Source: Burkholderia aenigmatica
Lineage (GTDB): Bacteria > Pseudomonadota > Gammaproteobacteria > Burkholderiales > Burkholderiaceae
Direction: 5' to 3'
NCBI RefSeq assembly: GCF_902499175.1
Contig: NZ_CABVQC010000021.1
Coordinates: forward strand, 1-64,000
Length of the DNA stretch: 64,000 nucleotides
Positions within the stretch are counted from its first letter, which is position 1. Each line of letters opens with the position of its first letter. The position numbers were made by a program, and so were the translations under genes. Shown here piece after piece: positions 1 through 64,000 of this stretch. A model generated the notes under the pieces. The model saw only the letters and a list, made by a program, of their open reading frames with translations, did not search any database and was not told where the DNA came from.

Positions 1-73
1 GCGCGCGCGACATCTTGCAGAAGGTCATTCGCGCCAACAGTCGCTTAAGTTCCAAACAGAACGGAACACTGCA

Positions 74-97
74 CTAGCGGGAACAGCTTCCCGCTAG
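74..97. repeat. perfect 10-bp inverted repeat
   Basis: Arms at 74-83 and 88-97 are exact reverse complements around a 4-base loop. Read on the minus strand it follows ACCC and looks like the GC hairpin (P3) of the leader RNAs at 1397-4743. It may therefore be the start of another such leader for a gene off the left edge, or a second terminator stem after the methyltransferase gene. No T-run follows it on either strand. Confidence 0.5.
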
Positions 98-100
98 GGT

Positions 101-128
101 AAAAAAATGAGGCACCGGGAGTGGTGCC
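101..128 (-). terminator. intrinsic terminator after the methyltransferase gene
   Basis: On the minus strand a GGCACC/GGTGCC stem with a 5-6 base loop (111-128) is followed after TCA by seven T residues (101-107). It lies 12 bases past the stop codon of the gene at 140-1396. Confidence 0.8.
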
Positions 129-139
129 GACATGCCTGC

Positions 140-1396
140 TTAGCAGGCGAAAAGATCCGCGGCCCGCCGGAAATCACCGATGCCTTGCCGTGTCAGTACT
201 GCATCCGGAAAGCGGTTTGCTCCCCCCAACACGTAGTCAAGCATCAATTCGCTTCCGATCCAGTTCCGGCCAAGCCGCTCAGCCTCTGCTCCAGTCTTGA
301 ACGAACCCGAGAACGGGTCGTAGACCGTGTCGCCTTCCATCGTGCACAGCTTGATGAAGTGTTCCGGGACAGCGCCCGGAAACCGCGCCGGATGGACCGG
401 CAGATCCTGCTCACGGCAAGCCTTCATGTAATGACTGTTCGACTCGGTATTCGCCGCGACGATCAGATTTGGTGGTATTGCCCCTCCGTTGTCGACGTCG
501 AAAGCGCCGGCCGACAGCTCGTGGCCACTGGGTCGTACAGCCGCCTTCTCACCACCCGCGGCAATGCGCGATCGCATGGACTCGCTGTACGGCACGAGTA
601 CCTGAGAATTGTCGGCATACGGATCGCCGTTCGGTGCGAGCCAGTAGATCTGCTCGAGCGACGGCTTGACGCGGACGCGGCGCACGGTAACCCACTCCGC
701 CGGCGCTGGCATCTTCGACGGGTTGTGCCAGGCGTATCGGGAACACAGCTTCCATCCCAGATCGTCCTCGAGCCGGATGATCAACCGTTCCTGATACGTC
801 GACAACATCGGCTCGCCGCTCTGGAATACGTCTCCAAGATTGAGCACCACCGAGCCGTCGCCCGCCAGCTTCTGCGGCCACAGTTCGGCAATCCGCATCA
901 ACCAGTCGAGATACTCTTCGACAGGCTTATTGCCGTACTGCTTTTCGCGGAGAAGCGGATACGGAGGCGACGTCAGGATCAGTCTGAGAGATCCGTCGTC
1001 GATGTGCGCGACGGCCTCCTTCGCTTCGCCGAACAGCGCCACACCTTTGCTCGTCGTGAAGATGGTGATGACGATGCCAGGTGCGGCCTGACGAAGTGCG
1101 TCTCGCCCTTTGCCCGTCAGATCCCATTCGCCGCGACCGGACGAGTTGATCAGCCCCATCAAACGGGCGCGCTGCTGCGCCCACCTGACAGATCGCTGGT
1201 ACACGTTGACATTTCGTCCTGCGAGTAGCGTCGTTTCTTGCTGTTCGACATCCGGCACGCCGCACTTGAGTGCGATCGCGTCGTAAAGGTCGTGGGTATG
1301 CGCCTTGCCGCCTTCGTTTTCGATGCAATCGAGTAACGGCAGAACAATCTGGTCTTGCGAGACCTTGCGGCGAGACCGCGGTCGAGGTTGATTCAT
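140..1396 (-). CDS. site-specific DNA methyltransferase (TSPPY type)
   Basis: A 418-aa protein. The catalytic motif IV reads TSPPY at about residues 141-145, which fits N4-cytosine or beta-class N6-adenine amino-methyltransferases. The SAM-binding motif near the C-terminus is DPFSGSFKTG, followed by NWIGSEL. About 90 N-terminal residues look like a winged helix of the kind found at the N-terminus of Mrr-type proteins. No restriction endonuclease gene is adjacent, so it looks like an orphan modification enzyme. ATG has SD GGAG 7-8 bases upstream, and that SD can be masked by the leader hairpin at 1399-1422. Target base and recognition site cannot be read from sequence. Confidence 0.93.
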   Translation of the reverse strand: MNQPRPRSRRKVSQDQIVLPLLDCIENEGGKAHTHDLYDAIALKCGVPDVEQQETTLLAGRNVNVYQRSVRWAQQRARLMGLINSSGRGEWDLTGKGRDALRQAAPGIVITIFTTSKGVALFGEAKEAVAHIDDGSLRLILTSPPYPLLREKQYGNKPVEEYLDWLMRIAELWPQKLAGDGSVVLNLGDVFQSGEPMLSTYQERLIIRLEDDLGWKLCSRYAWHNPSKMPAPAEWVTVRRVRVKPSLEQIYWLAPNGDPYADNSQVLVPYSESMRSRIAAGGEKAAVRPSGHELSAGAFDVDNGGAIPPNLIVAANTESNSHYMKACREQDLPVHPARFPGAVPEHFIKLCTMEGDTVYDPFSGSFKTGAEAERLGRNWIGSELMLDYVLGGANRFPDAVLTRQGIGDFRRAADLFAC

Positions 1397-1531
1397 GCTC
1401 TGCTCCGGGAACGCGAAGCAGACAACCCTGCAGGGCTGTGTGCCCCGCTAGGGTTCAAGATTCGGCACCAGCTAGGGATGCCAGAATTACAGCCGCAAAA
1501 GGGCCGAGGCTGGATACGGACCAGCTACCGT
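1397..1531 (-). ncRNA. structured 5' leader, copy A
   Basis: The minus-strand transcript leader of the methyltransferase. In transcript order: P1 GCTGG/CCAGC (1521-1525 with 1509-1513); a variable hairpin with GGCA/TGCC arms; P3 with outer CCC/GGG and inner CGGG/CCTG pairs (1426-1453); and P4 in which TCTGCTTC pairs with GGAGCAGA (1399-1406 with 1415-1422), covering the SD. The same four-part layout recurs at 4072-4204 and 4606-4743 with sequence changes that keep the pairing. It looks like a cis-acting translational switch. The ligand or trigger is unknown. Confidence 0.7.
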
Positions 1532-1545
1532 GGGAAATCAGGTTG

Positions 1546-1573
1546 ATTGTACACGATAACTTCTTGATGGGAA
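1546..1573 (-). promoter_or_regulatory. promoter A with TTCC-N5-GGAA-like motif
   Basis: Minus-strand -10 TACAAT at 1546-1551, preceded by TG (extended -10). The pseudo-palindrome TTCCCATCAAGAAG at 1560-1573 occupies the -35 region. Transcription would start near 1538, at the 5' end of leader A. The same arrangement stands upstream of leaders B and C. Confidence 0.65.
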
Positions 1574-1616
1574 TCCGCCAAGCGGAGCACCGACAGCGCT
1601 GAATCGGGCGGTTAAG

Positions 1617-1964
1617 TTACTTGGCCGACGGAATTTCCGGCGCCCGCTCGAGATCCCGGACGTCCATGAATTCCTTGAGACGCTGACGTCTTTGCCGCGG
1701 GCGCAGGTCGAAGTCCACATAGACGTGATCTTCGAAGGGGCGGCTGCACAGGGTATTGACTGTCCCAGTCCACCCGGCACGTCCGGCCTGCTCCGACTGA
1801 GGGAAGTATCTGGTTTTCACGTCTTCGGAGACACGCACCCGATCGCCGGGAGCAAACTGATGGACTTTGGCTTCGCTGTTCGTAGCAGGTAAATCTCGGC
1901 CGACGTCACTTGCACTATGCGCACTACCACCCAAAACGGCGCTCGCATCTTTTTCGCTCATCAT
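1617..1964 (-). CDS. hypothetical protein with possible SH3/KOW-like segment
   Basis: A 115-aa protein of unknown function. Residues about 38-100 (FAPGDRVRVSEDV, then a glycine-containing turn and VYVDFD) have the spacing of a small SH3-like or KOW beta-barrel; this is inference from pattern only. Two consecutive ATGs (1964, 1961) follow a purine-rich GGGGAAA. A CCTGACGGGAA motif lies just upstream in the intergenic region. No neighbour clarifies its role. Confidence 0.7.
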   Translation of the reverse strand: MMSEKDASAVLGGSAHSASDVGRDLPATNSEAKVHQFAPGDRVRVSEDVKTRYFPQSEQAGRAGWTGTVNTLCSRPFEDHVYVDFDLRPRQRRQRLKEFMDVRDLERAPEIPSAK

Positions 1965-2129
1965 TTTCCCCAGGAATGCTTGTTCCCGTCAGGCTAACAA
2001 GGCGTTTCACGAAAGCAAGTCCCATGGTATGCAGTGGTGGCGAATCGCCCCTATTCGAATCTGCCATGCGCTTCCTGTCTTGTTCCCCGAGAAAATTTAT
2101 CTTGGGAGGGCGCTTCACGGAGCGGGAGG

Positions 2130-2681
2130 CTACTTGCTACGAAGTGGTCCCATCTTCTCCCGGAGACGGGAAACTGCGCGCATCGCATCAGTTTCCTGCA
2201 GCGCAATGAAGCGACCGAACACACCGTTGACCACCTGCACGCCGTCGTAGACCTTCATACTGTCGCGGTACACGAACGCGTCGTCCTCGCGGACGTGCCC
2301 GTTGCGCAGAAGATGATCCACCACGGCGAGAATGTCGTTCGTGACGCTACAGCCGCCCTCGTCCCGATCGATTACGACCGCGACCTGGTCGACACGCTCG
2401 ATATCAATGTTGGATCGCAGCGGAATGGGCTTCCCGGTGCGTTGAACGAATTTCCCTTTGCTGGCCATGGCGATGACTGTTGCCGCTGTAGCCGAGATGC
2501 TCGAAATCGCTCCGGGCGAGAACACGGTCATTCGGCCGTAGACGTCATGAACTTCCAGTTTCATGCCGGAATCGATATCGACGACACCGGCACAGCCATG
2601 CTTGCGAAGCAGATCCTCCAGCTCGTCCAGGCCGAACACCACGTCGAACATCCCTTGCCGCCGGCGTCTTATCTCGATCAC
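2130..2681 (-). CDS. hypothetical protein
   Basis: A 183-aa protein with even, acidic/hydrophobic composition, no membrane segment and no motif I recognise. The start is taken as GTG at 2681 because GGAGG lies 4 bases upstream. The frame stays open to another GTG at 2708, which has no ribosome-binding site. Likely monocistronic. Confidence 0.72.
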   Translation of the reverse strand: MIEIRRRRQGMFDVVFGLDELEDLLRKHGCAGVVDIDSGMKLEVHDVYGRMTVFSPGAISSISATAATVIAMASKGKFVQRTGKPIPLRSNIDIERVDQVAVVIDRDEGGCSVTNDILAVVDHLLRNGHVREDDAFVYRDSMKVYDGVQVVNGVFGRFIALQETDAMRAVSRLREKMGPLRSK

Positions 2682-2886
2682 CTTTCCTCCCTGCCATTCG
2701 AATCCCACGATTGAGCCATTATCCAGACCGCGCCCTCGTTTTCAATGGGCGGCAGCGAGGAATTCACACCCTGTTAACGGAGAGCCCCCCTGCACAGCTT
2801 TAGAGCTGCCAGAGTCATCAGGTACGTCCCCCTAAGGATCTGCCGACGCGAATCTCCGAAATTCAGCACCGGCGTACCCGACAAAT

Positions 2887-2929
2887 GGAAAAGGCCCGTG
2901 GCGCCCCCAAAACGGGGGCGCCACGGGCC
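2887..2929 (-). terminator. strong intrinsic terminator
   Basis: Sixteen-base perfect arms at 2893-2908 and 2914-2929 with a 5-base loop, followed on the minus strand by TTTTCC. It ends the operon running 4071 to 3031. The 2709-2886 interval beyond it holds no supportable gene. Confidence 0.9.
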
Positions 2930-3030
2930 GTATGATCGACACTTCAATCGACGTGTCGAGACAGGCGGCTGGAGATGCCCGAGGGAATCTCCTGCCCCAC
3001 GCTGGTCGTAAACTGAAAGACCGCGGGCGC

Positions 3031-3174
3031 CTAGCTGTTGAGCCAGTCGTCGTAGCTCTTGACCTTCCAGCCCAGCGCAATTGCGTTGGCAACGTAGATC
3101 TGATACTCGTCGTCGTTGGCACCTCGGACTGGTGTTTGCCAGTCCGCTGCAGGCGTGAGCTTCGGATCAGCCAT
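3031..3174 (-). CDS. small hypothetical protein (47 aa)
   Basis: A small gene starting MADPKLTPAADWQTP and ending DDWLNS. Its ATG overlaps the end of the upstream gene (stop at 3167), with GGAGG of that gene's 3' end serving as SD, so the two are translationally coupled. It is acidic and soluble, with a tryptophan-rich C-terminus. The strong terminator at 2887-2929 follows. Function unknown. Confidence 0.75.
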   Translation of the reverse strand: MADPKLTPAADWQTPVRGANDDEYQIYVANAIALGWKVKSYDDWLNS

Positions 3175-3844
3175 ACGTCACCTCCAACTGCTCGAGGGTG
3201 GCTTTGACCACCGCCGTGAAATCGCGGGGACCGCCGTTCACGGGGATGGCCTTCAGAACGGCGTCAAGCTCCTCGCCGTCGTCGCCCTCGATCATTTCGA
3301 TGATTGCCGTGGCCACTTCACCTCGCATCCACCCTGCCGCGTAGCGGGGCGCCGTGAAGTACACGACCCTCGGACACACCGCGAAGCAAAAACTGCCCAC
3401 GCGACGTGTCGTGAGCGGATTCGCATCCGCGAAGATCATCGCGTCAAGCTTAGCCTTGCGACGCTTGTCTTCGTCTCCGGTTGGGTACGGAAACTGAATC
3501 ATCGCGCAGGCCTGCACGAGCACGTATCGTGAGAGAGCGTCGAGCGTCCCCTCGTAAAGCCATGGATCGTGCTGGCACAGACTCCAGCCGCGATGCTTAG
3601 AAATCGCCAGCAGTTCCATCCCCCTCCGCTCGTGCGGGTTGAGATCGAAAATCTGCGGATATTCCTGCTCGCGGATCTTGGAAGGATCCGGGGTCCACTC
3701 GAGCGCGACGTTCACGATTGCATCTTTCGTGACCTCGCGCAGCTTGTAATCCCCGATCTCATTCCTGGCCGCATAGCTGATTGCAGCCGATGCGGACAGA
3801 AAGTGCTTGATCGCACTGCCGTTTCGATACTGGATACCGTCCAT
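3167..3844 (-). CDS. hypothetical protein (225 aa)
   Basis: A 225-aa soluble protein without recognised domains; five cysteines are scattered and do not form zinc pairs. ATG at 3844 is preceded by AAGGAGCAG. It sits between the 52-aa zinc-ribbon-like gene (3913-4071) and the 47-aa gene it overlaps, so all three are probably one operon driven from the promoter at 4219-4247. Its own SD lies in a potential hairpin (see 3845-3912). Confidence 0.8.
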   Translation of the reverse strand: MDGIQYRNGSAIKHFLSASAAISYAARNEIGDYKLREVTKDAIVNVALEWTPDPSKIREQEYPQIFDLNPHERRGMELLAISKHRGWSLCQHDPWLYEGTLDALSRYVLVQACAMIQFPYPTGDEDKRRKAKLDAMIFADANPLTTRRVGSFCFAVCPRVVYFTAPRYAAGWMRGEVATAIIEMIEGDDGEELDAVLKAIPVNGGPRDFTAVVKATLEQLEVTYG

Positions 3845-3912
3845 GGTGACTGCTCCTTGAATTCAGCGGAATTAGCCCTCGCGGGCGTGCTCCGCAGGGA
3901 TCATGTGAACAG
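3845..3912 (-). promoter_or_regulatory. partial leader-like element inside operon
   Basis: The 68-base intercistronic gap carries CCC-TG-CGG / CCG-CGA-GGG, the same layout as P3 of the leader RNAs. GTGACTG at the end of the upstream gene can pair with CAGTCAC, which overlaps GGAGCAG just before the ATG at 3844. This is a reduced copy of the SD-masking arrangement seen in copies A-C. Confidence 0.45.
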
Positions 3913-4071
3913 TCACTTGGACGACTTACGGATCTGCCTGCCGGCCGGTCCGAAATGAGCGTCGAAATGGTCGCCGGTCAGGCATTCGATGTTGTGACGG
4001 CAATCCCCGTTGAATACCCCACGGTGGGAATGGCCGCAGCGATCGCATTGCACAACGTACAGGAAAGGCAT
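3913..4071 (-). CDS. small zinc-ribbon-like protein (52 aa)
   Basis: A 52-aa protein starting MPFLYVVQCDRCGHSHRG. CxxCGH near residues 9-13 with further Cys and His at about 24-30 suggest a small zinc-binding fold. ATG at 4071 is preceded by AAGGAGCAG, which is masked by P4 of leader B. It is the first gene of the 4071-3031 operon. Family unknown; reading frame, SD and leader context all support it. Confidence 0.78.
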   Translation of the reverse strand: MPFLYVVQCDRCGHSHRGVFNGDCRHNIECLTGDHFDAHFGPAGRQIRKSSK

Positions 4072-4204
4072 GGTCTGCTCCTTGAGGGCAGCGAAGCAGA
4101 CGCCCCTCCGGGACGAAAGCCCCGCGAGGGTAAAACACCAGAGTGGTGTGAAAGGATGACGGCGTTACAGCTGCCGTACTGGCTGGTTTTGGGTCCAGCT
4201 ACCG
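4072..4204 (-). ncRNA. structured 5' leader, copy B
   Basis: P1 GCTGG/CCAGC (4195-4199 with 4182-4186). A variable hairpin with ACACC/GGTGT arms followed by TTTT could act as an attenuator. P3 has CCC..CGGG / CCCG..GGG pairs. P4 is GTCTGCTTC pairing nine bases with GGAGCAGAC (4073-4081 with 4093-4101), the best SD-masking stem of the three. It precedes the 52-aa gene. Confidence 0.72.
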
Positions 4205-4218
4205 TTGAAAACGCCTTA

Positions 4219-4247
4219 AATATAGGCGAAAAACTTCCTGTCAGGAA
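4219..4247 (-). promoter_or_regulatory. promoter B with TTCCTGACAGGAAG motif
   Basis: Minus-strand -10 TATATT at 4219-4224. The palindromic TTCCTGACAGGAA at 4234-4247 sits where a -35 box would be, 9 bases upstream of the -10. This is the most symmetrical copy of the motif in the window. Confidence 0.7.
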
Positions 4248-4323
4248 ATAAATTGCAGTGCCGGTCCGCGATCACCTTGCGACGTGGACGTCCGATATCA
4301 CACGCCCGCTGGTGAATCGGAAA

Positions 4324-4605
4324 TTATGAGATCCGGCGAGCACCCGCCAATCCGTAGAATCCACCGCCACCGACGATGTCAGCGACCATGTGGGCCAGGA
4401 CGCCCAAATGAGGACCGCTGGGGTAGTCGCAATACCATTCGCCCAGCAGACAAAAGGAAACGGGCTCGCGAGGGCGCTGAAAATCGGCCATCAGATAATC
4501 GCCAGGCGGGGGACCGGAAAACACGCCGCCGGTGACCTCGATCCTGTCGAATTTGTAGGGGAACGCCCCCTTGACGTAGTCGGTTGCAGTTTTTGCGTCG
4601 TACAT
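4324..4605 (-). CDS. hypothetical protein (93 aa)
   Basis: Starts MYDAKTATDYVKGAFPYKF at 4605 after AGGAGCAG. The frame is open further upstream but runs through the conserved leader, so the longer start is rejected. It has a proline/glycine-rich middle and a glycine-rich C-terminal VGGGGFYGL. Monocistronic behind promoter C and leader C. No known domain. Confidence 0.75.
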   Translation of the reverse strand: MYDAKTATDYVKGAFPYKFDRIEVTGGVFSGPPPGDYLMADFQRPREPVSFCLLGEWYCDYPSGPHLGVLAHMVADIVGGGGFYGLAGARRIS

Positions 4606-4743
4606 GAGTAGCTGCTCCTGGGAATTACGAAGCAGACGCCCAGCGGGACAGAATGCCCCGTATGGGTTGAGGTGAGTGACGGCGTGATGGCGTCGGAAGT
4701 TCATGGCCAGAGGCCGATTGGCTGGTTGCGGCCCAGCTGCCGA
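4606..4743 (-). ncRNA. structured 5' leader, copy C
   Basis: P1 GCTGG/CCAGC (4733-4737 with 4721-4725). The variable hairpin has GACG/CGTC arms. P3 has CCC-ATA-CGGG / CCCG-CT-GGG. P4 is CTGCTTC pairing with GGAGCAG (4612-4618 with 4629-4635). Stem sequences differ from copies A and B while pairing is kept, which argues for selection on RNA structure. Confidence 0.7.
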
Positions 4744-4761
4744 TAGGTCGAATCACGACCG

Positions 4762-4788
4762 ATTATACAGATCCTTCCTGGTGGGAAG
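4762..4788 (-). promoter_or_regulatory. promoter C with CTTCCCACCAGGAAG motif
   Basis: Minus-strand -10 TATAAT at 4762-4767 (extended by TG), with the TTCC-N5-GGAA motif at 4774-4788 six bases upstream. Another CGTCAGGAAG half-like copy lies at about 4803-4812. Confidence 0.7.
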
Positions 4789-4965
4789 CATCTCTTGCGT
4801 TCTCGTCAGGAAGTATCGGACACTAAGAACAGGCACAACCCTTCTAGGACGTCAGGTTGCCTTGGAATAGGACTACATGCGATGACCCTAAATAATCGGC
4901 ATCTGCTGCCGTAATTTACGGGCACATCCCGCGCGATCGCGCTCGCCGGCTGCATCGGAGAATGA

Positions 4966-5403
4966 ATGCTGAATCAACTACTTTCCGGAAACATCCCGCT
5001 GTCTGAACCAAACCAGGTAACGCTTTCCCCGCTGGCTGCTCTGGCTCGCATATTGGTTCTGCATGGATTCCCGGCGAGTTCTCCTGCAGGTGGTACGCCT
5101 GAAGTCGAACCGGCGCCAGTGCAGGACGAGCCTGCCATACCCCACTTCGCGTACATATTCCACGAGGAAAGGTCGATGATGCCGGCCACTTCGGAGCTCG
5201 TGCTGTTCCTGCCGCAGAATGAGACCTGCCCGCATCCCGTCCGGGTGGTTGAGCGAAGCGCATGCAAGGTGAAATGGTATGCGATCGAGACGTGGCACGA
5301 GAACGTACAGCGGTGGATCGATCGAGACACTGCGCCGAAAATGGATGCCGCTGTAGACAAGGCGCGTGAGATGGCGTGGCTCGCCACCGTAGAGAGCGAG
5401 TAA
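4966..5403 (+). CDS. hypothetical protein (145 aa)
   Basis: A 145-aa soluble protein with an alanine/proline linker at about 36-55 and a tryptophan-rich C-terminal half (KWYAIETWHENVQRW). ATG has GGAG 5 bases upstream. It lies 21 bases before the next plus-strand gene, so the two form a two-gene operon, isolated among minus-strand genes. No recognised domain. Confidence 0.72.
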   Translation: MLNQLLSGNIPLSEPNQVTLSPLAALARILVLHGFPASSPAGGTPEVEPAPVQDEPAIPHFAYIFHEERSMMPATSELVLFLPQNETCPHPVRVVERSACKVKWYAIETWHENVQRWIDRDTAPKMDAAVDKAREMAWLATVESE

Positions 5404-5424
5404 CGCAGCCACACACATTCAGCC

Positions 5425-5907
5425 ATGAAAAAACGATTCGAATGCGGCCATTCCGGCTTGGGGAAGTTCTGCCATCGATGCGCAAACGAGGCACGTCCTG
5501 CACTGATGGCGGCAAAGGCCGCTGAGGCACGCCGAGACCGTCACGCCGAAGCAGTGGCCATGGCGGCGGCCGAAGTCGATGCACGGCGTGCTGCGATCGC
5601 GGATGAATCGCGCCGCGCCGCGGAGAAAGCTGCTGCGCACCGCTCAAAACTCGTCGCGGCCGCCGCGAACGCGCCGATCGATCTGAGCGCAGCAATGCAT
5701 CTGCCGGCCGTTCTCGAGCGTGCGTTGGAGGTTCTAGGCAGACTCAAGCAGGGAGCACATCCCCTTACTCTTGGCGGGAAGATGCTGACGTCCCGACGCG
5801 GCGATTTTTCGATCCCGCTGGGTTTGCGATACCGCCTGCTGGTCGACGCAGCATCTCTCAAGCCTCTGAAGTTCCTCTCGCACGAAAGCTACAACCTGCT
5901 GGTCTAG
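5425..5907 (+). CDS. zinc-ribbon / coiled-coil protein with toxin-like C-terminus
   Basis: A 160-aa protein. The N-terminus CGHSGLGKFCHRC (residues 7-19) is a short zinc ribbon of the DUF7682-like kind. Residues 25-75 form an Ala/Arg-rich helix likely to be a coiled coil. The last 40 residues (GLRYRLLVDAASLKPLKFLS) have the strand pattern of ParE/RelE-type folds; that similarity is weak and inferred. It is coupled to the gene at 4966-5403. Confidence 0.78.
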   Translation: MKKRFECGHSGLGKFCHRCANEARPALMAAKAAEARRDRHAEAVAMAAAEVDARRAAIADESRRAAEKAAAHRSKLVAAAANAPIDLSAAMHLPAVLERALEVLGRLKQGAHPLTLGGKMLTSRRGDFSIPLGLRYRLLVDAASLKPLKFLSHESYNLLV

Positions 5908-5920
5908 CCGGGCAGGCAGA

Positions 5921-6118
5921 TTACTTCTTCCTCGCGCGAAGCGTATATCCTCGTGCCGCCCGGATGCACAGGACGAACGCGACTGCGCCGGCGATCGGCA
6001 ATTGAGGTGAGCACTTCGGTTCGAGCCTCATGACGATGGGGATGCTGACGGCAATGATGACCGCCAGGCCGAGAGAGAGCCAACGCTGTCGATTATACAG
6101 GGGGAGAGACTTGATCAT
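5921..6118 (-). CDS. small membrane protein (65 aa)
   Basis: Two hydrophobic segments (about residues 12-30 and 38-52) with an Arg/Lys-rich tail indicate an inner-membrane protein. The start at 6118 is chosen for AGGTGA 8 bases upstream; a longer ATG at 6169 would overlap the preceding gene by 20 bases. It is the last gene of the 6509-5921 run. Function unknown. Confidence 0.7.
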   Translation of the reverse strand: MIKSLPLYNRQRWLSLGLAVIIAVSIPIVMRLEPKCSPQLPIAGAVAFVLCIRAARGYTLRARKK

Positions 6119-6149
6119 GGCGCTGGTCACCTGATTTCCCCAATCTCGA

Positions 6150-6509
6150 TCACGCCCACTGGCGATCATTTAGCAGCGAGGCGAACGTTCGCAACTCCGC
6201 GTCGATCCTTCGCCTGGCGATCGGTAGGTAATGCCAGCCCGGAATCGTCGGCGCTTCGATGAGCCACTGTAGCTGGCCATTTTCCCGGAAGTTTGCCGTC
6301 ATGTTCCACCAGTAATTCAGCGCGCCGCCGGCATGCCCATCCCCGATCATTCGGTGGATCTGCAGAGCGATCGTCTCTGGCGCCTCGAACACGACATAGG
6401 GGCGAGAAGGCCGTGAAGCATGGCCCTCGCATGACCAGAGCGTGCGGACGTCCGCGATGGCATTCAGCGCATCGCATACGGGGCGAATTTTCGGTTCGAT
6501 CAGGTCCAT
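6150..6509 (-). CDS. hypothetical protein with CEGH motif
   Basis: A 119-aa protein. LWSCEGH at about 24-30 followed by RPYVVFEAP recalls a phage/plasmid protein type that carries a W-S-C-E-G-H signature; I cannot assign a named family. No signal peptide. It precedes the small membrane protein. Confidence 0.72.
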   Translation of the reverse strand: MDLIEPKIRPVCDALNAIADVRTLWSCEGHASRPSRPYVVFEAPETIALQIHRMIGDGHAGGALNYWWNMTANFRENGQLQWLIEAPTIPGWHYLPIARRRIDAELRTFASLLNDRQWA

Positions 6510-6561
6510 GCGTCAATGTAGCGCCGCTTCGCAAAACACTCGAGCCAGGAAATCACCATAG

Positions 6562-6819
6562 CTAACCGCGCTCGCACGCCGGTTGGTACTTGCGATCCAG
6601 CCATCGCTCCAGAAACGCGCCAATGGCGATCGCGGCGATCGAAGCCGGAATCCCAACCTTCCACGAGAGGGCATGATCTTGGCATGCCACCAAAATCATC
6701 GGCGCAACGACCCAGCCCAGCAAACCGACCAACAGCGTCCAGCCAGGCACTTGGCCGTCGCTTCCCTTCTTTTTCAACTCTCCGACGCCTTTCATGCTTT
6801 GCATCCCCGCCACATTCAT
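6562..6819 (-). CDS. small membrane protein (85 aa)
   Basis: Two hydrophobic segments (about residues 29-47 and 54-70), then LERWLDRKYQP. Three in-frame ATGs (6819, 6804, 6795) are possible. None has a clear SD; GGGG nine bases before 6795 is the best. Unknown function. Confidence 0.6.
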   Translation of the reverse strand: MNVAGMQSMKGVGELKKKGSDGQVPGWTLLVGLLGWVVAPMILVACQDHALSWKVGIPASIAAIAIGAFLERWLDRKYQPACERG

Positions 6820-6996
6820 CCGTTTATCGGCCTACAACGCCCAAGCTTGACCCGCGATTCGAAATACTGGAGGCGTCCGTACAAGAAATCAACTCTGACT
6901 TTGGCTTGCCGAGCTATGCCCAGTACGGTCCAGCGGTTGATCTTTCAACTTGTTTCCGAAAAGCATTCAAGATAGTTCCGAATCCCCCTGCCCCCA

Positions 6997-8376
6997 CTAT
7001 TCCAGCCCCTTGACCTTGTCGATCGCCTCCTCAATCCGGTCGACCGCGACCACAGTAAGCCCATCAATAGGTTGTTTCGGGGCGTTCGCCTTGGGGATTA
7101 GCGCCACCGAGAAACCGAGTTTCGCAGCCTCCTTCAAGCGTTCCTGTCCGCGCGGTGACGGACGAATTTCGCCCGCCAGGCCGACCTCTCCAAAGGCGAT
7201 CAGCCCCTTCGGCATCGCCTTGTTTCGCATGGACGAGTGGATCGAGAGCAGCACGGCAAGATCCGCGGCCGGCTCGGTGATCTTCACTCCACCAACGGCA
7301 TTGAGAAACACGTCCTGATCGAAGCATGCGACGCCCGCGTGCCGGTGTAGCACCGCCAGCAGCATCGCGAGCCGGTTCTGCTCGAGGCCGACAGCGAGGC
7401 GCCGCGGATTCGGGGAGTGAGTGCCATCGACCAGCGCCTGAATTTCCACGAGAAGCGGTCTCGTTCCCTCCTGCGTGACCATCACGCAGGAACCCGGAAC
7501 CGTCTGATCGTGACGAGACAGAAACAGCGCCGACGGGTTCGCCACGCCTCGCAGTCCCTTTTCCGTCATGGCGAACACGCCGAGCTCGTTCACTGCGCCG
7601 AAGCGGTTCTTGAACGCCCGGACGAGCCGGAAAGACGAATGGGTATCGCCTTCGAAATACAGCACCGTATCAACAATGTGCTCGAGCACGCGCGGCCCCG
7701 CCAGGTTGCCCTCTTTCGTCACGTGACCAACCATGATGATCGCGGTACCGGACTGTTTGGCGATCCGCGTGAGCTGCGCCGCACACTCACGAACCTGGGC
7801 CACTGACCCCGGTGCGGAGGTCAGCGCCTCCGAATAGATCGTCTGGATCGAATCGATCACTGCCACGTCGGGCTTTTCAGCCTCGATCGTCGCCTGGATA
7901 CGCTCCAGTTGAATTTCGGCGAGTAGCTGAAGGTCACTGGCCTTCGAATCGTCCTCGAGCAGCGACAAGCGCTGAGCGCGGAGGGCGATTTGCGCTGCCG
8001 ATTCTTCACCGCTCACGTAGAGCGTCTTGCGCTCGCCAGCGATCGCGCCGAGGGACTGCAGCAGAAGAGTCGATTTCCCAATGCCCGGATCGCCGCCAAT
8101 CAGCACCACGCCGCCAGCCACCAGGCCGCCACCGAGGACGCGGTCAAATTCGCCGACGCCAGTCGAGAATCGCGGCACGTCAGTCGCTTCGATGTCCGCC
8201 AGCTTTTGGACCGGGGCGCTCTTTGCGAGGGACTGGAAGCGGTGCGATCCAGATCCGGTGTCGGCAGCAGTTTCGACAAGCGTGTTCCACGTGCTACACC
8301 CGGGACACTGGCCTTGCCACTTGGGGGCGGTTGCCCCGCACTCGGTACAGCTATAGACGGTCTTTGCTTTGGCCAC
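6997..8376 (-). CDS. radA: DNA repair protein RadA
   Basis: A 459-aa protein, full length for RadA/Sms, an ATP-dependent branch-migration helicase acting in recombination and DNA repair. It has a zinc finger with Cys10, Cys13, Cys24 and Cys27, Walker A GDPGIGKST at 95-103, the RadA-specific KNRFG at 256-260, and a C-terminal Lon-type domain. The start is GTG with AGGA 7 bases upstream. The chromosome of such a host normally has its own radA, so this is probably an extra copy serving the mobile element. Confidence 0.96.
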   Translation of the reverse strand: MAKAKTVYSCTECGATAPKWQGQCPGCSTWNTLVETAADTGSGSHRFQSLAKSAPVQKLADIEATDVPRFSTGVGEFDRVLGGGLVAGGVVLIGGDPGIGKSTLLLQSLGAIAGERKTLYVSGEESAAQIALRAQRLSLLEDDSKASDLQLLAEIQLERIQATIEAEKPDVAVIDSIQTIYSEALTSAPGSVAQVRECAAQLTRIAKQSGTAIIMVGHVTKEGNLAGPRVLEHIVDTVLYFEGDTHSSFRLVRAFKNRFGAVNELGVFAMTEKGLRGVANPSALFLSRHDQTVPGSCVMVTQEGTRPLLVEIQALVDGTHSPNPRRLAVGLEQNRLAMLLAVLHRHAGVACFDQDVFLNAVGGVKITEPAADLAVLLSIHSSMRNKAMPKGLIAFGEVGLAGEIRPSPRGQERLKEAAKLGFSVALIPKANAPKQPIDGLTVVAVDRIEEAIDKVKGLE

Positions 8377-8558
8377 GGATGGTTCCTGTCAGGATTGAAC
8401 CGGGAACAGCCTGAAAAAGCCGCGCCTCGATTGGTCGGAACCATGCTGGCAGACAGAAGCCGGATTTCAAGGGGACTCAGGTACCGTTCTATGGGGCAGC
8501 GTCAGATCCCACAGTTTCCGATACCGGTCGCTGAAATGCCCGATGGCAGCCCTTGTCG

Positions 8559-8963
8559 TCACGTGTCTGTGCCGAACGCTGCGCGCTTTCGCATTCGCCC
8601 CACCGCCGCGCGATACGCATCCTCGTATTCTTCGATCTGGAGCCACAAATCGTCGCACCCACGTTTGCGGCTCACACCGTTGGCTCGCGTCATCCATGAG
8701 TCGGCCTTGGGGTCATACATCGCGTGGAAGGCGTTGAATGCGCCGCCAGTTCCCTCCAGGATTCGGCCGACGACGTAGAGGGTTTCGACTTTCGGCTGTC
8801 CTTTCCGGAAAGCGGGAACAAGATCGTCGGCCTGAACCTCCAGCCCACCGTCATACATGAGCGAGACGGAAATCCCGGTCGTGACGCTCGCGAGTTGAGC
8901 ATCCCGTGCACGCTGTGTGAAACAGAAGCTCAGGTCGAGCGCTCGGAAGATACGCCGGATCAT
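8559..8963 (-). CDS. hypothetical protein (134 aa)
   Basis: A basic, soluble protein rich in Arg and Asp with no recognised domain. ATG at 8963 has GAGGA 7 bases upstream, and it follows the lipoprotein gene by 10 bases in the same operon. The 8377-8558 gap towards radA holds no gene. Confidence 0.7.
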   Translation of the reverse strand: MIRRIFRALDLSFCFTQRARDAQLASVTTGISVSLMYDGGLEVQADDLVPAFRKGQPKVETLYVVGRILEGTGGAFNAFHAMYDPKADSWMTRANGVSRKRGCDDLWLQIEEYEDAYRAAVGRMRKRAAFGTDT

Positions 8964-8973
8964 GGGGCAGTCC

Positions 8974-9135
8974 TCAATCGATTACGGCCGCGCAAGCGTT
9001 GCTCGGGGCGGCCAGAACGTGCCCAACCAGTGGGATCATATCGAGGCCGGCTGACGTGATTCGACACGGTGCCGCAGCAATACCGCAACCGGAGAGTGCG
9101 GCAAAGATCGGGGCCAACAGCAATACTCGTTTCAT
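8974..9135 (-). CDS. small lipoprotein, DUF6726-like (53 aa)
   Basis: A 53-aa protein. The signal peptide MKRVLLLAPIFAALSGC ends in an LSGC lipobox, so Cys17 should be lipidated. The mature part has Cys24, a PLVGHV stretch and a third Cys before AAVID. This matches my memory of the DUF6726 small lipoproteins common in Burkholderia and relatives. Envelope role unknown. Confidence 0.8.
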   Translation of the reverse strand: MKRVLLLAPIFAALSGCGIAAAPCRITSAGLDMIPLVGHVLAAPSNACAAVID

Positions 9136-9251
9136 CAGCGATTTCCTGCTCAGAAGTTCCCGGTCCGCATCGGCGGGCCTGATTGGCTACCGGCTTCCTG
9201 ACCGGGTACCCGGTGCGTTTAGTTGGGCCGGATTACCATCCGGTCCAGGGG

Positions 9252-9782
9252 TTAGAGGCGTTTCCGAATGAATTCCAGTCGAGCGGCCGTGTCTTGGCTG
9301 AGCGTTTCGGTCTGGCCGGATCGTCTGCGGATCTCCTGGCGCTCCCATCCGACCCATTGGAGAATGTCGTCCGAGTTCAGAGAGCCGCTCTCGGCTTGAC
9401 CCTGAATCAAGCGGAAGCCTTCGGCGTCGACCGGCTCGTACTCCGCGAGCAACCCATATACCCTTCCGGTATACGTCTTGTACGGGGACCGTCGATAGGC
9501 GACCACGCCCGCCAGAATGGCGGCCGCCCCGCTGATGAGGATGCCCACGTCGCCACTGACGTGCCACCGGGTGTGATCCAGGCTCGCCTCGAGGGCGTTC
9601 ACCAGCACGGCGTACAGAACAGCCGCAAAAAGAGCCGTATAGCCCGCCGGGCCAAGCTTGATTGGATGCGATGCCAACTGCCGAGAGAGTCGAATCGTCG
9701 ATTCGATCTTCGCGAGTTGCCGAAGACGGTCCTGATCCGTCTTCCGACCGTCGGGTATGGCTTTCGGGAGAGAATTAGTCAT
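9252..9782 (-). CDS. membrane protein (176 aa)
   Basis: A cytoplasmic N-terminus of about 45 residues, two membrane helices (about 48-65 and 77-95), then a soluble C-terminal half. The start at 9782 lies 17 bases after the upstream stop; the open frame into the upstream gene is ignored. Part of the 10963-9252 operon of envelope proteins. Unknown function. Confidence 0.75.
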   Translation of the reverse strand: MTNSLPKAIPDGRKTDQDRLRQLAKIESTIRLSRQLASHPIKLGPAGYTALFAAVLYAVLVNALEASLDHTRWHVSGDVGILISGAAAILAGVVAYRRSPYKTYTGRVYGLLAEYEPVDAEGFRLIQGQAESGSLNSDDILQWVGWERQEIRRRSGQTETLSQDTAARLEFIRKRL

Positions 9783-9798
9783 CGCGAGGTCGTGCGAA

Positions 9799-10278
9799 TC
9801 AGCCGTCGACGCGGCGCAGCTTGACCAGATAGTCCTGGCCGTTGAGCCCATGCACGACAGCGGTATCCTCGCCGGCGTTCAGCCACACTCGCCGATTGAC
9901 CGTGAGTTCGCTGCCGGAATCCTTTTCCTCCAGTTGGAGGCGGAACGTCGTGAGGCCGAACGGCATCGACTGGATGTCGCTGACCGCCATCTTCCGGTAC
10001 CCGTCGAGCCCGTCGCGCGGACCATTCGTGGCAACCAGATAGTTGAACTGCTCGCCGAAATTCACGGACTCGCCGTGCGTCTGCCGCTCGCCAAAATCGC
10101 TGATCGCGCCGCGAGCGTCTCGCCGCATCACCACGACATCGTATCCGTTGGCCGGCGCGGCCACCGCCGGCACGATCTGGCTCGGCGCGTCGATCACACC
10201 GAGCGGATCAGCGTTGGCGGAGCCGGCAGCGAACAAAAGCAGGACTGCGGCAGTGGAAGCCACGATCTGATTTTTCAT
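9799..10278 (-). CDS. exported protein (159 aa)
   Basis: A signal peptide of about 23 residues ends at ANA/D. The mature domain is beta-rich with no cysteines, ending VHGLNGQDYLVKLRRVDG. Its ATG overlaps the stop of the upstream gene (ATGA). Periplasmic or secreted; no family recognised. Confidence 0.8.
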   Translation of the reverse strand: MKNQIVASTAAVLLLFAAGSANADPLGVIDAPSQIVPAVAAPANGYDVVVMRRDARGAISDFGERQTHGESVNFGEQFNYLVATNGPRDGLDGYRKMAVSDIQSMPFGLTTFRLQLEEKDSGSELTVNRRVWLNAGEDTAVVHGLNGQDYLVKLRRVDG

Positions 10279-10610
10279 GAAATTTCCTCACGGACGTTCA
10301 TGCTCAGGATCTGAGCATTACGGATGGACGGACACTGGGGGACCCGCTCGGGGCGATGGCCAAAATCGGCGATAACCATCTGGTCATCGTTGCTCGGCGA
10401 ATTCTTTTCCGGAAGTACGAGGGCTGCCGTGTCCGATCCGCGCCGCCGATCAGCCAACACACCATCGAGGAAGGCAAGCGCTCGGCCTCGCGCCGCGCGG
10501 CGGGTGATCGGTCGGCAAATCCGCCGCCATACTTCGGATGCACCCTGCAAACTTCCACTCAGGAAATTCGGCGACAGGTCACGTTCTGCCTCGGCTCTGA
10601 AATCGACCAT
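10275..10610 (-). CDS. hypothetical protein (111 aa)
   Basis: An Arg-rich soluble protein with no motif. Support: ATGA overlap with the downstream exported-protein gene, a GGGGG run 8 bases before ATG, moderately GC-rich third positions, and a position that fills the gap in an otherwise continuous operon. Weaker than its neighbours. Confidence 0.5.
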   Translation of the reverse strand: MVDFRAEAERDLSPNFLSGSLQGASEVWRRICRPITRRAARGRALAFLDGVLADRRRGSDTAALVLPEKNSPSNDDQMVIADFGHRPERVPQCPSIRNAQILSMNVREEIS

Positions 10611-10630
10611 CGCAGATGCCCCCGGTTGAT

Positions 10631-10963
10631 TTACTTCTGGACGTTGGCGCGTTGGACTGCGAGCAGCTCCGTGAGCTTCGCGAGAATTTGCGTATCCGTG
10701 GCATTCAGTTGGTCAAGCTTTCGAGTGACGCGATCGACGTCACTTTCAGCGACGTACTGCCACGATCCCGCGTCGTTCGTCCCAGTGTTCGTGCACTGCA
10801 TCGAATGGCCATTTGCATCGTATGCCATCAAGGGAAACGGCCCGGAGCCGACATTGCAATGGGCACCTTGAGTTGGCGCCAAAACGGGCGGCTTGGACAC
10901 ATATTGCGCATGAGCCGCCGAGAACATGCCGATGGCAGCAGCGAAAACGATGAGCTTCTTCAT
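10631..10963 (-). CDS. small exported protein (110 aa)
   Basis: A signal peptide ending AHA/Q, a mature region with one Cys pair (AHCNVG...SMQCTN), and a C-terminal amphipathic helix likely to be a coiled coil. It is the first gene of the envelope operon running to 9252. A TTCC-N5-GGAA motif (11088-11102) lies upstream. Function unknown. Confidence 0.78.
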   Translation of the reverse strand: MKKLIVFAAAIGMFSAAHAQYVSKPPVLAPTQGAHCNVGSGPFPLMAYDANGHSMQCTNTGTNDAGSWQYVAESDVDRVTRKLDQLNATDTQILAKLTELLAVQRANVQK

Positions 10964-11087
10964 TCTGGACATCCCAAAAAATAATTTCCGGAAGATGCCA
11001 CCTTACCCACCATCCAGATTCCAAACAATCGTCAAACAGCCGCTATTCGAGGGGGGAAAGGTACTCAACAGATGGAACCGGCAAGAA

Positions 11088-11102
11088 CTTCCTGCTGGGA
11101 AA
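11088..11102. promoter_or_regulatory. TTCC-N5-GGAA motif between divergent genes
   Basis: CTTCCTGCTGGGAAA lies between the exported-protein operon (minus) and the C5 methyltransferase (plus). On the plus strand it is followed at once by TTGACG, a good -35 box, with a weak TACTCG 17 bases later. A regulator bound here could act in both directions. Confidence 0.5.
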
Positions 11103-11216
11103 TTGACGTCAATGTGAGGCAGAAATACTCGGCGCTCGTCCCCTCTTGTTTCAGAAGGCTCGCTTGTTATCGTGGTTTCAAGGCCATCGAGCCTAAGAAC
11201 AAAGGACCACGAAAAA

Positions 11217-13355
11217 ATGAAGCGCGATGCCTTTACCTTGCCGCTGGATCTCGGGAACGAGTTGATCATCGATAACTTCGCTGGAGGTGGCGGCACCAGC
11301 ACCGGGCTGGAAGCCGCATTCGGACGCCCCGTCGACATCGCGATCAACCACGATCCCGAAGCGCTCGCGATGCACGCACTGAACCACCCGTACACAAAGC
11401 ACCTGTGCGAATCCGTGTGGGACGTCGATCCTATCGAGGTCACGCAGAATCGCCCGGTCGGCCTTGTGTGGTTGTCGCCGGACTGCAAGCACTTCTCGAA
11501 GGCGAAGGGCAGCACGCCGGTCTCCAAAAACATCCGCGGGCTGGCCTGGGTCACGTTGCGATGGCTCCTGACAACGTCGCCGCGGACGTTCATGATCGAA
11601 AACGTCGAAGAATTTGTGACATGGGGGGATTTGATCGAGGTGTCTCCGGGGATCTGGGTGCCGGACCCGTCCAAGAAGGGCGAGACATTCCGCGCGTTCA
11701 TCGGAATGATTACCAGTGGCGTCGACGCGACACATCCCGCACTAGCCGAGGCATGCGAAGCACTCGGGATCGAACTCGACAGCCCCGACGCAAAGCGGCT
11801 TGTATCCGGCCTTGGCTACACTGTCGATTGGCGGGAACTGCGCGCGTGCGACAACGGAGCGCCTACGCTTCGAAAGCGCCTGTTCATCGTTGGACGGCGT
11901 GACGGCCTGCCCATCGTGTTCCCCGAGCCAACGCATGGTGAACCAGCCTCGCGCGAAGTCCTCGCCGGTATGCTTGCCCCCTACCGCACGGCTGCCGAGT
12001 GCATCGATTTCAGCATCAGCGCTCCAAGCATCTTCGGCCGACAGAAGGAGCTCGTGCGCAACACACTGCGCCGCGTCGCCAAGGGAATGTGGCGCCACGT
12101 GCTCGCGAGCCCGAATCCGTTTATCGTCCCATCCGGCGACGCCGTGGCGGCGCCCTTTGTCAACGAGCACGCAAACGCCAGCAACCAGCGGACGATGCGC
12201 GCCGACGAGCCCCTGCGAACGATCTGCGCGCAGGTCAAAGGCGGCCACTTTTCCGTCGTCGCGCCGACGATGGTGAAACTGCGCGGCACGAGCGAGGCGC
12301 ATCTCGGCGCCGATAGCGTCGAGCAGCCGCTGTCGACCGTGTCGGCTGGCGGGAATCAGCACGCACTGGCGAGCGCGCACCTGATCACGGTCGGCTACGG
12401 CGAGCGCCCGGGCCAGCGGCCACGCACGCAGGAGATCACCGCCCCGCTCGGCACTGCTGTAGCCGGCGGGGTAAAGCAGGCGATCGTCGCCGCGCACATC
12501 ACGAAGTTCCGTACCGGCAGCTCCGGCGCATCGATGGACGAGCCGATGCCGACCGTCACGGCCAACAGCTTCGTGAAGCGGCCCGGCGGATCAGCCCCGC
12601 TCGGCATCGTGTCGGCGCACTTGATGCATGTAACCCATCACGGCGAGCGCGCCGGCAGCACGCCGGCTCATCCGCTGCCGACCATCACTGGCGCGCATCG
12701 CGGTGAGCAGGCACTGGCCACCGCTTTCTTCGAGCAGGCAAACGGCGGCTTCTGGGAGGATAACGGCGGCCGCCCCGCAACTGCTCCGCTGTCGACGATC
12801 GCGTCAAAAGGTGCCAATCAGCGCCTTATCACGGCCTATCTGATCAAGTACTACAGCTCGGGCGGCCAGTGGCAGGACATCGGCGCCCCGATGCACACGT
12901 TGCCGACCAAGGCCCGCATGGGACTTGTGCAGGCCGTGAAGGTCCCGGCTGCCTGCCTGCCGGATGAGCACCGCGCGAAGGCCCGCATGTGCGCTGCGCT
13001 GCTGCGCGAGCATCTTCCGGACGAATTCACTGAAGACGCCGACATGGTGATGATGCTTCACGACGGCGCCTGGTGGGTTCTCGTCGACATCACGCTGCGT
13101 ATGTTGAAGGATCGCGAGCTCTACCGAGGGCAGGCGTTCCCAGATAGCTACATCATCCATGAGATCCCCGATCCGAAGCTGCTGTTTGTAGACGGCGTTC
13201 AGGTGCCCGGCGATCCGCGCGACATCCCGCGCATCCCGCTTTCGATCACTGCGCGGATTCGCATGTGCGGCAACAGTGTCTCCCCAGTCCAGGCGGAGGC
13301 TCTGGTTCGCGCCAACTTCGGCCACGAGCGGCTGTTCACCCAAACGGCTGCTTGA
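11217..13355 (+). CDS. DNA (cytosine-5) methyltransferase with repeated target domain
   Basis: A 712-aa protein. Motif I FAGGGG at 21-26; motif IV is SPDCKHFS (catalytic Cys90, with Asp in place of the usual second Pro); motif VI ENV at 128-130; motif VIII TLRKRLFIVGRR near 225. The region from about 310 to 580, where the target-recognition domain lies, is expanded by five to six degenerate repeats of about 45-50 residues with the signature P-L-x-T-hydrophobic-x-A-x-G-x-x-Q. Such long forms are typical of phage and plasmid enzymes. No cognate endonuclease is nearby, which suggests self-protection of the element. Confidence 0.95.
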   Translation: MKRDAFTLPLDLGNELIIDNFAGGGGTSTGLEAAFGRPVDIAINHDPEALAMHALNHPYTKHLCESVWDVDPIEVTQNRPVGLVWLSPDCKHFSKAKGSTPVSKNIRGLAWVTLRWLLTTSPRTFMIENVEEFVTWGDLIEVSPGIWVPDPSKKGETFRAFIGMITSGVDATHPALAEACEALGIELDSPDAKRLVSGLGYTVDWRELRACDNGAPTLRKRLFIVGRRDGLPIVFPEPTHGEPASREVLAGMLAPYRTAAECIDFSISAPSIFGRQKELVRNTLRRVAKGMWRHVLASPNPFIVPSGDAVAAPFVNEHANASNQRTMRADEPLRTICAQVKGGHFSVVAPTMVKLRGTSEAHLGADSVEQPLSTVSAGGNQHALASAHLITVGYGERPGQRPRTQEITAPLGTAVAGGVKQAIVAAHITKFRTGSSGASMDEPMPTVTANSFVKRPGGSAPLGIVSAHLMHVTHHGERAGSTPAHPLPTITGAHRGEQALATAFFEQANGGFWEDNGGRPATAPLSTIASKGANQRLITAYLIKYYSSGGQWQDIGAPMHTLPTKARMGLVQAVKVPAACLPDEHRAKARMCAALLREHLPDEFTEDADMVMMLHDGAWWVLVDITLRMLKDRELYRGQAFPDSYIIHEIPDPKLLFVDGVQVPGDPRDIPRIPLSITARIRMCGNSVSPVQAEALVRANFGHERLFTQTAA

Positions 13356-13366
13356 TCGAGGCGGAA

Positions 13367-14231
13367 ATGTCGATGCAGATCACCACGAACGCATGCCCTG
13401 TCCAACGTTGGCGCCTCGGCCGAGACTACTGGCGCGTCGACCGGGACGAAGGTTTCCGGAAACAGGACTACGCCGTCGACCTGATCAGCGATTCCGTCGC
13501 GAAACAGTTTGTCGTCGAACACCACTACTCGGCCAGCTATCCCGCCGCGGTCGAGCGCGCGGGCCTGTTCCGCGGCACGGAGCTCGTGGGAGTTTGCGTG
13601 TTCAGCGTGCCCATGAACAACGCGGCAATCCCGAAGTACACCGGCCTGGCCCCGTCCGCCGGTGTTGATCTCGGTCGCTTCATCTTGCTGGACAACGTCC
13701 CGTACAACGGGGAGACGTACTTCCTCAAACGGGCATTTGTTGCGCTCCAGCAGTCCAAGCCGCAGATCAAGGGCGTGATTGCCTACTCCGATCCGGTGCC
13801 ACGACACACCGCTGCCGGGCGGGTTGTCATGCCAGGGCACGTCGGCATCATCTACCAAGCAGGTAGCGCCCGCTACGTCGGGCGGTCGGCCTCCCGCGTC
13901 CTGCATCTGTCCGCGAGTGGGCATGTGCTCAGCCCCCCGCGCGATCTCGAAGATTCGCCGTCAGGAGCAAGGCGCCCAGGGAGCGGAAAGGAATCTGGTG
14001 CGGCTTGGTGCTCCGGAGCGACGATTCGGACAGGCGCCGGCGGAATGGATCGACGAGGTCCTATCCAGTGGGGCATTCGCTCGCGTCAAGCACCCTGGCA
14101 ACCACTGCTACGTTTTCAGTATCGGTCGGCCAGGGGAGAAGCGACTGCTTGAGCGGACATTCGCTGAGGCAAGGCCCTACCCGAAGATGCTCGACCCGCA
14201 ACAGCAGGCTCTGGCGCTTGCAGCCGCCTGA
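13367..14231 (+). pseudogene. Mom-like DNA-modification protein, frameshifted
   Basis: It begins MSMQITTNACPVQRWRLG 11 bases after the methyltransferase. Residues 47-85 (FVVEHHYSASYPAA...LVGVCVFSVPMN) resemble the GNAT-like fold of Mu Mom-type proteins, which modify DNA bases; this is an inference from pattern. At the C6 run near 13934 the frame changes. With five C the protein continues SPRAISKIRRQEQ and ends at 14231 (287 aa); as written it runs into unrelated sequence and stops at 14152. This is either a sequence error or a loss-of-function or phase-variable tract. Confidence 0.7.
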
Positions 14232-14326
14232 AGGCGTCAATCTGACGCCCGTGGACCACTTGGGCGAGGTATTGGAATTGGGTGAAATCGGCATTCCCGG
14301 CCAGCAAGGCTGCCCGGCAGTCCAAG

Positions 14327-14602
14327 CTATCGCTTGCGGTCGAACCCACTCTCCATCAATCGTAGAAGTCCGATCCGTATTGGACCCACAATGATCAGCA
14401 CGATCGCGAACCACAAGATGATCCCGTCGAAGCCTAACGGTTCATTCCAGAAGCGGTGTTTGAACCATAGGCAGAACAGCAGCGCGCCGCCCGCGATCAA
14501 GCAGAAGATGAAGTACCCGACAAAGCGTCGTGAGGTGTGGTGCCAACTGAACGGGCCTGGAGTCATGTCCCGCTGACGCCGACCGCCGTTCTCGTTCTTC
14601 AT
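14327..14602 (-). CDS. small membrane protein (91 aa)
   Basis: Starts MKNENGGRRQRDMTPG; membrane helices at about 27-45 and 58-80, Arg-rich end. It lies convergent to the Mom-like gene and divergent to the NYN gene. The upstream open frame is rejected because it is antisense to the NYN gene. Confidence 0.7.
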   Translation of the reverse strand: MKNENGGRRQRDMTPGPFSWHHTSRRFVGYFIFCLIAGGALLFCLWFKHRFWNEPLGFDGIILWFAIVLIIVGPIRIGLLRLMESGFDRKR

Positions 14603-14701
14603 GCTTCTTGTCCGGATGTGTTGACACCCGGATGATACATCTCGTCTGCTCGCGCCGCGCACGGCCTTGAAACGTGAACGGCCCCAGGTATCGTGGATTC
14701 C

Positions 14702-15481
14702 ATGACGAACGGAACCAACATGCACGACACCAACCAACCCCGCCTCGCCCTGCTGATCGACGCAGACAATGCATCCGCATCGGTCATTACCGAAGTGATC
14801 AAGGCCGCGTCGAAGTTCGGCAAGGTGATCATCCGTCGCGCGTTCGGCGACTGGACCACCTCGAACCTCGGTAGCTGGAAATCCCAGCTCCACCGCAACG
14901 CGATCCAGCCGGTGCAGCAGTTCGCGTACTGCTCGGGCAAGAACGCTACCGACTCGGCGCTGATCATCGACGCTATGGACACTCTCTACACCGAGAATGT
15001 CGACGGCTTCTGCATCGTCTCTAGCGATAGCGACTTCACGCGCCTCGCGACTCGCCTGCGCGAGTCAGGCAAAGCCGTCTACGGCTTCGGCGAGCGCAAG
15101 GCTTGCGAGGCGTTCGTAGCTGCTTGCGACACGTTCACGTGGGTCGAGGACCTGCGGACGCCGGCGGAGCCGCCCATTGTAACGCCGCTGGTCAAGGCCG
15201 ACATTCAGGGGCTCTTTGCGAGCGCCGTGCGCGCCGCGGCGAAAGATGGCAGCTGGGTGAACCTGTCGCATGTCGGCGCGGAACTCCGCAAAGCCCAACC
15301 GGGCTTCGATACGCGCATCTACGGTGCCTCGTCTCTGAGCGTGCTGGCGAGCCGGCAGAATCACATCGAGTGCCGCCGTGTTCCGGATGCGCCGGGAAGC
15401 CAGAATTCCCATCATGAAGTCCGACTTCTTTCCGGAAAGAATCAGGCCATCGTGGAGATCGACGAGTTCGCTGTCGCCTAG
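14702..15481 (+). CDS. NYN-domain ribonuclease-like protein with OST-HTH domain
   Basis: A 259-aa protein. The NYN/LabA-type PIN-like nuclease domain has acidic residues at LIDADN (Asp20, Asp22), TDSALIIDAMD (Asp84, Asp90) and SSDSDF (Asp109, Asp111). The C-terminal part (about 165-240) with WVNLSHVGAELRK fits an OST-HTH/LOTUS RNA-binding module. Expected to cut or bind RNA in the cytoplasm. Start chosen at ATG 14702; 14693 (GTG) and 14720 (ATG) are alternatives. Confidence 0.9.
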   Translation: MTNGTNMHDTNQPRLALLIDADNASASVITEVIKAASKFGKVIIRRAFGDWTTSNLGSWKSQLHRNAIQPVQQFAYCSGKNATDSALIIDAMDTLYTENVDGFCIVSSDSDFTRLATRLRESGKAVYGFGERKACEAFVAACDTFTWVEDLRTPAEPPIVTPLVKADIQGLFASAVRAAAKDGSWVNLSHVGAELRKAQPGFDTRIYGASSLSVLASRQNHIECRRVPDAPGSQNSHHEVRLLSGKNQAIVEIDEFAVA

Positions 15482-15587
15482 CCCTCGATGCAGTCGCGTT
15501 GACGGAATCCGGATTGGATCGCAAGGGAGCACGAACTTTTTTGTGAGCTTCGGGGCCAACACGTGCGGTTGCATTCTTGTGCATCTG

Positions 15588-16289
15588 CTAGACATCGGCG
15601 ACGATCCACCGCCCTTCTTCGTACCGGTACCTTTGATCTTTAATCGCCTGCGCCCAAGGAAGAAGGTCAATGCTCAAGTCCGGGCCCATGACAATCTGGC
15701 TACCCTGATTTTCGATCAACGCAAAAGGGAGTTCGGGCAATCCGAAGCCCTTGGGACTCGGGTCCGGCCAGCGACCGCCGTATCGCTCTTTGATGACTCG
15801 CGTTGCAACTGCCTTGGCTAGGGTGAAAAATCTTGGCCTATACAACAACCAGTAGCACTCCCAGCCGCCATCGCGGTAACGACGTTGCCTGCGGAGATAT
15901 TCGGCCAATGTCTGCTGCGAATGTTGAATCTCGATTGCAATCTGCCTATTGCCGACGCGAACATGCACGTCCGCAATCCATCGACCGACGGCGCCGCGCC
16001 CCGGCGACTCGACTGACGCCAATGAGGCCACAGACGCGAAGGCGTCAAAGACGCTGGCTTTCGTTTCTTCGTGCCACACCGACTCCGGTGCGTTTCCACA
16101 TTCCCCGGACGCATGCGCGAAGAAACGGAGCCCACCAAGGCTCGTCTTGGGGACCATTGCTGCGTTACAACATGCAGCCTTAAATTGGCCCACGACGTGA
16201 CGTTGCTTCACGGCGGACCAGTCACTTTCGCTAATTTCACTTGCGTACACGACCTGCGTCGTTGCTGCGATGATTGCTTCGTCTGACAC
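15588..16289 (-). CDS. CoiA-like nuclease-fold protein
   Basis: A 233-aa protein. WIADVHVRVGNRQIAIEIQHS (about 105-125), followed by YLRRQRRYRDGGWECYWLL, matches the CoiA-family pattern D...E-x-Q-x-S in a PD-(D/E)XK-like nuclease core. CoiA acts in DNA processing during transformation; here the role is unknown. The start is GTG at 16289 with GGAGG 4-5 bases upstream. Transcribed divergently from the GHKL-ATPase gene. Confidence 0.82.
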   Translation of the reverse strand: MSDEAIIAATTQVVYASEISESDWSAVKQRHVVGQFKAACCNAAMVPKTSLGGLRFFAHASGECGNAPESVWHEETKASVFDAFASVASLASVESPGRGAVGRWIADVHVRVGNRQIAIEIQHSQQTLAEYLRRQRRYRDGGWECYWLLYRPRFFTLAKAVATRVIKERYGGRWPDPSPKGFGLPELPFALIENQGSQIVMGPDLSIDLLPWAQAIKDQRYRYEEGRWIVADV

Positions 16290-16488
16290 GGCACCCTCCA
16301 AATCGACCGGTATGTCCCCAACTTCTTCCCGATCGCTATCTGATCCGGATTCTGAATTATGAGGCTCTCGTCACTTGGGCAGTCCATCAAACACCGAATC
16401 CCCCCAATTTCAGCTCACCAATCGCCGTTGCTGATCCGAGTCAGGCTGGTATCGTCTGTAGCTTCTGAGAACAAGCACGCAATCAGTT

Positions 16489-18261
16489 ATGAGCCCTTCC
16501 ACCGCGCCGACCGGAGCCCAGCGCCGCGCGTTCAAGATCCACTCTTCCATCATCAAGACGCTCATCCATGAGCAGTCTGGCAGTCTGCCGAAAGCTGTCG
16601 CCGAGCTCGTGATGAACAGTATCGACGCCGGCGCGACCCGCATTGACCTGACCGTCGATGCCAAGGGAGCGTTCGAATTCGTCGATGACGGCAAGGGGTT
16701 CCAGTCTCGGGACGAAATCGAGCAGTTCTTCGAGACCTTCGGTACGCCGCACGTCAACGGCGACGCTCTTTACGGTCGTTTCAGGTGCGGCCGCGGCCAG
16801 ATCATGTCCTATGCATCGACCGTATGGCGCAGCGGTCAATTCGAAATGCGCGTCGATCTGGAAGACGAATCCATTGAATCTGGCTACGACCTGGTTGAGC
16901 ACGCCGAGCCGTACGCCGGCTGCCGCATCACGGGCCAGTTCTACAATTTCAAGGTTGGATTCCAAACGAGCGACTACTCCCTTCGGACGTACTTCGTCGG
17001 TAGCACTCGGGACGATGAGGGCTTTCCCGTTGGGCCGGGAGGCGAACTGGGCCAGATTGTCCGGTACGCTCCGATTCCGATCTACGTCAACGGACAACAG
17101 ATCAATACGCTTCCGGCCGACGCGAAGTGGGATCTCCAAGACGAGCATGCGCGATATCGCTTCGATCGGGAGTCGCACGAGTTGCGAGTCTACAACCGCG
17201 GGATCCTAGTCAACAGCTATCCGAGCCATCGATACGGCATCGGCGGGGCAATCACGTCGAACGTGCCCCTAGCGGTCAACCTTGCTCGCAACAGCGTGCT
17301 TGAGGATCGGTGCCAAGTGTGGCAGACGATCGACATGGTCGTGCGTGAGAGATTTGCCTTTCAGCTCACGCGCGTGAAAAAGCTCAATGACAACGAGGCC
17401 GCCGCCCTCCTCCGCGACATCTACTTTTCTCCTGCCAATCTGGATGGGAAAACTGTCAAAGCCATCTTCAAACTGCGGTTTATTCCCGATATTTTCGGGA
17501 AACTCGTTTCGCCGGAAGAAGGTTTGGCCGGCCGGTGTTTCACTCTCTTCGATGGCCGCCACACGGGCATTGCCGAGCGGGTTGAGCGCGAGGGACTGGC
17601 GAAAGTCGTCATGCCGAAGCTGCTGACGATCGCCAATGCTGCTGCGGCCGACGACAATCTCCCGCGTGTCCTCACAAAGCTACGAACGAAGCTTCACCTT
17701 AGCTGGGATGGCGACGCGCCGATCAAGGTCGTACCGTTTTTCCACTTCGTCGAGCAGCTGAACGATACCGCGTCATTCGTCGACGACGAGGATCTCGGCA
17801 AAGAGGAGCGCCTCGTACTCGAGTGCCTACGTTCGATCAACCATCGAGTCCAGCGCGTCGTCTACCCGGGCAGCGACTGGCGTACCGAGCCGCGGAAGAT
17901 CGTTGCCGGCCTCTCAGACACCAAGGAAGCGTGGACGGACGGATCAACGTTCATCGCCGTAGCACGCGAATCCCTCCTCGGGATCCGCCAGCGTGGTGCA
18001 GCCTGGCTGGTATCCCTGTTGGTGCATGAATACGCACACCCCGAGACGTCGGCGGGCGAGCATCATCACGACTTCGACTTCCTCTCGCGCTTCCACGAGG
18101 CGATGTTCCGGGTCGATACCGGCATGTGCGTTGACGACGTGCTTCGCTACTATGTTCAGGGCCTCGCTAAGCTCGGGCTCTGGCCGTCGTCGCACCACGG
18201 CAAGCATGTTCGCGCGATCGCTGACTACGTACCCCAATTGCCGAAGCGAAGGAAGTCCTGA
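16489..18261 (+). CDS. GHKL ATPase fused to predicted HExxH metallopeptidase
   Basis: A 590-aa protein. N-terminal GHKL (Hsp90/MutL/MORC-type) ATPase: N-box ELVMNSIDAGA at 39-49, G1 DDGKGF at 66-71, G2 YGRFRCGRGQ at 95-104. The middle resembles the S5-like part of such ATPases. Near the C-terminus HEYAH at 513-517, followed by AGEHHHDFDF, is a zinc-metallopeptidase signature. The ATP-driven clamp would then present or gate a substrate to a protease. The next gene (18405-19298) is a possible partner. Phage and plasmid proteins with GHKL domains exist; the protease fusion is uncommon to my knowledge. Confidence 0.85.
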   Translation: MSPSTAPTGAQRRAFKIHSSIIKTLIHEQSGSLPKAVAELVMNSIDAGATRIDLTVDAKGAFEFVDDGKGFQSRDEIEQFFETFGTPHVNGDALYGRFRCGRGQIMSYASTVWRSGQFEMRVDLEDESIESGYDLVEHAEPYAGCRITGQFYNFKVGFQTSDYSLRTYFVGSTRDDEGFPVGPGGELGQIVRYAPIPIYVNGQQINTLPADAKWDLQDEHARYRFDRESHELRVYNRGILVNSYPSHRYGIGGAITSNVPLAVNLARNSVLEDRCQVWQTIDMVVRERFAFQLTRVKKLNDNEAAALLRDIYFSPANLDGKTVKAIFKLRFIPDIFGKLVSPEEGLAGRCFTLFDGRHTGIAERVEREGLAKVVMPKLLTIANAAAADDNLPRVLTKLRTKLHLSWDGDAPIKVVPFFHFVEQLNDTASFVDDEDLGKEERLVLECLRSINHRVQRVVYPGSDWRTEPRKIVAGLSDTKEAWTDGSTFIAVARESLLGIRQRGAAWLVSLLVHEYAHPETSAGEHHHDFDFLSRFHEAMFRVDTGMCVDDVLRYYVQGLAKLGLWPSSHHGKHVRAIADYVPQLPKRRKS

Positions 18262-18404
18262 AAGGAGGATCCTGAGCCGGAGATGGCGCAGAAATGTGTC
18301 GCTTTAGGATCCGAATCGAGCTTGTTCGCCACGGTGGCGCCGGTATCGTTGAGGGGTGCACATTCCCAATGTGGCGTGCCCTCTTCAGAAACAGGTGTTT
18401 CACC

Positions 18405-19298
18405 ATGCCATATAGCCCGAAAGACGTCGACCTTGTCGTCGAAAACCTCCTCGCTCGCCGCGAGGATCTGGAAGCCTCGATTCCCGGGATCAAGCTTTCG
18501 CGCGACGCAATCGCGAAGGCGCTCGATCTTCACGCACGCGTGGTCAAGTCCGGCGGCCTGCCCGGCAGCGGCCACGTTAACCCCTCAGCCCCGAGCAAAT
18601 CCGCGCTGCTGCTGCGGATCATGAACGACAAGCGACCTCTGCGCTTCCGGCCCCCGACCTCCCACTCCTATCCGCACTATGAGCTCGTCGAAGAGCCGGA
18701 GGTCCGGAATGTCGTCCTGGGCGGGCCGACGACCCTTGGCAGTATGTTGAACGGTACTGGCGGGGCTCCCGGCAACACCAGCATGGTCGTGAACCAGTGC
18801 CTCTACGCGCTGGTCGGGACGAATTCCGTTGCGGAAGAGATCATGACGATGTTGCTCGATGACGAGAGCTTCAACGGCCGCAAGTTCCTTGAGCTGGCCG
18901 ACCAGTCGCCGATCTGGACACTCAAACATGGGGAGTGGCCGGCCTGGGAGCTGACCACCGGCCTGTCGCCTAATGGCGCGGGACTTCGCTATGCCGTCGA
19001 TCGCCCGGTGCCGGCCAAGCGCCATGAGGTGCTTTTCGGCGGCTGGGGCGCCCCGATCAACCCGATCATCGTGGTGCACGGTGAAGACCGTATCGCCGCA
19101 GCGAAGGCGCGCAAGGCAGCCGCTATGCGGGCCGACTCGAGCATGACCGGAGTCGAACGGATGCTCGCGCTCGACGAAAGCGACATCTACCCCGGGAATC
19201 CGGCCCAGTACGACCTGCTCAACTACACGCGGCGCGTGTGGCTCATGCGCAAGTCTGCCGAGTGGGAAGGCTTCGAGATCCCCTACATCGACGACTGA
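18405..19298 (+). CDS. hypothetical protein (297 aa)
   Basis: Starts MPYSPKDVDLVVENLLARR with AGGTG upstream; 297 aa, soluble. A helical N-terminus is followed by a mixed domain. No motif recognised. It follows the ATPase-peptidase gene by 143 bases on the same strand; that interval has AAGGAGG at 18262 but no convincing short gene. A functional link with the ATPase is inferred from position only. Confidence 0.8.
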   Translation: MPYSPKDVDLVVENLLARREDLEASIPGIKLSRDAIAKALDLHARVVKSGGLPGSGHVNPSAPSKSALLLRIMNDKRPLRFRPPTSHSYPHYELVEEPEVRNVVLGGPTTLGSMLNGTGGAPGNTSMVVNQCLYALVGTNSVAEEIMTMLLDDESFNGRKFLELADQSPIWTLKHGEWPAWELTTGLSPNGAGLRYAVDRPVPAKRHEVLFGGWGAPINPIIVVHGEDRIAAAKARKAAAMRADSSMTGVERMLALDESDIYPGNPAQYDLLNYTRRVWLMRKSAEWEGFEIPYIDD

Positions 19299-19407
19299 AA
19301 CGACTCGGGCCGGTGGCAGTGCCGTCGGCCCGACAAAATCCTGGTGCGGTAGATCAGAGACCGGTCAGTCGTTTCGAACGCTTGGCTACCAGCCGCTGCC
19401 AGCCTCC

Positions 19408-19662
19408 TCAATCGAATTGTTCCCCGTCGCTGCCGGGGTGTCCTGCGCACTTCCCATCGTGGCCGATGTGATCACATTCGCCCACGATCAGGAAACGCTT
19501 TCCGGACGCCTTCATGCAGATGAGCCGGACCCGAATTTCGACCGGAGTTCCGCCCTTGAGCATCTTGGCGAGCATGGCGTCGGACTGGGCGAGCAGGTAG
19601 TCGAGTTCGAAGTGACAGTGCCACTTCGTGAAGCGCGGGGCGGTGTCGGCAGGATGCTCCAT
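19408..19662 (-). CDS. small hypothetical protein with Cys/His tail (84 aa)
   Basis: An 84-aa protein ending GECDHIGHDGKCAGHPGSDGE; the Cys/His spacing could bind a metal. No SD better than AAGTGA far upstream. Lies alone on the minus strand between two plus-strand genes. Confidence 0.6.
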   Translation of the reverse strand: MEHPADTAPRFTKWHCHFELDYLLAQSDAMLAKMLKGGTPVEIRVRLICMKASGKRFLIVGECDHIGHDGKCAGHPGSDGEQFD

Positions 19663-19760
19663 AGTTCGGTCACTTCACCTGGAGATGCGAAGAATCGGGT
19701 ATCCGGAATACGCGGTTGATGACGGCTCACGACATTGAAGCATAAAACCAGATTCTGCGG

Positions 19761-19790
19761 TTGACGCAACGCGAAGGCCAGCGGTATCTT
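19761..19790 (+). promoter_or_regulatory. sigma70-like promoter for the 672-aa gene
   Basis: TTGACG at 19761-19766 and TATCTT at 19785-19790 with an 18-base spacer. The start would be near 19797, giving a leader of about 150 bases to the ATG at 19945. The 19663-19944 interval otherwise shows no gene. Confidence 0.55.
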
Positions 19791-19944
19791 GTTCGGATCG
19801 GTCTATCTCGATCGTGCCGCTGGTAATGGCAAAGGCAGTGCCGTGAGACGCAACACCCCATTCCGTTAGACGCACACAACCCTGCGTAGCGCATAACGGT
19901 GAGCCAGCCACTGAAATCTGATCCGCGCTACGGAAGGAGTTGAT

Positions 19945-21963
19945 ATGCGTACCCCGTTGCTTCATGCCGACTTCGAGCATGGCTCGTACACAAAGATCGC
20001 CAAGGCGCTGCGAAAAATATGGCCGCTCGGTGATCAATCCCTGATGCAGGCTCAGAATTCGCTGGCCATCGTGCTGGGCTACAACAGCCTGCACGACGCG
20101 CAGCACGAAGCGACCGCGTCGTTCTCGGTACCGGACGGCTCAGTGAGCCTGGAGAAAATTGCGAGAGGCGTCGCGTGGCGCATGTTCGTTCGCTACGGCA
20201 TCGACCTGCTGCTGGCTCGGCGACTTGTTGCCAAGCTACATCTGGACGAACTGGCCGTGACGGGAATCAGTCTCGAAGAAAAGATGCGGCGCACCATCGA
20301 AGACGCCGCCAAGAAGGGTTTTTTCTACGACGAGATGGGGGATCTCATGAACCATCGTGAGCCCTGGCCGGAAGAGACCCCACGCCTGCTTGAGAGGGGC
20401 ATCCCGGCGTACAAGTGGGCGATCTATCCTGATCGCCGAGTCTTCCTGTGGTCAAAGCTCGTCGCGCAAATCGAAATGCTGCCGGAAGACTTCGCTGAGG
20501 ACCTTCGGCAAGCAGGCAAGCTGGGAAACGAGTCAGATGCCGTTGATTCGTTCATGATCGATTCGCTCATGCCCGCAGCGTGCCAGCCTCTGACCGACGC
20601 ACTGGTCAGTGGTGATCTGGCCGCGTCGATTGGCGGGCAGCAGCAATGGCAGGTGAAGTGGATCGTCACCCAGCAGACCGAGGTGCTAGGTTGCTGTATC
20701 GTCGCTGAAAAACTCGGCGGCATGATTCCGCGAGTATTCGACCCGGATGGAGCAGATGCCTATGCGGCCCTCGCGAGCTTGCTGTGCGGTGACGTCGTGC
20801 CGCCCGCCGCAAGTCGTGCGGTGGGCACCCTGGTGTCCGAACCCGTCTGGTTCATCGAGCGCTACCGCCTTCAACGACTGAAAGACGGACAGGAAAGCGA
20901 TCTGCTGAAGACGCTGTGGCATCACGACCAATGGCCTGCCACCATCGGCCTGTATCGTGTTGAGACGGGTTGTCAGCTGGCAGGGGCGACCGAATTTTCG
21001 GAACGCGGGCAGACCTATCTCGCGATGACCTCGTTCGATGCGCACGAACAGCAACGCACGCTGGACGAAGAGTCTCTATTTGAGACTTTCACGTTGGGCA
21101 CGGCGTTGCTCGATGAGGTTCGCTCCGAACTTGGCGTTCCTGCGCTGGGCAATCGCTGGCATGACGCGGTTGAGCACATGCTTTCCACGCGGAAGGCCGA
21201 AGTCGAAGCCGCAGCGGGAACGCGGGCGGGTATCGACAGATTGATGGCGGCTGTACTGGACAACATCAACTCCTCGGCGCTCGATGGGTTCGTCGATCAG
21301 GCCATCAGCGAGTGCTTGCCTCTGCGGTATGAGGGAGACACGGAAGATAACGAAGTCCTAGTAGACGAGCGGCAACGTGCCTTGAGCCTTGCCGAACAAC
21401 TGGGGGCTACAGTCAAAGCCAACATGCCTGGCTTGCAGCCCTACTCGGTCGTGTCGCTCGGATACATGATCCTCGTCGCCAACGGCGAATATCCGGGGAG
21501 CAGATATCAGGGGATGGTCGACGCGCCGGCCACGACAGACTGGGGCGCCCAGAGTAGATCGCTTGCGACGATGTTGATTTACGAGGCCTTGGGCGCCCGT
21601 GAAGTATCCTGGCTCGCACTGACGTGTGCGATCGCTCCGGTGCTTGGCGTGGGCAGCGGTCGCCCCGATTGGACGAAGGAACAGATCGGCACGTGGTATC
21701 AGAGCGCCTACGCGGTCGAGCGCCTCCTGAAAGTCGCCCAAAAGCAGCTAAAGGATGTCGGAGACTGGCGTGGAATCGAATGTGCCGCGGAGCGCGTCCA
21801 AGCGCAGGGCGAATTCATTCGGGTTGGCGATCCTATCCCGCTGAAAAAGCCGAAGTCACCAGCTGAGGCGATGAGTGCGTTGTTCTCGAAATCGAGGAGC
21901 TCCGGTCTCACGGTGACGCACGCGTATCAGGACCTATCGAGCATGAAAGAAATGCTCGGCTAA
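19945..21963 (+). CDS. hypothetical protein (672 aa)
   Basis: A large soluble protein preceded by the strong SD GGAAGGAGT. The N-terminus (IAKALRKIW...SLAIVLGYNSLHDAQ) has the short helical motif often seen at the start of large plasmid and element proteins, sometimes labelled glyoxalase-related; this says little about function. No catalytic motif recognised. C-terminal residues 615-672 are Lys/Ser-rich. Stands alone on its strand. Confidence 0.82.
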   Translation: MRTPLLHADFEHGSYTKIAKALRKIWPLGDQSLMQAQNSLAIVLGYNSLHDAQHEATASFSVPDGSVSLEKIARGVAWRMFVRYGIDLLLARRLVAKLHLDELAVTGISLEEKMRRTIEDAAKKGFFYDEMGDLMNHREPWPEETPRLLERGIPAYKWAIYPDRRVFLWSKLVAQIEMLPEDFAEDLRQAGKLGNESDAVDSFMIDSLMPAACQPLTDALVSGDLAASIGGQQQWQVKWIVTQQTEVLGCCIVAEKLGGMIPRVFDPDGADAYAALASLLCGDVVPPAASRAVGTLVSEPVWFIERYRLQRLKDGQESDLLKTLWHHDQWPATIGLYRVETGCQLAGATEFSERGQTYLAMTSFDAHEQQRTLDEESLFETFTLGTALLDEVRSELGVPALGNRWHDAVEHMLSTRKAEVEAAAGTRAGIDRLMAAVLDNINSSALDGFVDQAISECLPLRYEGDTEDNEVLVDERQRALSLAEQLGATVKANMPGLQPYSVVSLGYMILVANGEYPGSRYQGMVDAPATTDWGAQSRSLATMLIYEALGAREVSWLALTCAIAPVLGVGSGRPDWTKEQIGTWYQSAYAVERLLKVAQKQLKDVGDWRGIECAAERVQAQGEFIRVGDPIPLKKPKSPAEAMSALFSKSRSSGLTVTHAYQDLSSMKEMLG

Positions 21964-22082
21964 GTTGCAATCGATGCCTCATGCCGACAGCTTCAATTTC
22001 GTTCATGGCTACAAAAAATGAATACGCGCCCGCGGACATTCTGAACCTGTCGGCCTACGAGGTTGTCCAGAAAAACCGCGTG

Positions 22083-22730
22083 TTAGATGCCCGCCGTGTC
22101 CTTTGTGAGACTGTCCAGTTTCGCCTGCGCATCCGGGGACAGCTGCAGGCTGTTCGGCAGATTGTCGATGACCGCCGCAACGTCCCGCGCGAAGCCATCA
22201 CCGCCCTCAACCCTTGCCAGGGCGACAACGTCCATCTCGCATTGGTTCGGGCCGTTTTTCGGCTCCAGCGTCATCGTCGCGAACCGGCCGTAGCCCTGCG
22301 TCACGACCGTTTTCTCGTCGACGCACGGTTTGTAGTGAGCGGCCACCATCTGCCCTGCTTCGCCGCTGCTGGAGATCTTGGTCCAGGCTGCATCGTTGCT
22401 CTGATTGATCGATTTCATCACATCGTCAGCCGCGTGCTCCAAGGTCATATTGAAGCCGAAGGTCAACGCAAGGCACGCCGCGCCGGCCGCGAAAGGCAGG
22501 CCTTTCGGGGACTTTTTACGGCGAAACAGATTCTCGATGATGACGGCCAGCAGGTGCGCCATCGTTCCTGCAGATAACGCTGCCCACCACGGGCCAACAA
22601 AGAGCGCAGAGAGGACGACTCCGATCGGGAAACGCTTCGCGCGCTCCCCGAATATGACTGCCCCGGCAGCGTGTACGGAAAGCGCCGTGATCGCGCTGAT
22701 GATGATCGTGTGGTGGAGATGATGCAGCAT
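22083..22730 (-). CDS. membrane-anchored protein (215 aa)
   Basis: Three hydrophobic segments in the first 95 residues, then a soluble domain of about 115 residues with one Cys pair (KPCVDE, NQCEMD) that would lie outside the cytoplasm. Second gene after 22739-23314, 8 bases apart. Function unknown. Confidence 0.78.
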   Translation of the reverse strand: MLHHLHHTIIISAITALSVHAAGAVIFGERAKRFPIGVVLSALFVGPWWAALSAGTMAHLLAVIIENLFRRKKSPKGLPFAAGAACLALTFGFNMTLEHAADDVMKSINQSNDAAWTKISSSGEAGQMVAAHYKPCVDEKTVVTQGYGRFATMTLEPKNGPNQCEMDVVALARVEGGDGFARDVAAVIDNLPNSLQLSPDAQAKLDSLTKDTAGI

Positions 22731-22738
22731 ACCGGCCC

Positions 22739-23314
22739 TTATCGGTCGAAGTACTTTCTGTTTTGAAGCGGTTCGTGTTTGGGACGCGGCGGCACGTAGA
22801 TCCGGGCTGCGTTGTCCAGGAAGGGAACGCGGCTACGAATGGCGCGCTCCCATTTGTGCCGTGGATCCGGGAACTTCTTGAGCAGTAGGCCTTGGTAATA
22901 ATCACTATCGAGCGCCTGCCCGAGCAAGAAGCCGAGGTCGAACAGCGCCATGCGCTTCAGGAATGTCCGTTCGCTCTCTTGCACAAACTTTGCACTGAGA
23001 AGCGGAAGCCTGTATTTGACGTTGATGTTGTACTGAGCATCAGTCGCATCCAAGCTGCTCTGGAAGTTGAATCGGTCTTCCGGCGCGACGTCCTTGAACA
23101 AAATCCGCAGCGACTCCAACCGCCCAAAGTGCTCCCCGGCATCCTTCAGGTATTCCGGATCCTTGGTGAATTGAATGTTCACCACGCCCAGCTCGCCGTT
23201 TTCGACCGGCCGGGAAAAGGTCGTGACCTCGGATTCCAGCATGGCCTCGACAGCAAGCACCAGATCAAATCGCTTGATCTTTTCCCACGCATATTCAGCT
23301 TGATACCTTCCCAT
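22739..23314 (-). CDS. hypothetical protein (191 aa)
   Basis: Starts MGRYQAEYAWEKIKRF with GGAG 4 bases upstream. Soluble, charged, with a Pro-rich end (YVPPRPKHEP). No domain recognised. First gene of a two-gene minus-strand operon. Confidence 0.8.
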   Translation of the reverse strand: MGRYQAEYAWEKIKRFDLVLAVEAMLESEVTTFSRPVENGELGVVNIQFTKDPEYLKDAGEHFGRLESLRILFKDVAPEDRFNFQSSLDATDAQYNINVKYRLPLLSAKFVQESERTFLKRMALFDLGFLLGQALDSDYYQGLLLKKFPDPRHKWERAIRSRVPFLDNAARIYVPPRPKHEPLQNRKYFDR

Positions 23315-23628
23315 ATAGCTCCGTTCCCTCGTACGCAAGCGACTCGTCGTGCCAGCCCGTTCCGCTCGATGACCCGATCAATTCCCGTCCTGTAATTTAC
23401 GGCAGTCGGACGACATGACTTGAGTCTCAGCGGCGAGATTCTTCCTGCTGGGAACTCAATCGACTGAATGAAAGCCTATCACGCCATACAACCGAAACCA
23501 GCCCCCTGTAGTCGGTGCGAAATCGGCGCGCGCCCCCTAGAAACTGAGTTTGTGATGTTTAGCATGGGATCTGTCTGGCTCGCAGCGACGTGTGCGTTGC
23601 GAGTTGGCCTAACCTACAGGAGCTGAAC
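23315..23628. promoter_or_regulatory. divergent intergenic region upstream of the ParB-family gene
   Basis: 314 bases without a gene. It contains a TTCCTGCTGGGAAC motif at about 23437-23450, 122 bases upstream of the 23314 start, and an inverted repeat with CTCGCA/TGCGAG arms at about 23579-23603 in the leader of the plus-strand gene. No clear parS-like long palindrome was seen. Confidence 0.5.
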
Positions 23629-24603
23629 ATGAACAAGCGGAAGGGCAATTCTCCGGTGATGGGCGAGCAGCTTGTCATCCCTCTGGACGTCGATCTCGCA
23701 TTCCAGTCCGGCGTGAAGAAGAAAGCGTTCGAGGGTACGAAGTCTGCCGACCTGTATCGCCCGCTCATCGAGAAGATCCGGGTGATCGACAACTTCAACC
23801 CGCGCATCAAGACCAAGAAGTACCGCCTCGGCATCGAAAAGCTGGCTCGCGACATGGCCCGCGACGGCTTCGACGAGACTCAGACGCTGACGGTTTTCCT
23901 CATCTACGAGGACGGCCAGCACATCATCTGCCTGCATGACGGCCACCGCCGCCTCGAGGCAGTGTTCCTGGCAAACCAGTACCGCGTGGCGGAAGGAAAG
24001 CCGCGCATCGAGCGCGTCCCGGTCACCATTACGGACAAAGCCGACAGCAAGTCGCTCAACCTCGGCGTGATCCGGCGCAATGACAAGGAGCCCCTGACTG
24101 TTCTCGAGAAGGCAATCCTCGCCCACCGCCTGAACACCGTCGACGGTATGTCCCCGGAGGAGATCGCTGTGGAGATGCAAGACAGCCAAGGCGAACTCAC
24201 CCCCTACTACATCGAAGGCTTGCTTCTGCTGGCAAGCGCCGATCGCGGTATCCACGAAATCGTCGCCGACGAGAAGATCTCCGGCACTGAGGCGATCAAG
24301 CAGATCCGGAAGCACAAGGCCAATGCGCTGTCGTTCCTGCAGCGCGCGACGGATGGCAAGGAGCACGTGCGGCCGCGCGACCTCCCGGGCGCACTGGTCA
24401 AGCGCGTGACGAAGAAAATCGCACCCCGTCTCGTGACGGCAGTTCGTGAGCTCGAGGCTGACCCGGCCTACGGCAATCTCAAAGAGGAGACGCGCCTGAA
24501 GATCAAGGAGCTGATGGACAGGCTCAGCGAGGCGGAGAAGAATGATCCGCCTCTTGCCGCCGACGACGCCGATTCAGCACCAGCGGCCGGTGACGATGAG
24601 TGA
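23629..24603 (+). CDS. ParB/Spo0J-family protein
   Basis: A 324-aa protein with AGGAG 6-7 bases before ATG. The ParB N-terminal nuclease/CTPase-like domain carries HDGHRRLEA at 103-111 (the DGHRR form of the family's GERR box). A helix-turn-helix region lies at about 165-215, and an acidic low-complexity tail ends the protein. No parA gene is next to it, so a partition role is uncertain; many plasmid ParB-like proteins act as regulators instead. Confidence 0.88.
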   Translation: MNKRKGNSPVMGEQLVIPLDVDLAFQSGVKKKAFEGTKSADLYRPLIEKIRVIDNFNPRIKTKKYRLGIEKLARDMARDGFDETQTLTVFLIYEDGQHIICLHDGHRRLEAVFLANQYRVAEGKPRIERVPVTITDKADSKSLNLGVIRRNDKEPLTVLEKAILAHRLNTVDGMSPEEIAVEMQDSQGELTPYYIEGLLLLASADRGIHEIVADEKISGTEAIKQIRKHKANALSFLQRATDGKEHVRPRDLPGALVKRVTKKIAPRLVTAVRELEADPAYGNLKEETRLKIKELMDRLSEAEKNDPPLAADDADSAPAAGDDE

Positions 24604-24653
24604 GATTCTCGCCGGGCGGTTGGGGAAATCGCCTGGCAATCTCGCCGCGTTGA

Positions 24654-24959
24654 TCAGCGGTCACTCCACAGGCCGAGCAGCTTCTCTGCAGTCTCGACGA
24701 ACCCCTCGACCGGGGAGAGTCCCGTCCGGATGCCACCATGCTTTTCGGCCACGGCTTTCGCTTCATGGACCAGCCGTTGGTGATGCGCGCTCAGACTCGC
24801 ACCTTCGTATGGTGGAACGCCATACTTGATCGCACTGCCCAGCACCTCAAGATCGCGGCCTACCGCCGTTCCTTTGAACGCCGGGTGGTGGCTTCCCATG
24901 TCTGAAATGACGTCGGCCAGGCGGTGCCAAAGCTTCGTCTGAATCGAAATGGTGGACAT
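24654..24959 (-). CDS. hypothetical protein (101 aa)
   Basis: Starts MSTISIQTKLWHRLADVIS with AGGAG 7 bases upstream. Mostly helical, with HHPAF and GTAVGRD turns. Follows the VirB9-like gene by 14 bases. Unknown function. Confidence 0.75.
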   Translation of the reverse strand: MSTISIQTKLWHRLADVISDMGSHHPAFKGTAVGRDLEVLGSAIKYGVPPYEGASLSAHHQRLVHEAKAVAEKHGGIRTGLSPVEGFVETAEKLLGLWSDR

Positions 24960-24973
24960 GTCCCACTCTCCTG

Positions 24974-25309
24974 TCAGGAACGGTCGATCTCGACGTGCTT
25001 CTCTTCGAGCCGCAGTACCACGCGATCGATCAGTTTCGGCAGCACGAAGCGGGACGTTCTCTCGTCCCACCTGGCGTCCACGACCGCGAACTCCCCATCG
25101 TCGAGCTGCTCGAATACGACCGGGAGCTCGCCGTGATACGGGGCGCGGAGTTGGATGTACGTGAACTTGCCGTCATCCCATACCTTCGTCGGGGTGAACT
25201 GCGGCGCCGGCGGTACGACGATCTGGTACTTCGTGCTAAACGGCTCGCCGGCGTGCGCCATTGAGCTAAACGCTGCGTACGTCAGAATCGCGAGAACACT
25301 CTTTTTCAA
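24974..25309 (-). CDS. VirB9/CagX C-terminal-domain protein
   Basis: A 111-aa protein. A signal peptide of about 20 residues ends AHA/G. The mature part (FTPTKVWDDGKFTYIQLRAP, ELPVVFE, VDAR, VVLRLEEKHVEI) follows the C-terminal domain of VirB9/TrbG/CagX, the outer-membrane-ring component of type IV secretion. It lacks the usual N-terminal domain, so it is about a third of normal length. No other Mpf gene is near. It may be an accessory ring protein or a competitor of the host system. Confidence 0.82.
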   Translation of the reverse strand: MKKSVLAILTYAAFSSMAHAGEPFSTKYQIVVPPAPQFTPTKVWDDGKFTYIQLRAPYHGELPVVFEQLDDGEFAVVDARWDERTSRFVLPKLIDRVVLRLEEKHVEIDRS

Positions 25310-25349
25310 GTTCGGCTCCTTCTTCAGATCCCGACCACTGGTCGGTACG

Positions 25350-26243
25350 TTACTTTGGCGAAAGACAAGCAGCCGTAAAGCTCGTGCCCTTCGGTAAGAG
25401 AATCGCGTTGCCCGGCAGCTTCCCGATGGGATTCAGATCCAGCTTTTTGCCGTCTGGCCCAAGGATCAAGCACCCGATCGCTTCCGGGTGTAGCACAGTG
25501 GAATCCGAGGCGGCCGTAGTCTTGACAGAGACTTCCGGTGCATGCGGGGCCAAGGCCGCAGCGGCGATCACCATGCACAGCCCCAGAAACATCCCGACGT
25601 TCAACACCAAGTCCGTGTAACGGCTTGTCGTCTTCAACCTGCGGAACGCAATCGACATCAGCAAGGCAACCAGCAGTCCGGACAGACTGGCAAGCAACTG
25701 TATGGCGATGATTTCGTTCGTTTGCGTCTGGCGAATGTGCTGGCCAAGCCCCCACGACAGCCCGAACGCGTTCCAGACGATCAGCGAGATGAACAACGCG
25801 ATACCCGTCGGATGCCGGCGAGTCACGTCGATCACACGTGCCGGTGCAGACATGAACGCAAGGACACTCAGGTCGGCCAGCGCGGCAGAAAGCATCCAAA
25901 GCGGAGACCAATTCGCCCAATGATGCAGAACAACCGGGATAGCAGCGCAGCCCAGCAACCACGCCAGGAACTGATCCTTCGGAAGCGACCGATTCTGGTA
26001 ATGCTGCTTGACACTGCCCTCGAGCATCGCGATTACCGGAACGAGCAGTAATCCGAGCCAGAAGTACAGCATTCCGGAGGCAAAGTGCTCGAACTGCGTT
26101 GGCATATTCGGCCCCAGACCCAGCTCCACTTGCCGCAGGCTCGTGATTGGCTCGAAGGATCGCGCGAGGCCTCTATGCGCCATGGTCACTGCTGCGGCTG
26201 CCCCCCAGATGATCCAACGGAAAACGAGAGATTTTTTGGTCAT
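25350..26243 (-). CDS. polytopic membrane protein (297 aa)
   Basis: About seven hydrophobic helices between residues 8 and 235, followed by a roughly 60-residue extracytoplasmic tail with two Cys. No transporter signature recognised. First gene of the 26243-24654 run. Confidence 0.75.
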   Translation of the reverse strand: MTKKSLVFRWIIWGAAAAVTMAHRGLARSFEPITSLRQVELGLGPNMPTQFEHFASGMLYFWLGLLLVPVIAMLEGSVKQHYQNRSLPKDQFLAWLLGCAAIPVVLHHWANWSPLWMLSAALADLSVLAFMSAPARVIDVTRRHPTGIALFISLIVWNAFGLSWGLGQHIRQTQTNEIIAIQLLASLSGLLVALLMSIAFRRLKTTSRYTDLVLNVGMFLGLCMVIAAAALAPHAPEVSVKTTAASDSTVLHPEAIGCLILGPDGKKLDLNPIGKLPGNAILLPKGTSFTAACLSPK

Positions 26244-26354
26244 ATTGCGTGTCGTAGTAAGTCTTAGGCTCTGTAAGGCATCGGCGCAGCCGAACCGGGG
26301 ATTCGTTTCGACGCGACACCGTCTGCCAGCGGGATGGCGAATGAATTCCGCCCT

Positions 26355-26618
26355 TCACCCCTGCTTTTTCACGGGTGCGGAGCCATTCGGCGGCCTCGCC
26401 TGAAGGGGTTGGACGACGTGGTAGCCAATACCAAACCAACCCTGCTTTTCCTGAACAACACACGTCGGCGTCGATCCGGTGCAAGGCTTTGCCGCACCCA
26501 CGCCACTCTGGTATCCGAACGCGTACGCGAAGTACGCCACGGCGCCCCACCCGAAGATGGTTGCAAATGCGCCCAGGCCGCTCAGTCCATCCCAGCTATC
26601 GAAATCGTCGAAGATCAT
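26355..26618 (-). CDS. small membrane protein (87 aa)
   Basis: One to two hydrophobic stretches at about 13-38 with glycine repeats, then a Cys pair (KPCTGSTPTC) and a Pro-rich tail. SD is weak. Lies between two envelope-related genes. Confidence 0.62.
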   Translation of the reverse strand: MIFDDFDSWDGLSGLGAFATIFGWGAVAYFAYAFGYQSGVGAAKPCTGSTPTCVVQEKQGWFGIGYHVVQPLQARPPNGSAPVKKQG

Positions 26619-26703
26619 GCCGTTGAGTACTTCAGCGTTGTTCGACGCGCAATTGGATCGCGCCGAGTTGGAAAGTTTTTCCGCTTGCGCTTGGTTCGGA
26701 GTC

Positions 26704-26730
26704 GGCTACCTCGATCGAGGTGAGGTAGCC
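26704..26730. repeat. 8-bp inverted repeat, possible terminator stem
   Basis: GGCTACCT (26704-26711) and AGGTAGCC (26723-26730), with a CGATCG-containing loop, 24 bases past the stop of the LysM gene. No T-run follows, so a terminator role is uncertain. Confidence 0.45.
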
Positions 26731-26753
26731 ACCTCCTTGAGCCGAGAAAACAA

Positions 26754-27923
26754 TCAGCGCGCCGGAATCACCAGCTTCTGCCCGACCAGGATCAAATTCG
26801 GATTCGGAATGTTGTTCCGGGTCTGAATTTCACGGTACCGCTGACCGTCGCCCAGCTGGTTGGACGCGATCAGGTTGAGCGTGTCTCGCTGGCGCACCGT
26901 GTAGGCGTGCTCGCCGGCGCCCGCGGCCCTGGTCTGCGTCTGGTTGCTGATGAAGTACTTGCGCAGCAGATCGAGATAGGCGGGCGACTGCTTGACCTTC
27001 GCGATCGCAGCATTCAAGTAGATCAGCAGCTCCTGGTCTTGTGCGCGCACGCCGATCTTGTAAGCGATGTTCGAGCCGTCGAGCTTCGTGATCGCAAACC
27101 GCAGGTCCGAGCCCTTGATCGAATCGACCGCAAACGGGTAGTCGTAAATGAATGCGTCCACTGCACCGCTGTCCACACTCTTCTGGATGAAGGCGGGATC
27201 GGAATCGTCTTCCTCGACAACCGTCGTGTTCGGATACTGGCTCGTCACGAAGGCGCGTACGTCCGGATCGCCTTTGAGGATACCAACGCGCTTGCCTGCG
27301 AGATCTGCCGCCGTGCGAATCGGTGAACCCGAGCGCACGATCAGCGAGTAGCCGAAGTCATCGATGTAGGGAACCGTGTACACGACCCCTTGAACCGGAC
27401 GATTGTCCTGGAACGTCAGACCGTCCATCGCGATATCGACGCCATGATTGCCGTCCGTATCGTTCGAAAGCAGTTGCTTGGGCACACCCGCGTACGTATC
27501 GACCTCGTGATGCATGTCGACCTGCACCTGCTTCCCATCAGGACTGAAGGATGGGTCGGCGAAAAGCAACTTGGCGAAATCGACATTGAAGCCGTGAGCC
27601 GGGCCGCCGTTCTCGTCGTCGTAGAACGGTGCGCTCGGGTTCTGGACAGAGACCCTCACGAGGCCGTTCTTGGTGATCGCCTTGAGCGTGTCCGAGTCCG
27701 GTTTATAACCGCCAGGCAAGGCCACCGTATTGGCCGCCGGCGCCCGTGCCACAGCCGCTGCTGCGGAGCTCGCGTCGAATCCGCTCGGCGTACCTTGAGT
27801 CTGAATGCTGGCCGATTGCTGACCGCCCGTCAGCTTCGACAGGCCGCCCTGCTGGAAAAGCCAAACCACGCCAATGACCACGATGAACGCGGCGGCGCCG
27901 AGAATTTTCCCGATATTCTTCAT
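26754..27923 (-). CDS. solute-binding protein domain fused to LysM
   Basis: A 389-aa protein. An N-terminal membrane anchor (residues 7-24) and an Ala/Ser-rich linker lead to a type-3 extracellular solute-binding domain at about 75-325, including VRVSVQNPSAPFY, GKRVGILKGDP and DAFIYDYPFAV. A LysM domain (about 342-388, YTVRQRDTLNLIASNQLGDG) ends the protein. It would sit in the periplasm, tethered, binding a small solute and peptidoglycan. No transporter permease or ATPase is near. Confidence 0.88.
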   Translation of the reverse strand: MKNIGKILGAAAFIVVIGVVWLFQQGGLSKLTGGQQSASIQTQGTPSGFDASSAAAAVARAPAANTVALPGGYKPDSDTLKAITKNGLVRVSVQNPSAPFYDDENGGPAHGFNVDFAKLLFADPSFSPDGKQVQVDMHHEVDTYAGVPKQLLSNDTDGNHGVDIAMDGLTFQDNRPVQGVVYTVPYIDDFGYSLIVRSGSPIRTAADLAGKRVGILKGDPDVRAFVTSQYPNTTVVEEDDSDPAFIQKSVDSGAVDAFIYDYPFAVDSIKGSDLRFAITKLDGSNIAYKIGVRAQDQELLIYLNAAIAKVKQSPAYLDLLRKYFISNQTQTRAAGAGEHAYTVRQRDTLNLIASNQLGDGQRYREIQTRNNIPNPNLILVGQKLVIPAR

Positions 27924-27952
27924 GTTTCCTCGCTAGGTCGTTGTGGTACGTT

Positions 27953-28723
27953 TTACTGCTGCGGGCGTTGCGAAGGCAACGACACGCGCGGATCGGTCGC
28001 GATCGCCGTTTGCGTGTCTTGTGCAAGCGCGGCCTGCTGCGCCTGCTTGACTTCCGGGTTGTCGAGCAGAGCCGTTTCCATCTGGCTGAATGCCATGTTG
28101 ACGGACTTCATGACGGAATCGATCGACGCGTCGGTCTTGATTTGCTCGAACGTGTTGCCCGACTGCTGACCGGCGACCTTGTTCATGCGCTGCGCGGCTT
28201 GCGACATGTCCCACATCGCCTTGGCTCGGTCGATCGCATGCGCGAAATTGTCGAGCTCCGCGTTCACCTGTTTGTAGCGATCCTCACGGAAATGCAAAAG
28301 CTGCTGCATCGTGGCGAGTTGCGCACGGAAGCGCGGCGCATCGTCCGGATACTGCTTTTCGAACACGCCGACCTTGTCCTGGAAGTTCTTGACCTCCGTA
28401 CGGAACAGGGTGATGCGGTCGGCGAAATCCGAGGCCGCACGCCGCTTATCGGCGAGTTGGTTGATCAGCGTTTCGATCGGGTTGGCCATCGCTTCGGCGA
28501 CGACCATTTTGACCTGCGTGTTGCGCAGTTTCATCTCGACCACCGGCCCGAAATAGATCGCCGCCAAACCTACAGCACCTGCGGCAATCAGGGCCAACAG
28601 CCCCTTCAGCAGTAGCAGTGCCGCCGGCGCCGCAATCGCCACCCCGGCAGCGATCACGATCCACTTGACGATCTTGGCTTTGCGAGCCGTTTCGGGGCTT
28701 ACATTCGGAATGAAAGAGTTCAT
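27953..28723 (-). CDS. membrane-anchored coiled-coil protein (256 aa)
   Basis: Hydrophobic segments at about 17-35 and 38-60, then a long, mostly helical soluble region (about 70-225) rich in Gln/Asp/Arg, with a PspA-like look but no proven relationship. 29 bases upstream of the solute-binding/LysM gene, so the two are probably co-expressed. Confidence 0.8.
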   Translation of the reverse strand: MNSFIPNVSPETARKAKIVKWIVIAAGVAIAAPAALLLLKGLLALIAAGAVGLAAIYFGPVVEMKLRNTQVKMVVAEAMANPIETLINQLADKRRAASDFADRITLFRTEVKNFQDKVGVFEKQYPDDAPRFRAQLATMQQLLHFREDRYKQVNAELDNFAHAIDRAKAMWDMSQAAQRMNKVAGQQSGNTFEQIKTDASIDSVMKSVNMAFSQMETALLDNPEVKQAQQAALAQDTQTAIATDPRVSLPSQRPQQ

Positions 28724-28992
28724 TGAGGCTCCTCGGTTTATCTGATTCGGATTGATTCTAAAAACTGACTTCGCCTTTTCAAGGGGCGACGTGTGCCTGC
28801 TTTAGTCGGGAAGCCTGAATCCCGGGAGTCCTCCCTTTGGCTCTGCCATATCCCTTCCGGACAAGAAGCTGGCAGTGTGCCGCGCCGAAGCGACGTTGCC
28901 CATGAGATCAACGCAGGTGTTAACGGCAGATTTGCGGAGAAATTGAAGCCCATGCATCCTGCAAGTTCTCACCCTTCCCGGACGCTCCATGA
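28724..28992. other. intergenic stretch, no gene seen
   Basis: It holds a TCGGGA/TCCCGG imperfect stem at about 28809-28830 and AT-rich sequence just before the coiled-coil gene that may be its promoter. No reading frame is convincing on either strand. Confidence 0.4.
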
Positions 28993-29331
28993 TCAGGCCC
29001 ATCGGAAACGCCGTACTGCATGGATCGCCACCCCCTCTTCTCGTTCGACTTGGTCCGCCGGAAGCCAGTGCTCTCCACGTTCCAGTTGGGAAATGATGTC
29101 CCATTGTTGGATCTCAAATGCGATGCTCGGATCGGTTCGGGCACCGTTGACGACCGGGTAGAGGTACCAGAACTCCGGGAACTGGTTCTCGCGCTCGAGT
29201 CGGAACCGTAGCTCGCCGTCGATCAGAATGTCGTAGTTCCCCGTCGCGTCGTGCTCGTAGCACACGCGATCAGCGTACTTGCCGGAACTCGCACGACTGC
29301 GGATGACGGGTTTTCGGGTAGATACAGGCAT
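28993..29331 (-). CDS. hypothetical protein (112 aa)
   Basis: A soluble, aromatic-rich protein with AAGG 5 bases before ATG. No domain recognised. Preceded by a structured leader of about 170 bases and a copy of the TTCC-N5-GGAA motif. Confidence 0.72.
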   Translation of the reverse strand: MPVSTRKPVIRSRASSGKYADRVCYEHDATGNYDILIDGELRFRLERENQFPEFWYLYPVVNGARTDPSIAFEIQQWDIISQLERGEHWLPADQVEREEGVAIHAVRRFRWA

Positions 29332-29500
29332 TCGAGCCTTGCGATTGGATAGTGTCGACTCATTGTGTCGGGCGACGCTTCCAGTTCAAGCCCCGACAAA
29401 AAATCGGCCCCAGGCTGAGTACGGGGATACCAGCGTGGGGCCCAAGGGCAATCGACGTATTGACGTCGAATCGAGGGACGGCAATGAAGATCCGTCGAGA
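29332..29500 (-). promoter_or_regulatory. long structured leader upstream of 112-aa gene
   Basis: In transcript order there is a GGCCCCA/TGGGGCC stem (about 29413-29445) enclosing GCTGG...CAGC, then a GTCGGG/CCCGAC stem (about 29369-29397). The layout recalls P1 and P3 of leaders A-C, but sequence identity is low and no SD-masking stem is evident. Confidence 0.35.
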
Positions 29501-29527
29501 TGATCCTACCACAAATTTCGCTCTATA

Positions 29528-29542
29528 CTTCCTGATGGGAAG
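29528..29542. promoter_or_regulatory. TTCC-N5-GGAA motif
   Basis: CTTCCTGATGGGAAG, a near-perfect copy of the recurring motif. On the minus strand it is followed directly by TATAGA. It lies between the long leader (to the left) and the terminator at 29577-29612. Confidence 0.5.
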
Positions 29543-29576
29543 TAGACGGAAGGATTTTTCCAGCTCGGGCAGGGCG

Positions 29577-29612
29577 AAAAAAATGCCCGGCTGGGGTTTC
29601 CAGACCGGGCAT
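29577..29612 (-). terminator. intrinsic terminator without an obvious gene upstream
   Basis: ATGCCCGG/CCGGGCAT arms (29583-29590, 29605-29612) with further inner pairing, followed on the minus strand by a run of seven T. A classic rho-independent terminator. Confidence 0.88.
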
Positions 29613-29722
29613 CCGTCCGTGCTTCCTTTAACTTCCTACCACTTACGGGAGAAGCGGTTCCAATATACACATGAACTTCAGACCCCTCCAAATAGTTTTT
29701 CGAGATCGCACAAAATTTTCCA
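29613..29722 (-). ncRNA. candidate small RNA
   Basis: Between a motif copy (TTCCTGACGGGAA, about 29724-29736) and the strong terminator there is only a 22-codon frame and a 9-codon frame with GGAGG. A short transcript of about 110-140 nt is the simplest reading. Promoter -10 (TAATGG) is weak. Confidence 0.35.
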
Positions 29723-29811
29723 TTAGATTCCCGTCAGGAAGCGCGTGAGAATTCCAACGCTCCGACGCGTGGTGCCTTGCTGCGCAGCAGGCCGATGCTA
29801 TCCTCGTTGCC

Positions 29812-30500
29812 ATGCCAAGTACGTCCCCTTCCCCGCTTGCTATTGTCGGCCGTCTCAGCATTCCGCCCGCGGCGCTTGAACACCGCTTCACCGTCGAGGC
29901 GCTGGCGGTCGCGCATTCCCGCGAATCCCAGGATCTTGAGCGCGTGATCGGAACCGACAACACCGGACGCTGCGAACTGTACGGGTGGGCGCCGCATGTA
30001 GCCCCACATGCCGACGGGTTCGGCTTTGTCTACCTCGTCTGCCTGAATGACGGGAAAACGTCGATCTGTGTCCGGGATACTTCCGACGCGGTGTACGAGG
30101 TGTTTGCGCCTGCCGGCGCCATAATACGGCTCGACGATCGGATGGAGCATTGGACGTCGGATACGGCCGCGCGTGTTGCGCCTTCGTCGGCCATTTTCCC
30201 GAACCTGACGACGAAGCTGCGATCGCTCAGCTCGAAGCCGGCATCGCCGCCCTAGCCACGGGGCTCTATGCGGGATCGCCGCGCGTGCGGGACGGTTTCC
30301 GCGTTCTGCTGGATGACGAGTGCTGGTCGGCCGCAACGCTTGACGACGATCTCGAAACGACGCAACTGCAGGAAGCAGAGACCGCGGGGCGCTGGATCGA
30401 GATGTGCTCGCATTGCGGCAAACCCGCCGTCAGGCCGGATCCGAAATGGCCGTACAGCATGGCACTGTCTCGATGCTTGAAGCATCTGACTGGCCGCTGA
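29812..30500 (+). pseudogene. 2OG-Fe(II)-oxygenase-like protein, frameshifted
   Basis: The first part (frame to 30255) has PHADGFG (HxD, about residue 64) and AGAIIRLDDRMEHWTSD with the second His. The second part (frame to 30500) continues CAFVGHFPEPDDEAAI and ends with a CSHCGKP zinc-like turn. Adding one T at the TT near 30175 joins them into a 229-aa protein. The same HxD ... DDR-x-x-H ... R pattern is in the gene at 36781-37293. As written the gene is broken. Confidence 0.62.
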
Positions 30501-30512
30501 CAACCGATGGGC

Positions 30513-30830
30513 TTACAGTTGTTCTGCCGGCTGGCCGGCCATGAGAATGGCAGCATGCCTGTTCTGGTGGACCTCGCTACGCCCCTTGTCCGCCAGCGCG
30601 GACAGGAACGTTCGATCGTCCATCCTGAACCGGCATAGCAGTTGGTTGATATTCGCGACCTTGACGACCTGGGCGATTGTCAGAGTGCCCAGGATATCAG
30701 CCACCTCCGCAGAGATCCCCAGCCGGAACATTCCGGCGTCGCGGTCCTCGCGCAGCATACGTTGCGCGAGCAAGAGATAAGACATGTTCAGTTCCCGAAT
30801 CTCGGTCGGGATGTCGTAATTCGATTGCAT
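30513..30830 (-). CDS. flhD: orphan flagellar regulator FlhD
   Basis: A 105-aa protein. [36 protein letters not shown] and NQLLCRFR align clearly with FlhD, the DNA-binding partner of FlhC in the master activator of flagellar genes. Length is near the usual 105-119 aa. No flhC is nearby, unlike chromosomal flhDC, so it probably acts on host FlhC or on its own targets. Expressed from the promoter at 30941-30965. The SD is weak (AGGT 12 bases upstream). Confidence 0.92.
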
Positions 30831-30940
30831 GGCCGGTGCTGTACCTGATTGAGCGCGTAACCCGTCTCTACAGGTCCGCTGTTTCGGGGTAGCCGCGCTT
30901 TCGAGTGGCGCAGGTCAGGTGAGATTTTTCAGGAACCGAT

Positions 30941-30965
30941 GCTATACGAATTTCTTGTTGGGAAG
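30941..30965 (-). promoter_or_regulatory. promoter of flhD with TTCCCAACAAGAAA motif
   Basis: Minus-strand -10 TATAGC at 30941-30946 and the recurring motif at 30951-30965, five bases apart. Transcription would start near 30934, leaving a leader of about 100 bases before flhD. Confidence 0.6.
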
Positions 30966-30984
30966 TTATATCAGGAGGAAACTT

Positions 30985-31113
30985 TTGTCAGAATTACAAC
31001 GTGAACGCCGCATCTCTCTGTTGAAGTTCCTTCCAAGAACTCAGTTTTTAGCCGCGAGCACTGTGTTTGCGCGACGGTACTTCACAACACGATCGAGATC
31101 CCGCTGCGTCTGA
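30985..31113 (+). CDS. possible 42-aa protein with TTG start
   Basis: AGGAGG at 30973-30978 stands 6 bases before TTG in a frame reading SELQRERRISLLKFLPRTQF. The SD is strong, but the frame overlaps the 3' end of the HD gene on the other strand by 73 bases and has no relatives known to me. Confidence 0.25.
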   Translation: MSELQRERRISLLKFLPRTQFLAASTVFARRYFTTRSRSRCV

Positions 31114-31472
31114 TTTTGAATTCGCGACAGATCGCTGTTGTCGCCGATATCGCGGAGCTTGACCTTCCTGCCCGATTGGATCCGTCGCGGCCCGCCGGAT
31201 GAAGTCGCCGTAGCTCTCCCCCGGAAGCCGCGTCACGCATACGATCGCGTCGACGACACGCGCGGAAAAACCTTCTTCCCGCAGCCTCGCTGCCGTCCAC
31301 ACTCCCCGGTTGTCTTCGATCACGTCATGGAGCGCACCAACCATGCGCTCGTCGTCGATGTCCCCCGCGAGCATGACACGCATCGGATCCAGGACGTAGG
31401 ATTGCCGCCCTTGTCCACCTGTCCTGAATGGACCTCGACCATGATCTGGATTGCGCGCTCGAGCGTCGCCAT
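31041..31472 (-). pseudogene. HD-domain (RelA/SpoT-type hydrolase-like) protein, two frameshifts
   Basis: Starts MATLERAIQIMVEVHSGQVD at 31472 and ends ANTVLAAKN at 31041. The middle carries ALHDVIEDN (the HD pair) and VTRLPGESYGDFI, then KLRDIGDNSDLSRI, the typical order of SpoT/MESH1-like HD hydrolases. Two single-base changes break it: a missing G in GGGC near 31404 and an extra G in GGG near 31177. Restoring both gives 143 aa. Net length is a multiple of three. Confidence 0.68.
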
Positions 31473-31492
31473 GGAGTTCTACTAGACGCCCG

Positions 31493-32026
31493 TCAGACAC
31501 TTGCCGATGGCCGCACCGGCGCACCACGCTTGACGAAGAATTTGTCGACCCGTGCGTCGATGCCGGCCCGGTAGCGTTGGAGCTTCGCGGCATTTGCCGC
31601 TTGCCATTCCAGATCGAATGGCTGCAGAACGGTCGAATCTATCCGGTGGGCGATCAAGTAGTACACCACTGCCCTGACCTTCTTCCCCTTCTCATTGGCG
31701 TAATAACGCGCCAGCTTCACTGCGTTACGCGCCGCCGGCCTGTACGACTTGTCCTTGTGCGCCCGAAAACCGCCGCACTTGCGCTTGGCCGCGAGGATCT
31801 GGTCCTTGTCCGATACCCAGAAGCGGCCGGACCAGCCAACATACCCGGCCGTGTCGATCGACCACGTTCCATTGCGGAACTCCGCTTCCACGGCGTTTCC
31901 GTTCCTGTCCTTCAGTCGATATTTCCCGGTCAGGCTCGGCTTGACCTCGAAGCTGAAATGGCCTGCTTGTTCTTTCCACTGCACGGTATCTTTCCTCTCA
32001 CTATTTCCGCTCGTCACTTTCGGCAT
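31493..32026 (-). CDS. hypothetical protein (177 aa)
   Basis: A basic protein with a beta-rich first half (GKYRLKDRNGNAVEAEF) and a helical, Lys/Arg-rich second half. No domain recognised. Followed within 20 bases by the HD-domain pseudogene. The 32027-32195 gap upstream holds no gene. Confidence 0.75.
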   Translation of the reverse strand: MPKVTSGNSERKDTVQWKEQAGHFSFEVKPSLTGKYRLKDRNGNAVEAEFRNGTWSIDTAGYVGWSGRFWVSDKDQILAAKRKCGGFRAHKDKSYRPAARNAVKLARYYANEKGKKVRAVVYYLIAHRIDSTVLQPFDLEWQAANAAKLQRYRAGIDARVDKFFVKRGAPVRPSASV

Positions 32027-32195
32027 TGGTCCGCCGATAGCTCCTGAAGGTGCGCCACATCAGGCCAGCCTTGCACGCTCGGCCAAGACAACAAACACGA
32101 ACGCCAGCAGACCATATCAGCCTATCACGCAAGGTTCCAGGTTTTACGGTCGATCAAGCGCTTGGGATACTACTCGATCGACTTTACCAGGTGAC

Positions 32196-32492
32196 CTAGA
32201 GAAGGCTACTCAACCAGTCCTCGGCATGACTGCACCCCAGCCAGAAATCATAGGCACCACTGTCGTACGCGTTCGTGAGTTCGTCCCTTCGCGAAAACCG
32301 AGGCGTGTTGAAATACACGCCGTAATCTGCCCTACCAAGCCGATACGCGCGTGCCATCGCCCAATCTTGGCACCGGCTTCTTGCCTCTTTACTGAACGGA
32401 CCGATAACATGGCTAACTAGCCAGACAACCCTGATTTTCCACCCGTACCAGATCGGGCTGTCGCGCCGAGACCGTAGCTTCTGAATGTTCAT
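32196..32492 (-). CDS. hypothetical protein (98 aa)
   Basis: ATG overlaps the stop of the PAPS-reductase-like gene by 4 bases, with GGAGC 6 bases upstream. Trp-rich, ends AYDFWLGCSHAEDWLSSLL. Unknown function. Confidence 0.75.
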   Translation of the reverse strand: MNIQKLRSRRDSPIWYGWKIRVVWLVSHVIGPFSKEARSRCQDWAMARAYRLGRADYGVYFNTPRFSRRDELTNAYDSGAYDFWLGCSHAEDWLSSLL

Positions 32493-33682
32493 GAGGTTGC
32501 TCCTTCAAGTTCGTGGGACTCGGGGTTCATTGCGCAGCGTCGATTCGAATCAACCGCGAAAACTAGATGTGCGGATAATCCCGTGACGGTCGTGGGACTC
32601 GCCTTCTTTGTGCGGATCAGCACTTCATACCGTTCCTGAATGGCCCCCGCTGTCGTGTATTCGATGTCGATTCCGACCGCGGCCGCAACGTCGCGCCTGA
32701 CGTCGGCCAGCAACTCTGCGTCGGACTGGTTCGGAATGGCATGCGGCCATCCAGGGCTGTACAGCAGATGCCGAGGGATGCGCGCCTCGGCTTCCTGCCG
32801 AGCGCTCGCTGCAACCTTCGCTGCGGTGGCCCGATCTCGCTGATCCGCCGACAGAAGTTGCGGCGCGACATCAGACAGCCAGCGGCTACCTTGAAAAGCG
32901 AATGTCGATACACACTCGAGTTCGACCATCTCGCGATAGAGATCGGCATTGTCCGCGCACGTCGACGCCGCCAACAGATCAGCCTCTGAACTCATGATGC
33001 AGTACGCGCACGAGACACGAGATGTCCCATAGATGGTGTAGGCCTCGTGCAGAGAGAGGTTATGGCGCTGGATAATAGCCATCACATCGCCGGCCTTCCA
33101 CTCGATGATCGGATTCCAGGACAATCCCGGCGCATTCTTGCGTTCCAGCTTTGCCATGGGAGCCGACACCGGCATCCGCTGACGCGCGGGACTCTCCTCG
33201 CGCCGGACGCCAGTCGCGCTGACGATCGGCAAACCCGGGAAGCGCTTGCGCAACTCGCTCGCGATGGGCGCGGACTTCAGCTCGGACGTGCAGAAGCGCA
33301 TGGACGGCGTGCTCCACGGCAGCACGAGCTTGACGCATTCGAGTTGCTGGTAGCGGCCGAGGTTTGCCGCCCAGCGGCCCTGCCAGCGAGCCAGCATATC
33401 GCCCGCTGCCCTTCGCGCGATCAGCAGTTCATAGTCGAGATACTCGGCGAGACGCTCGCAGACCGGCAGGCTGTCACGCCATTCGACGCGACCGAGATCA
33501 GCGTGGACCAGGACGCGCGGGCCTATATGCCCGATCGCGTTCAGATATTCGTGCGTCGCGAGCGCGCAGGCCTGGCTGTCTCGCCCGCCCGACACGCCGA
33601 TCGCGCATACGGCGCCGGCGGCAAGAAGCGCATCGACTTCGGGAGTTTCAGCGACAGGGAGCTGGTTCGGGGCTGGGATCAT
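32489..33682 (-). CDS. PAPS-reductase-family (PP-loop) protein
   Basis: A 397-aa protein. PP-loop SGGRDS at 31-36, then VLVHADLGRVEW and a RFCTSELKSAPI segment, and a late SCAYCIM Cys pair typical of iron-sulphur-containing members. Standard PAPS reductases are shorter (about 240 aa). Longer forms of this family occur on phages and plasmids, for example DndC-like or IbrA-like proteins. No dnd genes are present, so function stays open: ATP-pyrophosphatase-type activation in DNA, RNA or sulphur chemistry. Confidence 0.88.
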   Translation of the reverse strand: MIPAPNQLPVAETPEVDALLAAGAVCAIGVSGGRDSQACALATHEYLNAIGHIGPRVLVHADLGRVEWRDSLPVCERLAEYLDYELLIARRAAGDMLARWQGRWAANLGRYQQLECVKLVLPWSTPSMRFCTSELKSAPIASELRKRFPGLPIVSATGVRREESPARQRMPVSAPMAKLERKNAPGLSWNPIIEWKAGDVMAIIQRHNLSLHEAYTIYGTSRVSCAYCIMSSEADLLAASTCADNADLYREMVELECVSTFAFQGSRWLSDVAPQLLSADQRDRATAAKVAASARQEAEARIPRHLLYSPGWPHAIPNQSDAELLADVRRDVAAAVGIDIEYTTAGAIQERYEVLIRTKKASPTTVTGLSAHLVFAVDSNRRCAMNPESHELEGATS

Positions 33683-33771
33683 GAGCTTGTTTCAGAAAAT
33701 GGCCAAAACTGAAACAAGGATGCCTGTACCTCACGCTTATTCTAGTGGGCAGGAACAGGTGAAGCCGCGCG

Positions 33772-34290
33772 TCAAGAAGCGCTGCCTTCCAGATCGGATT
33801 TCTCCACGGTGACGTCCATACGGATGGATCCGAACAGTCCGCGTGCCAGTGTGCGCGTCGATTCCCGATCGAGACCGCTCACGGAAATCTTGCGCCCGTC
33901 GACGCCAATCGTCATGTCGTAACCGCCATCCTCGCTCTGGCCGAGCTCGTCCAGTGTCCCCTGAATGGCCAGCGTTGCGACCGGCATCATTCGCACCCGC
34001 TGCTCAAGGGTTTCGAGCCGCTTCAACAGAGCAATAATCGCCTCCGGGTTGAATGCCTCCATAAATGCCATGTCTTCCGCGGAGATCCGGATGTCGGCCG
34101 TGTTCTCGCCTGGAATCATGTAGGCTTGCGCCACGCCGCCGTCCGGACCATCGGCCGCAGTCAGCCGGCGCACGCTGTTGGACGTCCACCACTTCCATCG
34201 ACCCTGGGTCGCGGCTTCCGCGAGCCGGAGAAGCCGGGCGACGTCGACCTGGTCATGTTGATTCGGCTTTGCAGTCTTCGGCTCGGTCAT
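33772..34290 (-). CDS. Ead/Ea22-like protein
   Basis: A 172-aa protein with the arrangement LLRLAEAATQGRWKWW ... ADIRISAEDMAFMEAFNPEAIIALLKRLE, typical of lambda Ea22/Ead-like accessory proteins of phages and mobile elements. The role of that family is unknown. ATG 10 bases before the end of the next unit; no signal peptide. Confidence 0.75.
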   Translation of the reverse strand: MTEPKTAKPNQHDQVDVARLLRLAEAATQGRWKWWTSNSVRRLTAADGPDGGVAQAYMIPGENTADIRISAEDMAFMEAFNPEAIIALLKRLETLEQRVRMMPVATLAIQGTLDELGQSEDGGYDMTIGVDGRKISVSGLDRESTRTLARGLFGSIRMDVTVEKSDLEGSAS

Positions 34291-34300
34291 CGGTTGATCC

Positions 34301-35380
34301 TTATCTTTCGCTCTTCATCGGGGCGATCCGGCCGGTGAAAGTGACACGAGCCAGATATGGAGCGACCTGCTCGGCTTTCATCGTCGCGGCTCGCGCAAGC
34401 TGCTGCGCGAATTCATCCAGCAATTCGTGGTTCGCCGTGAAGAACGCGGCGAGCTCGGCGTCCTGTTCATCCCGGAGAGCCTTCAGGACCTGCCGGTTGT
34501 GGGCGACTTGGGCATCTTCCTCGGGGCTCTTGAAGTAGGTCTCGTTACCCAGGCCGCCGCCGAGGTATCGGGTTGCGATGTGCATCCACTCCTCATTGTC
34601 GCTCTGACCACCGAGCGAACGTTCCCCGAAAATTTCCTTCTCGGCGCAAATGCCGGCCCGGTAGACGATCATACGCAGATAGGCCACGGACTCGGTCGTC
34701 TTGAGGTCGACGGCCGCATGCCGCACATACCCGGCAAACACGTCGGTCGGCGCCAGCATCGTCATGACTGACACTTCGAAGTCGTCCGGTAATTCCGGAA
34801 GCACTGCGTAAATCAGTGCATGCCCTGCCTCGTGAACGCTCGTACTGCGGATATCCTCGACCGGAACCGGCACGCGCGGAGGAGCAAACTGCGCCGCAGC
34901 CGACGCCCAACCGATTCTGTAGAGAGACGTCGTCGACGTTGGACGGCTGGTAGCAAAGAACACTGCAGCCAATCCGAGGACGGCGAACACGATTTCGAGT
35001 GCCGTACGAGGCGATGCCAGCGTGACATCAATGAGGGAATCGATCTGCGGCCCGAACATGCGGATGCTTCCGAGCAGGAAGAACAGCGCGCAGATCCGTT
35101 CCACGGAACGCGCCGCAAAACTCCAGATGTTCGCGTCCCGACCGTCACGCACGAGACTGAAGATTGCCCACTGCGCAATCCACAGCGACCCGATCGTCTT
35201 TGCCCATTGGTAGACGGTCAGGACGGACGGGGAAAGACCGCTGGCCGCCGGCCCGATCATGCTCAAGAGCGTCGCCATGACGATCATGAGGACGGTCAGG
35301 ACGTCGCCAAGCCTCCCATCTTCGCGCCAGCCCTGCACCTGTTTACGCAACCCTTGCAGCTTCTCGACCACGATTCCCAT
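34301..35380 (-). CDS. FtsH-type M41 peptidase without AAA domain
   Basis: A 359-aa protein. Three to four membrane helices between residues 25 and 145, then STSVHEAGHALIYAVLP with zinc-binding HEAGH at 183-187, and GGQSDNEEWMHIAT at 257-270, which fits FtsH's GAxxDL..AT with Asp261 as third ligand. The AAA ATPase module normally between membrane part and peptidase is absent, so unfolding power is missing. It may process small membrane proteins or regulators. ATG at 35380 chosen; the longer frame is antisense-like. Confidence 0.85.
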   Translation of the reverse strand: MGIVVEKLQGLRKQVQGWREDGRLGDVLTVLMIVMATLLSMIGPAASGLSPSVLTVYQWAKTIGSLWIAQWAIFSLVRDGRDANIWSFAARSVERICALFFLLGSIRMFGPQIDSLIDVTLASPRTALEIVFAVLGLAAVFFATSRPTSTTSLYRIGWASAAAQFAPPRVPVPVEDIRSTSVHEAGHALIYAVLPELPDDFEVSVMTMLAPTDVFAGYVRHAAVDLKTTESVAYLRMIVYRAGICAEKEIFGERSLGGQSDNEEWMHIATRYLGGGLGNETYFKSPEEDAQVAHNRQVLKALRDEQDAELAAFFTANHELLDEFAQQLARAATMKAEQVAPYLARVTFTGRIAPMKSER

Positions 35381-35382
35381 GT

Positions 35383-35709
35383 TCACTTTCCCCCGTTGTT
35401 CTGCTGATCTTCGTCCTCGCCCAGCGGTCGGGCCGCGAACGCCTGCATGCGCGCGGCCTCTTCCGGGTCGACCTTGCCAAGCGCCTTGATGACCGACCAG
35501 CGACCATCCTGATACATGATCTTCTTGGCCTTCCGCAGCGCCTGAACACGACGGTCGAGCACGAGATCGTACTGGCTGGCACCCGTAGCCTCGGCGATGC
35601 GCTTGCACTCCACTTCGATACCTTCCACCAGCATCTTGCGGTAGGTGTTTTGCCCGGTCTCGATCGCGTGGAGAATCATCGAATCGAGCTTCGCGTAGGT
35701 CGTGGTCAT
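35383..35709 (-). CDS. small winged-helix-like protein (108 aa)
   Basis: MTTTYAKLDSMILHAIETG ... DRRVQALRKAKKI...GRW closely resembles the gene at 60771-61061 (DQLILERI...DRRLQALRKAEKI...KGW), so the two are paralogues. The layout fits a winged helix-turn-helix. Separated from the M41 peptidase gene by 2 bases, so probably co-translated. Confidence 0.8.
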   Translation of the reverse strand: MTTTYAKLDSMILHAIETGQNTYRKMLVEGIEVECKRIAEATGASQYDLVLDRRVQALRKAKKIMYQDGRWSVIKALGKVDPEEAARMQAFAARPLGEDEDQQNNGGK

Positions 35710-35717
35710 TGCGAGTC

Positions 35718-35897
35718 CTAGAGCAGCTCGTATTTTTCCATCAGTTCGAGCTTCCGGCGTTCCTTGCGGCGCCGATCCTCGCGCGATTCTTCGGTAGGGA
35801 CGATATCGCGTTTCGCCGCGAGCGTCGCGTCGTATCGCTCCGTCTCGGCGACCAGCTTGAAGAGCTCCCTCAGTTCATTCTTTGCTTGCGTGAACAT
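35718..35897 (-). CDS. small charged protein (59 aa)
   Basis: Starts MFTQAKNELRELFKLVAETE; almost entirely alpha-helical and rich in Arg/Glu. AGGAA 5 bases before ATG, 8 bases from the next gene. Probably a small DNA- or protein-binding helix protein; no family known. Confidence 0.72.
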   Translation of the reverse strand: MFTQAKNELRELFKLVAETERYDATLAAKRDIVPTEESREDRRRKERRKLELMEKYELL

Positions 35898-35928
35898 TTC
35901 GGTTCCTGCGTGTCAGGGTTGAGAAGTC

Positions 35929-36150
35929 TTACGCGACCAGACAGACGTGGTCCGCGATCTCCGAATACGACATTCCGCCATCGTAGTAGTCCTGCAGCGA
36001 TCGCTCGTTCTCGCGCACGTACGCTTCGGCCTTCGCCGGGACGTTCATGCCGACTTCGCGCATCGCCTTGAGCTCGCAGAGGACGTTCGGCAAGACGTCC
36101 TGCTCGGGGATGTTGCCGGTGGTCGCGACCTGGGTAGCATTCTGGCCCAT
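35929..36150 (-). CDS. small hypothetical protein (73 aa)
   Basis: Soluble; AYVRENERSLQDYYDGGMSYSEIADHV suggests a helical protein with an HTH-like end. First or second gene of the 36522-34301 run. Unknown function. Confidence 0.72.
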   Translation of the reverse strand: MGQNATQVATTGNIPEQDVLPNVLCELKAMREVGMNVPAKAEAYVRENERSLQDYYDGGMSYSEIADHVCLVA

Positions 36151-36192
36151 TTTCTAAATATCCGGAGATTGCCTAAACGGCGTGATCGAATT

Positions 36193-36522
36193 TTAGTGCA
36201 GGTTTTCGCCCCAGCCGTGCGCGGCCGGATCAATGACCGGACAGGCCTGCCGGACGAGCCTGTCAAACTCGCAGTCAATCTCGATCCAGTCGTCGGCGTC
36301 GGCGAAAATAAGCCGGCCGCGATCAGCAGCGCCGATGTAGCGCACCAGATTGCCGTGGATCTCGAACTCGTCGCCTTGCGAATCGAGATCCAGGAAGGTG
36401 CAACAGTACATCGCGCCGACTTCGAGAGCATTGCCCGCGTGGTCCGTGATCACTGCAACCGGCGCATGCACGGGAGCGGTTGTTTCCGTGGGCACCATAC
36501 GGACGTGGTTCAATTCGTTCAT
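36193..36522 (-). CDS. hypothetical protein (109 aa)
   Basis: Starts MNELNHVRMVPTETT after AGGA. Acidic, ends IDPAAHGWGENLH. A TTCCGAACAGGAAT motif lies about 115 bases upstream (36640-36655). No domain recognised. Confidence 0.74.
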   Translation of the reverse strand: MNELNHVRMVPTETTAPVHAPVAVITDHAGNALEVGAMYCCTFLDLDSQGDEFEIHGNLVRYIGAADRGRLIFADADDWIEIDCEFDRLVRQACPVIDPAAHGWGENLH

Positions 36523-36780
36523 GGATGTCCTGTTGGTTGGTGGCTGACTTGCCATGCGCCCACTATAGCGGCGCGGATACCCCATACAAGAGCCCGCGAA
36601 ACTCGCATTCCCCGGCTTTCCCTCGACCACTTGAGGTGTCAATTCCTGTTCGGAATTAGGTGAGCTTTTTCGGGAATCAGATCACGCAGTATTCGGTCCG
36701 GGCCCGCGTGCCGGACCTTGAATGGCGCGCGCCTCCTGGGATAATCCGTCCATACCCGATCACGAGGAACGGAATTCACC

Positions 36781-37293
36781 ATGCATCTCGCTCACACCGA
36801 TCAGCGCCGGATCACGGCACGCGCCGCCGGAGCCCTGCCACCCGGCTCCATTCTCGGCTCGGTCCAGGTTCCTGGTCACGTCATTCGCCTCTCTGACCAG
36901 TTGGCTGGCGAGTTCTACACCGCCGCCGAGGAAATCGAGTTCTGCGGCGATCAGGTCGAGACCTTCGCGATCCCGCCGTGGGCCAGCCGCGACGGTGCCG
37001 CGTGGCTTCCGGATCTCGCCGCGCTCGGCTACCGCCGCGCTGACAGCGGCTTCCGGGGCCGTGAGGAACTGCTCGTGGCGACCGCGGACGTAGACATGCA
37101 CACCGACGACGAGGGCCTGGTGCTGATGGTAGTGCTGCACAACGACGGTCTAACCTTCCGACAAGGAAAGGTTCGCCACAAGCCGAAGGCGGGTGAGTGC
37201 TTCATCTTCGACGATCGTCTGCCTCACGGCGTTGATGAGGCGCCCGGCCGGGCAGCGTTTCTCGGCTGGAACATCCCGATCGTGCCGCTCTGA
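36781..37293 (+). CDS. 2OG-Fe(II)-oxygenase-like protein (170 aa)
   Basis: VDMHTDDEG (HxD near residue 103) and AGECFIFDDRLPHGVDEAPGRAAFLGW (second His and a following Arg) fit the metal-binding triad of small double-stranded beta-helix dioxygenases. The DDR-x-x-H pattern is shared with the broken gene at 29812-30500. Substrate unknown. First of a two-gene plus-strand unit. Confidence 0.7.
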   Translation: MHLAHTDQRRITARAAGALPPGSILGSVQVPGHVIRLSDQLAGEFYTAAEEIEFCGDQVETFAIPPWASRDGAAWLPDLAALGYRRADSGFRGREELLVATADVDMHTDDEGLVLMVVLHNDGLTFRQGKVRHKPKAGECFIFDDRLPHGVDEAPGRAAFLGWNIPIVPL

Positions 37294-37330
37294 TCGACGG
37301 CTATCGCTCCCCATTTTCGAGAGGAACACG

Positions 37331-37867
37331 ATGAAACAACAGGACATCAAGGTCGGCAGCATCTATACCGACGGTAAGGCGGGCCTGCGCCGGGTAACGG
37401 CTGCTGGTCCGCAATACAAGCTGTACGACGGCCAGGAGGAAACGGACTGCCTCCAATACGAGGTCATCGCGAGCGCGGCGGCAGGGTCCGTTGTCGAGCG
37501 TGGCAAGTCGCCCGACGGTAATCCGCTCGCCCACTCCACACGCCAGTCGTTCGCGGCATGGGCGAAGGCCGAAGTGCCGGCCGACCAGGTCGTGCAGAAA
37601 ATCGCTGAGTTCGGCGCCAAGCGCGTCAAGCTCACGCCCCCTCAGGCCAAGCTTATGCGCACCTTCGACCCGGCTGACGAGATCAAGACGGGCACGAACT
37701 GGTGCTGTGAGCCGGACGAGCTACGCCCGGCTCGCGCGTGCCAGGACAAGGGCCTGCTCACAATCGACGGCGAGCCGGGCCGCGGCGAGCATTTCGAGGT
37801 CAAGCTGACGCTCCTCGGCATCGAGGTCGTGCGGCTCATGACGACTGGCGTAACGGAGCCGGCGTAA
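37331..37867 (+). CDS. hypothetical protein (178 aa)
   Basis: MKQQDIKVGSIYTDGKAGLRR: a small SH3-like N-terminal strand set, then a DNA-binding-like helical part (SFAAWAKAEVP...KIAEFGAKRVKL) and a C-terminal beta part. AGGA 6-7 bases upstream; 37 bases after the oxygenase-like gene. Confidence 0.75.
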   Translation: MKQQDIKVGSIYTDGKAGLRRVTAAGPQYKLYDGQEETDCLQYEVIASAAAGSVVERGKSPDGNPLAHSTRQSFAAWAKAEVPADQVVQKIAEFGAKRVKLTPPQAKLMRTFDPADEIKTGTNWCCEPDELRPARACQDKGLLTIDGEPGRGEHFEVKLTLLGIEVVRLMTTGVTEPA

Positions 37868-37924
37868 CCGTACTTCAACCGGCCTAAGGTCTGTCGGGAC
37901 ACAGTCCGCGTCCCGACCACACTG

Positions 37925-38410
37925 TTACCTGCCGGCGTTGGGGCGAGCATCAGTGCGCGCGACCACTCTCAGCAGCTCGGCCCGAATGAATTTCGGGAGC
38001 GTTTCTCCATTCCCCATCCTGATGAAGGCTGCCCGATGCTCTCGTGATCTCGAGCACAGCGCTTCCAGCTTTGCAAATGCCTCACACGACGTCCGATAGC
38101 TTTCGGTCTGGCGCACGAACTGACTCCACCAAAATTCAAACGTGGAAACTCTGCGCCGCAGTAGAGCGGCCGCGATCAGATGGTCTCTGACCTCGCGCTC
38201 TTCTGGCGGAATGCTGCCCACTGCAAAGTGATCGAAGGGTTCGGTCACATACCTCTCATCAAGAGGAGTGTCCATGTGCCGAGTCCGCTGACCGTCTTGC
38301 ATAAAGGTCAGACTCGGATCGAACGGTTCCTGAGCGTATTCCCACGATGGTCGCGGAATAGATCCGACCGGAGGAGCGTCTGCGCCCTGTCTGTTGCCGA
38401 GGTTATGCAT
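37925..38410 (-). CDS. hypothetical protein (161 aa)
   Basis: Starts MHNLGNRQGADAPPVGSIP. The second half is helical and Arg-rich (LLRRRVSTFEFWWSQFVRQ). No SD is evident. Follows 38463-38819. Unknown function. Confidence 0.7.
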   Translation of the reverse strand: MHNLGNRQGADAPPVGSIPRPSWEYAQEPFDPSLTFMQDGQRTRHMDTPLDERYVTEPFDHFAVGSIPPEEREVRDHLIAAALLRRRVSTFEFWWSQFVRQTESYRTSCEAFAKLEALCSRSREHRAAFIRMGNGETLPKFIRAELLRVVARTDARPNAGR

Positions 38411-38462
38411 GGTGATGTCTTGGTTTGCCGCAACGCTTGAAGGCTCCGTGCGCCGCTTCTCT

Positions 38463-38819
38463 TCAGCCTTGTTCGCCCGCCGGTCGCTGGCCAGGGCGAG
38501 TCTCGTCTTCGAGTGCGCCCTTGTTTTCCGGAGACACATCTAAAGGTGCTTCGCCGTTGCGCCGCATGTCGATCTCACGCCAAACTTTCGCGCTCAGCCC
38601 GAATTCCTCCCGATAGGAAGTGATGCCCCGGTTGAATACCTGCTCGAAGCGCCTGAAATCCTCCTCCGTCTCGGCAAGCACGAGCGCCATGACGGGCTTT
38701 GCTTCCGTGTCACCGAAACCCACGCGGGGTAGAGCGTGCATTGCATAAAACGTCTGGCCCGCTGGGAGGGCGTTGCAAAATGCCTCTACCGCTTTCTTCA
38801 GTTGCGCTTCGGTCAACAT
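38463..38819 (-). CDS. hypothetical protein (118 aa)
   Basis: Starts MLTEAQLKKAVEAFCNALPAG after GGAAAG; a compact alpha/beta protein with a charged tail. No domain recognised. Confidence 0.76.
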   Translation of the reverse strand: MLTEAQLKKAVEAFCNALPAGQTFYAMHALPRVGFGDTEAKPVMALVLAETEEDFRRFEQVFNRGITSYREEFGLSAKVWREIDMRRNGEAPLDVSPENKGALEDETRPGQRPAGEQG

Positions 38820-38849
38820 GCCCTTTCCTTCTTGTTGTCTGTGGAGTGG

Positions 38850-39024
38850 CTAGGTTTCGACCTGGGCCACTTCGAGGTCTTTAAGCTCTTCAACGCTGAC
38901 CCCGGCCGCCGAGGCCGCTCGTGCGACTGCAGCTCGAAGATCCGCTTGTTTCTCCGCTGCGGCTGCATCCACTGCGCGTAGCGGATGCAGTACCTCGCGC
39001 GGGCTGGACTAAACGTACGGACAC
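38850..39024 (-). pseudogene. small alanine-rich protein, frameshifted
   Basis: A GTG start at 39024 with AGGAGG about 10 bases upstream reads MSVRLVQP. After removing one C from CCC near 39000 it continues REVLHPLRAVDAAAAEKQ and ends VSVEELKDLEVAQVET (57 aa). As written, the frame is interrupted. Same homopolymer pattern as the other broken genes. Confidence 0.4.
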
Positions 39025-39039
39025 ACGACCACGCCCCTC

Positions 39040-39228
39040 CTACCGGATCGATTTGCTTTTAACGCCATCGTCCCACGCCTGCAGCGCAGCCGACTTTGTT
39101 CGCATCGGGGTTGCCCGGACTCCCCCCGGAAAGTGCGACTTGGTGCAGTACGCGGTCCAATACGTTGGCCCCTTCGTCACAACCGGCTGCGCTCCACATC
39201 GCGGACAGGGTTCGTTCATCGAATCCAT
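39040..39228 (-). CDS. Lar-like small zinc-ribbon protein (62 aa)
   Basis: MNEPCPRCGAQPVVTKGPTYW then YCTK: the CPxCG ... W ... C arrangement and SAALQAWDDGV end match Lar-family (restriction-alleviation-type) zinc ribbons of phages and plasmids. GGAAG 7 bases before ATG. The anti-restriction role is by analogy. Confidence 0.75.
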   Translation of the reverse strand: MDSMNEPCPRCGAQPVVTKGPTYWTAYCTKSHFPGGVRATPMRTKSAALQAWDDGVKSKSIR

Positions 39229-39241
39229 CGTCGTTCTTCCG

Positions 39242-39784
39242 TCAGTGTGCCGGAACGACGTAGTCCCCGTTGGGGCGCTTGACGACCGTCGCTGGCATTC
39301 CGTCGTGCTCGCGGTGTTCGACGGTCCACGTTTCCACCACTCGCTCACCACCAGTCAGAAACTGGACCCGCACGGTGTTCGTGCCTGGTTTGACGACGAC
39401 GCATCCGGTGAACGGGCGAAGGCTATCATCCGGACGGCCTCCGATCCAATAGTCCTTCCACGGACGAGGATCATCAGGGCAAGGATCGAAACCGAAAATC
39501 GCAGTCTCATGACCGTCAATCTGCACCTTGTATCCCGGCTGAATGATGATGTCAGGGTTACCCATACCGGATTGGACCATGACTTCACGAGCCAGATCCC
39601 GCGCGTACGGAAACGCGATGGCCAATACAACGATAAGGCCGGTGATGCCTACTGCCGCGTAACGTGCTCGACGCTCGAGCTTACCTAGCGCAGAAGTGAA
39701 TACATTTACCATGTCGATCCTACCTTCCCCATTCCTTACCGAATTGACTGCGATCACCCGATTGACCTGATGATTTCTCGGCAT
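39242..39784 (-). CDS. membrane-anchored protein (180 aa)
   Basis: One membrane helix (about 43-60), then an extracytoplasmic beta-rich domain with a Cys pair (DPCPDD, TGCVVV). The start at 39784 has AGGAG 7 bases upstream; ATG at 39712 (AGGA) is an alternative. Unknown function. Confidence 0.75.
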   Translation of the reverse strand: MPRNHQVNRVIAVNSVRNGEGRIDMVNVFTSALGKLERRARYAAVGITGLIVVLAIAFPYARDLAREVMVQSGMGNPDIIIQPGYKVQIDGHETAIFGFDPCPDDPRPWKDYWIGGRPDDSLRPFTGCVVVKPGTNTVRVQFLTGGERVVETWTVEHREHDGMPATVVKRPNGDYVVPAH

Positions 39785-39904
39785 CTCTCAACTCCTGTCA
39801 GGGACTATCGGCACACGACCAAATTTTGCCAGCCCGTTCCCACGAATCTAGACAACGCAGCGTGCCGAACCGATCGTTTTTCCGGTCTGGATTCGCGCCG
39901 CCAG

Positions 39905-40192
39905 CTATCGAGTAAAGATCACAGCGACCGCTGGCACCATGATCAACAGCCCCAATCCGATCAGGAACAACACCTTCGCCCGCCAGCCCTTGGCCAGGTC
40001 AATTCCGATTCGGTTGCTCAAAGCACCCCATACCGTTCCGACAAAGAACAGCAGCCCGCCCTTGGTCGTCTCGTGAACGCCCAGGGCCATTACCGCCAGC
40101 TCGTACACAGCAAAGACCGCCGTGCCCATCGCCGCGGCGAATGTCACATCGTTGAATGTCGGCCGGCGAAGCGTTACTCCCAGTATCTGCAT
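39905..40192 (-). CDS. small membrane protein (95 aa)
   Basis: Three hydrophobic segments (about 17-37, 45-58, 73-92). Hypothetical. The 39785-39904 interval below it shows no gene. Confidence 0.75.
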   Translation of the reverse strand: MQILGVTLRRPTFNDVTFAAAMGTAVFAVYELAVMALGVHETTKGGLLFFVGTVWGALSNRIGIDLAKGWRAKVLFLIGLGLLIMVPAVAVIFTR

Positions 40193-40257
40193 GACTGACT
40201 CTTTCGGGTTGGCCGAAATTCGGCAACTACAGGTTAACGGATTCGAACGGAGCAGCC

Positions 40258-40914
40258 TTAAATACGAATGGCGGCCCGCACCGCGTCGCCGGCGGCCTCC
40301 TCGTAATGTCGAGCGTTCTCAGGCCTGTCGTCGCATGCGCGGCTGATCACGCTGGCAATATGCGGCACCGCGCTCCGGCCCGGCTCCCCTCCCTCAGCAG
40401 CCGTCAGTTCGGTCAGCACAGCGTCCGCGACGTTGAGGTAGTCCTGCCATCTGTATTCATTTCCCGCCGCGTCGCCCTGATGCATGGGCTGCTCGCCACA
40501 GGCCGAGCAGATTGCACCGGCCACACGATCCCGAGTTGCCTGACCGGGCTGCGTAGCGCGAAGCTTCTCCATGACCTGCTGGTAGTTCTCGTGGAGCGCT
40601 GGCCAGTCCGGACCCGGCTCGAGTGCGCCCGGATCCAGACGACCTTTGAACACGTCAAGACGAACCTGCGGATGCTTGTGGCCGACCGTTGCCAGCCAAC
40701 CGGCGCACGCGAGCTCTGCGCCGACCCTCGACTGGTGGCAAGCAAAGATCCCGGCACCGATCTCCGGTCCCATCCCGCGATGGTCCGGACAGGTGGCCGC
40801 CAGATTCTCCGCCAATTCCATGTCGAATTGCGGGATGTCGGTCACCGAGCTGTCGAGCCGCCAGGGGCACGAGGCGCACGGCTTGGCCATGTGGTGAAGC
40901 GGATTGTCAGCCAT
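40258..40914 (-). CDS. DUF6283-like Cys-rich protein
   Basis: A 218-aa protein. KPCASCPWRLDSSVTDIPQF ... IFACHQS has the CxxCPWR plus CH layout I associate with DUF6283, a family of mobile elements and actinobacteria with unknown function. A second Cys pair (AICSACGEQPMH) lies near residue 137. Likely to bind zinc or an Fe-S cluster. Confidence 0.78.
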   Translation of the reverse strand: MADNPLHHMAKPCASCPWRLDSSVTDIPQFDMELAENLAATCPDHRGMGPEIGAGIFACHQSRVGAELACAGWLATVGHKHPQVRLDVFKGRLDPGALEPGPDWPALHENYQQVMEKLRATQPGQATRDRVAGAICSACGEQPMHQGDAAGNEYRWQDYLNVADAVLTELTAAEGGEPGRSAVPHIASVISRACDDRPENARHYEEAAGDAVRAAIRI

Positions 40915-40926
40915 TACTTGTCGCCT

Positions 40927-41196
40927 TTACTGAACCTCGGCGCGGCCCGATGCTGCCACCAGCACGGCCTCTCCGTTGATCCCCGGCGCATAGCCCACGC
41001 TCCTGAGCGCGTCCAGCGTCGGATAATAGGTGAACTCCCCGAGCACTTCGGCACCGTCGCCTTCCTCATAGGATCCGCACAACATGACCGTGCGTTCCGT
41101 CACCTGGCAGGAGAGGCCCGGTCCCGGGTTCGCCACATCACGGACGAAGCCGTCTTCGTCCACGAAACACCCTTTCGGGTAGTTGGAGTTCGACAT
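40927..41196 (-). CDS. hypothetical protein (89 aa)
   Basis: Starts MSNSNYPKGCFVDEDGFV after a G-rich SD; beta-rich and acidic. 14 bases downstream of 41211-41804. Unknown function. Confidence 0.74.
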   Translation of the reverse strand: MSNSNYPKGCFVDEDGFVRDVANPGPGLSCQVTERTVMLCGSYEEGDGAEVLGEFTYYPTLDALRSVGYAPGINGEAVLVAASGRAEVQ

Positions 41197-41210
41197 GGAC
41201 GTGCCCCCCA

Positions 41211-41804
41211 TCATGCCTTGATGTCCTGCAGGAATGCGTTGACCCGCGCCGCCATCAGCGGATCCAGTCGGCGCTCGATTGCGTCTTTCAGTTCCTGGCT
41301 GACGGCGATCTGGTAACCATGCTTACGGCCAAGCGCGAGGAAGGGTTCGTTGTCGGCGCACCACTTGACGAAACTGTCCAGCGCATCGACGCCGAGCACC
41401 TCCCCTTCGACGAGCTGCGTTTCGCGCTCGAACAGCATGTCCCCATCGCCCATTTTCGCGAGAATCACGGTCTTGCCGACCTTCGTCGGGAGCGCGGCAA
41501 ACCACAGGTCGATCACGGATCCGTCGATCCTGGCTCTCAGCTTCGCGGTCTGCCGGCGGTCATCGAGCTGGTAGGTCGGATGGGACGCCACCCTGGAGTG
41601 GGTGTTATACAGGTACAGGAATGCAGTATGTGCATCCATGACGCTGAGCGAGAGGCTCAGACTGTCTCCCGGCTGCTGCTCGCCATAGGTGATGACCGCC
41701 GTGTCATTGGCGTCACTGATCTCGCATTTGGCGATGTTCCTGCCCCCTGCAAATTGGCGAAGGATCGCGGCAGGAAGCGTGGGAATTCTCTGGTCTACGT
41801 GCAT
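41211..41804 (-). CDS. hypothetical protein (197 aa)
   Basis: A soluble alpha/beta protein; no motif recognised. First gene of the 41804-40258 operon, apart from the separate 49-aa gene upstream. Confidence 0.78.
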   Translation of the reverse strand: MHVDQRIPTLPAAILRQFAGGRNIAKCEISDANDTAVITYGEQQPGDSLSLSLSVMDAHTAFLYLYNTHSRVASHPTYQLDDRRQTAKLRARIDGSVIDLWFAALPTKVGKTVILAKMGDGDMLFERETQLVEGEVLGVDALDSFVKWCADNEPFLALGRKHGYQIAVSQELKDAIERRLDPLMAARVNAFLQDIKA

Positions 41805-41870
41805 TTTTCTCGTCCGGATTGAGCGTGCAGTGGCGAGACATCGCCAACCGCGTCATTATCGCTTGAGAAG

Positions 41871-42020
41871 TCAAACTTCCAGAATCGTGAAGTCCGGGTC
41901 GACTTCGACGAGATTGCCGAAATCGTCCTGGACCGCGAGATACGGTCCGGTGCCGTGCTCGAACACATAGGTCCACCGGATATCGAGCTTCCACTTTTCG
42001 ATCTTCGCTTTTCTGTACAT
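41871..42020 (-). CDS. small hypothetical protein (49 aa)
   Basis: MYRKAKIEKWKLDIRWTYVF with GGAGG 8 bases upstream; ends DPDFTILEV. Short beta-type protein. Real by SD and position, function unknown. Confidence 0.7.
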   Translation of the reverse strand: MYRKAKIEKWKLDIRWTYVFEHGTGPYLAVQDDFGNLVEVDPDFTILEV

Positions 42021-42212
42021 TGCCGAATCCTCCATTTGTCTTGACGGGCAGATCATGGGAACACATTACCGGTCCGGCGCCGGGTTTCAAGCCTCTGCGC
42101 GAAAACTCAGTTCGTTCGACATGCCTTGAATGCGCGAGCTCGCCGCGTATCTTCATGTCATGGTTCAGCGGCATACGCTGCGCCGCTGGATACGACACTG
42201 GAGAGCCTGAAC

Positions 42213-42602
42213 ATGAGCACCGAACACATCGCCCGGATTTTCGACCAGAAAGGCATCCACGCCGCCTACGACGCTGCATGCGCCAAGATCCGCCAGCAGA
42301 CCGAGGAGATGAACGGCCTGTGGTCTTCGCGCTTCTTCGAGCGCCGGATTCTCGATGACGGATCGAAGAAACTCTGGCCGACTACCGAGGCACACATCAG
42401 CCGCAGCCACGATCTTTCCGATTGCGATGATGGTCCGATCCCCGAGTTCCTGTACTGCGACGTCGACGGGGAGCTATACCCTGTGACGTTGGGCAAGCAG
42501 GCGCGAATGAACAGCGACCAGGAACATCCGGTTCACTACGCATCGGCCGACATGATCGCGAACGGGAAGGTCGTCGGTCACGTCATCTACACCGACCACT
42601 GA
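42213..42602 (+). CDS. hypothetical protein (129 aa)
   Basis: Starts MSTEHIARIFDQKGIHAAYD after GGAG; acidic and soluble. Isolated plus-strand gene, convergent with the SLOG-macro gene. The 42021-42212 stretch before it shows only a possible GCGGCATACG-type repeat. Confidence 0.75.
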   Translation: MSTEHIARIFDQKGIHAAYDAACAKIRQQTEEMNGLWSSRFFERRILDDGSKKLWPTTEAHISRSHDLSDCDDGPIPEFLYCDVDGELYPVTLGKQARMNSDQEHPVHYASADMIANGKVVGHVIYTDH

Positions 42603-42627
42603 CCTCGCCGCTGTCGCGCTGACCGAC

Positions 42628-43683
42628 TTATTCGCCGAACAGGTCCGCCTGCCCGCTGCGGGACGTCTCACCCGTGCGAACAGCCTCCTCGGCTTGAGCG
42701 ACGGGCTCGACTCGGACGAGCCATTCCCTCCACGGTTCCGGCAGGGAACAGTTGATCGGTGCCCAGGCGAACAGCGGTGCGATCTCACTGTCGCGGTACC
42801 CCGCCAGTCCACAACCGATTCTTGTCACGAAGAACCGCTCGGCCGGCTTGCTCTTCGCGTATGCGATGAATTCTGCGACCGCGCCCGCGATCTGCTCGAG
42901 CGGCAGGGTCTGTTCGGGATCGTCCAGTGGCGGACGGGGATTTCCTGGCGTCGGCCGGCCATCCTTCGTCGGGACCGCATAGCTCTGGCGGCTTCTGCCT
43001 GCCGGTTTTCCTGAGGCTGCGCCAAACTTCTCGCGAGCGACAAGCGCCGCGCCTTTGCCATGCCGCGATGCAAGATTCGATCCGAACACGAAGATTTCGC
43101 CATCCTTCGGCAGGGTTCCGTCGAGATGGAAAATCCGATGTTGCCCCAGCATCCACAGCACGAAACGATCGTATGCGCCGTCGTTGGCGAGATTGAACAC
43201 CGGCACGCGATGGCGACTGGCCAAGACGATTGCGGTTGCAGTTCCGCCCGTTTCGGGAGATCGAGTCGCCTCTGATTCGCACCCATCCGGCGTCCAGCAG
43301 AGGACGAACCGCGCCGGCCTGTCGAGGTTCGGCCCCAGAAACTGGCCGACGTTGCGCGAATGCAGCCGACGATCGCCTTCCTTCACCCGAGACCAGGCCG
43401 GATGCACCGTTGCCGCTACTTCGGAGTGCCTGGGTGTTGGGAATTGCGCATGATCCGCGGAATGGCTGTTGAAACCCGGCCACGGAAGCCAGATCTCCTT
43501 CGCGCCGCCGACGGCGTCGCATCCCGCCTCGAAAGCTGCATCGGCCCGATCAGCTGCGCCGGAGCGCAAGACGTAGCCAAGCGCAGAGAGGCGCCTGGCG
43601 ATCGCCGTCATGCGTCTGCAGATCTCGACTGGGGTATCGGTGGAGCCGATGCCGGCATAGTAGAGCGTGTCCGCGTTTTCCAT
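42628..43683 (-). CDS. SLOG/DprA-like domain fused to macro-like domain
   Basis: A 351-aa protein. N-terminal Rossmann-type SLOG/DprA-like domain: YYAGIGSTDTP at 8-18, GYVLRSGAADRADAAFEAG at 36-54, KEIWLPWPG. C-terminal macro-like domain: GEIFVFGSNLASRHGKGAAL from 195, QSYAVPTKD, FVTRIGCGLAGY. Both domain types bind nucleotides or NAD-derived ligands, so the fusion suggests sensing or processing of an ADP-ribose-like signal, perhaps in defence or counter-defence. ATG at 43683. Confidence 0.82.
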   Translation of the reverse strand: MENADTLYYAGIGSTDTPVEICRRMTAIARRLSALGYVLRSGAADRADAAFEAGCDAVGGAKEIWLPWPGFNSHSADHAQFPTPRHSEVAATVHPAWSRVKEGDRRLHSRNVGQFLGPNLDRPARFVLCWTPDGCESEATRSPETGGTATAIVLASRHRVPVFNLANDGAYDRFVLWMLGQHRIFHLDGTLPKDGEIFVFGSNLASRHGKGAALVAREKFGAASGKPAGRSRQSYAVPTKDGRPTPGNPRPPLDDPEQTLPLEQIAGAVAEFIAYAKSKPAERFFVTRIGCGLAGYRDSEIAPLFAWAPINCSLPEPWREWLVRVEPVAQAEEAVRTGETSRSGQADLFGE

Positions 43684-43828
43684 ACGGCCAGCATACCTGC
43701 CCGGTAGATCCCGACAAGAGCTCGTAAGCCCTCGTTGCTGCGGGAATATCTTGACCGCTAGGTCGCGATTGCCACGCCGGCGAGAGCGACATGGTCGCCC
43801 ACGCGATGCCAACCGGCATACCGCTCAC

Positions 43829-43856
43829 CTGATGCCCGCGTGGCGGCGGGCATCAG
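43829..43856 (-). terminator. strong hairpin, probable terminator
   Basis: Eleven-base perfect arms (43829-43839, 43846-43856) begin 7 bases past the stop codon of the 72-aa gene on the minus strand. No T-run follows, so it may be a stabilising stem rather than an intrinsic terminator. Confidence 0.55.
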
Positions 43857-43863
43857 GCAGAAT

Positions 43864-44082
43864 TTACGCAGTCTCGATGTCGACGCGCAAGTTGTTGAAC
43901 CATGCAGCGAACTCAGCGGCGTCGGTGAACACCTTGGTCAGCGCACCTTCATTGCTGATGCCGACGGTATAGCCCTCGTTGAGGAGTCCAACGATGTGCG
44001 TTTCAAAGAGAGCAGGATTCCCTTGTTTGGTAAGGGAGTCGCTGATCGTTTCTACGGAAATGGTGACTACGGGAGTGCTCAT
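43864..44082 (-). CDS. small hypothetical protein (72 aa)
   Basis: Starts MSTPVVTISVETISDSLTKQ; a small alpha/beta protein. GAAGAG 4 bases before ATG. Last gene of the 45996-43864 run. Unknown function. Confidence 0.74.
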   Translation of the reverse strand: MSTPVVTISVETISDSLTKQGNPALFETHIVGLLNEGYTVGISNEGALTKVFTDAAEFAAWFNNLRVDIETA

Positions 44083-44154
44083 AGTTCTCTTCGTTTGATT
44101 TCACGGCGGCCGGCCGTGCGCGGGGCGCCGCTGGCACCGATTGTTTTTCCGGCC

Positions 44155-44631
44155 TCAGTCGAGGGCTAGTCGATCAGTCAAATGCAGGTCCCGGCATTTT
44201 TCGACATAGCGAGCAATAACGTCAACGATCCGGCGAAGATTCGTCAGGTTTGCACGTGCTGTTTCCAAGTCGGCGAGGTTCCGCTCGACCTCAAGTGGGT
44301 CCTGCATATCTTTGTTGATCCCCGCGACGATCAAGGGGTACAAATCGTGAACCTTCTCAAAATCTTTGAATGTATCCAGCTGACCGTCTGTCACGTGGCG
44401 GAGCAGATAACCGAACTCGCGAACCAACAAGCCGTCTATCGAGAGATCACGGACTGTATCGAGTTCCATTCGATTCTTGACCATCCACTCCAAGAGCTGA
44501 CGTTCTCGACGCCGGGTCGATTGCTTTATCCGTCGCTCTAGCCGCCATTGGCGAGGTACATCGCCGCGTACCACCCAATGAACTATGGCGACTGTCACGA
44601 TTACTGTGCCCATCACGACAAATTGGTTCAT
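44155..44631 (-). CDS. membrane-anchored helical protein (158 aa)
   Basis: One N-terminal helix (residues 4-19), then a charged, helical cytoplasmic region, likely partly coiled coil. ATG 44631 preceded by GGATG. The upstream gene ends just past the longer in-frame ATG at 44718. Function unknown. Confidence 0.74.
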   Translation of the reverse strand: MNQFVVMGTVIVTVAIVHWVVRGDVPRQWRLERRIKQSTRRRERQLLEWMVKNRMELDTVRDLSIDGLLVREFGYLLRHVTDGQLDTFKDFEKVHDLYPLIVAGINKDMQDPLEVERNLADLETARANLTNLRRIVDVIARYVEKCRDLHLTDRLALD

Positions 44632-44714
44632 CCAGCATCCATTTGCTTTCGGCTTCGGGCCGTGCCGGGCGCTCGTGCGCCAGTTTGTTTTTCCTATCAA
44701 TTCGAATTGCAGCG

Positions 44715-45611
44715 TCACGGCAAGGCAGGCACTCGCACCAAATCTACGGCATAGCCGTCTGCGCGCAGACGGGCGACGAGTCCATGCGGGCCAGGCAGGT
44801 GAAGGGCGCCGACGACGATTGCAGCATCACCATCATCCAGATAACCGCGCAGGCGGTCCATCCATGCGGCATTGCGTTCGTCGACCATGATGTGCCGATG
44901 CGTGGCGGCGTCGGTCGAATTGGCAAAGGAACCGTCTACGAGACGCTGTAGGGCATCAAAGTCTCCGGCATTGAAGGCTCCAGCGACCGGAGCAAGCACC
45001 GCGGCCGGATCATGGGACAGCGCCCATCTGAACCCGCGCCGCTCGATGCCCTCGGGTACCGCGAGTCGTTGACGCTGGACGAATGCGTCGTCCTCCAGAT
45101 ACTCAGGCTTCAGGTGGTAGTCCAGCATCGCGGATAGCGTGAGCGAAAAATCCGCTGCCTGAAACTGATTCAGGCCGCACACCGTATAAGCCACCTGATT
45201 GGCATCGCGCACTTCGGGATGTGTGAGCAGTTCGTCTGCCTGCTCGGGCGTCTTGCCAGAACAGGCAGCTCGTCGATGATACGTATCGAGCTCGGCCGCA
45301 CTCAGCCCGGCAGCCCATGCAGCAGGTTCGGCACGTTTTGACGATACCGCCTCCGGTACACCGAGTTCTTCCGATGACGTCTCTCCCACATGCTCGAGGA
45401 CGAAGTGCCGTTTTCCGGCAAGCACTGCCGGGGACGGCCGCAACAGCCCTTTGGCAGGGACGTGCATTACACCAATCAAGAGACTCTGTCGTCCGTTGGG
45501 GGCGGTGACCGCGAATGCAGGCACGCCCTCATCCGAATGATTAGCCAGCTGGCCGGCGCAAACTACGCGAGTGCAGCACCAAAGGAACAATACGAGCAAT
45601 GTTCGCTTCAT
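44715..45611 (-). CDS. TraB/GumN family protein
   Basis: A 298-aa exported protein. Signal peptide to about VCA/G; LLIGVMHVP (first GxxH-type motif) and ERNAAWMDRL...AIVVGALHLPGPHGL (second) are diagnostic of the TraB/GumN/TIKI family of predicted metalloproteases. The founding TraB is a pheromone-shutdown protein of enterococcal plasmids. Here it is periplasmic or envelope-bound, and its target is unknown. Confidence 0.88.
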   Translation of the reverse strand: MKRTLLVLFLWCCTRVVCAGQLANHSDEGVPAFAVTAPNGRQSLLIGVMHVPAKGLLRPSPAVLAGKRHFVLEHVGETSSEELGVPEAVSSKRAEPAAWAAGLSAAELDTYHRRAACSGKTPEQADELLTHPEVRDANQVAYTVCGLNQFQAADFSLTLSAMLDYHLKPEYLEDDAFVQRQRLAVPEGIERRGFRWALSHDPAAVLAPVAGAFNAGDFDALQRLVDGSFANSTDAATHRHIMVDERNAAWMDRLRGYLDDGDAAIVVGALHLPGPHGLVARLRADGYAVDLVRVPALP

Positions 45612-45624
45612 TTTTTTCCGACGG

Positions 45625-45996
45625 TTACTTGTTCAATGCCAGATGGAGGTAGATGAACACCATTGCGACGCTTCCTGTCAAGAATCCTGAAAGAGTCAAG
45701 GGCACCTCTGCTACGAGTCGCCCCGACACAATCCATGCACCCAGCCATAGGACGCAGGACAAGACTGCCCATCGCACGGCAAATGACTTGGCACGTGGTT
45801 TCAGCCACTCGAGGTTGGCCTCACGGCTTTGGCGATCAGCGTGACGCGTCCAGACGTTCACCGCACTCCTGTAGGCATCGCCGAACTCACCCCACGCTCC
45901 AGCCGCATTGACGTCCGCCCGTAGGGCCTCAACCGATTCACGTGATATTTCGTTCGGAGGCGTCGGTACAAAATACTGGAATATGGCCTTGATCAT
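45625..45996 (-). CDS. membrane protein (123 aa)
   Basis: Soluble N-terminal 68 residues then two membrane helices (about 73-92 and 98-118). 13 bases upstream of the TraB-like gene, so co-transcribed. Unknown function. Confidence 0.75.
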   Translation of the reverse strand: MIKAIFQYFVPTPPNEISRESVEALRADVNAAGAWGEFGDAYRSAVNVWTRHADRQSREANLEWLKPRAKSFAVRWAVLSCVLWLGAWIVSGRLVAEVPLTLSGFLTGSVAMVFIYLHLALNK

Positions 45997-46013
45997 GTGG
46001 GCTTCCCATCTTC

Positions 46014-46436
46014 CTAGTCAGGCAAGAAATCATCGCTATGGGTGAACACCATCAGCTCATAGGGTGCTCCGGGCCGACATAAGAGCGAGAAGAATCCTCC
46101 GGCCGCCCGCGGATGCGGCACGAATGGGAAACCCGGCTCGCTCTCCGAGAAGGTCGGGTCCAACAGCATGCCGTCAACACTGCGTACGATTGAATGCGCA
46201 ACGAATCGCACCGACGCGCCGTCAAGTTCGATCGCGAGCCACCCGCGCACGGCATGAGTGCCCGTATGAGTGGCAACCCACGCGTCGACTGCATCGTGAC
46301 AGTTTGGCCGAGGCTGGGCTGCTGGTCGCACATGTTGGATCGGGCGTGCTCGCCGTGCGGCGGCAAGGCCATCAACAAGTGCGGTGGCCAGAGACTCGTT
46401 TCCGATCGGGTGTGTATGAGAGACGCACGTGCGCAT
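46014..46436 (-). CDS. hypothetical protein (140 aa)
   Basis: Starts MRTCVSHTHPIGNESLATAL after AGGAAAA. FVAHSIVRSVDGMLLDPTF is a short strand-turn-strand with His that recurs in small proteins of mobile elements; no named family. Soluble. Confidence 0.74.
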   Translation of the reverse strand: MRTCVSHTHPIGNESLATALVDGLAAARRARPIQHVRPAAQPRPNCHDAVDAWVATHTGTHAVRGWLAIELDGASVRFVAHSIVRSVDGMLLDPTFSESEPGFPFVPHPRAAGGFFSLLCRPGAPYELMVFTHSDDFLPD

Positions 46437-46462
46437 GCCGTCTTTTCCTGTTTCCCGTGTGC

Positions 46463-46837
46463 TCAATTGCGATGCGCCTGATAGGACAAAACTTCGAAGC
46501 CGAACGGATTGGCCTCGAACTTCTTTTCACACTGGCGGTTATCGCTGACAGGACAGTCCATGGGCGACTTGAAGCCAAACCTCACGGTTGCAATACCACC
46601 CGCAAAAACGGCTCTTGCCATGCCAGGCGAGACAATATCGACGCGTTCAACTTTGGCGTGCTCGCGTTTCACTACTTCTTCCTTCACCAGCCTCTTTACA
46701 ATCGGCACAGCGACGTGCTGATTTTGAGCAAGTGCCGCGTCATATGCAGTGCGATCGACAACGCCCCCGACATCCGCGGCGAAAGCCGGGCTCGTTAGCA
46801 GAGCCGCAATGAATGAGGCGATCGCGAATTTGTTCAT
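46463..46837 (-). CDS. exported protein (124 aa)
   Basis: Signal peptide MNKFAIASFIAALLTSPAFA/A; mature part with one Cys pair near the C-terminus (MDCPVSDNRQC). Related in layout to other small exported proteins of this run (47985, 48796). Confidence 0.78.
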   Translation of the reverse strand: MNKFAIASFIAALLTSPAFAADVGGVVDRTAYDAALAQNQHVAVPIVKRLVKEEVVKREHAKVERVDIVSPGMARAVFAGGIATVRFGFKSPMDCPVSDNRQCEKKFEANPFGFEVLSYQAHRN

Positions 46838-46949
46838 CTTGGTCTTGCAAGTTCCGGCTACCGGCCGTTCATGCGGGGCGCTGGAGCGCCGATTTGCTTT
46901 GGCCTTGCTAGCGGGCAGGCCCTTACATTTAGCCGCACGCAAGGGCTTT

Positions 46950-47393
46950 TCAACCCCAACTGACTTTGTATCCGCCCGCCTGCGCCTGCTGAAAGAGGGC
47001 CACAAAACACAGTGCAACGCGCCGAATATAGTCGTCTGTCCGCCCGAAGGACACGATGCGCGGCCCCCGACCGATCGAGACGACGCCCCCGGATCGGTCA
47101 ACGACTCGCACCGCCCCTTGAGTGTCGAGCGTCTCGGACGTCGCGGGTTCGCGCAGCGATTGAACGTTCGCTACCTTCAGTGCGCGACGCAGCAGCTCCC
47201 CGAGCTCGCTTGCAGACCACGAGCCGCATTGATCGGGCGCGACACCGAGAGCCTCGAGCATTGCGAACGCGTTGCTATCCACCAGTTTGATCTCCGGCAG
47301 CACGGACACCTCCTCGGTGTACTCTTCGTATCCCTCCGGCTGGTGTATAACAGTTCGAGTCGGCGCATCAGGCGCCCAAAATGTGATGCTCAC
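46950..47393 (-). CDS. hypothetical protein (147 aa)
   Basis: GTG start at 47393 with AGGAAAA 6 bases upstream, 1 base after the upstream stop; reads MSITFWAPDAPTRTVIHQPE. Soluble alpha/beta. A longer frame exists but is contradicted by the neighbouring gene. Confidence 0.75.
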   Translation of the reverse strand: MSITFWAPDAPTRTVIHQPEGYEEYTEEVSVLPEIKLVDSNAFAMLEALGVAPDQCGSWSASELGELLRRALKVANVQSLREPATSETLDTQGAVRVVDRSGGVVSIGRGPRIVSFGRTDDYIRRVALCFVALFQQAQAGGYKVSWG

Positions 47394-47394
47394 G

Positions 47395-47625
47395 TCAACT
47401 TTTCCTGATTTCGGTCGGGCTCGCCTTGTCGGACGAGGAGGTTCGACGAACGAACGCATCCAGCCAACCCGGCCACTTGCGCAGATCAACAGAGCCGTTG
47501 GGTTCTGCCGGCTGCTGCGTCGCCCACGCATCCAGCGATCGTCTTTCTTCGTCGTTGAGGCGACTCAACATCGAAGTCGGTTCTCCGCCATTGATGATGC
47601 CCATCAGTTTGTTCGTCATGGTCAT
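47395..47625 (-). CDS. hypothetical protein (76 aa)
   Basis: Starts MTMTNKLMGIINGG (second ATG at 47619 possible). Contains RLNDEERRSLDAW and KWPGWLDAFVRR. Ends 1 base before the next start. Unknown. Confidence 0.7.
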   Translation of the reverse strand: MTMTNKLMGIINGGEPTSMLSRLNDEERRSLDAWATQQPAEPNGSVDLRKWPGWLDAFVRRTSSSDKASPTEIRKS

Positions 47626-47642
47626 CCGCTGGTTACAGGGCA

Positions 47643-47731
47643 CCTCGTTTGGAGAGGGCATTCCGGCTCACGCACCCTGCCAGTTGCATACTGCCGACCA
47701 GCTCTGCTGCGCTTGCCCTCTCCAAACGAGG
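47643..47731. repeat. 17-bp perfect inverted repeat
   Basis: Arms 47643-47659 and 47715-47731 are exact reverse complements, 55 bases apart, between two minus-strand genes (47782-47931 and 47395-47625). It could form a long stem in the transcript or be the trace of a small mobile or recombination element. Confidence 0.8.
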
Positions 47732-47781
47732 CGGATTACTCCCGGAAGGCGATACCGCCTTCTATCGTCTTCCCAGAGCCC

Positions 47782-47931
47782 TTATTCGCTTTGACTCGGC
47801 GAAACACCGGTCTCCCGAGTCCGGTCCAGGGAAATCCTGGAGAATTCCTCTTGCGTCAGCGCCAGTTGCCGATACGCGTCCTTTTGGTCGGTATCGGTGG
47901 ATTTCGGGATGAAGGTCTTCGATTCAATCAT
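47782..47931 (-). CDS. small hypothetical protein (49 aa)
   Basis: MIESKTFIPKSTDTDQKDAY with AGGAG 8 bases upstream; polar, helical. Function unknown. Confidence 0.7.
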   Translation of the reverse strand: MIESKTFIPKSTDTDQKDAYRQLALTQEEFSRISLDRTRETGVSPSQSE

Positions 47932-47984
47932 TGTCTCGACTCCTGTTGAATGTTCGATTTTGGGCCACGGCATCTGAATTGCCG

Positions 47985-48266
47985 CTACTTTGGCCAGTGC
48001 CCTTGTGCGCAATCGAGCGCCTGAACTCGCCACCCCTCCGGATTTGCAATCATGTCCCGACGGAGCTCGACCTTGCACTTCTGACCCGCGACTTGCGCAT
48101 AGACAGTTGCACCGTCCCCGTGAATATCGGGAGCGCCCATCGCGATGAACTTACTGGCGAGGAACTTCTCGGCGACGCGTCCCGCACTGCTTTCTCCATC
48201 TCCGTCTGCCGCCATCGCCCCGGACCACACACTCGCCAGCGCGAGCAACACAAGCAGCTTCTTCAT
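47985..48266 (-). CDS. small exported protein (93 aa)
   Basis: Signal peptide MKKLLVLLALASVWSGAMAA; mature domain with two Cys (QKCKVEL, ALDCAQG) likely to form a disulphide. The longer frame upstream is rejected. Hypothetical. Confidence 0.77.
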   Translation of the reverse strand: MKKLLVLLALASVWSGAMAADGDGESSAGRVAEKFLASKFIAMGAPDIHGDGATVYAQVAGQKCKVELRRDMIANPEGWRVQALDCAQGHWPK

Positions 48267-48358
48267 TCGATCATCCTCGTAGTTCGTATCTGGTGTCCCG
48301 ACACCTGTTTTTGTTCGCTTAGCTTTGCGTTTGGGCTGAGCCTCGCCAGTGTTGATGC

Positions 48359-48622
48359 TTACTGGCGCGAAACGTTGTTTGCCGAAGTCGTCAAAGGGAA
48401 GACACCCGTCACGTAAAGCAGTCCGGCCACGCCAGCGATGATTGAGACGAGTACCGGGAAACCCATCATGCCTGGCGCCATCCACGCCGCTAACATTGGC
48501 GCGTCTTTGAGACAGCCGGGCGGAAGCGGTTTCGCGAACCATCCCAGCATCCATGCCCAGATGCCTGCACAAAATGCCAGCAGTAACAGACCCTTCAGCC
48601 GGTTCCACATATTGTTCGCCAT
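48359..48622 (-). CDS. small membrane protein (87 aa)
   Basis: Two to three hydrophobic segments (about 9-29, 43-72). Starts MANNMWNRLKGLLLLAF. Function unknown. Confidence 0.75.
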   Translation of the reverse strand: MANNMWNRLKGLLLLAFCAGIWAWMLGWFAKPLPPGCLKDAPMLAAWMAPGMMGFPVLVSIIAGVAGLLYVTGVFPLTTSANNVSRQ

Positions 48623-48633
48623 GTCGTTCTCAG

Positions 48634-48795
48634 ATCAATCGCAAAATCGTGTCTTGTACCGGCGTCACCAACCCGATCACCACCGAGAATCTCGAGACCA
48701 TCCGCGTGAGCCTGTTTGACGAACACGTCATCGCCGATCCTCGGAACGGGACACGGTTTGTCCCGTTGATGTGTTATCTCGCCCGCATTGTCACG
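48634..48795 (-). other. possible degraded short gene
   Basis: The 173-base gap shows minus-strand coding-like segments in two frames: VPRIGDDVFV followed by a polar stretch, and IGLVTPVQDTILRLI ending at TGA 9 bases before the next ATG. No single frame with a start covers both. An inverted repeat AACGGGACA/TGTCCCGTT lies at about 48746-48768. It may be another frameshifted gene. Confidence 0.25.
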
Positions 48796-49260
48796 TCAAT
48801 CGTGCATCGATTCCATCGTGATAGTGATCTGACGGCCGGCCAAACTTTCGATCTTGGCGGTCATCCCGAGCGGAAGTAAGGCGTAATCTGGGGACAATCC
48901 ACGTCCGTACACATCCTTGTCGTCAGCAAAATCGACGACATGGTAGGCAAGGCTGACGCGCCCCTCCGAGTCAACCCCTTTGGGGATAATTTCAACTCCC
49001 ACACCGGCCGCTCGAACGGTTGCCATCAGGCCATCCTCGGCAGTAACCGCGTAACGCTGTCCATCGATTTCGATCCGCATTGTGTACGAGTGCGCCGTTG
49101 TGGCGGCGGCTGCCCGCATGCACGTATCGCCTCCATCACCGAGGAGCGAAATCTGTTCGCCGCAAATCTTCAAGATCTGCTGTGCATCCAGGGCATGAGC
49201 ACCGACAGCGGTCGCCGCTCCTAAACTTGCCAGCGCAAACAAAATAAGCTGTCTCTTCAT
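48796..49260 (-). CDS. exported protein (154 aa)
   Basis: Signal peptide ending AHA/L; two Cys (KICGEQ, DTCMRA) and a beta-rich C-terminal domain. First gene of the 49260-47985 group of envelope proteins. The 49261-49379 gap upstream holds only a probable promoter region. Confidence 0.78.
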   Translation of the reverse strand: MKRQLILFALASLGAATAVGAHALDAQQILKICGEQISLLGDGGDTCMRAAAATTAHSYTMRIEIDGQRYAVTAEDGLMATVRAAGVGVEIIPKGVDSEGRVSLAYHVVDFADDKDVYGRGLSPDYALLPLGMTAKIESLAGRQITITMESMHD

Positions 49261-49379
49261 GGCTCTATCTGTTTCCTACCGATCTTGCTGCAAGATATCG
49301 GTTACGGTGATCAATCTGCACCCCAGGGTTAACGGCTGGGATTGCTCGACTCTTAAGCCACTATACCCAGATAATTTCC

Positions 49380-49841
49380 TCATTCAAGCTGGCGCAATTT
49401 GGCCCGCGCGTACTCAGCCCAGGCCTGCACCAGCACAACCAAAATAATGGCCTGATCCGGTGTGTCGCAGTTGTGGGGAGTGTATTCCACCTCAGGACCG
49501 ATCCAGTCGAGCCGATCGGGTCTGTGCAGCCGGCCGAACGTCTCAGGATCGGCGCCCAGGCTCCCGCCAAACAGGGAATCCGAAATGAAGGCCCTCGGGC
49601 ATGCCGTTCCCTCGACGAACAGGATCTGGGCCTGCTGTCCCGCTTCATACACGGAACCGCCCACCCTCGCGATTCGCTGGTGGACGTCCGACATCAGGCG
49701 CTCGATCTCGATGGCCGGGACCTGAATCTGGATCAGATCGGCCAACGCCTGGGTCAAGACTGAAAAGCAGAAGCCGGCAGTCTTGTTGCCCGGCACGAGA
49801 TCGAGCCCGTCGATGCGATAGAAGAAGCGGTAATTGTCCAT
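49380..49841 (-). CDS. hypothetical protein (153 aa)
   Basis: Starts MDNYRFFYRIDGLDLVPG with GAGG 7 bases upstream; soluble, mixed fold. No domain recognised. Confidence 0.77.
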   Translation of the reverse strand: MDNYRFFYRIDGLDLVPGNKTAGFCFSVLTQALADLIQIQVPAIEIERLMSDVHQRIARVGGSVYEAGQQAQILFVEGTACPRAFISDSLFGGSLGADPETFGRLHRPDRLDWIGPEVEYTPHNCDTPDQAIILVVLVQAWAEYARAKLRQLE

Positions 49842-50038
49842 TGAACGGCCTCGCGATAACTCAGTTTGGGCAGTTGGCACCCGCGCCGCAGCGACGGTCT
49901 TGTCCGCTTGCTAGGGGCAACTCTCGCCCTATGCGGTCGCCGTGCTGCAGGCGCTGCAGCGGAACGGGTATCCAAAGGCCTGACGGTGGCCCAATCCCGC
50001 CTCTTAGTCACGGCCCTACCGTCAAAGCGCCTCCCCAA
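49842..50038. other. intergenic stretch, no gene seen
   Basis: 197 bases between the SPFH gene and the 153-aa gene. Contains CTGCAGGCGCTGCAG-type short repeats; no supported frame. Confidence 0.4.
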
Positions 50039-50875
50039 TCAGCTCGCGGCCGGCGCCGTGCGGCTCCCTTGCCCCATCTGGTCCGCCAGCGCCTTCGCGA
50101 TCGCGGCTGCGCTGAGCCCGCTGCTGCTGGTCGGCAACAGGGTCTCCTGCGCCACCGGGAAGATGATCACGCTGTTCTGCTCGGCGCCGATCTCCTTGAG
50201 CGTAGCCAGCGTGCGCAGGGTGATCGCGGCGGGGTTCTTGGCCAGGATATCAGCCGCTTCGCTCAGCTTTTGCGCCGCCTCGTATTCGCCCGAAGCAGTG
50301 ATCACGCGGGCGCGGCGGCCGCGCTCGGCTTCCGCCTCCTGCGCCATCGCACGGATCATCGTCGCATCGAGATCCACGCTGCGGATTTCGACGTGATCGA
50401 CGCGGATGCCCCACTCTTTCGAACGCTCCTCGATCGTCGCTTTGAGTGCGTCGTTCAGCTTCGCCTGCTGGGACAGCAGTTCGTCGAGCTTGTGCTGGCC
50501 GATCGTCGAACGCAGCGTGATCTGGGCCAGTTGGCTGATCGCGCCCGCATAGTCGCGCAGATCGAGCAGCGCCTTCCTGGCGTCCGTCACCTGGTAGTAG
50601 GTGCTCGCATCCACCTTGACCGAAACGTTGTCGCTCGTGATCACGTCCTGCGGATTGATGTTCGTCGCCGTGATCCGGACGTCCACCTTTGACATGGTCT
50701 GCAGCATCGGGAGCAGAAGGGTCAGCCCCGGTTCCGCGACGTGGCTGAACTTGCCGAGTGTCAGCACAACGCCGCGCTCGAATTGCCCCACGACGCGCAG
50801 GCAGTTCGTCACGAATACGGCGATTGCGATGATCGCGATGATCCACAGGAAATTTCCGGCGATAAATTCGAACAT
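50039..50875 (-). CDS. SPFH/stomatin-like (slipin) protein
   Basis: A 278-aa protein. An N-terminal membrane helix (6-25), then the SPFH core: CLRVVGQFERGVVLTLGKF, VDVRITATNINPQDVIT, STIGQHKLDELLS, VDLDATMIRAMAQEAEAER, and a helical C-terminus. Scaffold proteins of this family organise membrane domains and often partner with NfeD or membrane proteases. No NfeD is adjacent; the M41 peptidase at 34.3 kb is a possible partner only by analogy with FtsH-HflKC. Confidence 0.92.
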   Translation of the reverse strand: MFEFIAGNFLWIIAIIAIAVFVTNCLRVVGQFERGVVLTLGKFSHVAEPGLTLLLPMLQTMSKVDVRITATNINPQDVITSDNVSVKVDASTYYQVTDARKALLDLRDYAGAISQLAQITLRSTIGQHKLDELLSQQAKLNDALKATIEERSKEWGIRVDHVEIRSVDLDATMIRAMAQEAEAERGRRARVITASGEYEAAQKLSEAADILAKNPAAITLRTLATLKEIGAEQNSVIIFPVAQETLLPTSSSGLSAAAIAKALADQMGQGSRTAPAAS

Positions 50876-50936
50876 AGATACCTCGACACTCGTTACAGAA
50901 AAATGTTTTGCACGTCGGACGTGCAGGTTTAGAACG

Positions 50937-52100
50937 TTAGGAAGCCTGCGGCCCCCATGTTCCGACGTCGGTACCGGGCAATGCCATGCAACCGTGGCCT
51001 GCGCAGTACCCCCAGGAAACGCACCGATGGCACGGGGAGGATGGCGCCGATGAAGCGGCTGGATCGCCGCCGGCTGGCCGTACGGTGCTTTTGCCGCACG
51101 GGTCCGACTCGCACGTACCGGTTCCCGCCTGCTCGCCCTCCCCGCTCTGCGGCGCGGCCTTCGCGGTCAGTTTGCCGGAGAAGATGGCGTTGCCTCGCTC
51201 CTCAAGCTCTTTCATGAGCGCGTCGAGATCGGGCCAGTTGAAATTAAGACGACACGCGCCGAGCAGGCGGATCACCTCCAGTGCCCACAATGCAGGATCC
51301 TCCGGCTTCCAGTCCGCGTGAGCTCGAAGGCACGCGATCACGTCCTTGGTAGAAAGCTGGTCGTGCAGCGCCTTCCAGAGACGTTCGAGATGAACGCGGT
51401 TGGTGATACCGTCGTTCGGCGAGAACTCGTCCAGCAGCCTCGCAGCCTGGCGCGTGCGCACATCCTTCCGATCGAATTCCGTGGTGATGTTCAGCAGCCA
51501 ACGCAGCGCATTGATGCCACCGAAAACACCCCTGGCGAGATCCTTGCGCGATTCGGCGCCGACTTTCGAGGCTTCGTTGACGTTGAACGCGATGAAGTGA
51601 TCGTGCCCGCCGTTTTCGGGCTGGCATTGGCACGGGCGCCGCGGTGTGTGTTCGCAGTTCACACCCGCCTGGATCAGAGCCGGGGAACAATGCACCCACC
51701 GGCCTGCCGGTGCCGCCATCTGCGCGTTCGAGTCGACGAACGGGCGCGGCATCCAGTGCGTCGCTGCCCGGCAGATTTCCGGCTGATCGTCCGGCGATTC
51801 GTAGGAGTTCTCGTTGAGCGAGTCCGCTTTCACGTCGAAAAACTGCTCGCCGTTGAAGTCCACGCCCTCGGTGTAGATCAGTACGCGGGGATACCTGTCC
51901 GAGTCCGGGAGGCTGTCCGTCAGGCGGCACCATCCTACGCTCAGCGTGCGGTCAGCATCTTCGCTGGCCGTCTCCGGCGCGGTGCTCTCGTAGACTTCAA
52001 GCGCGCGGGCGCGCAGCTCGTGATCGTCGTAGGTCTTGGCGATCGCGTACAACGCGCTGCGTGCCTCGGCGAGCAGCGTCACGATGTTGCTATTCGACAT
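50937..52100 (-). CDS. DUF551-domain phage/plasmid protein (387 aa)
   Basis: Residues about 50-120 (VGWCRLTDSLPDSDRYPRVL ... ATHWMPRPF) form a DUF551 domain, common in Ea22-like phage proteins. The rest is unknown, with a Cys-rich end (CHRCVSWGYCAGHGC). No catalytic residues evident. First gene of its own unit; 52101-52180 upstream holds no gene. Confidence 0.82.
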   Translation of the reverse strand: MSNSNIVTLLAEARSALYAIAKTYDDHELRARALEVYESTAPETASEDADRTLSVGWCRLTDSLPDSDRYPRVLIYTEGVDFNGEQFFDVKADSLNENSYESPDDQPEICRAATHWMPRPFVDSNAQMAAPAGRWVHCSPALIQAGVNCEHTPRRPCQCQPENGGHDHFIAFNVNEASKVGAESRKDLARGVFGGINALRWLLNITTEFDRKDVRTRQAARLLDEFSPNDGITNRVHLERLWKALHDQLSTKDVIACLRAHADWKPEDPALWALEVIRLLGACRLNFNWPDLDALMKELEERGNAIFSGKLTAKAAPQSGEGEQAGTGTCESDPCGKSTVRPAGGDPAASSAPSSPCHRCVSWGYCAGHGCMALPGTDVGTWGPQAS

Positions 52101-52180
52101 GGGGCTCCTTCCGGGGTGGTGGGATTGCCCCGTTCTGCGACCACTCTACCGAACGAGCCTTCCGGTTCAAGTCTCGGCAA

Positions 52181-52561
52181 TCAACCGACCTGGGTTTTAC
52201 GACCGCGCCGCCACAGCTTGGCGGGAGTTTGGTCGGCGACGGACACGCCGTCTCGTTCCAGTACGCACCGGGTCTTTCCGGTGTCGAGGTCCGTGACCAA
52301 CCACTTACCCTTGGACAGCGCCGTAACGCGCGTGCGCGGATACCGCGCCTCGATTGAGATGCGGCGCCGCTCGGCGCGAATCGCCATGAAGGTAACAACC
52401 GGCCTCGCCAAGATTCCAAGCAGGACGAAAAGCACCGGTGGGCCGACGAGTAAAGCACCAGTAATTTCCAGCGCGGATTTCGTGGAATGCCCCATGTGCG
52501 TGGCAAAACCGTACGTGGCAATAGCCTCGGCCAGCCCCCACAGCGCTATGCTTCTAAACAT
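52181..52561 (-). CDS. membrane protein (126 aa)
   Basis: Two helices (about 2-20 and 28-58) and a basic cytoplasmic tail with LVTDLDTGKTRCVLERDG. AGGAGG 6 bases before ATG. Unknown function. Confidence 0.77.
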   Translation of the reverse strand: MFRSIALWGLAEAIATYGFATHMGHSTKSALEITGALLVGPPVLFVLLGILARPVVTFMAIRAERRRISIEARYPRTRVTALSKGKWLVTDLDTGKTRCVLERDGVSVADQTPAKLWRRGRKTQVG

Positions 52562-52587
52562 GCCTGACCTCCTGATGGAAAATTGCT

Positions 52588-53565
52588 TCAGACGGCGAAC
52601 ACGTCGTGCTCGGCCAGGTTTTCGAGGCCGAGCAGCGAGTAATAGGCCTCGTCGACCTCCGCCACATCTGCGCCGATGGAAGTGACCTCGCTGCCGTCGG
52701 CCGCGAAGATCGTCGTGTACCCAGTCCCATCGTCCTTGTTGAAGCTGCGCCCACGATAAAAGCAAGCAAGAACCGTCGGCATGCCCGGGTGATCGAACAG
52801 CGCGTAGCTGGGCCACGAGTCGATTTGGTCAGCCTGCGCGACAGGCTCTTCCGGATCGCAGGCGTTGAAGATCCGATCCGTTTCATTCCAGACATACAGA
52901 CGAACAAAGCCGGCTTCACGACTTCCTTCCGGCGCCTGAAGATTCCACCAGTCGCAGAGATAGCGGACAGCCGGATGGGCCTCGTAGTCCTGCTTGTCGC
53001 GAGATCGCAGACGGCTTTGCTCGAGGAGGTCGATGGCCACCTCGAGCACTTGGTAGGGACCGGCGACGGTCTGGTTGGCACGCACCGTATCCAGACCCGG
53101 TCGCGCGGCGCGCTTGTCGGCCGAGACGCGCGTGCCGTGGAAGTCTGCGACGCTGCGCAGATCCACGCCTGCCAGATGCTTAAGAACCTCGGTGCGCTTC
53201 GGATGATCCGGATTGTTCCAGATTCCCCACAGCCATTCGTTGCCGCGGTACAGGAACACGAACTTCTGGCCGACTGAGCTTTCCGGGCTCGATGCGATCG
53301 CGTCGTCGAGCGAGGCTGCGTCGATGTCCGATTCCTTCTTCCACGTCCCGTAGGCGTCGTTCGGGTCGAGCCTGCGCAGGATCTCGATGCCTCGTTCGAC
53401 CTCGTCCGGCTCGACGAACTTGCCGGCGAACGTGACATGGAACGAGGAGCGCATCTCGCGCATTGCGACGCCGGTCACGCGGCCGTCCGGCAGTTCGCGC
53501 AGCACGAGTTCCGGATACCCGGGAAATTCTTCGGGAGCGCTGCTCGCCGTATTGGATCCCTGCAT
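52588..53565 (-). CDS. hypothetical protein (325 aa)
   Basis: Starts MQGSNTASSAPEEFPGYP after GGAG. Soluble, acidic, Trp-rich (GNEWLWGIWNNPDHPKR, LCDWWNLQAP). No domain recognised. Part of the run 55006-52181. Confidence 0.8.
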   Translation of the reverse strand: MQGSNTASSAPEEFPGYPELVLRELPDGRVTGVAMREMRSSFHVTFAGKFVEPDEVERGIEILRRLDPNDAYGTWKKESDIDAASLDDAIASSPESSVGQKFVFLYRGNEWLWGIWNNPDHPKRTEVLKHLAGVDLRSVADFHGTRVSADKRAARPGLDTVRANQTVAGPYQVLEVAIDLLEQSRLRSRDKQDYEAHPAVRYLCDWWNLQAPEGSREAGFVRLYVWNETDRIFNACDPEEPVAQADQIDSWPSYALFDHPGMPTVLACFYRGRSFNKDDGTGYTTIFAADGSEVTSIGADVAEVDEAYYSLLGLENLAEHDVFAV

Positions 53566-53590
53566 GGAATTCTCCAGTGAGGTTTGGGGA

Positions 53591-54034
53591 TTACGAAAGG
53601 CTGGACGGGGTATCGTGGGCTTTCCAGCGTGCCATCGGCGCCTTGTCCAGATCCGCCCGTACGTCGAAGATGTTGGCGAACAGCGCATCGGCGAGCGTCT
53701 TGCGGAACGTATCCGGGTAACCTTGCCAACCGTGCTCCATGACGGCTTTCTTGACCGCCAGTGCCGGCGTGTACCCTGTTGCGTCGTTCTCGATCCGACC
53801 GTCATGGAAGACAAGCGCGATGCTATGCATCCGCAGGTACCTGAGCATCCGGTCTACGAAGTCGGGCACGAGATCCACCAGAGCCTCTTGCCGCAGGCGA
53901 TTCAACTGTTCAGCGGTCAGGTCTGTGCATGGATCGGTCAGCTTTGCACGGATTGCCATGTTGAGCCGGTTGCGCTCGGCAACGAGTTCGTCGAGACTCT
54001 GATCCGGAATGGATTGCTCCACGCTCCGATTCAT
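53591..54034 (-). CDS. hypothetical protein (147 aa)
   Basis: Starts MNRSVEQSIPDQSLDELVAE; helical. Overlaps the upstream gene by ATGA. Unknown function. Confidence 0.77.
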   Translation of the reverse strand: MNRSVEQSIPDQSLDELVAERNRLNMAIRAKLTDPCTDLTAEQLNRLRQEALVDLVPDFVDRMLRYLRMHSIALVFHDGRIENDATGYTPALAVKKAVMEHGWQGYPDTFRKTLADALFANIFDVRADLDKAPMARWKAHDTPSSLS

Positions 54035-54513
54035 GCGTCGCTCCCGTAGTAGCCAATCGACTCGTCCATCTTCGGTTCGATGACCGGTTGCCAGTAACCG
54101 CCGTAGGCATCGCAGTCGATCGCGGTAGTGATGCCGTATTGGCCGATGCTGACGAAGCACTTCTTGGTGCTTCCGGACCAGAGCACGGACAGCGGCACCG
54201 GCCGGGCGTCGAGGTCGCCGGTCCAATGCCAGTACAGGCCCTGCTCTTTCGGCGGTTCCTTCGTCCAGGCGAACGCAGGCACGTCGGCGCTGGCCGTCGC
54301 GCGACCGAACTGGACGCCACGCGAAAACCCCGCGCCGAAATCGAATTCGGCTGAATCGCCCGGGTTTGCGCCGTAGTCGCGCAGTGCCATCTTCTGGGCG
54401 TCAACGTCGGAACGGATCACTCCGGTCCGCGTGAGCGCCCATGACGGCAAGAACTGCGCACCAGCCGGCAAGCCGTTCGTTTCCATTCCATTACTTGCTT
54501 CTGCATTTGACAT
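54031..54513 (-). CDS. hypothetical protein (160 aa)
   Basis: Starts MSNAEASNGMETNGLPAGA with GGAGG 5 bases upstream. WTKEPPKEQGLYWHW and a later GGYWQPV recall the W-x-x-P-P-x-x-G-x-Y-W pattern of small phage accessory proteins. Confidence 0.75.
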   Translation of the reverse strand: MSNAEASNGMETNGLPAGAQFLPSWALTRTGVIRSDVDAQKMALRDYGANPGDSAEFDFGAGFSRGVQFGRATASADVPAFAWTKEPPKEQGLYWHWTGDLDARPVPLSVLWSGSTKKCFVSIGQYGITTAIDCDAYGGYWQPVIEPKMDESIGYYGSDA

Positions 54514-54583
54514 CGGAACCTCCATCAGATCGTGCCGCCAGTCATGTCTTGTCGTGAGTCGCCGTGGCCATGCCGTTCGTGGT

Positions 54584-55006
54584 TTATCGATTGCGAATGG
54601 TCGACCCGGTTTCGAGGTGCTCCTTCATTTGGTCGAGCAGGAGCCACGCATTTTTGTCGCCGCTCAACCTCGCGTCCTCGCTGTCTACGTCCGGAACATG
54701 AAGATCCTTTTCGTACACTTGGCAGAGCCAGCCGCCTGGATACATGGCATAGCCGGTCGCAACGAGCCTGTCGTTGCGGGTCGATATCTCGACGATCTGG
54801 CTGAAGTGCTGCGATGTCTCACGTGTCAGCTTCCAGCGGCGCGTGCTCAGGAAGCTTGCATGCGCTTCCTTGAGTTCGAACCCTTGCCCCAGGAAATTGA
54901 TCGTGAACTGTAAGCCAAGGATGTGCTTGGTCGAGTAGTCCCACCGGCCGAGCGCGACCCGACGCGCAATACCGCGCGGGCTGCAGTTGTGCATGACGTG
55001 GTTCAT
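54584..55006 (-). CDS. hypothetical protein (140 aa)
   Basis: ATG at 55006 after GGAG. Soluble alpha/beta protein, no motif. Unknown function. Confidence 0.76.
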   Translation of the reverse strand: MNHVMHNCSPRGIARRVALGRWDYSTKHILGLQFTINFLGQGFELKEAHASFLSTRRWKLTRETSQHFSQIVEISTRNDRLVATGYAMYPGGWLCQVYEKDLHVPDVDSEDARLSGDKNAWLLLDQMKEHLETGSTIRNR

Positions 55007-55043
55007 GGTCGTTACTCCGCTAGCGAGGACGAGTTTCGGACGG

Positions 55044-55580
55044 TCACTCAGCGCAGGTAATGCGGGCGGTGCCTTCGATCTTCACACCGTCGAGCGAACA
55101 CCTCGGCCGCTCGGTACCGGCCATGTCGCGATTCGCGCCAATGACCTTGGCCTCGGGCGCGCTGGCGGCACTTGCCGCGCCGGCCACACCGGCGGTGGCA
55201 GTCACGTCGGGAGCCTTCGGGCCGGTCACAATGACGGCTTGGCGCTGACCTTCCTTCAGGACGATGACGATCGGCGCATCCGCGGGCGTGCGGTACAGGA
55301 CATACTCCATGCGGCCCTTCTGGGCCACTTCCTGGAATAGCGCCAGCCGATTCTTGCCTTCCTCGTCCTGGAGCAGCACCTGCGGGCGCGGAAGGATGGG
55401 GCCGTGACCGAAGACGAGATGGATGCTGCCGTCGGGGCTCGTGACCGCGTTCGGACGCAACTCGTCGGCGCCGGCGATCGCGAAAGTCTGCGGAATCGAC
55501 TGGCCAGCAGTGCGCTTGACCGGTTCAGCGTTCGCAACGCCGACCACGGCTAGCAGCGCAAAGATGAGGATGCTCTTCAT
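55044..55580 (-). CDS. exported protein (178 aa)
   Basis: Signal peptide MKSILIFALLAVVGVANA/E; mature domain beta-rich with an Ala-rich linker and two Cys (RCSLDG, ITCAE) near the end. Hypothetical envelope protein. The 55581-55722 gap holds at most a 48-codon frame overlapping the next gene. Confidence 0.78.
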   Translation of the reverse strand: MKSILIFALLAVVGVANAEPVKRTAGQSIPQTFAIAGADELRPNAVTSPDGSIHLVFGHGPILPRPQVLLQDEEGKNRLALFQEVAQKGRMEYVLYRTPADAPIVIVLKEGQRQAVIVTGPKAPDVTATAGVAGAASAASAPEAKVIGANRDMAGTERPRCSLDGVKIEGTARITCAE

Positions 55581-55722
55581 AGATTTCCTTTCCTGATTGG
55601 ATGGGTTGAATGAATTGCTCTGGTGAACACCGATCAAGCTGACGGCTTGCGCTCGGACACGCGGGTCTCGCTCACGAGCCCCGTGAACAGGCTCCAGCCG
55701 ATGCCCGCGCATCCGAGGTCGG

Positions 55723-56160
55723 TTACGCCGCCTTGCGTGCCGACTTGCGCCGGTCCTCGTCGCTTCGCTCCTTGACCCATGCTTCGATTTTCGGCAGCAG
55801 CGCGGCCAGATCATCGCCGTACAACCATTCCGTTCCGTAATGGCCCCAGCTGAAACCGTAGCTGCTGCTGTCGTCGCCTTCGAAGTACTCACGCACCGGC
55901 GTGGCGACGTTGACGAGTAGCCCCGTCAGGTTCTTGTCCAGCACGTATTCGACGAATTCATCCGTCTCCATCCGAAGCGCCTTCTTGCCGGGAACGCCCA
56001 CGGCCTTCGCGATCTCGACCAGTTCTTCGTCAATCGCATCGCGGAATGCGGGCGGCAGCGAGTCGTGCTGGGCGATCGCGCCGAGGTGGAATATCCCTTC
56101 GAACCGCCAGACGTTTTCACGCGCCGAGCCGGTGATCTGCTCGTTGATGTTCTTGGTCAT
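55723..56160 (-). CDS. hypothetical protein (145 aa)
   Basis: Starts MTKNINEQITGSARENVWRF; helical first half, EYFEGDDSSSYGFSWGHYG in the middle, basic tail. No domain recognised. Confidence 0.77.
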   Translation of the reverse strand: MTKNINEQITGSARENVWRFEGIFHLGAIAQHDSLPPAFRDAIDEELVEIAKAVGVPGKKALRMETDEFVEYVLDKNLTGLLVNVATPVREYFEGDDSSSYGFSWGHYGTEWLYGDDLAALLPKIEAWVKERSDEDRRKSARKAA

Positions 56161-56197
56161 GGTCTTGTCTCCGCTTCGGATGGAGTTTCGGGGCCGC

Positions 56198-56725
56198 TTA
56201 CAGGCCGCCGTTCTGGATCAGGTACTTCAACGCGTCCTGATTGCCGGCCGCTGCCGCGCGACGCATAAGTTCAAAGCCCTTCGCCTTCACCTGAGAAGCC
56301 GACATCGACGGATCGATCTTGATCACACGCTCGGGATGGTCGGATCCGCTCATCAGGCGGCCGACCAGGAACATCGCCGTCGGCTCGCCTGCGTCGACCT
56401 CCTGCTGGAGCAGGCCCGGATAGTCCTTGCGGAAGTGCAGCGCGAGCCACGTGCCGGCAGCGCGGTTGCCTGCCTGCATCGCAGTCTCCATCGCGGGACG
56501 GATTTGCCGGTTTTCGTACGACTTCGACCAGGAGTCGATCGGCCCCTTGAACGGAGAGAGAACGCCGAATACGAGCAAGGCGATCATCCATCCAACAGCC
56601 TTAAGCCGTTTCCGCTGAGCCGGATCCGGATTGAGCAGAAATGGGGTGCTCTCCGGCCATGTGAGTGCCGCGGCGAGGTTACGGCGCTCGAGATGCAGTT
56701 CCTTGTTACGTTCGTTACGGGTCAT
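56198..56725 (-). CDS. membrane protein with Sel1-like helices (175 aa)
   Basis: Starts MTRNERNKELHLERRNL after GGAG; one membrane helix (about 43-60), then helical pairs ending AMFLVGRLMSGSD and LMRRAAAAGNQDALKYL, similar to Sel1/TPR-type repeats. Possible protein-interaction scaffold. Confidence 0.75.
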   Translation of the reverse strand: MTRNERNKELHLERRNLAAALTWPESTPFLLNPDPAQRKRLKAVGWMIALLVFGVLSPFKGPIDSWSKSYENRQIRPAMETAMQAGNRAAGTWLALHFRKDYPGLLQQEVDAGEPTAMFLVGRLMSGSDHPERVIKIDPSMSASQVKAKGFELMRRAAAAGNQDALKYLIQNGGL

Positions 56726-56813
56726 CGACTTCTCCGAAAGATCCAAACTTGCGCCCGCTAGCACCTACCGTTCGTACATCAGGCATGGAACTAGCCGACG
56801 CCTCCACACAGCA

Positions 56814-57257
56814 TCACTGCTGTTCGGTTGTCAGTCGTTCGCGCGCATCGCTCAGCGTCGCGACCGGGTAGGAAGCGATCTTTCGGTCGGCGGATTCGAG
56901 CCAGACACGGATCAGGTGCGTGGCGACCTTTGCGTCGTGCATGCTGATCCCCTCGAAATGCCCCGGATCGATCGCATCCTCGAAAACCGCATCACGCGAG
57001 CCAAACGCCCACATCAGCTTCGACCTGCGCTCGCGGGCCAGCCAGAAGGTCCAGACCTCCCCTTCCGCCTCAGCCATGTCGAATTGCGCACAGACTCCCG
57101 CCGGAAGTTCCTCGAGCGCGGCGGTCAGTTCCTCGATCGCCGCTTCGAATGCTTCCATCGCCAACTGGCTGACCTGCTCATAGATGTAGGCTGGCTCAAT
57201 CGGCTGGATGATCCTGCCCCACGCCCGCCTCAGTTCCTGACGGGAAATTTCCGGCAT
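56814..57257 (-). CDS. hypothetical protein (147 aa)
   Basis: Starts MPEISRQELRRAWGRIIQ after GGGGAG; helical, acidic centre. Driven by the motif promoter at 57348-57376 with a leader of about 85 bases. Confidence 0.77.
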   Translation of the reverse strand: MPEISRQELRRAWGRIIQPIEPAYIYEQVSQLAMEAFEAAIEELTAALEELPAGVCAQFDMAEAEGEVWTFWLARERRSKLMWAFGSRDAVFEDAIDPGHFEGISMHDAKVATHLIRVWLESADRKIASYPVATLSDARERLTTEQQ

Positions 57258-57347
57258 GATGCTCCCCACGGCTGAACACGTCGACGCACGAGCGCGCAAA
57301 CGACGCGGCAGGCTGGTCATAGACCCTTCTCTGCCTCGTAGCCGAAC

Positions 57348-57376
57348 ATTCTAGGGAGATCGATTCTTGTCAGGAA
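57348..57376 (-). promoter_or_regulatory. promoter K with TTCCTGACAAGAAT motif
   Basis: Minus-strand -10 TAGAAT (57348-57353) and TTCCTGACAAGAA (57364-57376), 10 bases apart. TTCCTG would be the -35 with a 17-base spacer. The rest of 57258-57552 holds no confident gene; a 41-codon frame beginning MARKAETWLCL has no SD. Confidence 0.6.
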
Positions 57377-57552
57377 TCTTGAATCGTGACCTATCAGGGA
57401 TGTCTTTTCGTGGGATTTGCGCCCAATAGCCCTTGGGCCGCGTCAAGCACAGCCAGGTCTCGGCCTTCCGCGCCATGCGCACGGTGCCATACGATATCGC
57501 CGGATAAGACCGGCAAGTTCTCGATCGAGGCTCGGAAGAATCGGCCTGCGTG

Positions 57553-57855
57553 TCAGGCGGCGAGCGCGATCACGAGTGGATTCCCGGACGCGGTCGCGGC
57601 GCCGGGATTTTTCCGTTCGAGCGAGCTCGCCGTACGCCGGCCGCGGCTCGACGCGATATCGCGGGCGATGCTCTTCGAGAGGTGAATGCCCCAACCCATG
57701 TCGCGGAACAGTTCCTCGCGATCGGCAAGTTCATCCTTGCGAATCTCGATGATGCGGGCCATCTCCTGGCCGATGTCCTTGCGCATCCACTGGAGCGCGT
57801 AGCGGCCGTTCTCGCGGATCATTCGGCGGGCGATGCGATACTGGTTCTTGTTCAT
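57553..57855 (-). CDS. hypothetical protein (100 aa)
   Basis: Starts MNKNQYRIARRMIRENGRYA; strongly helical, basic. Weak SD. Unknown function. Confidence 0.7.
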   Translation of the reverse strand: MNKNQYRIARRMIRENGRYALQWMRKDIGQEMARIIEIRKDELADREELFRDMGWGIHLSKSIARDIASSRGRRTASSLERKNPGAATASGNPLVIALAA

Positions 57856-57893
57856 GGTCGGGACTCGCTGGAAGGGATCGTACTTGTTCGCGG

Positions 57894-58097
57894 TCAGCTA
57901 CGGCCGGCTGCGGCCACACGTGCAGCCGTCTTGAACGCGCCGAAGGATTCCTGCAGGTTGGCCTGCCAGGCGCTGGTCGCGCGGCTTTCGCAGAAAACGA
58001 CACCTTGCTCGATCGCGTAATCGAAATGCGAGCCGAGAACACGGCGAGCGATCTCCTCGCTCATTTCCTCGTGCCAGTAGCAGACCTGTTTGGACAT
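57894..58097 (-). CDS. small hypothetical protein (67 aa)
   Basis: Starts MSKQVCYWHEEMSEEIARR after GGGGAAAA; helical with Ala-rich end. Unknown function. Confidence 0.74.
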   Translation of the reverse strand: MSKQVCYWHEEMSEEIARRVLGSHFDYAIEQGVVFCESRATSAWQANLQESFGAFKTAARVAAAGRS

Positions 58098-58227
58098 CGC
58101 TGTTTTCCCCGTGATTGGCAGCAGTACGCTTGCGTGACCAATACTAGCGATGTCATCTTTCGTTTCAAGCCAGCACGTAGATCTTCCCTAAGCGCTCCTC
58201 CTGGACGCCCACAGGTCTATTGCTTGC

Positions 58228-58431
58228 CTATCCGCCATTTTGGAACTCGTCGTGGGCGGCCACAACGAACGCTGCGATCGCAGCATCACCCTGAAAATGG
58301 CCAATGCGCAAGCCATTCTCGGATCCGTCATCGGAAAAAATCTCGCCGGCGCAATTCGAGCGCCATGGAAGCGTACGGACGTCCTCGGCGATCGCCAAGT
58401 GTAAAAATTTGATCGTCGCTTCAACGGTCAT
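58228..58431 (-). CDS. small hypothetical protein (67 aa)
   Basis: Its ATG overlaps the end of the upstream gene by 11 bases (translational coupling). MTVEATIKFLHLAIAEDVRT, then GHFQGDAAIAAFVVAAHDEF. Unknown function. Confidence 0.7.
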   Translation of the reverse strand: MTVEATIKFLHLAIAEDVRTLPWRSNCAGEIFSDDGSENGLRIGHFQGDAAIAAFVVAAHDEFQNGG

Positions 58432-58966
58432 AGCAACCGCTCTTCGCGAGCAACGCTTCAACACAACGAGGGCACAGATCGAGGGGCTGGTCGAACAGTT
58501 CCTCGAACGCAATTCTCTGATCATCCTTGCTCCAATCCCATCGTTCCGCGCAGAGGGGATGGTCGTAATAGCCGCTGAATCCGCCGTCCACCTCTTCTGC
58601 GACATGGAGCACACCGCCGGCTTTTAGGAAGCAGCGCCGATTCTCTTCGAATCTTCTGCTGAGCGGGTACAGGAGTCGATCGTCCGTTGCCAACCCGAAC
58701 TGCGGCTCGCCATAAATTTCTCCGTTCGCGGAAAAACTACGCCCGTGAGCCAATACCTTGCGAATCACCCGCACGATGGTGCTGCGCTTCGGAACGGCTG
58801 CATCCAACGCTTTCCCGCTTTCGTCCCGGTCATAGACGCGCCACGCCGCGGCTGGCTCGGCAAAAAGCGGCGGCATAGACCATCCTGACGTGTCGCAATG
58901 AATAAAGAACCGGTTTGGCTCTTTGGCGTTGACTCCATATTCAACGCGACCCAATATGCGTCCCAT
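58421..58966 (-). CDS. hypothetical protein with C-terminal Cys pair (181 aa)
   Basis: Soluble protein ending LDLCPRCVEALLAKSGC, a possible zinc-binding turn. No other domain recognised. First gene of a two-gene unit. Confidence 0.76.
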   Translation of the reverse strand: MGRILGRVEYGVNAKEPNRFFIHCDTSGWSMPPLFAEPAAAWRVYDRDESGKALDAAVPKRSTIVRVIRKVLAHGRSFSANGEIYGEPQFGLATDDRLLYPLSRRFEENRRCFLKAGGVLHVAEEVDGGFSGYYDHPLCAERWDWSKDDQRIAFEELFDQPLDLCPRCVEALLAKSGCYDR

Positions 58967-59083
58967 ATAGTTCTCCGATTGGTTTCAACCTAGTGTGGTG
59001 TGATGTGCGCGGAGGGCGTTATCGTCGCACGTCATCGTTCAAGCCGAGATTTCCATCTGCAACTCCCCCCTTTCTTGGCTCGC

Positions 59084-59407
59084 CTATATTGCGTTCTCGC
59101 ACGTTCCGGCAATAGGTACGGGCGACACCAGCGTGGCGATCAGAGCGTACCCCGGATACTGCGTTTGCGCGCTCTTGATGAAGGTCTGAAGCGCGGCGCC
59201 ACCATCGTCAGCCGTCAAAATCGCCTGAATCGGTTTGATGACGTCGGTGCTGCCGTTCTTCCGCAGCACCCCAGACACCATAAAGCGGGTCGGCTGACGA
59301 ACATGCCAGCCAATACGAATCGATCGGCCACCGTAACCTTCCGCGAGAGCTGCCGTAGAAATCACAAGCAAGGTCGCGACGACCACCCCCTTGAACACCG
59401 CACGCAT
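59084..59407 (-). CDS. exported protein (107 aa)
   Basis: Signal peptide MRAVFKGVVVATLLVISTAALA/E; short mature domain ending GTCENAI. Last gene of the run 60050-59084. Confidence 0.77.
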   Translation of the reverse strand: MRAVFKGVVVATLLVISTAALAEGYGGRSIRIGWHVRQPTRFMVSGVLRKNGSTDVIKPIQAILTADDGGAALQTFIKSAQTQYPGYALIATLVSPVPIAGTCENAI

Positions 59408-59424
59408 GTCGTTTTTCCCTTCAA

Positions 59425-59574
59425 TCAAGTTGCATTGATCACAATCAGCGTGGCAATGCCCGAGATCCCCGCGTACAAGAGGGCGTTGGCAAATGCTGCC
59501 GCAATTGCCTTCCCATAGCCTGCGCTTCCGTCCTTCCATTTGTTCAGCAACATGCTTTTTCTTGTTCCGCGCAT
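59425..59574 (-). CDS. small membrane protein (49 aa)
   Basis: Starts at TGATG overlapping the upstream stop; MRGTRKSMLLNKW then an Ala/Ile/Leu-rich helix. Probably a single-span membrane protein. Confidence 0.66.
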   Translation of the reverse strand: MRGTRKSMLLNKWKDGSAGYGKAIAAAFANALLYAGISGIATLIVINAT

Positions 59575-60050
59575 CAGCCTTGGCTCGGAACCAGCTTCCA
59601 CCCACTGGCCGGGTCCATCAGCAAATCGTTCGCGTGTACGCAGGCCTCCGGTGTCAGCAGTTGCATGCGAATAACGCCCGGCTGAGGATTTCTCACCTGG
59701 CATTCGACGATATCGCCCACCCGGGCAAACTGAGTCAGATCCATATCGCTTTTCCCTTGCCCCTTCCAGGTGCGCTCCCACGTTGTCGGGCAATGCTTGA
59801 CCAGCTCGGCAACAATCGATCGGATGTTGCCATGATCGCGGCACCGATCAACACCGCTTCCCGGGATGCAGCGGATTTCCGGAATGCCATCCAGGCTACC
59901 GGCGAACAAGCCAACATAGTCAGCCTGGATCAGCACTCGACGTTGCAATTCTTCGCGGCTCATGCCTTTGACCTCGGCCACGAAATCCCCGCGAACATGC
60001 GTCAACTTCGTGGCAAGCTCCTCGATCCAGTCGTTCTCCGGTTCTCCCAT
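59574..60050 (-). CDS. hypothetical protein (158 aa)
   Basis: Starts MGEPENDWIEELATKLTHV after GGAAGAG. Soluble; one Cys pair (IRCIPG, DRCRDH). Unknown function. Confidence 0.77.
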   Translation of the reverse strand: MGEPENDWIEELATKLTHVRGDFVAEVKGMSREELQRRVLIQADYVGLFAGSLDGIPEIRCIPGSGVDRCRDHGNIRSIVAELVKHCPTTWERTWKGQGKSDMDLTQFARVGDIVECQVRNPQPGVIRMQLLTPEACVHANDLLMDPASGWKLVPSQG

Positions 60051-60068
60051 TTCTCTTCCGTTCAATCA

Positions 60069-60272
60069 CTAGATGTCGTCGTCGCGCTCCGCGAGCACGA
60101 CGTGCTTCACGCCGGCAGCCTGCTCGATGTTCTCCAGGCTGACGGACGGGCGGTTTACGCAGTTGCCGGGAATCTGGTGCTCTTCGCGCCAAAACGTGCC
60201 AGTCGTCGTTCTTCGAAAGACCCGATCGGAGATTTGCGCACGAGTACCCGGGGCATAGTCCTGTAGGCGCAT
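60069..60272 (-). CDS. small hypothetical protein (67 aa)
   Basis: MRLQDYAPGTRAQISDRVFR with GGGAGG upstream; basic, single domain. ATG overlaps the upstream stop. Unknown. Confidence 0.74.
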   Translation of the reverse strand: MRLQDYAPGTRAQISDRVFRRTTTGTFWREEHQIPGNCVNRPSVSLENIEQAAGVKHVVLAERDDDI

Positions 60273-60580
60273 CAAGCCTCCCGAGCCAGAAAAAGGTCGA
60301 CATCGACGCCTGCATCGCGCAGCAGACCCGTACCCTCTTCGGTATCGATTCCGACCGCAGCTTCAACATATTCGGCATTGGTCGCGATCATCTGCACCCG
60401 ACCATCCGGCATAACCTCGACGATCATCTCGGTCGATTCGAAAATCGTCTCGTGATCGATCGCATGCGTGCGCATGTACGGCATATCGGTTACGCGGAGC
60501 TTCTTCGTGTAGAAGGTGCCCTGCTGATCGGGGTATTCCACGGGAGCAAACCCGGATGCCTTGAGAACCTTGATGTTCAT
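60272..60580 (-). CDS. hypothetical protein (102 aa)
   Basis: Starts MNIKVLKASGFAPVEYPDQQ; alpha/beta, acidic end. The longer frame upstream is out of keeping with the 55-aa gene that lies there. Confidence 0.76.
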   Translation of the reverse strand: MNIKVLKASGFAPVEYPDQQGTFYTKKLRVTDMPYMRTHAIDHETIFESTEMIVEVMPDGRVQMIATNAEYVEAAVGIDTEEGTGLLRDAGVDVDLFLAREA

Positions 60581-60600
60581 GATTCGTAGTCCCTTGATCG

Positions 60601-60768
60601 TTATTTCTGACGCTCGAGCGAATAGAGCTTCACCGGGTTCTTGACGGCCAGGTCGTTCATCTCCTTCCGCGCCGCCCTTTCCGGCTTCCAGGCGCAGCCG
60701 ATATCGACGGCCACCCGGCCCTCTCCCTTCCACACGGTCTCGACGACTCGATAGAGCTTCTGGGCCAT
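60601..60768 (-). CDS. small basic protein (55 aa)
   Basis: MAQKLYRVVETVWKGEGRVA; ends KLYSLERQK. Lies 2 bases after the upstream gene's stop and 20 before the next start, so it fills the operon. Unknown function. Confidence 0.72.
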   Translation of the reverse strand: MAQKLYRVVETVWKGEGRVAVDIGCAWKPERAARKEMNDLAVKNPVKLYSLERQK

Positions 60769-60770
60769 CG

Positions 60771-61061
60771 TCAGGCGGCCCCGCCAACGAGCACCCAGCC
60801 CTTGGACGTCGACCGGATTTTCTCAGCCTTGCGAAGTGCCTGCAGGCGTCGATCGATGATGCGCCAACCCGGCGCGCTGCTTTTCCCGTGTCTGGCTTCT
60901 GCCTTCTCGATCTGCGCAAGGCGTTCGCCTTCGGCGCTGATCGCGGGATTCGCACTGATCAGAAAAAACGGCACCGGGGTGGCCGGCGTCAAAAGCCCTG
61001 GTGCCGGCGTTGCACCAATCCGTTCCAGAATGAGTTGGTCCAGCGTTTCGTACTTGCTCAT
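60771..61061 (-). CDS. small winged-helix-like protein (96 aa)
   Basis: MSKYETLDQLILERIGATP ... IIDRRLQALRKAEKI is paralogous to 35383-35709. The conserved DRR-x-QALRKA-x-KI helix suggests the recognition helix of a winged HTH. Probably a small DNA-binding regulator. Confidence 0.78.
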   Translation of the reverse strand: MSKYETLDQLILERIGATPAPGLLTPATPVPFFLISANPAISAEGERLAQIEKAEARHGKSSAPGWRIIDRRLQALRKAEKIRSTSKGWVLVGGAA

Positions 61062-61068
61062 GTGATCA

Positions 61069-61362
61069 TCAGTCGTCGCCGCGCGAAGTCGTCCCCACCA
61101 GGACGGCGACCGCCTCGTCTTTCGTTTTGAACCCCGGGCCCAGCAGCATGGCTGCACGGGTGCCGCGACCCAGCGTAATCGTGCAGCCTGCCTGCTTCGC
61201 AAACCAGCGCCACCGATCGGCCTTCACTTGCGGCGCCGTGATCTTGCTCACGACGACCTTGACCTTCTCGCGCCAGATTTCCCCGATGGCGTTTTCGCCC
61301 ACGTGGACCTGCTGATGCGCAGACTTCTCGCTCCCAGAGACTTTCGTCAACCTCGTAGTCAT
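61069..61362 (-). CDS. hypothetical protein (97 aa)
   Basis: Starts MTTRLTKVSGSEKSAHQQVH; basic beta-type protein. First gene of the long run 61362-59084. Unknown function. Confidence 0.75.
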   Translation of the reverse strand: MTTRLTKVSGSEKSAHQQVHVGENAIGEIWREKVKVVVSKITAPQVKADRWRWFAKQAGCTITLGRGTRAAMLLGPGFKTKDEAVAVLVGTTSRGDD

Positions 61363-61561
61363 GGTTAGCTTCTCCCTCTATCGATGCCAATTCTAGCGAC
61401 GCAGCCCAACGGTTCTAGCCCTCGCGGATGCCCTGCCGCTCATGTCACCCGCCGCGCGATTCCACTTCGGAATCTCTGGCCCTCCTTCTCTGATATCGGC
61501 GCCTGCGCGTACAAATCCAGTCCGAAGTCACTTTTCCGCCTTTCGCAAGCGGCAGGTATAG

Positions 61562-61636
61562 TAACCAAACTGGGTGGCTTGGTTATTTTGCCAACCATGC
61601 TACTATGATAACCATCTAGCCAATTTGGTTACTATG
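61562..61636 (+). promoter_or_regulatory. hipB operator and promoter
   Basis: TAACCAA (61562-61568) and TTGGTTA (61579-61585) form one inverted repeat. A second pair, TAACC near 61608 and GGTTA near 61627, lies further down, and CTACTATGAT / TTACTATGAT is a direct repeat. TATGAT at about 61603 is a plausible -10. The layout fits autorepression by HipB at two operators. The rest of 61363-61561 shows no gene. Confidence 0.65.
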
Positions 61637-61936
61637 ATGACCACATCAGCCACTCTTGGCGCCGACATTCGTCGGGCTCGCGAAGCCCGCGGGATGAGCG
61701 CAAGCGAGCTTGCGGACCGGGCGTCCGTGAACCGCCTCACGCTGCGTGAACTGGAAACCGGGACCGGAAATCCCCGGCTCAGCACGCTGCTGGCGGTTTG
61801 CCACGTTCTCGAGCTGGATCTGAACGTCCTGCCGCGCGGCTTGGCGCCGATGGTCGGCAGCGATACGAACCTTCGCAGCGGAGCGCTCAAGCGGCTCCTG
61901 GCCACCAGGCGGGATCGCACCAAGCCAAAGGAGTGA
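61637..61936 (+). CDS. hipB: HipB-like XRE-family antitoxin
   Basis: A 99-aa protein with an XRE helix-turn-helix (GADIRRAREARGMSASELAD ... LTLRELETGTGNPRLSTLLAV). It binds the operators upstream and neutralises HipA in the known two-gene systems. ATG 61637 or the one before it (61634); the SD is weak, the leader very short. Confidence 0.88.
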   Translation: MTTSATLGADIRRAREARGMSASELADRASVNRLTLRELETGTGNPRLSTLLAVCHVLELDLNVLPRGLAPMVGSDTNLRSGALKRLLATRRDRTKPKE

Positions 61937-61987
61937 GTTCTGGGCTGAGAGCCCGAAGCAGGAAAGCCCTAATATCCGCACTGGAAA

Positions 61988-62206
61988 ATGACAATGAGCG
62001 AACGATTCAGCAAGCCGAACATGATCGCGGCCCTCGAGCGTCGAGCCGAGGCACTGCAGAAAAAGCACGGGTTCAACCCGAGCAACGGCACGGCTCAACT
62101 GACGGGGCCGCTGGCCACGCAGGAAGCAGCCGTCGCATACGGGGATTTCCGTCTGACTCTGGACCTCATCCAGTGGATCGAAGACGGCTCCTTCTTCCGC
62201 CACTGA
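61988..62206 (+). CDS. small protein between hipB and hipA (72 aa)
   Basis: Starts MTMSERFSKPNMIAALERRA (or at 61994, which has GGAAAA better placed). Helical, ends LDLIQWIEDGSFFRH. 51 bases after hipB and 16 before hipA, so part of the operon. It does not look like HipS, the N-subdomain-like third component of HipBST, so its role is unknown. Confidence 0.75.
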   Translation: MTMSERFSKPNMIAALERRAEALQKKHGFNPSNGTAQLTGPLATQEAAVAYGDFRLTLDLIQWIEDGSFFRH

Positions 62207-62222
62207 GCCGCAGGAACGTTCC

Positions 62223-63527
62223 ATGAGCCTTGTCCGTTCCCTGCGCATCGTCATCGACACGGTCAACGTCGGTTCGCTCTTCGAGCTCGACGACGGCCGC
62301 AGCTACTTCCGCTTCGACGAAGGCTACGCGATGATGCCCGAAGCCGAGCGCCCGGTTCTGTCCCAGGCTTTCGAAGCGGAAACCGAAGCAGAGACGCGAT
62401 CGCAATTGCTCGACCCGGCGCTCGAGGAAACGCGCGGCGACGGCAAGCGCGGCCTGCCGCCCTTTTTCGAGAACCTGCTGCCAGAAGGGCGGCTGCGTCG
62501 CCAGTTGATCGAGGACGCCGGTATCGAAGAGCGCGATAGCCTCGGCCTCCTCGCCTACTGCGGATCGGATCTGCCAGGCAACGTCCAGGCCGTTCAGGAA
62601 ACGCTCACCGAACAGCAGCTCGGCCGCCTGCTCACGCAGGGCAACGACAGCTTCGAGATGAGTTCAGCCCAGATGCCGGCGCCTGAATCGACGTCGCTCT
62701 CCGGCGTGCAACCCAAGGTCGCGCTCGTGCGCGAGCCCGGCGGGCGGTACGTCATGCGCTCGAAGAACAATGGCGGCCACTACATCGGCAAGCTGCCTGC
62801 GTCCGATTTCCCACAGATGCCCGAAGTCGAGCACGCTTCGCTGAACCTTGCCCGGGCGGCCGGGGTAACGACGTGCGAGCACGAATTGCTTCCGCTGACG
62901 GAGATTGCCGGTCAGTTGCACGAGGCTATGCGGGAGGATTCCACCCGGTTCCTGCTGGTGCATCGCTTCGACCGGGACGCCAGCACACCGAACGCCCGGC
63001 TGCACGCAGAGGACATGGCGCAGGTCACGTCGACGCTTCCGCAGAACAAGTACTCGCTCTCCTATGCGGATCTCGGCCTGGTCCTGCTCGCGCGCTCAAC
63101 GCGCGGCGAGGACGATGTGCATGAGATGCTGCGCAGGCTGACCGTCAACGAACTGCTCGGGAACCCGGACGCACACCTCAAGAATTTCGGTCTGCTGTAT
63201 AGGACACCTCGCACCGCGTCACTCTCGCCGGCCTACGATATCGTCGCGTACAGCGCATGGAACGGCTCGACCGGGCACGGCTTGAAGCTGGTCGACGGCA
63301 CTAAGACCCGCGAGATTTCTCCGGCCATCGTGCGTCAGTGGGCGAACCATTGGGGACTTCCGGAAGCGGCGTTGTCCAAGACCATCTCCGAAACAGTGGA
63401 CGCGGCAATGCGAACTTGGGAAGACGTTCTCGCCGCAGCAACGTTGACCAATCAGCATCGGGCCCGGATCTGGGAGCACGTTCGTTCCACGAAGCTGGCG
63501 GCACGCTGGCTCAAGCGACACAACTAG
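62223..63527 (+). CDS. hipA: HipA-type serine/threonine kinase toxin
   Basis: A 434-aa protein, full length. N-subdomain FELDDGRSYFRFDEGY; glycine-rich loop SLSGVQPK with Ser160 as candidate autophosphorylation site; catalytic NPDAHLKN at 314-321; metal-binding YDIV near 339. In E. coli HipA phosphorylates glutamyl-tRNA synthetase and induces dormancy. AGGAA 6 bases before ATG. Confidence 0.95.
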   Translation: MSLVRSLRIVIDTVNVGSLFELDDGRSYFRFDEGYAMMPEAERPVLSQAFEAETEAETRSQLLDPALEETRGDGKRGLPPFFENLLPEGRLRRQLIEDAGIEERDSLGLLAYCGSDLPGNVQAVQETLTEQQLGRLLTQGNDSFEMSSAQMPAPESTSLSGVQPKVALVREPGGRYVMRSKNNGGHYIGKLPASDFPQMPEVEHASLNLARAAGVTTCEHELLPLTEIAGQLHEAMREDSTRFLLVHRFDRDASTPNARLHAEDMAQVTSTLPQNKYSLSYADLGLVLLARSTRGEDDVHEMLRRLTVNELLGNPDAHLKNFGLLYRTPRTASLSPAYDIVAYSAWNGSTGHGLKLVDGTKTREISPAIVRQWANHWGLPEAALSKTISETVDAAMRTWEDVLAAATLTNQHRARIWEHVRSTKLAARWLKRHN

Positions 63528-63569
63528 GCGCCGCACTGCCCTCCTAACCGAATTCCAACCACCGACACG

Positions 63570-64000
63570 ATGCCAAAAACCAACGACGAACTGCTCGCGA
63601 TTATCCGGCCGCTGGCTCAGGCCCGCTACGAAGTTGACACCCACTGGGGGATGCTCGACAAGACACTTGCTGACATGACCCAGGATTACGGTCTGGAATT
63701 AAACCCGGACTACCAGCGCGGGCATGTTTGGACGTCGGCGCAACAACAAGCCTACGTCGAGGGCGTTCTCCGCGGCGCGATATCCACCGCCGGCCTGACG
63801 ATCCAGTTCAACTGCCCGACCTTCGAATCGCGTCTGTTGGCTAAGGATCGCGATCTGCCGGACGGTTTTCAGGTGATGGACGGCCTGCAGCGGCTGACGG
63901 CCGTCCGCGAGTTCATGGCGGGCAACGTTCATCCGTTCGGGCTCACTCTCGACGACCTGGCCGGCACCTCTTTCACGCCGAAGGGCATGGCCTACCGTCT
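63570..64000 (+). CDS. DUF262 (GmrSD/ParB-nuclease-like) protein, cut by window end
   Basis: 143 residues visible from MPKTNDELLAIIRPLAQA. LNPDYQRGHVWTSAQQQAYV and QVMDGLQRLTAVREF are the two hallmark motifs of DUF262, the ParB/Srx-like N-terminal domain of GmrSD-type restriction enzymes and other defence proteins. The C-terminal HNH part, if any, lies outside. 42 bases after hipA, so perhaps in the same transcription unit. Confidence 0.88.
   Translation, partial: MPKTNDELLAIIRPLAQARYEVDTHWGMLDKTLADMTQDYGLELNPDYQRGHVWTSAQQQAYVEGVLRGAISTAGLTIQFNCPTFESRLLAKDRDLPDGFQVMDGLQRLTAVREFMAGNVHPFGLTLDDLAGTSFTPKGMAYR

Follow-up and report, generated by a model that had tools for sequence, protein, structure and literature searches.

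In erm-type translation attenuators, mutually exclusive hairpins decide access to the Shine-Dalgarno (SD) site, and segments 2 and 3 pair after a ribosome has stalled on a leader peptide. In hok mRNA and the MS2 leader, a transient helix of the nascent RNA gives way to a closed final fold. DUF3085 RNA (RF02959) is found upstream of DUF3085 genes, radC RNA (RF01754) is present in other Burkholderiales at DUF3085 loci, and Frpo/ssi are structured elements that recur in front of plasmid establishment genes and carry their promoter elements inside a folded DNA stem. Here we analyzed three leaders in a 64,000-nucleotide stretch of a Burkholderia aenigmatica contig (the window), in which a predicted competing helix, overlooked in a preliminary description of this DNA, couples P3 to P4, the two hairpins next to the start codon.

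All three leaders proved to be real and to occupy the intervals first given for them (1397-1531, 4072-4204 and 4606-4743); they lie on the minus strand with an ATG directly 3' of each. They scored 99.2, 110.5 and 98.1 bits (cmsearch) against R1, a covariance model built from nine leader copies of this genome, these three included. Copy 1 (1394..1530) begins with CGGTAGC and extends to the start codon, ATG, of a gene (140..1396, minus strand) whose product is an N6/N4 DNA methyltransferase bearing an N-terminal Mrr domain (Pfam PF01555, 1.1e-35, and PF14338, 1.1e-13). Copy 2 (4069..4204) leads to the ATG of a gene for a 52-aa protein (3913..4071, minus strand) and copy 3 (4603..4742) to that of a gene for a 93-aa protein (4324..4605, minus strand). 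By eye, the 52-aa protein looks like the one of equal length that is encoded behind a further copy, C118:1850.

The first hairpin, P1 (1509..1525, 4182..4199 and 4721..4737), reads GCTGG/CCAGC identically in all three leaders, as had been claimed, and the second indeed varies in sequence while staying paired, P2 being one or two hairpins (1457..1507 in copy 1; z -1.74). In 20 of 20 hand-picked P1-bearing leaders, mononucleotide shuffles of the stretch from P1 to P3 folded less well than the stretch itself (z < -1, mean -2.5). The two nested GC helices described for P3 (1424..1455, 4103..4131 and 4639..4667) are present but imperfect in some copies; the outer helix of copy 2 is in a shifted register, and the inner helix of copy 3 carries an A.C mismatch at its foot. 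The pairing of P4 (1399..1423, 4073..4101 and 4612..4635) with the SD inside was correctly described for copy 2, where GTCTGCTTC (4093-4101) pairs exactly with GGAGCAGAC (4073-4081), but is incomplete in the other two, copy 1 lacking the outermost pair and copy 3 retaining 7 pairs, with CTGCTTC (4629-4635) opposite GGAGCAG (4612-4618).

The view that no described family has this layout holds at the gathering level, which no Rfam family reached in the window, with a faint overlap with DUF3085 RNA: RF02959 gave 23.0 bits at 4121-4204 on the minus strand, overlapping P3 of copy 2, against a gathering score of 40.6. Rfam lists this RNA as cis-regulatory, and its consensus blocks CGGuAGCUGG, CCAGCC and CAACCC..CGGG recur, by eye, without a change of order in copy 2; unlike the leaders, its model of 76 positions stops within P3 and lacks a P4. 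The genes behind the window leaders encode a methyltransferase, by its Pfam domains, and two short unknown proteins, none of them recognized as DUF3085. RF02959 had no match at E<=10 at the copies on L078, L079, L080 and L084, and none in 150 family and 399 order genomes, where the control genomes were equally silent and true members were therefore unavailable for comparison. R1 matched before a DUF3085 gene in L132 (44.3 bits) and on plasmid p352-3 (L141; 18.6 bits); it had no match at the DUF3085 loci of V. penaeicida and Agrobacterium (L142, L143), and the design is absent from pHT1-1, another DUF3085 plasmid. At radC RNA/DUF3085 loci the R1 matches were weak (E 0.004 to 0.052), and visual inspection shows two hairpins between the radC RNA and the ATG, one of AACCC..GCGGGG and one with the SD. 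We rejected both families as a home for the leaders: DUF3085 RNA gave sub-threshold matches only, and radC RNA had no window match at its gathering score.

A search of the same genome with R1 returned 22 copies at E<=0.01 on five contigs, in a single orientation on each contig, and dozens of further matches, those on related elements being non-independent, came from Ralstonia, Paraburkholderia and plasmids of Cupriavidus, Vibrio and Citrobacter. A phage collection queried with one leader and viral contigs searched for the core pattern gave no match, and a search of the open literature found no description of the element, which does not prove that there is none. The three leaders are members of a large and seemingly undescribed family of probable RNA gates found on bacterial plasmids and related elements. 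The repeated unit is P3 plus P4, which precedes dozens of genes, and P1 and P2, missing from many copies, are dispensable; neither point appears in the preliminary description. In the kept rows the SD lies inside P4 and P4 ends at the start codon. AACCC and GGG of P3 are conserved as sequence, beyond mere pairing (the MAFFT alignment A5 left the 3' strand of P3 unaligned), and a pyrimidine-rich stretch lies 5' of P3 (66% C+T over the last 20 nt; 21 of 22 chosen intercistronic copies, those with an upstream stop).

Upstream of P1, beyond the P1-P4 region, stand a palindrome and a -10-like hexamer, neither of which is present in P1-less copies. On the minus strand, the module of copy 1 (1546..1573) comprises the palindrome-like TTCCCATCAAGAA (1561-1573, 3 mismatches) and TACAAT (1546-1551, 1 mismatch), that of copy 2 (4219..4247) the palindrome TTCCTGACAGGAA (4235-4247, no mismatch) and the -10-like TATATT (4219-4224), and that of copy 3 (4762..4787) the palindrome-like TTCCCACCAGGAA (4775-4787, 2 mismatches) and the -10 hexamer TATAAT (4762-4767). 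Copy 3 also has an equally good palindrome match 25 nt farther out than 4775. With up to 3 mismatches allowed, the palindrome was present in 38 of 65 P1-type rows (32 at 40-45 nt) versus 0 of 41 P1-less rows, a count that took in 106 of 107 rows, false ones included. P1 and the palindrome-bearing promoter stand only at presumed transcript starts, and promoterless copies are located between genes.

Covariation, which had been put forward as a check, was weak in the nine copies of this genome, where both partners had changed in 1 of 21 pairs (4 cells of this kind versus 1.5 in shuffles, with 13 of 500 shuffles as high). It extended to 14 of 21 pairs in the 65 matches of alignment A3 (88 cells versus 18.1; 0 of 500 shuffles), which was fitted to the structure and includes false rows. 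Paired cells held 146 G-U and 26 A-C combinations, in an alignment whose underlying model is itself tolerant of G-U. In 56 of 67 copies, folding was better for the sense than for the antisense strand. Together with the promoterless intergenic copies, these results support the earlier idea of a cis-acting RNA able to hide the SD.

The competing helix is new: the 5' strand and loop of P3 (a; GCGGGGCA at 1441-1448 in copy 1) can pair with the 5' strand of P4 (b; TGCTTCGC at 1413-1420), and this pairing would exclude P4 and thereby free the SD-bearing strand c (GGAGCAGA at 1399-1406). The a:b duplex energy is -15.0 kcal/mol in copy 1, -11.6 kcal/mol in copy 2 (a, GCGGGGC at 4119-4125) and -8.8 kcal/mol in copy 3 (a region, CGGGGCA at 4654-4660). 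Fragments, rows without a start codon and off-family rows were dropped (12 of 65 from A3 and 11 of 42 from A4), and the remaining 84 gave 83 for the a:b permutations once identical cores were removed and 67 for the opening-cost, strand and nascent-fold tests. Strand a pairs with the b of its own copy at -15.23 kcal/mol versus -12.09 kcal/mol with the b of other copies, and 0 of 2000 permutations equaled this match at n=83, 55 or 20 (no, 80% and 70% clustering, the two clusterings removing near-duplicate Ralstonia copies present in the set of 83). The P3 loop alone also matches its own b (0 of 2000 permutations), and loop:c, P4-loop:b and a:P4-loop showed no own-copy match in the permutation test.

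On plasmids outside R1, 55 of 116 starts had adjacent P3 and P4 in the minimum-energy fold, by a parsing rule written after some of these leaders had been viewed; the 116 starts (115 annotated and one, L141 32448, from a model hit) belong to co-directional genes in selected stretches of the plasmids and do not cover every plasmid gene. Their a:b energies were -11.81 with own versus -6.95 with other partners, a match reached in 0 of 5000 permutations pooled and for each of three plasmids (n=24, 19 and 11), and strong a:b (<= -10) occurred at 36 of 116 starts versus a mean of 1.05 and a maximum of 3 in 20 rounds of shuffling. Four kinds of control lacked the match or showed it no more often than expected by chance, with strong a:b at 0 of 45 MG1655 starts (from 48 CDS starts in the first 50 kb; 5 gave a P3+P4 parse), 0 of 56 pOLGA2 starts (plus strand, first 50 kb; 15 gave a parse), 0 of 39 pHT1-1 starts and 0 of 8 tra starts.

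Folding predictions, in a prefix model that leaves out transcription speed and pausing, had a:b exceeding a:a' in 55 of 67 copies when the nascent RNA extended up to b without c, versus just 7 of 67 full leaders, P3 being predicted instead in 60 of 67. Expected a:b pairs in the prefix were 7.48 for own leaders versus 4.01 for chimeras (p=3.6e-8). For the outside plasmids, a:b was favored in 31 of 55 prefixes versus 1 of 55 full leaders (own, 5.30 versus 1.15 expected pairs in the prefix); it was not favored in 24 of 55 prefixes there, nor in that of window copy 2 (0.34 versus 3.91). The computed cost of freeing the SD was not significantly lower with a leader's own P3 than with another's (6.70 versus 7.71, the own value being the lower one in 32 of 67 leaders; p=0.1), and an ON state through a:b at equilibrium is therefore unsupported.

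We consider it probable, from these predictions, that each leader is a cis-acting translational gate that is open on new transcripts and then closes, with a trigger and timing that we infer. Strand a could pair with either a' (P3) or b, and b with either a or c (P4). During transcription a:b would form first and c would emerge unpaired, giving a ribosome access to the message as it is made; if neither a ribosome nor some factor held this state, c would then capture b, P3 would close on a, and the message would be shut. The promoter with its palindrome and P1 would merely mark the transcript start. The expected outcome would be short pulses of synthesis coupled to fresh transcription, with a low background from old transcripts. 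In contrast to the erm arrangement, segments 1 and 3 would pair in the plasmid leaders, and we rejected an erm-type attenuator with a leader peptide because an SD-preceded upstream open reading frame of at least 5 codons was absent in 20 of 20 hand-picked leaders. The hok and MS2 cases are single genes, whereas the plasmid leader design precedes dozens of unrelated genes.

The same three-strand switch might instead be set at equilibrium by a trans signal that frees a to pair with b, be it a plasmid protein or small RNA binding the AACCC...GGG of P3 or a small metabolite. The sequence conservation in P3 and the pyrimidine-rich stretch before it would suit such a signal, and the many copies per replicon would form one regulon; we nevertheless hold this to be doubtful, as we found no ligand pocket, a separate aptamer is missing from the P3+P4 core, and many copies lack P1 and P2. 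That P3 and P4 only dampen translation or protect the RNA, with a:b a by-product of purine-rich, SD-like a and c, seems very improbable. Strand a does resemble c, b resembles an anti-SD, and the opening-cost test was negative, but a composition effect should outlast permutation among copies, yet own pairs beat others, also among the A3 rows, and the co-adaptation with b extends to the loop, which is not part of the P3 helix.

A leading-region promoter of the Frpo/ssi type, whose hairpins would act in the incoming single DNA strand and not in RNA, is very improbable in our judgment. Methyltransferase genes and one orientation per contig, both seen here, are typical of leading regions according to one report (PMC11541004). 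A TraI_2 (MOBH-type relaxase) domain is encoded on a Ralstonia-like replicon bearing many leaders (G144:C4:204549-205454), which may thus well be conjugative, and another on contig C76 of the genome studied here; no TrwC or Relaxase-family domain was found on C21 or G144:C4. In addition, pOLGA2 DNA similar to the 93-aa gene sits within a gene of an array behind a different repeat. The promoter elements of the leaders, however, lie outside P1-P4 and not within the folded stem, and many intergenic copies have no promoter module (0 of 41 P1-less rows). The G-U excess and sense-strand folding likewise point to RNA, as does an SD within a P4 that reaches the start codon. We disfavored DNA-level action on the grounds of the strand bias and of the copies without a promoter.

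In a more far-reaching version of the co-transcriptional gate, which we offer tentatively, a message would be translatable only while it is being made, because programmed refolding would close it afterwards. Plasmid proteins would then be made in a burst at the onset of transcription, for example on entry into a new cell, with near silence later. In this version, whole plasmid gene blocks, those of IncA-type plasmids included, would be under such a kinetic RNA gate cistron by cistron. If the gate as such is right, several large-plasmid lineages in Proteobacteria control a gene block by an RNA device repeated gene after gene, with methyltransferases, PAPS-reductase-like proteins, recombination proteins and many unknowns under it. 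The three-strand rule is testable, predicting how point mutations would act across dozens of leaders found in nature, and the device may help explain two orphan Rfam families, DUF3085 RNA and radC RNA. It would also open a new way into the question of how plasmids keep their cost low and become established.

The preliminary description proposed three structured leader RNAs able to hide the Shine-Dalgarno (SD) site, and all three are present on the minus strand with an ATG directly after each: copy 1 (1394-1530) precedes a gene for an N6/N4 methyltransferase that carries an N-terminal Mrr domain, copy 2 (4069-4204) a 52-aa protein, and copy 3 (4603-4742) a 93-aa protein. Helices P1, P3, and P4 hold as first described, apart from departures in P3 or P4 of individual copies, while P2 is variable and consists of one or two hairpins. 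The helix pairs covary, and the RNA folds better in the sense strand than in the complement. The 52-aa proteins at 3913-4071 and at 1982-2140 of locus L078 are alike by eye and each has its own leader ahead of it; apparently leader and gene were duplicated as one unit. Within the 8.9-Mb, 158-contig genome, the window covers C21:1-64000; among plasmids, pBN2 of Paraburkholderia aromaticivorans matched 3900-4800 best, at 95.9% over 901 bases. The leaders are close to a radA/sms DNA-repair gene (6997-8376), so this part of C21 may belong to the chromosome and contain an integrated element or a contig join.

These leaders are a large family. A covariance model (R1) built from nine leader copies of this genome found 27 places there at E<=1, of which 22 were at E<=0.01 (six on C21, seven on C118, and three each on C105, C120, and C87), with a single orientation within any one contig. 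Besides its three leaders, contig C105 (locus L080) has 12 tRNA matches arrayed at 3638-5002, pointing to a large plasmid or phage-like element. Under strict filters, with few candidates scored per genome, R1 matched 29/299 genomes of the family sample at E<=0.001, many by one weak match to P3+P4 alone, and 3/369 genomes of the class sample, this genome counted. Ralstonia pickettii SSH4 and Paraburkholderia humisilvae LMG 29542 are among the named carriers, as is a Rhizobiaceae MAG; genomes G144 and G121 were taken as Ralstonia because their R1 scores equal those of SSH4. Matches also occurred at three of five DUF3085 plasmid loci searched, from Vibrio alginolyticus (L144), a Citrobacter IncA plasmid (L145), and Cupriavidus p352-3 (L141), giving 15 rows at E<=1, 10 of which end exactly at the annotated start codon. 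We call the Vibrio plasmid IncC-like, without such typing, because it has the bet-exo-DUF3150-VWA-DUF3085 block in common with the IncA plasmid.

The genes behind the leaders include two DNA methyltransferases, a HATPase, two PAPS-reductase-like proteins, and DUF3150; Pfam gave no family for 5 of 10 tested, and more among the rest are without one. No TrwC or Relaxase-family domain was found on C21 or on G144:C4, a Ralstonia-like replicon with many leaders, which encodes a TraI_2 domain (MOBH relaxases) at 204549-205454. Contig C76 of the Burkholderia genome has a similar domain at 36605-37510 with a nearly equal score, and the two may belong to one kind of element. The leader-bearing Vibrio, Citrobacter, and Cupriavidus plasmids were typed MOBH.

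In the consensus, strand a (GCGGGGCA, the 5' strand of P3 and its loop) can base-pair with strand b (TGCTTCGC, the 5' strand of P4), two of the pairs being G-U. Across copies, a changes to match b: at L078:6208, for example, GGTGGGGAAGC faces GCTTCCTTGCC, and at L086:10072 CGGGAGAAC faces GTTCTCC. When partners were permuted among copies, the observed mean was reached in 0/2000 trials, a result that holds for 20 cluster representatives. The same kind of test gave 0/5000 on plasmids outside R1, and likewise on each of three plasmids singly, under a parsing rule set after some of their leaders had been seen. The a:b design occurs at 36/116 starts on these plasmids versus a shuffle mean of 1.05/116. 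Among control starts it was found at 0/45 in MG1655, 0/56 in pOLGA2, 0/39 in pHT1-1 (also typed MOBH, yet without the design), and 0/8 tra starts; the design therefore belongs to particular plasmid lineages and is not a general feature of DUF3085 plasmids. On pOLGA2 (L022, NZ_CP014581.1), positions 9600-43260 hold long repeats (a 300-nt unit x8 and a 108-nt unit x11) directly preceding genes in one co-directional array ahead of a MobF relaxase gene; they contain a GTCAAGG..CCTTGAC hairpin, resemble single-stranded DNA promoters, and differ from the P3+P4 leaders.

The competing helices are a computed result. Since b pairs with either a or the SD strand (c), never both, the leader can adopt one of two mutually exclusive states: a:b is predicted to leave the SD strand free, and P3+P4 to cover it. 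P3 is favored over a:b in 60/67 full-length leaders, whereas in the nascent RNA, made through b with c still to come, a:b is favored in 55/67, far above chimeras. Opening of the SD was not significantly cheaper with a copy's own P3. Plasmids outside R1 agree more weakly (a:b favored in 31/55 nascent versus 1/55 full length), and in the window the asymmetry appears in two of three copies and is absent from copy 2. This nascent versus full-length asymmetry is our reason for favoring a kinetic gate over a ligand switch, and we infer that the leader would act kinetically.

Upstream of P1, the palindrome TTCCTGnCAGGAA (in the window, for example, at 4235-4247) lies at 40-45 nt in 32/65 P1-type rows with up to 3 mismatches, while 24/65 have a -10-like hexamer with at most 1 mismatch; rows without P1 had neither (0/41 for each). 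Spacing between palindrome and hexamer is nearly constant, and the palindrome is likely a shared operator for some regulator. Copies lacking P1 follow the preceding gene's stop codon by 12-40 nt in 16/21 chosen cases. The restriction of palindrome and hexamer to P1, together with this placement of P1-less copies, indicates that P1 marks the transcript head and that P3+P4 is a per-gene unit.

The window had no Rfam match at gathering score. The DUF3085 RNA family reached 23.0 bits of 40.6 at copy 2, with blocks in common with P1 and the beginning of P3, and had no match at other copies on L078, L079, L080, and L084. An sbcD RNA (RF01757, 158.4 bits) lies at 28914-29068 of the Cupriavidus p352-3 locus, with a hypothetical gene just downstream at 29152. 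An R1-type leader (44.3 bits) precedes one DUF3085 gene of a Burkholderiaceae member, and at DUF3085 loci of other Burkholderiales (L127-L131, L134) the radC RNA is followed by a P3/P4-like pair, recognized by eye, and then an ATG. P3+P4 would thus be an output module common to different 5' parts.
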